From: Saccoglossus kowalevskii
Taxonomy: Eukaryota; Hemichordata; Enteropneusta; Harrimaniidae
Direction: 5' to 3'
NCBI RefSeq assembly: GCF_000003605.2
Contig: NW_003156746.1
Coordinates: forward strand, 137,992 to 173,997
Length of the DNA stretch: 36,006 nucleotides
Under the pieces are notes generated by a model. It searched no databases and was not told the DNA's origin. It was given only the letters and a program-made list of their open reading frames with translations. The position numbers were made by a program, and so were the translations under genes. The first letter of the stretch is position 1; each line of letters begins with the position of its first letter. Of this stretch, positions 1 through 36,006 are shown piece by piece.

Positions 1-1156
1 TTTGGATTTTTAGTGAATATTTTTTGTCATTTTTGGTAAAAAAAAATGTTCTTTTAAGAACTAGTCTGAAACCGTTAAGTAAAAATACCAAATTTGCATA
101 TTTTGACACCAATTTAACAAATCTGACAGGGACCACCCCACGTATCATTTGCTGGAAATATGAAAGCATTTGGACTTGCGTATAACGTTATTAGGAAGGA
201 TAACATTTCAAAAACAAGATCATAATTTTCAAAAACCTACTTTTTTTTTCTCGAATATATTTCGGGTTTTTGCACACTCAATGTTTGTCCAATGAAATGC
301 ACTATCCTTATGAACACTATAAAAGTTAATAATTGCAACTGCAAGCAACTGTAACTCAAGTGCAAAGTTCTCTAAATGACTATGAATATTACAACCACAA
401 TGCCACTTTACTGACTTGTTCTAGCGGAGCTATTTCGACCGTCAGGTCGCTTGTTCTACTGGATCAGTGATATCTCATATTAGAATAGAATATTTTATTT
501 AACACTGGCTAGACAAATTCCTGCGCTGGTCAAAACAATATTAAATTTAAAAAAGCAAATTTAAGTTTGACTGGGTAAATAAATTTATGCATTTTTGTTA
601 TCATCCCTGTCATAGCTAACAGCTGAGCTGTTTATATCTGTGATTGTTTGTTAATCAACAATTGCATTTTTGAATTCTTGAAAACTTCCAGCTCAAGTAC
701 TCTGATACTAAGTATGTAAGTACCTTGGGTGGACCTCTTCTATTTTTGGTGGATATTTTTGTAATTTTTGATAAATACTATTTCCAACTTCTTGATGGAC
801 CTCTAATCGATTTCATGCCTATATCGTCAATTCTCTTTTTGGCAAATATTTTTGTAATAAAAAAAAAATGATATTTTTGAATTCTCCTTGAACACTACAA
901 GCTGATTGCTTTGATATTTGAGGTGTATTTTTTTTAAAAGCGGAACTATTTTCACGTTTGTCAGTCAATGCCTGGTGCAAATTATATATTAAGTGATGGT
1001 GGGGTTTGCACAAATTTTAAAATGGCCATCTCGAATTGGACTATAAAAGCGAATATACGATCACATTTACCCAGAAACACGCGATGTACATGCGTGGGGG
1101 GGGGTCCTGGCTGCAGATATGGTATAGGTGTGTAGCTCACACAGCAAAACCCAGAG

Positions 1157-1493
1157 CCCATTTTAGACCAAAAATGGATACCCCATCTTAGACCGAACAG
1201 TTGTTATGCAGACCCCATCTTAGACCAAAGTACAGTATTGGCATATTAAAAGTATACCTAAATTATCTTAATAATACGCATACTTTGTATTAAACCAATT
1301 ATGCATGCATTCTGGGTACATTCCATCAAAACTATAGATAACTGAACTCAATTAAATGTTAAAAGGGACACGCACAACATAAAAACATTTGGATGAATAA
1401 ACCCCTTTTTAGACCCATGCCCATTTGACATTGAGCCATTATAGAGCCCATTTTAGACCAAATCCCTGAAATAGTTGGATCCCATTTAAGACC
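1157..1493 (+). repeat. Cluster of degenerate CCCATYTTAGACC motifs
   Basis: Six direct, near-identical short motifs occur at 1157-1169, 1182-1194, 1214-1226, 1403-1415, 1447-1459 and 1481-1493 (consensus CCCATYTTAGACC). Spacing is irregular, so it is not a tandem array. Subterminal motif clusters of this kind are usual in DNA transposons, but I found no terminal inverted repeats. Confidence 0.5.
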
Positions 1494-1956
1494 AGATGGC
1501 TGAAAAAACACACATCCAGAGGGCGGCACATCCACTTAAGGTAATGCGGTTTGGTCCAGGCATGTCCAAGATATAGGTGTGTGCAGAGGGACACACAAAT
1601 ATTAGGTTTCGGCCCACACGTTTTATTTCTTGTACGACATTTGATTACATTTACCTCTAATGGCGTATTCAATCGATATCTTACTAGCGATTTGGTGCAA
1701 GGAAAGTATGGTTAAACAGAGTAAAATAACCTGTTCACAGAAACAGATTTTAAGTGACTTCCATTTAACATTAGTGACTCCTCTAAACTGTATATATACA
1801 AAACTTCTATTGTATTACCACTACAACTGTTCACCACTTTCCCTGGTTTTCAACATTTCATCCCAACAAGATTAGTCATACAGCCATGAAGAGAGAATTA
1901 AATGAGCTACACCCACCCCCCTCCCATGTTATTTTTTACTTACCTTATTTTCAGTT

Positions 1957-2022
1957 CATTATTCAAAAAGCATGGGAGCGACTTGTATTAGGGAATGCGG
2001 CTTCTAATACAGATTTTACGGT
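1957..2022 (+). CDS. Candidate internal coding exon, unknown gene
   Basis: A 66-nt phase 0-0 segment lies between the acceptor CTTATTTTCAG and the donor ACG|GTAGGT. It would encode FIIQKAWERLVLGNAASNTD and FT, which looks like ordinary protein, with one clear frame. I do not recognise the family. With no flanking exon in agreement it may be chance. Confidence 0.28.
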
Positions 2023-3734
2023 AGGTCTAAGGATAGGCTTCCAACTTGATGAAATACCATAAACCACTTTCGTAACTGTTTTTTCTATGAATTAAATGTG
2101 AGCAACTTGTACTTTGGTTCCCCAGTGCTTTGACTAGAATATCGTCTTGCTTAAAATCCGCCACACATTACATGAGAAAATAATTTTTCTCTAGTTTCAC
2201 TTTATTTTTTAAATCTAAGGGGCATAAAACTATTTCTTGTATACACGTTGTCAAGGAGAATCAGCTCAGAAGCATAGAGGAAACTTTATTCCACATTGGA
2301 ACCATAGAATTAAACTATTTAACTCATTCCCTTTGCTCGCCCACTTAGCGTGTGTGTATAGATATGCTCAACTGTAGAATCTTTTAGTGAATACGTTTTG
2401 TATTTACAAGTTTTCCTATAAACTGCTTATACTTATTTGAGCCATCTTCACCAAACTTGAGATTGCTCGTGAAGAAGAGCCATTGCCCGAAATGTCTACT
2501 TATTTTTAATATTTACTTGGGACATCAATTACTATATATTGCCCAATTTCATATTTATGCATCCAAGCAGCTATGATCCATACACTGCTACACGCAATGA
2601 TGTCCGATAGAACCCATAATATTTGATCAGGAAATACAAATTGAATTCTCAGTACATTGAATACACAATGTTTTGCACTGAATGGCAAAATAAAATGCAA
2701 TGAACTGTCAGTTCAGCCATTATGGAAGTAGAGTCATGTCTCCCATTCTTTTTGACGTTAAATGTGTCATCTCTATTTAAACTTATGTTGTATATTTTTA
2801 CACGTCACTGGAACACATCAACTCATCAAAATTTATGGAATACTGGTTGGCCAATAATTAAACCTCAAAACATACCAGTAATGTTAGAAATATAAATTGT
2901 ACTACCCTCATTTGGCCGAGAATTGGAAAGGGGATCTATTTGCTCATGTACAGTTATTTTTTGAGGAAAATATATTTGTTTTATTTTCATGTGTTGGTTC
3001 AGTCATGGGACCAAGTTCAGATCGCTCCCATTTATTTTTCTGTCCACTTAAAATTGGTTAACTTAATATGCAACTTTCATTATGTCTTAATACTATGGTT
3101 AGCTTATTTTTATCTCTGAGTGGAACTCAAAGTTATAATAAGATTGACATTTGCACTTACCTAAAATATTTCAACATATTTTGGACAACCTCTTACAAAT
3201 TGATATCTGATAAAACACACTCGAAAGAATGTTGATCAGTTTTTCGCTTGAGTTATGCAAATGTCAACCTTTTCCCCCATGATGCAATGCGCAAAACACA
3301 GAGGAAACCTTCCAAAGACTTGTGCATTTTGTAATCGAGGTACTGAGAATTGATATAACAATATGTGAATCAATTGCTTTTCATGAATCCCAAACATGAA
3401 ATCAATAATATTACAGAAACTCGTGGGGGGGGGGGGGGGTGTTCGTATGACCTATACACCAGTCATGCCAGGCAGCGTTTTAAGGTGATATAATCTATGA
3501 AGTAACACACAAAGATGACTCATACACTCAACGTCCGTAAAATTAAATGTTTGTCCTTTTGTTTTATTCCGCATACTACTAATGAGCACTTCAGGCAGTT
3601 CACACTATATGCCTGATTTTGTTTTCCCCCACACAAAAAAAAAAAAAAAAGACACGAAGGCATGATATTCGGCTTTTCATGACTTCATCTGGTGGCATGT
3701 CTGCAGACAAATCAGAATCATTCCCAAGATTTCA

Positions 3735-3884
3735 GAGTTTATAATTACTTATGCAGAATTACAAATCTTGGGAAAGAAGACCTTGTCGCAGTTAAATCCC
3801 AATGACGAAGAGGACGCGGAGATGGACAACTCTCCAATAAAAAGACAGCAAGAACCAGCGTGCCTGGTTTTCAGCCATTGCTGA
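3735..3884 (+). CDS. Candidate terminal coding exon of a tail-to-tail neighbour
   Basis: A frame open from 3666 to a TGA at 3882-3884 includes LGKKTLSQLNPNDEEDAEMD and NSPIKRQQEPACLV, an acidic-then-basic composition typical of real C termini. Possible acceptors are TTTCAG (3731-3736) and ATGCAG (3751-3756). It would converge with ataxin-2. I do not recognise the protein, and no ATG begins the frame, so it could only be an internal or last exon. Confidence 0.25.
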   Translation, partial: EFIITYAELQILGKKTLSQLNPNDEEDAEMDNSPIKRQQEPACLVFSHC

Positions 3885-3969
3885 CGTCAGTGGCAATGCA
3901 CGGCAGAGAAATTACACGAAAGTATCAGCAGACTTCCAAATGATTTTTTTGTTTGCACATGATCCGATA

Positions 3970-4381
3970 GACAGGGCGCTTCCTACTATTTATTCATCCA
4001 TGATGCGGTGAAAGCTTCGTCTATTTTCTGTAGCACTGCACACAACAAAAATTGTTTTACTTGAATGCATTTTTACATTCCTGCGCAATGTTTTTTTTTT
4101 AACTTGACTTGATAAATACGTCGGCCCTTTCATTGTGCTCTCTCCAATATCTTTGCTGCAACAACGTTAAAAGCTTCACATGGCGAGTCTATTTCCGTTA
4201 CTATGGAGACAATCTAATGAAACCTAATTCTACTTCTACACCAAGCACCTACAGTTGAAGCAGAAAACCAGCGAAATCAGGGTTCAAATCATAATTTTAA
4301 ATATATTTTAGAAGATTTTTTTTTTGTCAGTCTTGAATTTGTCTGTCATAATCTTCATGTGAACTTCATTCTTTTTTCCTC
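3970..4381 (-). other. Candidate terminal 3' UTR exon of ATXN2
   Basis: On the minus strand a strong acceptor (a T-rich run then CCTAG) ends at 4382 and is the best-looking one after the 3' UTR donor at 5238. The first AATAAA on this strand downstream lies at 3989-3994. Together they suggest a non-coding last exon of about 0.4 kb. No transcript evidence is available, so this is inference. The 85-bp minisatellite would lie in the intron just before it. Confidence 0.35.
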
Positions 4382-4582
4382 CTAGGAAAAAAGAGATATG
4401 TTAAGGTCAATAACAACATCCAGGCTAGAATAAATGTGGCATTACACTCATTATAAATTTCTTATTACCAAACAGCATACTATTATCAGCTGTGTGTCAA
4501 GAAATAAAATACTTACTGGACAGTTCCAATAATGTACATGATGCTTACCCTATAACCACATGATCTCCTGTGATTATGTTAA

Positions 4583-5205
4583 TGCTACTTTCATTCAACC
4601 AATCAAATTTACAATCAATAACTGACCATGGTGAGATATTACTAGCGTATTACCTAGGCATAGTTGATGGCATTTTCATTCAACCAATCAAATTCACAGT
4701 CAATAACTGACCATGGTGATATATTACTAGCATCACACCAAGGCATAGTTGATGGCACTTTCATTCAACCAATCAAATTTACAGTCAATAACTGACCATG
4801 GTGAGATATTACTAGCATCATACCTAGGCATAGTTGATGACACTTTCATTCAATCAATCAAATTTACAGTCAATAACTGACCATGGTGAGATATTACTAG
4901 CATCATACCTAGGCATAGTTGATGACACTTTCATTCAATCAATCAAATTTACAGTCAATAACTGACCATGGTGAGACTATACTAGCATCACACCTAGGCA
5001 TAGTTGATGGCACATTCATTCAACCAATCAAATTTACAGTCAATAATTGACCATGGTGAGATATTACTAGCATCACACCTAGGCATAGTTGATGGCACTT
5101 TCATTCAACCAATCAAATTTACAGTCAATAACTGACCATGGTGAGATATCACTAGCATCATTTCTAGGCACAGTTAATGCCATTTTCAAGCAACCAAGCA
5201 AACTT
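4583..5205. repeat. 85-bp tandem repeat (minisatellite), about 7 units
   Basis: The block CAATAACTGACCATGGTGAG recurs at a constant 85-bp step from about 4616 to 5126. Each unit also contains CAACCAATCAAATTTACAG and CTAGGCATAGTTGATG. Units are about 90-97% alike; the last decays after 5170. It sits in the probable 3' UTR intron of ataxin-2. Confidence 0.93.
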
Positions 5206-5238
5206 ATTATCTAGCAAAGTACAGAGATAAACACTCAC

Positions 5239-5312
5239 CTTTCATGCTCTATCATTTTTCTAATTGCCCTGCTGATAGGTTGGATGCACTTGTTGCTGGT
5301 GAGTGGGAGGAC
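5239..5312 (-). CDS. ATXN2: ATXN2 last coding exon, with stop and start of 3' UTR
   Basis: Coding bases are 5260-5312: GPPTHQQQVHPTYQQGN, then TAG at 5260-5262. The end resembles the vertebrate C terminus (SVQAHHQQQL). The exon continues 21 nt past the stop to a consensus donor AAAG|GTGAGT, so the 3' UTR contains an intron. At 21 nt the junction is too close to the stop to be expected to trigger nonsense-mediated decay (50-55 nt rule). Confidence 0.85.
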
Positions 5313-8300
5313 CTGCGAATCAAGACAATGCATACGGTTAATAAAAACAAAGCAAGCTGAAAAACAAAAAAAAAGAGTCCAGAGTTTTGACCAAACAGGT
5401 TGGAGAGAGTGAATGCTACTTAAGAAAGTAACATGGTTTCTGAGTAATCCCTAATGAGTAAGGAGTATTAGCAGATTGTATCCATCCAGACCTAACAAGA
5501 CGTTAGCAAGTGAGGCAGATCTATCTGCCTGTATCAAACAGATTCAGCAACACGCCTTAAGTGATCCTGGAAATTTCCCTAATACACACAGACCATGGAT
5601 GAAACAATTAATTTTAAACAATTGTCACGATTTGAGAATATGATGGCAATCGTCAAGACAAAATTTCGCAAAAGTTACTGACATTCCACGTCATAGAAAA
5701 TGTCATTACTACAAAATCCAGGATCGTCCCAGATTCCTGAACATTTGTCTCTTTCAAAATTAAAGTGGTTTACAGTATTGTCTTACACGATTAAAGAATA
5801 ACAACAGGTGTAAACCGCAGTGGGCAGATTTACGTGTTACATTTATAATTCTATGAATGAGTGATTCATATATTGTTTGTAAAGTGGTCGTTTTTAAAAC
5901 CAATGTTATTTATCATGCAATGTACAAAATGTAGTGTGTTTCAGTATAGCTGAGTCGACCATCTGATAGTGTTGCACTGGTATATCTAAGCATGGAGGTA
6001 AAAGACAGAAGGGGTCACAACTGGTTTAAGCTCGTTAAATTTCCTTTGTTTCTAGTCGAGTTAATCCTCTTATCTTTTCTTTACCCATGATCATTTCCGA
6101 CTCTGACGTTCACTGTCCTCATAACCATGGACGGGTCTTTTTTTTTCTCGGTTGCTATGCAGTGTTTTACTGGCACAATGCATCTAGAAAGAATGCCAAT
6201 GTTATTCAGGTTTGAATTTTCAAAATCAGCCGATTTATCAGTACCATAAGACATGTTGTTTTTCCGTAGGTTATTTCAACTGCTGTATTCGCAAAGTTGC
6301 ACCAAATTGGCCCACTTATGTTGTAGTTTAAATTGAAGCCTACTTTACAATCTTTGCAATGGTGACAAACTATGTCCCTCCGGAGTACTCTGGAAACTTG
6401 GAACTGTTTTCAATTTTTATTTTTTTTTTAATTTTGAGTTAATTCGCCTTATCCATGATCTAAAAATGGTTGGCCAATAAATGAATATGTAAATAAATTA
6501 ATATAATGTTTGGGGGTTGCCATTGATTAACAGATAACACCACAGTGATGATTGATATCAAGGAGCTACGAAATCGCATGTTAATAAGGTGTTATCTATA
6601 CTAATATATATCAACATTTAGCTGTTCTAGGATACAGCTAGCACGAGTACAATAGAACAATAGCTGTGGAAATCATAGACAATACAGAAAGGGGTGCAGA
6701 AATCAAGCATGGCCGTAATGATTTTCAGCCTGATGGTGTCATTCAAGCATAGTGGTCTCTCTCATGCTGTCGTTATCCTGGGGAGAACACTCAAGGTTAT
6801 TATGAGAGAACACCGCAAAGTATGCAGTGGCTTCGACCTCCGCCAGAAATTGAACAGTAGCCTCTCACTATGTCATCTTTGTACATACACTTCATGTCCC
6901 CAAGATAACATCATAATATACCGAGATTCAACACTGGGATGAACCAAATAGAGTGTAGTGACAAGCTGCACAGTCATGAAGAACCATGAATGCAGTAATA
7001 CTAAAAACATAATACATGTACATGGAAGGATGTGTCTGTGACATTATTGTAATACACAAGAACGAAAGCAGTGACGTAAAATCCAGTGAAGGGAATAAGT
7101 GTTGCCCAGTTTTTCGTGTACCATGGCTTTGACCATCTTGGAATCAGAAATTTGTTGGGAAAACAAGTAACTATAGAAACCAATGAAAATTACAACAATG
7201 GTCAAGTTTATTCAGCACTATGTATACCAATTTCCAATAAGTGTCTGGTCGTATACAAAAAACTGAGCAGCCAATGAAATCCATTCCAAGACAACAATGT
7301 AGTAATAAAGTGTGTTATTAGTGGAAACAAGCATCAACCACCAAAGCGACCTTATCAACGTGCAATGATCAATGCAGTAAGTTAACACAATATTGAGTGA
7401 GAGAGTGAAGTGGATAACATTTTGCGAAATTTAGTGAAATTCTCTTCTTGTACTTGTACAGAATTCGATAACAGTAGGTAGATTGTTCAGCCATTAAAAA
7501 CATTTAGCTGTTTAATTTTTTAGAGAAGTCCCAAGAATGCTAGAAAAGCCTCAACGTAGAGAATTACATTATTGTCGGTTTAAAATAGTTTTAGCAATGG
7601 CTGCTAATACAACAATGTTTTTCCTAGCCAATGACAAACTTCTTTAGACACTAAACATCTATAGAGAATGACAGCACTTATGTCAAATCACCAATAGAAT
7701 TTAAGACGCAAACAGCCGCCAAGATATTTTGAGCGAGAGACTCACAAGTTCTAGACCCTCAAATAGCGTTTAGTCTCTCTTGTCCACTTTGCAGTGAAAC
7801 CTGATTAAACTGAAAACCAAGACTGAGAACACTATTACAAACGAGTTTGGCTTACTCTTATCGGCACATTGCTCCAAACAACAAAACAGCAAAGTTGTCG
7901 ACTGGCTTGCTTTATGAGTCCCAAGATTGTTATATCATTAGAAAAGGTTAGTTCTCACCACTTTTATGAGGGTGTGTCGTTCGGCTAAATGCGCTAATTT
8001 ATGAGCATTATGACACGCAGAAAAGTGATCTCCAAGTGATCATAGCATACCAGTCAGCAACTGAGCTGGCAATGGCACTGTTTTGTTGTTCAAAATAATA
8101 TGGCTGTGACAGTAAGGGTTTTCCATAACAAACGAGTTCAATGGAGACTGGAAATATGGTGAACAGGTTTCTGGTTTCAAGTGTGTCAGACAGGTCTCAC
8201 TGAATTTACATATGTTCATTGCAAATAAAACAAAACTTTCGACTAATACAAGGGAAGGGGTCAAATTGATGAATACAACATTCACTACCAGGGATTGCCA

Positions 8301-11300
8301 TTTCTTTTCAGCAAATCCCAATAAGAACTGACAATTCATTTACCCTGAATTGGAGCTTGTCTTGCCCATGTACTATGAAATTGGGCCCTACTGTCTACTA
8401 TTTGGGGAGTCTGGGAAGTAGAATTTGAAGTTTGACACTAGCCAGGTTGCTCATGTGCTTTAAAGATCATAAGATACAAGCTAGAAATGTCTCATAGTAA
8501 TCAAATCAAGATATAGCAACATAGAAAAGGTGTGTGTGTTGTAGCAAATACAGGCAATAAATCACCATCACTCCTTCATACCAAGCAAACCCAAAGATTA
8601 GTAGAAGTTAGAATAACATGAACAAGAATTTACTAAATGTATCTCCAAGCTACTACCCAAGATTAGACAACTACAGTCTACGTGTGATAACAGCAAGACA
8701 AAAAATGGTGAATCTATGGTTAAAATGAGCTCAAAGTGAAATTCATCGTGTTTTTTTTTTCACCTGGAGAATTCATTCGTTGTGGTGCAGCACTGTAATA
8801 AGCATTGCTTTCCGTTAGCACCATAACCTTACCATCGACTGGAAAAATAGAATAAACAGAAAAAAAAAATACATATGTACCAATCACTTGACTGTATTGG
8901 CTTGCAGTGTTACGTTTCCATGATCACCCAAATGCTAAATTTTACGTATCGACATATTGGTGAACAATGCATGAACAAGAGAAGAAAGTGAGAGAGAGGG
9001 ATGGGGATTGGCAGTAGCTGACATTTGAACTTGACACGACTAATTGACAAGTAAATATCATGCTGACCTCTAGTAAGGAGATAAAATCAATTGGACCAAA
9101 CTTAACAACGTTAATTGGTCAAATGTCCATGAATTTGTTGCCAGCACAGAGAAAACCAGGTATTATTATTTTCAAAATACATCAATGAAAAATAAAAACT
9201 CACCTTGCAAGTAAGGAGCAGACATGGCAGCTGGAGCATTAGATACTACAACACCTGCAGTGCCACCAGCATGAGCGGCAGCAGTTGCAGCAGCCTGTGA
9301 CCCGTGAGGGTGGGGGGCCTGGGGAATCACCATCACCGGCTGTTGCTGCTGCATGGGAGGAGGCTGCTGGTGCGTGTGAGGGTAAGGATGTGGGTGAACC
9401 GGAGTGACAGTAGTGATGTGAGGGTTGGGGGGATGAGACACTACAGGAACCTGTTGCATTTGGTGAGGTTGTGCTTGTGCTTGTGAGAGTGTCGGCTGGG
9501 GTTGTGCGTGCATGCCTTGCGGGGACTGAGCCAAAGGCTGTGGGGGCATCTGGTGCGGGTTCTGGTAGATGATCTGATGAGAGGGCTGTTGGGGTATATG
9601 CGTGTTCTGAGTTGGTGGCTGTCCTGAATGGGGTACTTGGTGGACTGGGCTCGGTGCTTGATGCACGTGTTGCTGCTGCTGCAGCTGTTGTTGTCCAGCC
9701 ATCTGGGTCTGCTGCTGCGTCTGACCTTGTTGCTGACCCTGTAAGGGAGGGGTGTGAGGCTGCTGAACATGGCCGTGATGCATGTGTGGCTGTGGCTGAG
9801 GGTGCTGCTGTTGATGGGCTTGGTGCTGATGCTGTGCTTGGGGATGTGGCATGGGCTGAGGTATCGTCGGGCCTTGAGGAGACACTGGAAAAAATGACAG
9901 TAGTAAATAGAAGGGCACACTGGAAATACAACAAGGTAATACGAGTCAATAACAAGAAATTTCAGAAATGACGTTGAATTCTCGTGAAAATAGGAACAGT
10001 TTTATTTGAATGTTTGTTCAATTCTATGATTAAAGTATTCCATCAGAGTAACAATATATATGCAAATGCCGCTAAAAAGATGTCCATCAGTTCAATATAT
10101 CATTATAATATTCGTCTATTATATTCAAGGAAAATTTATCATGAAACAAAAGCTGAGTCACCTTCCCAGGGCACTATCGACCCAGGACAAATATTGGTTC
10201 AACTTACTCAATACGTGGGTTGCTGATGCCTGTACATCTTGTGGCGACATTTGATAGGTATGCTGAGCTTGAGGATGAGGAGAACTCTGCAAGGCACCCT
10301 GTATTCTGTACATAGGCTAGAAATGCAAATGAGAAGCATACACCTCATTAGGTATTTACAAGGAGTGTCACTGCGCATAATTTGTTGAACAAACCCCCCC
10401 TTGAGAATTTATGTTTAATGTTTAAATAACCTTTTCACCACCAATTCCCTCTTTTCATCACAAATTTACAAAATAGTCATGTTTATAGTGCGTACTTTCC
10501 TTCAGAAGATTAGGACAAAAATAGCCAAATGTTTTAAGTAACAATACATGAATGTCACAGTCCCCATTATTTAATTATAAAATACTCATGTTAAAATAAT
10601 ACATTGAACAACTGCAAACAATTGAATTAATATGTACTTTTCATTGACTCGGGTCCAAAATTGCAGAGTAGACAAGTGCAAACAAACTACGTCTCATACA
10701 TGCTCAAGAAACTGCATTCATAAATCTGAGTAAACCTTGATGTACCTTTAATAACAACTTGCCTTCTTTGTTAATTCAGGTCTTTGTAATATTACCAGGA
10801 CCTGGGTTTGTTTCATTATCACCACTATAATTCCCATCAAAATGTAGCCCCGACACCCCTCAATATTTTCCACTGAGATTGGTAATGGTACAAACCATCT
10901 GTCACTGATTCAGATCAAGGTCATGACATCACTAAAAACCTGAGCATTAAAATCTAAGCTAATTATTTATTCTGAGCATGCTCAGTTGCTTTGTCAGTGC
11001 TGTAGGGAGAGGTAGTTTTGGATGAAAATGTTGAAAAAGACCTGCGCCTGAACTGGGACTATAAACTTAAAATTTACTCAAAATTTGTCTGTTGGCTTCA
11101 AAATTAAGATTCATTTCCAGAAATGTTGAAGAATATAAGAAAAGAATGCACACAAATTGGGGCATGAAAGTCTGGTGTTAAAAAAGGTTTAGATAGAAAG
11201 ATAAAACTGAGAGAAAAAAACAAGTTACCTTTTGAGGGTACTGCGTCATATGTTGATAGTGGACTGGTTGTTGCATAACATGCTGTCCCATCATCGCTTG

Positions 11301-14300
11301 GGTGTGTTGCGTGGGATAATGCACAAACTGCGCCTGGGAATAGTGCATGGGTGCCATTATAGGCTGTCCAGCCGCTGCAGATGCTGGCATAATGTGCCCA
11401 CTTTGACTAATGTCCACATGAGGTGGCTGTGGGCGCTGTTGTGGCATCATGGGAGCTGGCGAAAGTAAAAAACAATGAATCAGTTATTTGTGAGTCCGAT
11501 AATTGCTGAGTTCGTTTCTGATTGGAGTGTGATTTATACAAACGCAACTTGACATGGTAAAGTCATTTTTATAAATTTTGGTCTGGGCGTGGTTTTGGTT
11601 CAAGTAATTGTGTTTTGATGAACATGTTGCTTTCTGACAACAAATGTTTTTGTAATCATCGATATTTAATTTGTATTTTGTAATAATTTTGTATTTTAAA
11701 ACATTTACTGTTTTTTTAAAACTATTTTTTTTCAGAAGTGTTTATGGTAGTTATATCTAAAGTTGAACAGTTAATATTTAAGCAAATTTTAAAATATTTC
11801 TATTAATTTCTATATTTTACAATTATTCATTTACAAAACTAACTGCAGCAAGAGTAATACAAGTGTTCCAGAGTTTTCAGAATTTATCAGATCAGCAAAG
11901 TGGAAAAGGGGTTAGCACAGAGTACATCATGATTTATCTTGTATGTGAAATACAATAAAATGATTTTGGTTTCAGAGACAGACACTTTATCTCAAATACT
12001 GATAGTAAAAATCTCACCTCTTTTTTGAGGGTAGGCAGCTTTTTGTGGCACCTGAGGCACTCCACCTGACCCAATCATGTGTTGCATCTGAGTGTGCGGT
12101 GAAGCCACGACATATGAACCCTGTATGTTGGAAATCACAGGCTGTCCAGTGTAAGACATCGAATGTGGAACTTGCATGACAGCCTGGGGTGGCATTATAA
12201 CAGGACTGGGCTGCTGTTGTCTCGGAGGAGTTGGTGTCTTCGGCACACTAGCCTTCTATTGAAAAGCACACATTATATACAAAAGTTAAAAAAACCTCAT
12301 CCCCAAAACACAAACAAATTTACAAAGTTACAGAGTACAAGCCATCATGGAAGAATTTCACTCATTTGTTATCTAACATACTAGTACCGTATTACACCAG
12401 GCACGCGCCCAGGGGCCTGAACATACAAAATCGGGAAAAATTGGGGGTGGGCGCTTACCCGAGGACCATCCCAAAAAAGATTTAAAAAAGTTGTTTTTGT
12501 GATCGTATGATAAGGTCAAATAAAGGAATGCTTTCGTACACTTTGTACACGTACTTATTTCTTGATTTATGCGAGGTTTCAATAAACGTGAGCACTCTGT
12601 CAAGAACTGTGGGAACACTAAGGTCGACACAGGGTTGAATTTCAAGAATAAAACTTGTTTTATGTCAGCGAATGAAGTTGTATTAGGCACTGAAATTGGC
12701 TACAAAGTATGGTAAGTATTGTAATCAATGCACGGTTACTTTTTTAGTAACCGTGATCAGTGCAAGTCGAAACGGCCGGGAAAAACTACCGCTTAATCCA
12801 AGATGGTGATGACCTCATTAACATAATTTATTGATACATCGCATCATAATTACTGAAGAATAGCAGACAGGGTTATGAAACAAATAAACCTTTTATTACT
12901 GATGTGAAATGTTTACAAACTATTATGAATACATAAACATATCCAAATGGCGATACATAAAAAACAGACTGAAAATAAACTCTGGTCGACGTCATTAACA
13001 TGATTTATTCACGAACCCACACACATGACAAAATTCTGATGCAACAAGTTCACCCACCGTCGGCATGTCTCATTATGGTTATCATAATGGACTTGAGGTC
13101 GGCAAAATGTTTTTTCTTCAACGACAGAAAAATAATCCACATGACCGTAATGCCATAGTTGTGATGAAGGATGGAAAGAAAGTAGCAAGTTTACGACGTG
13201 ATGTCTCAAAAGTGCTAGCTCCCGTTCACAGTCAGCTGGCATAGGTGTCGCTGGGTGTATATGATGGAGGGAAGTTGTGCAAAAAAATTTGCCGAGTTCG
13301 CAGTATTTCCCCGATAAAAAAAAAACTAAGGCAAAAACTCAGTTTTTCAGCATTTTTGTAATAAAGACATTATTTTCTATCAATAATCCGCCCAAAATAG
13401 GAACATTTCTACTAATTCTTGTGTTTTTTGACGTTTTTCGAAAAACCTGCGATTAGGCTGCGAAAGTAGAACATTCCGAAGGGGGTGAAACGGAAGAGCA
13501 TCACGAGGCGATGGATGCGGGGCTCTTTAGCAACGACCGCAAACGTATCGTGTCAAGCCATTGGTTGGCCACATAGAGGTCAAAATACGCGTTCTATTTT
13601 TACGCGTTAAGTTTGGCTCTTCCGTTTCACCCCCTCTGGAATGTGCTCCTGTTATGGATTCACAGTCAGCGAAGTGCTACGTTTTGAAACCAAAGCTAAG
13701 TGCTTCAAACCACTCACCAAAGTATGGATTATTGCAATATTGGATTCATCGTGAATGAAGAGAAAGCAGAACGTATGCGCCACATGCTGCGTGGTTCATC
13801 TTACGCTGTTAAGCTCCATTGAGTTTTTACGTAAAAACACAAACAAAACGGCCCTTTTCAGGGCCACCACACACTCCAAAAAGAGAACTGCCGTGACAAA
13901 CACACTATTTAAATAAATCAAACGCGTTCGTTTTTGACAAATAAAACTTTATTGTTGACCCCGTTCTTGGCTAAAGAATCACCCTGGGCGTTTAACCGAG
14001 GATGTCCCCAACATTTAACTTTTGTGAAATCAAGGGTAGGGCGCTTGCCCGGGGAGGGGCGCGTGCCCGGGGTAATACGGCACATGAATGATGGGGGGAT
14101 GGTCTTTGCGACACATGTCTAATACAGTGTGTGTTAGGACACCCTCTAGTGGCAGTCATTAGAATCAAGTGAGTAATGTCTTAATAGCAGCCAAAACGTG
14201 AAAGCAGCGAAAGAATACTTACAGGGGCAAACGGCTTTGCTTGTGGATTAAACTTGAACTCTTTAGCATTTGGATTAAGGGTAGACTTCTTAGGGGGGCT

Positions 14301-17300
14301 GTAATGAAAAAATAAATAAATTCTTAATCCGTGTCAAGAAAAACAAAGAAAAAGTGAATTTATTCACTTTATTGATTAACAATTAATGTATTTTGAAGTA
14401 ACGTGCACTGGTGATCATAATTAAAAGGCAATTTACACTGGATACATCAATCAGATTGGAAATATACCAATCTAAAATGAGTCTTATTATCAATTTCAAA
14501 ATACTGACCTAACAAACCGATGCAGAGCTAATACGGTATATACAACACTGGCAGTTCCATGATAAACTTACGATTGTGCGAAATTAGACTTACTCATCAG
14601 GTTTTTGATTTTCGTCAGGATTACTAGTTGGTGTTGGGGTAGTACTCGTACAAGTCTCCTTTGTCGTAGTTGCAGTCGTCTCTGTGGCAACAGTAGTTGG
14701 GCTACTTGTATCAGGAGTGGGCTTGCATTCTGGATTGTCTTTTGCAGCGTCTTTTTCTACCTCTCTACCTTTCTCACCTTGTAACTGGAGCAAAAAGAGA
14801 AAAATTAACTTTTTAATCGAAGACGGAGAGACAAGATTTACACCTATCAAATGTACTATCGTACTTCCCCGAGTATAAGCCTAGGCCTGAACATGTAAAA
14901 TTAGGGGGTGGGCTTATACTCGAGGTCCACCTTAAACAAAATATTTTTTGGTGGGTTTAAAATTGTGACCATCTTCCCAACCTCGAAAAATTATCCAAAC
15001 TACATTTTTTTGTTCACAGCGCCGGTCTCTGAGAAATATTACGTCTTTTTGAGAAACAAATACGAGTAGTCATGATTTCCACGACAATTTTTACAATGAA
15101 GAAACAAACATGTTCATAAAAATACACACATTTTATTACAATACGGTTTACATACCGTCTGAATTTACAGTGCAAAAATGGGTAGGATCTGTGGGAAAAC
15201 GGTCGAAGGCAAGATCTTTATCATTATCTTCGTTGTACAAACTCTCGATACAAAGCTATTTCCGTAATGGTGTTTCTCATCATGATTTGACCTGAACAAC
15301 TTCATTCGACCTAACAGGTCACGTCTTTCAGTCGAAGTAATTTTTTCAACGCAATGCGGAAGTGAATTACAGCGATGTTAAAATTCGATCTGTTAACACT
15401 GATTTCGATAAAAAAAGCGATATATTTCTTAAAAGCTGTTGATTCACAATTTTCGAAAGGTAAACTGAGGGTGGGGGAAGTACTTAAATCTTTCACGGCC
15501 GTCAACAAGTCATGTCAAAGAATAGTTTGCTCGACTACTACTCAAAAAAAATATTGATTATTTCAGTATTGAAACATCGGAGTTCATCCCGAGTAAATAA
15601 CAGAATAGAAAAGGTGCTGACTATGTTCCATACGTTCGCCATGCACTATGAAATTAAAGAATTTTCTCGTAAAAGCTGCAACCAAACTACTGTACCAATC
15701 ATGATTTTTATGCAATGAAATACACTTATTACATGCATATTATAATAAATGTCGTCGACGTCCAGTAAAAACACCCTGGGCCTATACTCGGGGATGCCTC
15801 AACTCGTAAAATGTCTAAAAACAGAGGGGTGGGCTTATACTCGGGGAAGTGCGGTACTGTCAATTTTCACTTAGAATTCATTTCGCTATTTTCACTGAAG
15901 AAATGAATCAGTGGAAATGAAATCATTTCAAAATTACCATACATTTTGTTATTATACAGGTAGATTTTATTGATTGCCCATATTAATTGCAATATTAGGC
16001 TAGTTTCCATACCAACCACTTTCAAAATCAATTTTTTACTATTGGTGTTGCAATATAATGCTCTGCATATTTTTTAAGCCCATGGGAAAACTTGAAACGT
16101 GACAAATTCCTCACAAACAAGTGGTTTTTGAAATATGAAAACTGTTAAAATTATTATTCTTCTACTCTTTTTGGTAAGGCCAGACTTTGATCACGATTCT
16201 CCCACGAAAATGCAGATAAAAATAATATTTTTTTGCGCTCACAAGTCGGCGTGCGCGAGAATTACGCTGAAATAAAATTATATTTTTATTTTATTTTTGG
16301 CTTCTGTTCATTCGGCGGGTTCACGAAACAAGGGATAATAAAAGTCTGGCCTAATAAATCTGATCTTTTAGATAATAGGCATAATAAACATAGTGTAAAA
16401 TTCACTTCTAAGGGGCACTTACATGTATTTGCATATTTTTAGTCAAAATCCAGTTACTATATTTAGGAATGTGAAATGGAGATGTTAAATTAAATGAACA
16501 TAGTTTTGGAATAAATAACTAATGTCTGTTTTGTTGAACAATAAATTTCAAACTTACTATAAATTGTGAACTAAATTTCTTCAAATCTTCAAGACCATTA
16601 CGAGCTGGAAAACAACGCATACATGTGACGATTAGTTACTATCATATTCATAGACATCATGGATTTATCAAATAGCATCCAAGTATACAGGCATTCATAA
16701 AAAACACTACCAGTTTGTATTATGCTCAGAAAACATTTCACTGACTTCTGTTAGCTTAAACTTTGTTCACATCGGGGCCATTGCTGTTTGACAAAATTAT
16801 GTTTCATTTGGTGATTAGCCACCACAATTAGCGGCCCAATATTTCATGAACAGCTGTGTGCGAAGTAACCTTAAATTAACGGAACTGCTAAATTCTTAAT
16901 TTTCGGTTCACAAACAGAAATTTGCATACTGTGATGTATTTTATGGGGTTGGAAACAAGCCTGTTCCCATTAATTCCATAAGCTAACAGACTTACATTTT
17001 GGCTTACCATGAGCAGTTGGTTTCTTTTCAACTGGGCTAACTACAGAACTATTACTATCTTGTTGTGGCGGGGATGTCAACGGCAGTTGCTGAGGTTGGT
17101 CAGGATTTGGTGTAGAGGCAGCTACAGTTGGACTGTTACTAATACTACTACTATTGTTGGCGACATTTTGTGCTGGCTGACTGGGAGGTTTTGGATCGGG
17201 TGGCGCTCCTCTAACAACATCACTAAGTTTTCTCCTGTCTTGGTATGCTGATGGCGGTGCGGGTGCACCAACTTCAGGTGGTTTTCTGTCACCCCTTTCA

Positions 17301-20300
17301 ACTGTAGGAAAAAAACGAGTTTACACAATTATTACACAATTAGTGAAGGGATATTTATTTAAAAGGGGCCCGAATAATTATGATTACAAAACAGACACTG
17401 TGATTGAGTATTTTGCACTGAGAACAGAAACAACACACAAGACAGGCCAAGTGTCAACCACAGAAGTCAAACCTACAACTATCAGGTCACCATATAAGCT
17501 CACATGTTTTAGTCTCAAAACGATCAGCATAAGAAAACTTACAAATAAGGTACTTACAAATAAATGAAGATGAGAGATTTTCAAGTCAGAGTAGAGAAAT
17601 ACACTTACCTCCACCGTTAAGATTAGTATGTACATTTTCTTTAACAGAATGAGATTCTCTGGGTGCAGACGGTTGCCTCACACCTGGCTGCATTGGTCGT
17701 CTTGGTGTATATGAGCTACGAGGATCATGAGGAGATCCGTGAGAACCCCCACGAGGAGGGCCGTGAGATGAGCCATACCCTGCCACACGAACATCTTGTG
17801 GGGAGGTTGACACACGAGGACTGTGCGCCATATCACGATTCCGCATTTGTGGTGGAACATACCTAGAAACGAAGCGTACACTATGTTATAAATGAATATA
17901 AATGTTAGGAGATGCAATTGATATCTCCTAACACAAGATTGCACATGGAATCTGGTTAGCTTCCATATACAATTTTGCAGTGGAAAACAAATTTTAAGGT
18001 GAGTTGGGGGGACTCATTTTGGATGAGAAGACAGGCGCTTGAGTAATCTTGTTACACTAAGTGAACTAAAACACGGTAATCAATTTTTCCACATCAGGAT
18101 TTTAGTATGAACAATTTGTAATTCGGTCTTGACCACAATTTGAACCCCTTCTTGTCGCAAGCAGTCTCTTGATTTTACTTTGTCCAAATAAAACATAAAT
18201 CAGAACATATTTCGAGAACACCGTGACAACTCATTTTGGTTCATGACTCATGTTACTAAACATGTGAAAATGATTCTGCAGATAATACATATTTAGATGA
18301 ATTCAGAGAATTACAAAACGTGTCTCAATAAAGCCTTGGATACCACATGTTCTTAAACTATCTAAATCTCACCTTTGGCCTCCAGGACCACCACCTCCTC
18401 CGTGCATTGGTGGAGTATTACTTCGATTATTCATGCTGTCAAATCCAGGTCGTTGTACAGCACTGTATTTATCCTCTTCCGTGCCGTCTTCTACCTCTTT
18501 TTGAAGCCTCTGCTTGTACGACGGACTAGATTCTATTTCATTGGCTAGTTTCTGAGCAGACTCCTCCCTGTCTTTGTATTCCTTTGTGTCTTTCTTCTCC
18601 AGCCTTGTGGTGTACTGTCCCATATCCTCGTCAAATGTGCTAGTGACGTTAAACTTCTCAGCATTAGTGCGTAACATATCATTGACGTCCCAGCCGTTGG
18701 ACTGCGATAAAAAATCAAAGTGAAAAAAAAAATGATACCAGTGCACAAAATGATATGATAATGATGAATGAGTTTTGCAGGTGTATATAAAGAATAATAA
18801 TTAACCTTGGCCTAGTTCAAAGTCAGCATTGTCATTGTCAACAGGTACCCATCCATGTAAAGCTAGTCTACCATCTGTGTCGATTAATCCATTGTTGGAT
18901 TAAGACCAACTGAGCAGTGTCTGGTTAGAACACTGGTACATCAAAAATGATATACCGTAGTAGCAACAACCCTACCCCACCCACCCCAACTGCACAATGA
19001 TTACATTTAAGAGAGCAAACACAAACAAACAAACACAAACAAACACAAACACACACACACACACACATGCGCAGCTGTAAAAATATTATCTCTTCCAACT
19101 GATGAGCAAAACTCCTGTGCGACCATAGCCTTGAGACAACCAGAAATAGACAAATGTAAATATAGTATTCAATATGTACAGATTATAAAGAATCCATATC
19201 TGATCTGACTATTACTAGATATCATGTCAACAGCAGCTACAGCGACAAAAGCACCGGAAAACAATCACAACTCTATACACGTATAGAATTCGCCATGCAA
19301 TGTACATATTCATGTGGCCCAGACTTACAGCTTCATTTTCCAGTGAGCCCTCCTCACTTTGCACTTCGCCCACCCAGGGAGTCAGATCACGTTCTGTTAC
19401 TTGTCCATTTACTTTACTGCTAATCATGGAATCCGTAGCAAAGGTTCCTTCTGTGAACAAAACACAAATAAACTGTCAATGGCATGCGAGTGCAGTTTCT
19501 GTTGTCGCTACACGACAGTGCTAATCCCAATATTGTATTTGCTCTAATTAAGAAGAGCATTTCTTTTTTAATATGATTACACATCTTTGCTCAAATAGTA
19601 GCAGCATGCATTTAATTAACGGCATTTAATGATCAGAAAAGCACTCATTTTTGTGCACTTCTATTAGAGATGTACTTTTGATAGAGCAAAACTGATACAC
19701 AACAGATTTTCCATTTTAGGGAAGAGTAGGAAATCAAACGGGCGGTGAACCGCGGTCATTACCGCGGTGTACCGCAGAACGCCGGGGAGAGCCGCATACT
19801 GCTTATAATTAGGGGTCTCTACCGCTGTACCGGTCACAACCGCGGTCCTCGGTAATGTGTGAAATACGTACTTAACAGTTTCTTTGTGATTCCACGAGTC
19901 ATTGTTTTAAAATCCGATGCTGTAAATGAATACGATATGTGCGCTTGTTTAGTATTTAGTACATGTATTTAGCGTAAATTTCCAAAGTGATGCGATACAA
20001 TTTTTCATGGTACATGTAGGTATACCTTTATTACACTGGAATAAAGTTTACAATTGAAAAGAAGACGATTTACAAAGTTTCAGCGTATCCAAGCCGTATC
20101 CTGGTTCTTGATTGATTTGGCAGTATCATGTTCACCATTTGTGTCACACTCCAGAAAAAATGGCCAGCAAACACTGACAATGACATGATTATTTTCTGTT
20201 TCGTTTCATAAATCTTGCCTTGCGCATGTATTCTTGGTTGACAGAATCTTTTTTAAACAAAATACGTTATTTTTCTGTTACATGTTCGTGTTCCATGGTA

Positions 20301-23300
20301 CTCGTGAGTGTGAAAGGCATTTTGAATGAATAATTATTGAGTTTATGATACCGTACGATAACGCTAGCTGGCTCGATTAGAATTTCATTGCGTGTGAACT
20401 GCTGAGGTCATTGCCCGTTACTGTGCCAACCGCACGTAGTTCAAAAGCACCTGACGTTGTTTTTTTTGTTTTTTCACTCGAAATGTAAGCCATCGAATAC
20501 TCTGCGTTCAAAGTACGCTGCCCCGAGTTTGAAATTACAGTAAATTGTAACGCATGGATTTTATTTACATGAAATTTAGTTTATTTCAAAATGATATAGA
20601 TGTCAAACCATAATTATTATTATTTGAAATGTTGTTTCTTGACTTGACTTGTCTGGCTTTAATGTTTTGTGTGTGCGTGTTTGTTTGTTTACAATATCAT
20701 TATCAACAACAGTTATTCAGTGGCCCCGTCTCTGAGGCAGTTAAGTCGCGGTTTCGATTAAGTCGCGTAGTTCGATGGCTCCGGACGATTGTATTGTGTT
20801 TTGCCGTCAGTTTTAAAGTAGAAAAACTAAGTCTGGTATTATCGCGTATTTAATTGCCCGCTCAATCAGTTGGAGGTGACAACTTAACACCTACAGACCG
20901 TCAATTACTGAAATAGAAAGGGTGATAGCAGCCTGACTCGAGGTGTCGACAGGGGTATAAAAAATAAGTTTGCGTAATTATTGCAAAGGCAACGCATTAT
21001 CAAGTCGGCAAAGTTGAAATATTCACAGCCAGTACGTAAACAATGNNNNNNNNNNNNNNNNNNNNNNNNNNNNNNNNNNNNNNNNNNNNNNNNNNNNNNN
21101 NNNNNNNNNNNNNNNNNNNNNNNNNNNNNNNNNNNNNNNNNNNNNNNNNNNNNNNNNNNNNNNNNNNNNNNNNNNNNNNNNNNNNNNNNNNNNNNNNNNN
21201 NNNNNNNNNNNNNNNNNNNNNNNNNNNNNNNNNNNNNNNNNNNNNNNNNNNNNNNNNNNNNNNNNNNNNNNNNNNNNNNNNNNNNNNNNNNNNNNNNNNN
21301 NNNNNNNNNNNNNNNNNNNNNNNNNNNNNNNNNNNNNNNNNNNNNNNNNNNNNNNNNNNNNNNNNNNNNNNNNNNNNNNNNNNNNNNNNNNNNNNNNNNN
21401 NNNNNNNNNNNNNNNNNNNNNNNNNNNNNNNNNNNNNNNNNNNNNNNNNNNNNNNNNNNNNNNNNNNNNNNNNNNNNNNNNNNNNNNNNNNNNNNNNNNN
21501 NNNNNNNNNNNNCTGCGGCCTCTCATCGAGTGTTTTACACTTGGAATTTATACTTCGCCCGATTATATTGGTATACGCGAAACATTAATCTTTTAAAATA
21601 AATCCTGAGACTATACATGATGTAAATTCAAAATAATGTGATAATATTTTACATTATGTGGGGTCTACATTTTTCTGGGTTGCTTTGCGATGTTAGTGAA
21701 AATAAAATAGTGTTCTTCTGCGAACTAATATAGACGATTTTTCCAATCTTCTGGTACCACTCGATTTTTATTATTTGAACTTGGCGGCAAGTAACCTTTA
21801 GTTTCCCAGTCTATTGTGTCCATTCATAGTCTTAACAATAGGGTGTAAATTGCCTTGCGAGCCTACCGCACACGACCGCGGTAAACCGGGGTCATGGAAT
21901 CTATGCATAAATTTGCATAAAATGCGGTCTACCGGCGAGCACCCACCACCACCACGGTAATGACCGCGGTAAACCGCGAGTTTGATTTCCTACTCTTCCC
22001 TTACTGGAGTTTTTTATTGAAATGCAATAAGCAGACTAGTGGCCAAGAATCCATGAACTGTTCAAGGGTCTCATGCACCTTTACAACAAACTTATTGCAT
22101 TGATGATCTGTTATTTTATATTACACATGCAATAGTATTCAAACGTCAAATGTACCAAGGGCAAGTACAATATGCTCTGTCCATTAGTTTAAATATGGAA
22201 AGCATGCATGGATTCAAATCTACAGGTAGAAACTCATAACACTGAAATACAACAGAGCGTGGACAGCGAAGCTCAGATAAACTGTATCTTTATTTCGTGA
22301 TTTAGTCAAACTTGTGAAGTTTTTTTGACAAATGTCAGAGATTAAACCCATTAAAGATACCACAGCCATGCAGTATGCATTAAAATAGGCCACATGTATT
22401 GATCCAAAAAAGTCACACATTTTCGCAATTAGACGATTTGAAGGCATTCAAAAAGACAACATTTCACAGAAGTTGCTGACAGTTTGTGTCATAAGACCCC
22501 AGAGAAATTTTTATTGCTACAAAATTGTATGACTTTCACCAACTCAAAAATGTTGTCTCTACTGAAAGTAAAGCGATTTACAATATGTCACATGAAACGT
22601 ATCCAATAAGGTGGCTGTGTCGCTTTACGTCATAGAATATAGGAACCCGCAGCGAGCACTACCGAAGCCAGAACTTACAAAATACAAAGACATCGGTGGA
22701 CTAACCTTTTGCTGCATAATCCAAGTCGACATCAAATGTGTTCAATGAAACTATATCTTGGGATTTTAAAATTAATTTATCTATAACTCTATCTCGAGAA
22801 GGTACAGCCGGTGACTGGTCTCGGTGAGCCGTCTCCTCCAGCTTGTGGGCCATTTCCAGCACAAAGTCAGCCTGAAAAGAAAATTCAAGACAATTAATTT
22901 ACAAGTTCTGGGGAAAGCATGTTAATATTAGCCCATGTCATGTAGCTTGGTCACATGGTACAGTTAAAAGCATTAATTAATTCTCAATCAGATTTAATTC
23001 CACCATTTTGATATTTTGAATTTGAGCATATTTACCACATCAAAAATTCAAAAACGTCCAAGTTAAACAATTATTATGAACATTTCCATGTACAAGTTCA
23101 CATGAGCAGTGTTCTCACAGGCGAATATGATCGGAATTAAGATTGAGTTACTTTTCAATATTTGTGTTAGAATTAATGGAGCCATGTTCATATCAAATAG
23201 AGAACCGTGTTGGCATAATCACAGGAAGTAGAACATATATTTTCTGTTGACAAATGTTCATTTAAAATCAATCTTAAACAGCAAAACGCAACTTTTGATT

Positions 23301-26300
23301 GAAAGCAATGAAAGTAGATTTCCGCTTGGCCTCTATAATTTTAAAACAGAAACATATATAGACATATGTATACAAGACTGTAAAATTCTTATATACCAGT
23401 AATTTCAATATAATCATATTTGCTGGTTGTCAGTTTTATTACCATTAAATGCATTCCAACACACAAAAGGTGGCATATGCCCAGTTGCATCAGAGTTCTA
23501 AAGCGAACCGAGATACGCACAAACTGCATGGGCACATGCAGACTCAACTCATTTCCCACACAGGTTTTGGCCCATGCCAAGTTTTAACTTCACCTCAATC
23601 CTCAACAAGTTTGCTAGTGAGAACCGGCAATGGATTCACGGCAAATGTCATTAAATAGATAAAATAGGTCAACACTTGACTTTTATGATTTAAATTCAAT
23701 GGAAAATAGAAAAGACAAATTCCACAAACAGAGATCAAGTTTAAAAGCAAATTCATAGAAATGCATCCTAACCCAAAAATCTCATTTGTTTTATATTGGA
23801 TCATTAACATTATTTATTCTAAAAATTAATTTATGCAAGCACATGTGCTACAAATAGAGCAAATACGGTACCAGTGAAAAATGAAATCTTTTACAGTAGT
23901 CATGTCTAATTACGTCTTTCAACCAACCAGCATGCCCAATAAGCCATTTATGATATTTCAGTGACGCACATTGAATCCATGTGACGTAGCCAGAAAACAG
24001 TAAATCAACAACCCAGTGTAAAGTCATACAAATTTATAATATGCAACTTAGAATCAAGAGTACTGTAGAATACTTTATTTTAGCTGGAATTAATTTTCGC
24101 TGAAAAGATTTTTTGGGTGTTTTTCACTGAATTTTGACAAGCTGAATGTAAAATATAGGAAAAAAGGTACATTTGCTGGATTTTGTTTTCACTGAATCAT
24201 TCCATCAGCGAAAATAGCCAAAATAAAGTATTTTAAAGTATATCAATTTGTGGAAATCCAGGGGTTTATATTCAGCCACAATTTCCGGGCAAACAGTAGG
24301 GCATTTTCAAATTGGATACTGCAAATACCGTAAAGTTAGAGGGCAGTATTGCTGAAAGTGTTCTAGAAATACCGGTCTGGCGATGCTGAGTAAGAGCAAG
24401 ACTTTCACAGCTCAGTGTAAAACCCAGCGAACAATGATCATGATGAACTACATGGTAACCATGATTCACTGATGGCACCCTCAGGCAACGTGACCTGTAA
24501 CATTAAACAGCAAATCTAGAGGATGACTTGAAACATAAATTCCCAAGACAGACAATAGCGGCGGAATACCGTAACCATTTAATGTAGGATGCTCCATTGT
24601 TACGCTAACCATACAATCTTGCACACTAAGCTAAGGAGGATGCGGTGTTGACATTAACGGGGACAGATCTATCACTGGTTCACACAATGGAGAATGTCAT
24701 TGAAAAATCCCAATCAACAAGTTTTACCTTTTACAGCAAAGTTTGGAGTAAATTGACCAAAAAAGAGAATCGTGTACTAGTGTTTAAGGTTATATTTGAT
24801 TTGAATCCGATCGTATCTATATTTATAACTCCCAGTCAAAACAAACTGGGAGATAATCATGGCATTTGTAGAAACAACCACGAAGACTCATTTTAAATCA
24901 CATACAATGTACATATAAAATATAGAATGACTGATCGTAAAAGATCAGTCTCAACTTTAAAATCAGTAATTCAACAGCGTCACACGTAACATGTTCCACG
25001 CATGTTAATACAAACTGGGTCAGGGGTCACGCTGACAGAACACAGTGTAAAATCGCTTCCTGTACAAGATCTGTACTCATACTGAAATAAATCGCTTTCA
25101 AACACTGCCAAATATTTACAACTGAGAGGAACTCACCTTTGGTGAGGCTGTCCGAAAGATGCCCTCATATGTGCCTCCATTTTTTACTTGTACTTGAACT
25201 ACACAGCCCTGGCATGACAAATAACAGACCGGGGGTTATAAAATGGTCAAGAAAGATTGAACATTCCTCCTAAAGCTACTACGCGTAACTGAGGTTTGAG
25301 GGAGTATGAAATGCGACATGTCAGCACACTGAGAAATGTGTCAATAATTAAATAAATAAAAGCTTAAATTTTGCTTGTTGAAATCGACTAAATAAAATAA
25401 ATATTAAAATTATTCAATTTCTTTTGCAAAACATGATGAATATAGAATTATTAACACAATTCAGAGAGACAGAGAAAGGCAGGCAGCATATAAATATTAA
25501 AATTATTCAATTTCTTTTGCAAAACATGATGAATATAGAATTATTAACACAATTCAGAGAGACAGAGAAAGGCAGGCAGCATGTACACGGGTGTACAGAT
25601 AAATTCATGTTCTCTCCATGCAAATTCACACTATTCAAGTAGAAGGCTTATCAATTGCAAGAAACAGCTGGGAGTGAGATTCTTGTCTTTAAAATGACGA
25701 TTATTTTGTAGATTAGATCATAATTTCATTTTTATCCACATTTAATAAGATGATGCAATACCAAAATAAAATACCATAATAAAAAAAAAATATATATCAA
25801 TATATGTGGTACACTTATATCAAATATGTGATATATATATATTTATTTTTATACATTTGCATTATATATTCCCACAAGGGAACAATACAGCAAAATATAA
25901 GCTGTCTGAGAAAGGCAAATGTTTGCACAATATCCACTTACCGTTATGGCAGCTAAAACGTAGGTAAAACGTGGACTACTATAAATACCATCAAAATTCT
26001 GAAAACAAAAATCAGAAACAATGTCACTATAATCAGGATGATGAACGAGTTGTTTGAAAAAAACATCACAATGCAAGCGAGTCATACCCACTCTTTTATT
26101 ATTCACAAATGATGTACGCTGTGACGGCAAACTTGAGTTGATTGAAATAAATTCATTCCCTTAGTCATCGTGGCCTTCAAAAATCCAGACTACATTCTAC
26201 GAATGCTAATTACACGATAGACCTCAATCTCAAATGAGCGCCAACAGCCAAGCTTATATAATACCTCATACGGACTCCCAGTTGTTGTTATGACACATTT

Positions 26301-29300
26301 TAACAGCCAGACACAGACTGCCTGCGTGGAGAGCCCGGAGAAAACGTCAGCGCTAACTGATTAGACTGACGTCGAAATCGGCAGGTGTTGCAAAATTAAT
26401 TAGCACAAATATGCGAGCGGGTCAGTGACCTGAAAATATTTAGCCCTACCAAATACTAATAGTTTTACTTAGCACGTTATACCATTTCAGTTCATATTGA
26501 ATGTATCCCATAATATTTTATCGCTTCTCTACAGAATAATAATCAAGCATGGCGGCATATTTGAATAAAAATTTGCATAATTATATTCATATTACATGTA
26601 CTATCCCACGAATGTTAACACCTATTATTATTATTATTATAAAAGTAAAACCCAAAGCATCCATACTTTTTGAATTATTATTATCACGCTAAAATATATA
26701 TTAAATAGACTATCAGATTTGGCTGCCAGTGTTTTGGTAAAATTAACTCATTCAGAATAATCAGATATGGCAGCCAATGCACAGAGTCTCATTCATTTTA
26801 CAAGGCTCTGTAGCACAAAAGATTATCTAAACACAAAAACCAAACCACAACATAGTCCTATGTTAACTGTTTTATGAGAATAAAGAAAGCCTGATATTCG
26901 TATTCGTGCGATGATGCTGCATGAACTACAACTTAGGCCAAGTACAGTTATATTTTCACTGTTGTCAATCCTAGTGGTTTGATGATTATTTGAGAGCATC
27001 CAAACAAACAAAATGTCCCACACATCTTCACTGCTAAAATATTTTCCCTATCACACAAATTCATGAATATTTATCTTCCACCAAATTAAAGCAGATATAA
27101 CAGTACTAGCAAAATGCAAGTTTATATCGAGTTCTATTTTTCAAATTTAAAATCACAATAAAGTGAAAAAGACAAAAAAAAAAAAAAAACGCATCTCAAT
27201 TAATAACTAAGTATTATTATATTGATTTCTCGTTAGAGCCGTTGACTGTACGCTAATTGGTACATTAATATGAACAACATTTCCTGGATGAAACTGAAAT
27301 GACTTCTTTGAAAAACACAAAGGAGGTCATGATAGGGACATCTGAAGGCCACATTCTCCATGAATTTTTTGTGTCGTACTGTTTTCAAAAATACATGTAT
27401 GGGTTGTAAATGAACAGTGAAAAAGACAACAAAAAAAACGCATCTCAATTAATAAATAAGTATTATTATCTGACGACTTGTTCATTACGACAATCAATGC
27501 AGACACACCACGAATGCAGTATTCAGGTCAAAAGTTGTGTACTACAGCGCCATCACTGGAAGAAGGATCACAGTCTATAAACGAGGGCGGGTCAAGAGGT
27601 AATCAGTCACTTTCTGACACTTTAAACAGAAAATATTGCAATGGTACAAGTTTTTCTCTCTCAATGTGAAAACTACTAGATTTGTACGTGCGCTTTTATA
27701 TTTTCGTAAATTTGTTTATTTTCATCATTAAAATTATCAGTATTAAATTCAAATGTTACGACTGTACCATGTACACACAGTACTGTACTGTACATTAAGA
27801 CATTGTCTACTGCAAAGTGTGTATTAACCGACTGAAGTTAGTATTTCATTTCAGTGCCAGCAGAGGAACTCACTTGCAACAAAGTACAAAGTATGTAGAC
27901 ACTAAGCTGTGCTTTAATCATGATGCAGGAGAGTGTGGTAACATGATTTCTACTATGCACGGTGTCTAGCAAGCATTCAACATGATGGAGAACAGTGAAT
28001 AATGTACAAGTCAATCTGCATACTGCAAGCAGATGTAATCTCCGGAGAGATAAAAGGTCAGTGAAATTTTGTAGTCATAAACATTTTATTTTTATTTATT
28101 TTTAAGTAACATAAGACTTTCAGAAAATTTTGTCTTAACTTAATGTTTTCAAATTAGCGGAGAAAATGATCATCCCAAAAAAAAAAAAAAAAATCAATGA
28201 AAATAAAACAGTTCCCAGTATATATCATTAAATCTGAGTAATATTAGTGAGTACATATTAACTCCTGAAGATGTTAATAAAAATAGAAAACATTCTTAGT
28301 AAAATACAATGGGAAAATTCAGTAAAGTCAGTAAAGTACAAGCATTGACAGACAGTGGTAAAAACAGGCAATGAAAGTGGCCAGAATTATCCGGTGTGGG
28401 ATATTTTGAACTTAAGAGCGTCGATGCAGGAGGAGTCCCAAAATAAATATCTACGCAAGTACAAGTAATCATGCTCATTTCACCAAATATCAATGTAATG
28501 TGAGCAAATTGAAGGCACTTCACACATAGATAAGTTACCTAGACATATAACGTAATCCAAACGCAATCACCTTCAATAGAGGCCCATGTTTGTTTTTACA
28601 ATATTTCTTACATTATCACATGACGGTCCTCACCACTCGCCAATAGAATTTTTTGTTTCATGCAAATGTATGATCGACTGGGCTTAATAATCCCAATGGT
28701 GAGGGAATAAATATCCAATTTTAAGATGTGAATCATGAAGCTGTCCAAACTGCAACAACGATCAAACTGATTTCAATTTGTTTTTTTAAAAGAGCATGTG
28801 ATTTAAGACATACAGACATGTAATGTACACAACAACTTAAACATGGGAATTGTGAGAGCAGCTATTTTCAAAGCCAAAATCGATAAAATTCTCTTGACAC
28901 TATAAAAATAAAATGGGGGGAATATGGAAGGGCACTGAGACAACAATCATATGGTATCAAGATAATTGCCTTCAATGCATACATGAAGTTCAAGCCATGC
29001 AATGAAATATATACAACATTTTATACAGACAATCTTAATCTTACATGTACCCACAGGTGCAGGTCACTTGTACCACAGCATACAATTGTCATATGTTATC
29101 GAAAACGCACACGTGGGATAAACTGAGGGTATCACACAAACCTAAACGACAACACTCACTGAATCATAAGAACAGCATACAAATTAACAACCTCAGCACA
29201 CCACTGATTTGATGGGTTGCTTGTCATTTATCTAGGATACTTCAGATTAACTTAGTATTTGTTCCAGATATAGATCTGCTTCTGCTGCTGCTGTTGTTGT

Positions 29301-30849
29301 TGTTAATAACACCACCGAGAAAAGTATGTCATATCATGATTTCCACTTGACAACACAAACCATGTGTTCAAGAATATACTTACACTGACTACAGCTTGTG
29401 GCCCAGGCCCCTTGGTCATACCACCACGACCGCTCCTAAACAAAACATGAAACAAAACATCAAAGTTAGAATTCATTTCACAAAGAGCATTGTGGGGAGA
29501 GGGGTTACATGTTCTTCTTTGCACTCTAATTTGATGAGATTTTCAAGGAAATGCATACATACATGCAAATAATCATTATAGATTTAGCATACAATCAGTG
29601 CTACTGGTATGATATCCATTGATGTAAGTTGCAAAAAAAAAAGGTTGGTTTTGCGATCTCCTGAACAGTGAAATATGCAGGTTTTCTTGATTTCTCGTTA
29701 GAGCCGTTGACTGTACGCTGATTGGTACATTAATATGAACATCATTTCCTGGATGAAACTGAAATGACTTCTCTGAAAAACACAAAGGAGGTCATGATAG
29801 GGACATCTAAAGGCCACATCCTCCATGAATTTTTTGTGTCTTACTGTTTTCAAAAATACATGTACGAGTTGTATTTTTTCCTCAGTTGGGTACACCCATT
29901 TCTTGAAATGAACAAGGTGAATTTGTGTCAAGGTCAGTAATTCTTAAGAATAGATAAGTACATGTTGATACTTGACTCTCATGCCCCAACATTACGGTTA
30001 TTATTGAAATTCCAGTCATACTCATGGGACATGATTATTTCGGTCAATCGCTGTTGTTGTTGGGTGAACTAACTACTAGTGGAAAAAAAGGATTTGTTTT
30101 ATCTATATAGATATATATATATATATATATCAACACCACCACCCCGCCGTGGCAGCAGCAATGAACCGAACGAAACAGGATTATAAAAAAAAGGGGGAGT
30201 CATTTTCATGTTCTGATTTTTTTTCATAGACTACTCTGCCTATAATACGAGTTGAAATGAATACTGTGTGGGGGAGAGTTAATAATTCCACTGATAACAA
30301 TAGGACAAACAGCAACACAATTGCAGTAAACGTTTTAATGTTAGGTCACATGTGACCGGCGAAATGATGACCGAACAACTAAGTGGCCAGCGAGTCGCGC
30401 AAGAATGTATCAATTTCCCAACACCTGCTTTTACTTCCTGTTTGGTGACACTGGTCGGCTTTTATTATTTTTATCCTACAGACCTACCAGGCTCGCTTAC
30501 CGGATCCATTCGAGACCTTGTATTAAAATATCACCCGATAAATCGTCGGAAAGTGGGCTCCAAATGAATAAAATCACGATTGCAACAGTTGTAAATTCCC
30601 CCGACCACAGTGTCCACCATGTTGGTTTTCTCCGTGCGTGTGTAACATGAGAAAATACCGGCAGATTAAACAACTGAATGTGCGCAAACCGCGTGCCGTA
30701 CAAGCTCGAGCTAAATATTATATTATACCTGGACATCTAGTGGACACATTAGAAATGCATAGTACGCCCAAACCACCCTAAATGTATCGGTTTTATTTTC
30801 CTTACCTGCCGGTATTGGCTCTGCTCTTCCTCGGTTGTCTGTGGTTCAT
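5260..30849 (-). CDS. ATXN2: Ataxin-2 orthologue, complete spliced gene (18 coding exons, 1028 aa)
   Basis: This is a cytoplasmic RNA-binding regulator of mRNA stability and translation and of stress-granule assembly, acting with poly(A)-binding protein and DDX6-type helicases (known for the family). Seen here: 18 exons with GT-AG junctions and consistent phases sum to 3087 nt. Domains run Lsm (about 33-130, with VQVKNGGTYEGIF), LsmAD (about 135-250, with SNGWDVND and EEDKYSAVQR), the RYVPPQMRNRD segment matching the vertebrate KYIPPGQRNRE, DLKKF (about 470-474), PAM2 (STLNPNAKEF, 548-557) and a Gln/His/Pro-rich tail ending VHPTYQQGN. Length is close to human ATXN2L and shorter than human ataxin-2, mainly because the long N-terminal extension with polyglutamine is absent. 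An in-frame TAG 12 nt upstream (30862-30864) fixes the start. Vertebrate ATXN2 and ATXN2L are paralogues; this looks like the single pre-duplication form, which is inference. Confidence 0.95.
5313..8763 (-). other. ATXN2 intron 17 (3.45 kb)
   Basis: Between exons 18 and 17. It includes a diverged dispersed repeat (about 5640-5830) that resembles 22440-22640. Several short open frames (for example 8040-8339 and 6694-6942) have no splice sites or homology I can support. I see no other gene. Confidence 0.6.
5640..5830. repeat. Diverged dispersed repeat, copy A
   Basis: Blocks shared in order with 22453-22640 include AAGACAAAATTTCGCAAAAG versus AAGACAACATTTCACAGAAG, ATTACTACAAAAT versus ATTGCTACAAAAT, and AAAGTGGTTTACAGTA versus AAAGCGATTTACAATA. 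By eye identity is about two thirds, with indels. Family unknown. Confidence 0.4.
8764..8838 (-). CDS. ATXN2: ATXN2 coding exon 17 (residues 987-1012)
   Basis: A 75-nt symmetric (phase 1-1) exon encodes VDGKVMVLTESNAYYSAAPQ and RMNSP. Its acceptor TTTTTCCAG is strong; the donor CCAG|GTGAAAAAA is weaker. It parallels the VMLL-type block near the C terminus of ATXN2L. Being symmetric, it could be skipped without a frameshift. Confidence 0.8.
9204..9884 (-). CDS. ATXN2: ATXN2 coding exon 16 (residues 760-987), Gln/His/Pro-rich tail
   Basis: At 681 nt this is the largest exon. It encodes a very Gln/His/Pro-rich region (PHPQAQHQHQAHQQQHPQPQ; QQQLQQQQHVHQAPSPVHQV; HPHPYPHTHQQPPPMQQQQP). The longest pure Gln run is four, so there is no polyglutamine tract like the N-terminal one of human ataxin-2. 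The end, AMSAPYLQG, precedes an Ala/Gly-rich patch's junction with exon 17. Phase 1 on both sides. Confidence 0.92.
10208..10316 (-). CDS. ATXN2: ATXN2 coding exon 15 (residues 724-760)
   Basis: A 109-nt exon encodes PMYRIQGALQSSPHPQAQHT and YQMSPQDVQASATHVL. PMYRIQG matches YSPVIQG in human ataxin-2. It ends in phase 1 at TTGA|GTAAG. Acceptor TTTCTAG. Confidence 0.88.
10317..11228 (-). other. ATXN2 intron 14, nothing recognised
   Basis: A 912-bp intron without convincing repeats, open frames or RNA-like structure. Confidence 0.6.
11229..11455 (-). CDS. ATXN2: ATXN2 coding exon 14 (residues 648-723)
   Basis: A 227-nt exon encodes APMMPQQRPQPPHVDI, MPASAAAGQPIMAPMHYSQA and QPVHYQHMTQYPQK. 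Human ataxin-2 has the same order of short blocks (MPQQRQDQHH, HPASAAGPPIA, YSTQYVAYSPQQF, HYQSQHPH). Low complexity but clearly homologous. Confidence 0.93.
11456..12017 (-). other. ATXN2 intron 13, nothing recognised
   Basis: A 562-bp, T/A-rich intron. I see no gene or repeat in it. Confidence 0.6.
12018..12255 (-). CDS. ATXN2: ATXN2 coding exon 13 (residues 569-648)
   Basis: A 238-nt exon encodes a disordered Pro/Gln/Met-rich stretch (KTPTPPRQQQPSPVIMPPQA, then SYTGQPVISNIQGSYVVASP). It is phase 0 in and phase 1 out. It corresponds by position to the segment between PAM2 and the conserved YS/Q-rich C terminus of vertebrate ataxin-2. Intron 12 next to it carries the HIRAN/histone-signal element. 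Confidence 0.9.
12731..12756. repeat. Perfect 9-bp stem inverted repeat inside element 1
   Basis: CACGGTTAC and GTAACCGTG flank a 7-nt T-rich loop. Function unknown. Confidence 0.5.
13065..13244 (+). CDS. HIRAN-like open frame inside element 1 (59 aa)
   Basis: The ATG at 13065 opens a 59-residue frame ending in TAG at 13242-13244; the frame is open back to a TGA at 13026. It contains GYHNGLEVGKMFFLQRQ, NNPHDRNAIVVMKDGKKVAS and LRRDVSKVL. This follows the HIRAN pattern: VG...GYH, a strand with L.R, then NPxDxNAI.V, a G-turn, and a final L.R..SKVL helix. HIRAN domains bind DNA 3' ends in HLTF and occur in many stand-alone metazoan and bacterial proteins. A preceding short frame (MSANEVVLGTEIGYKV, near 12670-12716) ends at a good donor, ATG|GTAAGT, so the gene may have been spliced; that is inference. 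Likely partial or decayed. Confidence 0.55.
   Translation: MSHYGYHNGLEVGKMFFLQRQKNNPHDRNAIVVMKDGKKVASLRRDVSKVLAPVHSQLA
13466..13650. repeat. Long internal inverted repeat (about 34-bp arms)
   Basis: The arm at 13466-13499 (core AGGGGGTGAAACGGAAGAGC) recurs inverted at 13616-13650 with about five differences, around a loop of about 115 nt. It could be a small MITE nested in element 1 or a foldback part of it. Confidence 0.7.
13724..13822 (+). CDS. Short open frame just before histone-type 3' end (32 aa)
   Basis: An ATG frame encodes MDYCNIGFIVNEEKAERMRH and MLRGSSYAVKLH, then TGA at 13820-13822. It is not a histone. A stop lies just upstream in frame, so if real it is a terminal exon, possibly joined at CACCAAAG|TATG. 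Its stop lies 28 nt before the histone-type stem-loop, the spacing seen in histone genes. Function unknown. Confidence 0.3.
   Translation: MDYCNIGFIVNEEKAERMRHMLRGSSYAVKLH
13850..13869 (+). terminator. Histone-type mRNA 3' stem-loop
   Basis: GGCCCTTTTCAGGGCC is a 6-bp stem with loop TTTC. It is preceded by AACAAAAC and followed by ACCA, as in replication-dependent histone genes of animals (consensus GGYYYTTYTNARRRCC, then ACCA). Such mRNAs bind SLBP, are cleaved just after ACCA and have no poly(A) tail. No histone frame lies next to it. Confidence 0.88.
13876..13890 (+). promoter_or_regulatory. Histone downstream element (U7 snRNA target)
   Basis: CCAAAAAGAGAACTG begins 11 nt after the stem. 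The purine-rich core resembles the mammalian AAAGAGCTG and echinoderm CAAGAAAGA elements that pair with U7 snRNA. Its presence at the right distance strengthens the reading of 13850-13869 as a true histone-type processing signal. Confidence 0.75.
14223..14298 (-). CDS. ATXN2: ATXN2 coding exon 12 (residues 543-568), PAM2 motif
   Basis: A 76-nt exon encodes PPKKSTLNPNAKEFKFNP followed by QAKPFAP. STLNPNAKEF is the PAM2 motif that docks into the MLLE domain of poly(A)-binding protein; Leu550 and Phe557 are the two anchoring residues. Two residues (Lys-Phe) separate the core from the Asn-Pro that follows it directly in human ataxin-2. Confidence 0.97.
14594..14784 (-). CDS. ATXN2: ATXN2 coding exon 11 (residues 480-543), Thr-rich linker
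   Basis: A 191-nt exon encodes LQGEKGREVEKDAAKDNPEC and then a Thr/Ser/Pro-rich run (TTVATETTATTTKETCTSTT). It ends GA|GTAAG in phase 2; the third base from exon 12 completes an Asp codon. The T-rich run is probably fast-evolving disorder. Confidence 0.88.
14859..15854. mobile_element. TA-flanked DNA element 2, same end architecture as element 1
   Basis: Left end TCGTACTTCCCCGAGTATAA and right end, reverse-complemented, CCGCACTTCCCCGAGTATAA; both are bordered by TA (14857-14858, 15855-15856). An inner GGGCTTATACTCGAGG follows the left end (about 14912-14927), and GGGCCTATACTCGGGG (15779-15794) precedes the right end. The 996-bp element fills much of ATXN2 intron 10. The inside shares no obvious sequence with element 1 and has no transposase, so it is nonautonomous. 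Confidence 0.8.
16558..16604 (-). CDS. ATXN2: ATXN2 coding exon 10 (residues 464-479), DLKKF segment
   Basis: A 47-nt mini-exon encodes ARNGLEDLKKFSSQFI and runs on into LQG of exon 11. It matches the conserved short helix IDDLKKFKNDFRLQ of human ataxin-2. Acceptor TTCCAG and donor ATA|GTAAG. Confidence 0.9.
17008..17301 (-). CDS. ATXN2: ATXN2 coding exon 9 (residues 366-464), disordered linker
   Basis: A 294-nt exon in the phase set by its neighbours encodes a Pro/Ser/Asn/Gln-rich linker (RKLSDVVRGAPPDPKPPSQP, SSVVSPVEKKPTAH). I find no domain, and the linker is poorly conserved in this family. Acceptor CTACAG and donor CATG|GTAAG are both good. Confidence 0.87.
17609..17862 (-). CDS. ATXN2: ATXN2 coding exon 8 (residues 281-366), Arg/Pro/Ser linker
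   Basis: A 254-nt exon begins YVPPQMRNRD directly after the split Arg. This matches the conserved KYIPPGQRNRE after LsmAD. The rest is disordered and basic (HSPRVSTSPQDVRV, YTPRRPMQPGVRQP). Phase 2 in, phase 1 out. Confidence 0.92.
18373..18701 (-). CDS. ATXN2: ATXN2 coding exon 7 (residues 172-281), LsmAD domain
   Basis: A 329-nt exon opens SNGWDVNDMLRTNAEKFNV, followed by the helical, highly charged LsmAD segment with LANEIESSPSYKQR and EEDKYSAVQR. These are the family hallmarks (human NGWDPNDMF, LAEEIESSAQYKAR, EEEKYTAVQR). The exon closes with a Gly-rich GGGGGPGGQ and a split Arg codon. Confidence 0.97.
19021..19068. repeat. Simple repeat (CAAA/CA)n
   Basis: ACAAAC units pass into an (AC)n run in ATXN2 intron 6. 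Confidence 0.95.
19329..19450 (-). CDS. ATXN2: ATXN2 coding exon 6 (residues 131-171)
   Basis: A 122-nt exon encodes EGTFATDSMISSKVNGQVTE and RDLTPWVGEVQSEEGSLENEA. The counterpart in human ataxin-2 is FTDSAISAKVNGEHKEKDLEPW. This is the bridge from Lsm into LsmAD. It ends in phase 0 at GCT|GTAAG. Confidence 0.95.
19719..22000. mobile_element. Harbinger-like nonautonomous DNA transposon, interrupted by gap
   Basis: Terminal inverted repeats start GGGAAGAGTAGGAAATCAAA at 19719 and end with its reverse complement at 22000. About 51 bp align with five mismatches. TTA flanks both ends (19716-19718 and 22001-22003), the target-site duplication and GGG start expected of PIF/Harbinger. Subterminal regions (about 19740-19850 and 21860-21985) are packed with the palindrome ACCGCGGT. 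I see no transposase or Myb-like protein in the sequenced part, but 467 bp are unknown. It sits in ATXN2 intron 5 and has GC-rich ends against an AT-rich background. Confidence 0.82.
21046..21512. other. Assembly gap (467 N)
   Basis: A run of unknown bases inside the Harbinger-like element. Gap size may be an estimate. Confidence 0.99.
22453..22640. repeat. Diverged dispersed repeat, copy B
   Basis: Partner of the repeat at 5640-5830, in the same orientation and with the same block order. It lies in intron 5, about 65 bp before exon 5. No terminal repeats are evident. An old SINE or MITE is possible. Confidence 0.4.
22706..22871 (-). CDS. ATXN2: ATXN2 coding exon 5 (residues 76-131), Lsm Sm2 part
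   Basis: A 166-nt exon encodes ADFVLEMAHKLEET, a polar loop, and DRVIDKLILKSQDIVSLNTF followed by DVDLDYAAK. This matches the second Lsm half, REEIMESILFKCSDFVVVQF in human ataxin-2. It ends in phase 1. The next intron (19451-22705) holds the Harbinger-like element and the assembly gap. Confidence 0.94.
22872..25136 (-). other. ATXN2 intron 4 (2.27 kb)
   Basis: It contains the hairpin MITE at 24069-24232. The rest is AT-rich with short open frames that I cannot support as genes. Confidence 0.6.
24069..24232. mobile_element. Small hairpin MITE (164 bp)
   Basis: The left end AATACTTTATTTTAGCTGG and the inverted right end AATACTTTATTTTGGCT form terminal repeats; ATTTTCGCTGA also recurs inverted further in. 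No coding capacity. It is in ATXN2 intron 4. The TA-rich flanks do not allow a clear target duplication to be called. Confidence 0.65.
25137..25208 (-). CDS. ATXN2: ATXN2 coding exon 4 (residues 52-75), Lsm core
   Basis: A 72-nt phase 0-0 exon encodes GCVVQVQVKNGGTYEGIFRT and then ASPK. The VKNGGTYEGIF segment is the Sm1 strand-turn-strand motif and is nearly identical to the vertebrate VKNGGIYEGVF. Acceptor GCCAG and donor AAAG|GTGAG. Confidence 0.96.
25397..25582. repeat. Exact tandem duplication, 2 x 93 bp
   Basis: 25397-25489 and 25490-25582 are identical as far as I can read, including AAACATGATGAATATAGAAT and GAGACAGAGAAAGGCAGGCA. Lack of divergence implies a recent event. It lies in ATXN2 intron 3, between the two Lsm exons. 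Confidence 0.95.
25942..25998 (-). CDS. ATXN2: ATXN2 coding exon 3 (residues 33-51), start of Lsm domain
   Basis: A 57-nt phase 0-0 exon encodes NFDGIYSSPRFTYVLAAIT. It aligns with FEGVYNNSRMLHFLTAVV of human ATXN2L, the N-terminal helix and first strand of the Lsm fold. Acceptor TTTTCAG and donor ACG|GTAAG. Confidence 0.93.
25999..29383 (-). other. ATXN2 intron 2 (3.39 kb)
   Basis: It contains repeat copy 27222-27408 with its flanking direct repeats, poly(A) and ATT-trinucleotide runs (about 26624-26640), and no recognisable gene. Short open frames at 26823-27023 and 28296-28523 look like noise. Confidence 0.6.
27222..27408. repeat. 187-bp dispersed repeat, copy 1
   Basis: It is about 95% identical and colinear without indels to 29687-29873. 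It begins TTGATTTCTCGTTAGAGCCG and ends GGGTTGTA or GAGTTGTA. It is bracketed by two near-identical segments of about 55 bp (27163-27219 and 27417-27472, both with AACGCATCTCAATTAATAA). Family unknown. Confidence 0.9.
29384..29435 (-). CDS. ATXN2: ATXN2 coding exon 2 (residues 15-32)
   Basis: A 52-nt exon lies between the acceptor TTTAG and the donor AGT|GTAAGT. It encodes an Arg/Gly patch followed by MTKGPGPQAVVS. The split Arg codon joins exon 1 and the exon ends in phase 0, as exon 3 needs. The RGRGG stretch resembles an RGG box. Confidence 0.8.
29687..29873. repeat. 187-bp dispersed repeat, copy 2
   Basis: Second copy in the same orientation, in intron 1, 251 bp upstream of exon 2. It lacks the bracketing 55-bp direct repeats of copy 1. 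Both copies keep a minus-strand frame open through the repeat, but it has no start or homology I recognise. Confidence 0.9.
30110..30130. repeat. Simple repeat (AT)n
   Basis: An alternating AT run in intron 1, next to a short ATAGAT unit. Confidence 0.95.
30806..30849 (-). CDS. ATXN2: ATXN2 coding exon 1 (residues 1-15)
   Basis: The ATG at 30847-30849 opens MNHRQPRKSRANTG and the exon ends in phase 2 at the donor AG|GTAAG. The Arg/Lys-rich N terminus is short and has no polyglutamine. An in-frame stop 12 nt upstream shows this is the first usable ATG in this frame. The first transcribed base is not visible, so the 5' UTR is not delimited. Confidence 0.82.
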
Positions 30850-30866
30850 GGCAGCCGTTAGCTACG

Positions 30867-30872
30867 TTACAT
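30867..30872 (-). promoter_or_regulatory. Start-stop element ATGTAA upstream of ATXN2 start
   Basis: Reading the minus strand, ATG is followed at once by TAA, 17 nt before the ATXN2 ATG. Five nt further upstream another ATG opens an out-of-frame reading frame that overlaps the ATXN2 start. If the transcript begins upstream of these, both would act on initiation at the main ATG. The transcription start is not known. Confidence 0.4.
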
Positions 30873-32692
30873 GCCATGCAGCGTATGGTCTTCACGGTTA
30901 AATCAGAGATCAGACAGTCATAGCGGCTCTATAGGGTCCCGGGAAGATACTTCTACTGTCAATACTGCATATGGGGATAAATTAGAGGGTAAAATATCAG
31001 GTCAAAACACTGAATTCGGCCTGATCTCCAGGCACCAAAACACACCAATTTTTGGTAATGGCGCAAGAATATCAACTTGCCGAGTTCGAGCATGAGTGCA
31101 TCACGCAATCATCGCGGCGATATTTCCATATTTTATTAAATTTATACAGTATTGCTCAACCTTTTTATTTCTGATAATATAAATTTGATGCCATAATCAC
31201 GACATCGCGCTGTTCATTATTAAAACGCCCAAAATATCTGTGTCCTACATTATTGTAACGCAAGGGACAAGGCCTTGAGAAAGGAGTGCACCGGTTATAG
31301 GGAGCACGGGTGCATCTTTGCTTAGGTTGGGAGAATTGATACGTGATCATAACATTTTAATTATCATTTCGCGTATAATAAAAATGACATTCAACGATTA
31401 AAATATATTTTTCTTTCATAAATGTTTGATTTCTAAAGTATAATATATCAAAAGGCCGTTTAGAAGATAGGAAAATATGCCATAGCAGGCAACATTTAGT
31501 TCAGAGGCATTTGGCTATGTTAGTGGGTCGTTATCGTGAATGAATGATTTCCCACACTTACAGATTCCTACTGCCCGGCGCAAGTTTTCGAGCCTTTTTC
31601 ATTCACCGTCCACTGCAGACGTGGCGGTTTTAGTTCAATCTATGATATATGGCTGTATCTTGCCGATGACAGTTTATTGAACACCATAAAATAACCAGAA
31701 ACTCAATCGAAACTTCGAATCGACACGGCAAATCTATTTCTCCCAACAGCGATTCAGGCCTTCACCCACAATTCACAGGGGCATCCCTTCCTAATGTCAG
31801 GCATGCGATGGCGCACTTGCTATAGCGAAAAAACCCACAATGCCTACTGAATACATCAGCGAAAAATTGATTTAGATCTTCACAAACGCACAGGCCAAGC
31901 CAGCTGTGATCACGATCAACTGAATGCTTTTATTATTTTCGGCACATTCGAAGAAAATGAGATCCGGCTAAGAGTACTATAAATGACCAAGGCCACTGCT
32001 GTCAACAACTGACTAGAATTTCAAAATAAAACTGCGCAACGGATAATGATATGGACTACAGCACAGTGTCGTAAAAACACACACACACACAAACGCCAGG
32101 CTATTAATACCGTCATCATCGTCGTCATCTCCCTGAAATGAATCATACCCACAACAATGCGCAGAGATATTCGAAAACATGTCATGAATAGAACAAAATA
32201 ATCAGTATAATCAGAGGCACATTACACAAGCTTTGAAAACCTAGCGTGACACGACGATAAGTAACGCACTATTGGTAATAATGTACGATTTCATGCAAAA
32301 TAATAATAATAACACGTGAGAATTATTAAATTAGAAATGTTGATCAACTGAACATTATGGCGATCCTTGGGAATAAATTTATGGTCAAATCATCAAAAAT
32401 AATTTAACGTCACAAATCAATTAACTATTAATCTATAAAAAAAAATATGAAACGTGAATAACATAGTATGCATATACTGGACGATTTTCCCGGGTATGCG
32501 GGTCTTCAACTCAGTAACAAGCCCGACTCACTCCCGGCGACTTATGCGATCATTTGCGTCGATTAATCGCGTTGTAGTACGTACCCAATGATCTTTTTCT
32601 TATACTGTGTGCCGTGGTAAAACAGCGTACACTCTAGAATACAGAGTTCTCGTTATAGGCAACAAGAGAACGCAATACCTGTGACTGTTGGG

Positions 32693-32705
32693 GGGTCAGG
32701 GGTCA
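32693..32705 (+). promoter_or_regulatory. DR1 nuclear-receptor-type site
   Basis: GGGTCAGGGGTCA is a direct repeat of the RGGTCA half-site with one base between, the HNF4/RXR-type arrangement. A third GGGTCA lies at 32726-32731. It is about 1.85 kb upstream of the ATXN2 ATG. Sequence match only. Confidence 0.4.
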
Positions 32706-33496
32706 AGGTAGTGCGAGGAAAATGTGGGTCAAGGCGTCGACCCTAGGGGTCGTCGTTGCCTCAAACAAAATCTTTAATAAGAAAGCAAGCGATTGTCACG
32801 TGACCCGAAGGTCGATATTGTCAGAATGGTATACTACTAATCATGAATGTTTTTTTTTAATCATCATTTGATGCCAGTATTGTTTTTCACTCTCACTGCC
32901 CACGTGGAATTTTAGAGTCTAGTCTGTGTCCACAATGTTTCAAATTTGTTTGTTTTTTAGACATTTCTATTAAAAAAATAAAATATTTATGTTCATGAAA
33001 AAAGCCTGGTGAATACAAGCAGACAGCAGGCGTGAAATATGGTACTGCGTGATAATCCCAACACTTGATAAATGTAAGCGTACCCTGACTGTATTTCAAT
33101 TTATTAAAAAAAGGCGAACGAAATTAAAATGGCTACGTGGCAAAGAAAAACACTCACTAACAAATGTCATTGCAATACACAAACAATTATTACAAAACAA
33201 ATAAAATAAAATGCAGTACACAAGTTACAACACTAATAAGTAATAAGATTTTTTTTAAAAAAGGCAATATGAAATAAGGTGTTGCTGTCTTTGAAGGAAG
33301 CTGTTTTTAATAAATTTTATCAGTAATATATGGATCACAGTGTCATAGACCCTCAACTTCTCATATTAAAGCGGGGGAGTCGTCACCTGCACATGCGTCA
33401 GATGGCCATAGCGTGTAATTGTTTACAAACAAGCGTCTACCCGTGAGCCTTTGCGTTTTTAGCGTGTGTTGTTATCGTCGCTTGGGACTCAATTCA

Positions 33497-33508
33497 CGCG
33501 CGTGCGCA
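33497..33508 (-). promoter_or_regulatory. Consensus NRF1 site
   Basis: On the minus strand TGCGCACGCGCG fits YGCGCAYGCGCR exactly. CpG-rich sequence surrounds it (33360-33510) in an otherwise AT-rich region, as in a promoter. It could serve an upstream promoter of ataxin-2 or a divergent gene. Confidence 0.4.
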
Positions 33509-34065
33509 GCTGACGACCCTCCCGCTTCAAAGAAACACGTCAAATTAAAATACACACATATACTAATATTCAGCATACTAAGATATAAAGTAAATGTAGT
33601 TACGGCCATGCTCGTTCACGAAGTATGTAGTGGAAATCAAAACCCAAGCAACACGTCCAGGCCAACCATGTAACTTATTTATTTTGCCATATGGTGGGCA
33701 TGGCAGCTGCCGATATATGTGTCATGAATTTGTTTTCGCGTATCTGTTAACCGACTTAATTAGCTGATTATTAGCTGAATTGCTGTGTTATGTCTGTCAT
33801 CGTTTAGGTCTATTTGAAGTTTTGGACGGAACTTGGCTCAGTGATTTGGAACTAATTACAAGATACCGTCGCTATTCTGACATCCGTAGTTATTAATGTA
33901 GTGAACGATTAATCAGAAGATATGACGTATTCAGTACTTAGTGTGATTGGCTTTATGATTCAAGGTTACGCCCTAGAGTCTTTTTACTGCTTTGTAATTG
34001 GTTAGAGTTGTGAAAATGAATAAAGAGAGTTTGAGTTGGTCTTGACGAACACAGCACGATAGATG

Positions 34066-34070
<5 letters not shown>

Positions 34071-34098
<28 letters not shown>
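34071..34098. repeat. Simple repeat (AG)n
   Basis: About 14 uninterrupted AG units. Confidence 0.97.
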
Positions 34099-34100
<2 letters not shown>

Positions 34101-35493
34101 CAGTCGAGAGTCCAGTCCAGGGGCGAGCCTTAAGGCAGTCCAGTCTTGGGCGAGTCTTGGTTCAGCCTTGTGAGAGTCTTGGGGACTTTTCCCCAGGGCG
34201 CTGTGTCTTATAGAGTGCTCCAAAAGATCGACTAAGACGAGAGCTGAAACGTATTTCGTTGTGTGTGCCTTATTTGACTGTAAAGTTAAAGTGACTTTCC
34301 CGATCCCGTACCTCAAGGGGACGAGATAGAGAGACGAGACGAGTTTCCCCCCTGACAGTGTGGAGACCCCGAGAGAGAAGAGAATTTCCCCCTGATGTAT
34401 GTTCCTAACTCTGGATTTGTGATTATTCGTCCGAATCCATTAATAATAGTACTATACTTTTTAGTTATTAATGATATGGCAATATTTTGCATGCAACAAT
34501 GACTGACATATTTTGCTGGTTCACCATGGTCAAATGATAGAGCTACTATATACGTGACCAATCTTATGAAGCACACTCGTTCATATGCTAGTAATACAGT
34601 CGAGTCTTGTGTATCGCCGTTAAGTTTCACCTCCATGGTTTTACCATAGATCATTGATGTATAAATAGATCTGTTTATACATCCATGCATAGACCCTACA
34701 ATATACCATTGTAAGGGTTGTGTATTTATGGGCTAAGATTTTTAAATATCTCATACGTTTGCATATCGGCCCGGGCTAGACTAAAATGCGTTCACACACG
34801 GTGAAGAACAACAGTTAGCACTGGCCAAGGAACAATCAAACTTGTTAAGAATAAGAATACAATAAGAATACAAATTCAGAAAGCACACACTGAAACATCT
34901 TGAAAAGCAGCATTAATGTACATTCAATTGGACTTTTAATTTCACTTTCTAAATGCTGATAGGACAATAGAACAAATATGCACCTCTCATCTGTGTGATT
35001 GGAAGGCAAAGACACGAGATGGGTGAACAAAATCAATGTGTCATAATTCATGTGCTATAATTTACAATTATCGATAATTTTGTTGTATCTTTGAAATACT
35101 ATGTTGCTTTTACATTACATGATTTGCGCTCTATATTGACCTAACCGTTGTAGGAATTATACAGAATTAAAATTTGATACACATGTTCACAAATAAATAT
35201 TCTAACAACTTGACTGTGGCCGCATATTTCCATTGCATTTGTGAGAAAATTTGTGTTCTGAAAAAACTGGTATCGTTTTTAAATCTCATTTTTCATGCGA
35301 ACATTTCCCTATGAATTTTTGAACAATGTTCTAAATAATGCATATTTTATATGTGTACGTAGCTCACGATCTCCTCAATAAAAAAATGAACGAGTTATTG
35401 AGGTTTTAAGAATGTAAATACAAATCTCTACTTAGACTTGGTTTGTTTACATTCATTGTTTACATTCCAATAGAGCTGAGTGGATTCTGGCCT

Positions 35494-35513
35494 TGGTAGC
35501 CGTGTGGCTACCA
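35494..35513. repeat. Short perfect hairpin
   Basis: TGGTAGCC and GGCTACCA flank the loop GTGT. It is an isolated 8-bp stem with no U-run after it. Not a tRNA. Confidence 0.6.
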
Positions 35514-36006
35514 GAAAGATACTCTCGCGGAAATCATAATAGTAGTTTATAAATAAATAAACGCTGCTAGGACTGATAAGTATGATATATTGAAGATAAT
35601 ATTTGGTAATCGTAGTCCTAAATAACTATTCGCGGAAATCATGTTCATTTCGATCATTCTACAATGCAAGCACATTATCTATGTGTAAATTGCAACATTT
35701 GAATGCACAAGTTTGCCACACAGTGAAATAAATTAGCGACATGTGTTTCACCGCGTTGAAAAGCGTGACGTCAGTTTGCGGTAATGAATTATACTACACT
35801 CATTAATACACCGATACTGGAATAGAAACAATAAAAAACATTATTGAACCAATGTGCTTTTAATAGTACGATGAATCATATCTCGCTGTTTTTTTAACAA
35901 GATTTAACTTGATATCAAACAAAAACTATAGAGATGTTGGTCATCTATTTAAACTTGAACAAGTCATGCATTTTTACAAATTAAAGTTTCAGCCAAAATG
36001 CACAAT

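What the first reader, a model, noticed from the sequence alone, without database searches (positions are those of the whole stretch)
13850..13890. Histone-type mRNA 3' end (stem-loop plus U7 element) with no histone gene, inside an intronic transposon
Seen: a 16-nt stem-loop with loop TTTC, correct 5' flank, ACCA at the cleavage site, and CCAAAAAGAGAACTG 11 nt after the stem. Known: this pair of signals is diagnostic of replication-dependent histone genes and directs SLBP/U7 cleavage without polyadenylation. The upstream frames do not encode any histone. Inference: either a mobile element captured the tail of a histone gene, or it uses S-phase histone-type 3' processing for its own RNA. Either would be unusual, and both parts look undecayed.
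Basis: partly seen in the sequence, partly recalled or inferred. Interest (0 to 1): 0.75.

Follow-up and report, generated by a model that had tools for sequence, protein, structure and literature searches.

The report
Transposon gene with histone-type mRNA end
A family of animal DNA transposons carries a small gene for a HIRAN-domain (DNA-end-binding type) protein that ends with the host's histone-type mRNA signal, which suggests a jumping element that may express a non-histone gene through the cell's S-phase histone machinery.

Summary
Rfam calls Histone3 (RF00032) at 13845-13890, 39.9 bits, E 1.7e-8. Window 13839-13894 matches ten of the same genome's histone 3' ends at 48-51 of 56 bases. 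The signal sits in a 1.7-kb TIR element (12387-14080, TA target sites). 34 of 35 aligned copies carry the region, so it belongs to the family, not to this insertion.

The frame upstream is a stand-alone HIRAN domain (Pfam 40 bits); a stop codon in line with it lies 27 nt before the stem, as in host H4 genes (27-38 nt in four). A second subfamily (B) shares only element ends, HIRAN frame and stem-loop/U7 block. Between A and B, four-fold sites are 19-38% identical, yet the 58-nt block is 74-86% identical in the six of nine B loci that keep it, and dN/dS is low. That points to ancestral selection on protein and signal.

Best reading: a transposon gene that borrowed histone mRNA processing, probably for S-phase expression. 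This rests on sequence alone: the window copy's gene is broken, copies decay neutrally, no transposase was found, and no RNA data were available.

The parts
12387..14080 (+). whole transposon copy (subfamily A) with imperfect terminal inverted repeats CCGTATTAC.../...GTAATACGG
   Evidence: the repeat finder pair I2; ends shared by the 29 copies listed; coordinates
12385..12386 (.). left target-site dinucleotide TA
14081..14082 (.). right target-site dinucleotide, CA here (TA in 27 of the 29 copies listed)
   Evidence: (counted by eye)
13065..13244 (+). 5' part of the HIRAN-domain gene; in this copy it ends early (TAG 13242-13244) where an insert begins
   Evidence: Pfam PF08797 40.1 bits on 13029-13241; stop position
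13237..13644 (.). about 0.4-kb insert absent from many copies; its inner part lies inverted in others
   Evidence: copy structures (edges uncertain by about 10-20 bases because of short direct repeats)
13654..13822 (+). 3' part of the HIRAN gene (frameshifted in this copy), ending in stop codon TGA 13820-13822
13845..13849 (+). A-rich 5' flank of the stem-loop
13850..13865 (+). histone-type stem-loop, 6-bp stem, loop TTTC (SLBP-site type)
   Evidence: RF00032
13866..13869 (+). ACCA, the expected cleavage site (position by analogy with histone mRNAs)
   Evidence: cleavage not tested
13876..13890 (+). histone downstream element (U7 snRNA-pairing type) CCAAAAAGAGAACTG
   Evidence: same letters as several host histone genes up to the last base
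13912..13945 (+). two AATAAA hexamers (13912, 13940) downstream: possible fallback polyadenylation sites

Best explanation
The window copy is a decayed member of a family of TIR DNA transposons (TA target sites) whose lineage carries a gene without visible introns: a stand-alone HIRAN domain of roughly 115-125 residues. The mRNA of that gene ended, in the active ancestors, like a replication-dependent histone mRNA: stem-loop 21-27 nt after the stop codon, cleavage after ACCA by the U7 machinery pairing to the CCAAAAAGAGAACT element, no poly(A) tail, and so (inferred) accumulation in S phase. The signal matches the host's histone genes and was probably taken from one before the subfamilies split; selection then held both the protein and the signal while the rest diverged. 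The HIRAN product may bind DNA 3' ends or forks during replication and help the element move or copy itself then. Shown: the signal, the gene, their arrangement, their conservation between subfamilies. Inferred: SLBP/U7 processing, S-phase expression, any role of HIRAN in transposition.
For: RF00032 at 39.9 bits. The same signal in the host's histone genes: 10 matches at the gathering score in 7 of 8 H4-bearing loci, 6 of them behind H4 itself. Signal region in 34 of 35 subfamily-A copies: six pairs kept in 21 of 35, five in 11 of 35; exact downstream element in 26 of 35. HIRAN by Pfam in the window and in 4 of 4 further loci scanned, and by profile against HLTF structures, E 1.2e-6. A and B share only TIR ends, HIRAN frame and the block. 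In 18 A x B pairs (three A loci, the six B loci that keep the block): block 43-50 of 58 identical, four-fold sites 5-10 of 20-31, the 35 nt before the block 35-42%. In 27 A x B pairs (all nine B loci) pS 0.63-0.83 and pN 0.17-0.34. The stop-to-stem gap is 27 nt in the window, 21 nt in the three B loci measured, and 27-38 nt in four host H4 genes; sense strand in these.
Against: No RNA evidence. Within A the block is no better conserved than its surroundings (0.958 against 0.95-0.99 per 20-base bin), and three within-A comparisons of the frame show no constraint (dN/dS 0.41-3.14 on few changes), as expected for dead copies. Only 15 of 35 A copies keep the exact stem-loop. Three of nine B loci have lost the block wholly or in part (18-37 of 58 positions match); at lax thresholds RF00032 is found in 4 of 9 B loci and in 7 of 20 further HIRAN loci. 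No copy I read has both a complete HIRAN frame and an intact signal; L058 and L064 come nearest but lack the DRNAI codons of the HIRAN core. 7 of 29 A loci by script (8 with L068 by eye) lack them and still multiplied. AATAAA sites follow the block. No transposase was found, so how the elements move is unknown. Genome-wide counts of RF00032, U7 and SLBP could not be obtained.
Confidence: 0.6

Rival explanations
1. The HIRAN gene with a histone-type end is (or was) a host gene. Selection acted on it in the host, and transposons of one TIR type captured it more than once; in the elements the signal has no role.
For: Conservation between A and B would arise just as well in a host gene; lineage C (L099) has an intact 137-aa frame; at least 7 of 29 A loci lack HIRAN core residues, so the protein was not needed in cis.
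Against: A and B share TIR ends and the same internal order and strand; L099 also ends in a TIR-like CGAATTTACGG next to its HIRAN gene. I recognised no copy outside such an element among the loci read, but many flanks were short and were not checked one by one.
Confidence: 0.2
2. A histone 3' end was captured passively and rode along; it never had a function in the element, and transcripts, if any, use the AATAAA sites.
For: Within subfamily A the block decays like its surroundings; three of nine B loci have lost it in whole or part; AATAAA at 13912 and 13940; the window copy's gene is broken.
Against: Where the block is kept in B it is 74-86% identical to A, while four-fold sites are 19-38% and the preceding 35 nt 35-42% identical; it sits right after the stop codon in both; stem, loop type and stem-to-U7 spacing match the host's.
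Confidence: 0.13
3. The block was acquired separately by A and B from histone genes, or overwritten by gene conversion, so its similarity says little about selection in the element.
For: Over the 46 Rfam positions the window differs from the host ends at 3-7 and B copies differ from them at about six (by eye), no more than A and B differ from each other.
Against: Would need two captures at the same spot behind the same gene, with the same strand and spacing; lineage C has a decayed version in the same place.
Confidence: 0.07

Closest known systems
Replication-dependent histone mRNA 3' end (Rfam RF00032, SLBP stem-loop plus U7 histone downstream element)
   Same: stem, loop, flanks, spacing and downstream element; distance to the stop codon; 48-51 of 56 letters shared with this host's H4, H2A and H2B ends (H2B and two of three H2A named by eye)
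   Different: the gene in front is a HIRAN gene inside a transposon, not a histone gene
HIRAN domain of HLTF/Rad5 (PF08797)
   Same: core HIRAN sequence by Pfam and against HLTF structures; the N90-N91 pair, whose double mutation impaired HLTF's HIRAN function (PMC4666394, section 16 read), is kept in subfamily A by the alignment
   Different: stands alone without RING or helicase; the stacking tyrosines Y72 and Y93 named in that section align with histidines here (my reading)
TIR DNA transposons with TA target sites (Tc1/mariner or ISL2EU type; names recalled, not tested)
   Same: terminal inverted repeats, TA on both sides in most of the 29 copies listed, many dispersed copies
   Different: no transposase frame noticed in the copies read; carries a HIRAN gene with a histone-type end

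Membership tests
RF00032 histone 3' stem-loop | covariance-model score at or above the gathering score | tested here: met
   39.9 against 34 bits; other copies both above and below
Replication-dependent histone 3' processing signal | downstream purine-rich element able to pair with U7 snRNA at the right spacing | tested here: inconclusive
   letters and spacing as in the host histone genes, but the host U7 snRNA could not be retrieved
Replication-dependent histone 3' processing signal | SLBP/U7-dependent cleavage, no poly(A) tail, S-phase accumulation | not testable with these tools
   needs RNA data
Replication-dependent histone gene | encodes a core or linker histone | tested here: not met
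   the frame before the signal is HIRAN; of three window frames given to Pfam none matched a histone
HIRAN domain family PF08797 | Pfam score above the gathering score | tested here: met
   40.1 against 24.7 bits in the window; 26.9-47.4 in 4 of 4 other loci scanned
Tc1/mariner-type DNA transposon | TIR and TA target-site duplication | tested here: met
   by eye, TA on the left in 27 and on the right in 27 of the 29 copies listed
Tc1/mariner-type DNA transposon | related transposase in the element or in an autonomous partner | not tested
   no transposase-like frame noticed by eye among frames of 75 aa or more in 5 B elements (one of these frames scanned with Pfam, no hit); genome searches for DDE_1 unanswered

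The most novel reading that the evidence does not exclude
A lineage of DNA transposons has put its own accessory gene, a stand-alone HIRAN protein of the DNA-3'-end/fork-binding kind, under the cell's histone mRNA system, so that the protein is made only while DNA is replicating and ties transposition or copy gain to S phase. This would be a non-histone gene with the complete SLBP/U7 signal, kept by selection.
Probability: 0.38. Interest if true: 0.88.

Novelty: new variant of a known kind. Interest (0 to 1): 0.72.

Why it matters
The histone stem-loop/U7 system is taught (recalled) as private to replication-dependent histone genes; one 2009 paper states that there was no evidence of SLBP binding non-histone RNAs (PMC2781718, passages seen). 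A repeat family that kept the whole signal behind another gene would show that the system can be borrowed, and would link a mobile element's expression to DNA replication, where several cut-and-paste elements are thought (recalled) to gain copies. It is testable directly in total RNA. My paper searches found no report of it: histone stem-loop + transposable element 0 papers; SLBP + U7 snRNA + transposon 2, neither on this judging by title and abstract start; histone stem-loop + non-histone + SLBP 1, the paper just named; replication-dependent histone + DNA transposon + stem-loop 0; histone genes + transposons + stem-loop binding protein + capture 0; HIRAN domain + transposable elements 4, none on this judging by title and abstract start; HIRAN + ISL2EU 0. 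A first search for HIRAN + transposon (1,678 papers, 15 listed) was useless: the 15 listed, by title, have nothing to do with the domain, and the word presumably also begins personal names.

Tried and rejected
Chance hairpin: rejected (E 1.7e-8, and 48-51 of 56 identity to ten host histone 3' ends). Signal unique to this insertion: rejected (34 of 35 copies). Histone pseudogene upstream: rejected, the frame is HIRAN. A viral source: the HIRAN profile found no relative in viral contigs (records near this genome may be left out there). An upstream frame of subfamily B has no Pfam match. Lineage C as a third clean case: only partly so; L099 has an intact frame and, 16 nt after its stop (by eye), a histone-like sequence (31 of 34 letters by eye against the host) with two broken stem pairs that Rfam does not call, and two cousins show none in the 131 bases fetched of each (L105, L106).

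Not obtained: genome-wide counts of RF00032, U7 (RF00066), HIRAN (PF08797), DDE_1 (PF03184), SLBP and TIR pairs. The machine was busy at every try. The L099 protein query was also busy six times and was answered at last. Searches were waiting scripts.

Rows left out of the A x B comparison: B loci L069, L071 and L073, where the block is lost or broken (added), and A loci L042 (internal deletion) and L043 (entered in the wrong orientation, a slip of mine; one search repeats the block comparison without both and gives the same numbers).

Full report
Observation. The stem-loop and downstream element are in the window as described. Rfam finds one family in 36 kb at its gathering thresholds, Histone3 (RF00032), at 13845-13890 with 39.9 bits (gathering score 34, E 1.7e-8) over the full model. 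The stem is GGCCCT/AGGGCC with loop TTTC at 13850-13865, ACCA follows at 13866-13869, and CCAAAAAGAGAACTG starts 10 nt after the stem.

The host's own histones. A histone H4 query found 13 places in this genome (572 Mb, species not given), seven of them full length and identical. Eight of the 13 were fetched as loci. They gave 10 RF00032 matches at the gathering score in seven of the eight loci: six behind H4 and four behind neighbouring genes (H2A and H2B, one by a motif and the rest by eye); the H4 genes of L077 and L080 have none at that score. Window 13839-13894 matches these ten ends at 48-51 of 56 bases, and at 39-43 of the 46 Rfam positions. Outside this block the element and the histone genes are not visibly alike. 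So the element carries the functional unit of this host's histone mRNAs and no visible more.

The element. It runs from 12387 to 14080 with imperfect terminal inverted repeats beginning CCGTATTAC, flanked by TA and CA; in the 29 copies listed TA stands on the left in 27 and on the right in 27, by eye. The genome search scored 40 of 404 candidates for the 3' part and all 40 matched, so there are at least 40 copies of it. The copy lies in an intron of a gene on the other strand that is probably ataxin-2 (PAM2 motif in a neighbouring exon, Pfam PF07145; the gene name is that family's description plus recall).

The signal in other copies. I aligned 35 copies of 13651-14090, the window's own included (of L001-L038, L001 and L020 were dropped as duplicates and L003 for lack of this part). 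34 of 35 contain the stem-loop region; L004 has it deleted. The exact stem-loop is in 15 of 35, six pairs in 21, five pairs in 11, fewer in 3; the exact downstream element is in 26 of 35. Within this subfamily the block is no more conserved than its surroundings, as expected if copies decay after insertion.

The gene. The plus-strand frame at 13029-13244 is a HIRAN domain (PF08797, 40.1 bits, cut-off 24.7). In this copy an insert of about 0.4 kb breaks the gene. Several copies without the insert continue the frame towards a stop codon just before the stem-loop. In the window that stop (TGA 13820-13822) is 27 nt before the stem; in three B loci the stop is 21 nt before it, and in four host H4 genes 27-38 nt. 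A profile of eight copies matches the HIRAN domain of human HLTF structures at E 1.2e-6. In HLTF this domain recruits the protein to stalled forks, and of the cavity changes tested there only the double change of residues 90 and 91 impaired its function fully (PMC4666394; abstract and section 16 read). Subfamily A keeps the two asparagines, but both stacking tyrosines named there align with histidines (my reading).

A second subfamily and the test for selection. A HIRAN query found 150 places among 150 scored of 243 candidates. L069-L076, at 50-68% protein identity, and L054 belong to a second subfamily, B, with ends TACCGTATTTATCCGGG or nearly so in the five copies whose ends I read. A and B align only at their ends, in the HIRAN frame and in the stem-loop/downstream block. 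For 27 A x B comparisons of the frame (three A, nine B loci) pS is 0.63-0.83, near saturation, and pN 0.17-0.34; dN/dS where it can be computed is 0.07-0.23. Three comparisons within A show no constraint (0.41-3.14, few changes). For 18 A x B pairs (three A loci, six B loci) the 58-nt block is identical at 43-50 positions, four-fold synonymous sites at 5-10 of 20-31, and the 35 nt before the block at 35-42% (the block counts were repeated in a cleaner alignment). The other three B loci have lost the block in whole or part and match at only 18-37 of 58. Neutral sequence has been randomised between A and B while protein and, where still present, signal were held. This is the central result. It concerns the ancestors of the subfamilies, not the present copies.

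Limits of that result. Rfam at lax thresholds finds the signal in 8 of 14 loci (4 of 9 B loci) and in 7 of 20 further HIRAN loci. Of the other 13, a mutated stem-loop can be read by eye in L089, L093, L094, L096 and L098; L092 keeps a fragment and L102 the downstream element only; L088, L091, L097 and L104 show none; L085 was not read that far; L099 is lineage C. L099, a third and more distant HIRAN lineage, has an intact 137-aa frame and a histone-like sequence with two broken stem pairs 16 nt after its stop; Rfam does not call it, and two cousins show nothing in the short stretches fetched. Its right end resembles the other elements' ends (CGAATTTACGG). No copy that I read joins a complete HIRAN frame with an intact signal; L058 and L064 reach the normal stop and keep a paired stem, but lack the DRNAI codons of the HIRAN core, as do seven of 29 A loci by script and eight with L068 by eye, these two included.

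Mechanism. Most likely the active ancestors made a non-polyadenylated HIRAN mRNA through SLBP and U7, and therefore in S phase; the protein could act at replication forks or DNA 3' ends. The first step follows from the signal's completeness and its conservation next to the stop codon; the second follows from established knowledge of histone mRNAs; the third is inference from the HLTF domain. Processing, timing and any effect on transposition are untested. The elements read have no recognised transposase, so they are non-autonomous as far as seen.

Relation to known systems. The signal is a member of RF00032. The gene is not a histone gene. The element works like a TA-target TIR transposon, but its superfamily was not established. 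My paper searches found no mobile element or other non-histone gene with this signal, and one 2009 paper states that SLBP had not been implicated beyond histones (PMC2781718, passages seen). Only open-licence papers were searched, so a report elsewhere, or a repeat-database entry describing these elements, cannot be excluded.

Verdict. I rate it a new variant of a known kind, interest 0.72; sequence evidence for past function is good, direct evidence is absent.

Noticed in passing
window 13465-13650: A 35-nt inverted repeat (13465-13499/13616-13650) bounds a segment that lies inverted at the same place in many other copies, while a larger surrounding insert is inverted or absent in others; it looks like an internal invertible or fold-back piece.
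   Followed up: partly
window 14181-14330 and about 9172-9945, minus strand: Exons of what is probably ataxin-2 (PAM2 motif; glutamine-rich frame, not tested); the element lies antisense in one of its introns.
   Followed up: partly
window 4587-5206: Tandem array of an 85-base unit, 7.3 copies, 92% matches.
   Followed up: no
L099 (G000:C1492:904220-905100): A distant HIRAN frame of 137 aa is open from end to end with a decayed histone-like 3' end; a possible domesticated or late-active copy.
   Followed up: partly
subfamily A loci L056, L058, L060, L062, L064, L065, L067 (and L068 by eye): A shared 15-nt in-frame deletion removes the DRNAI codons of the HIRAN core, yet this sub-lineage multiplied.
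   Followed up: partly
subfamily B loci such as L070, L075, L095: Several B copies have an extra GGCC just before the stem (GGCCGGC...), a small local duplication at the stem-loop.
   Followed up: no
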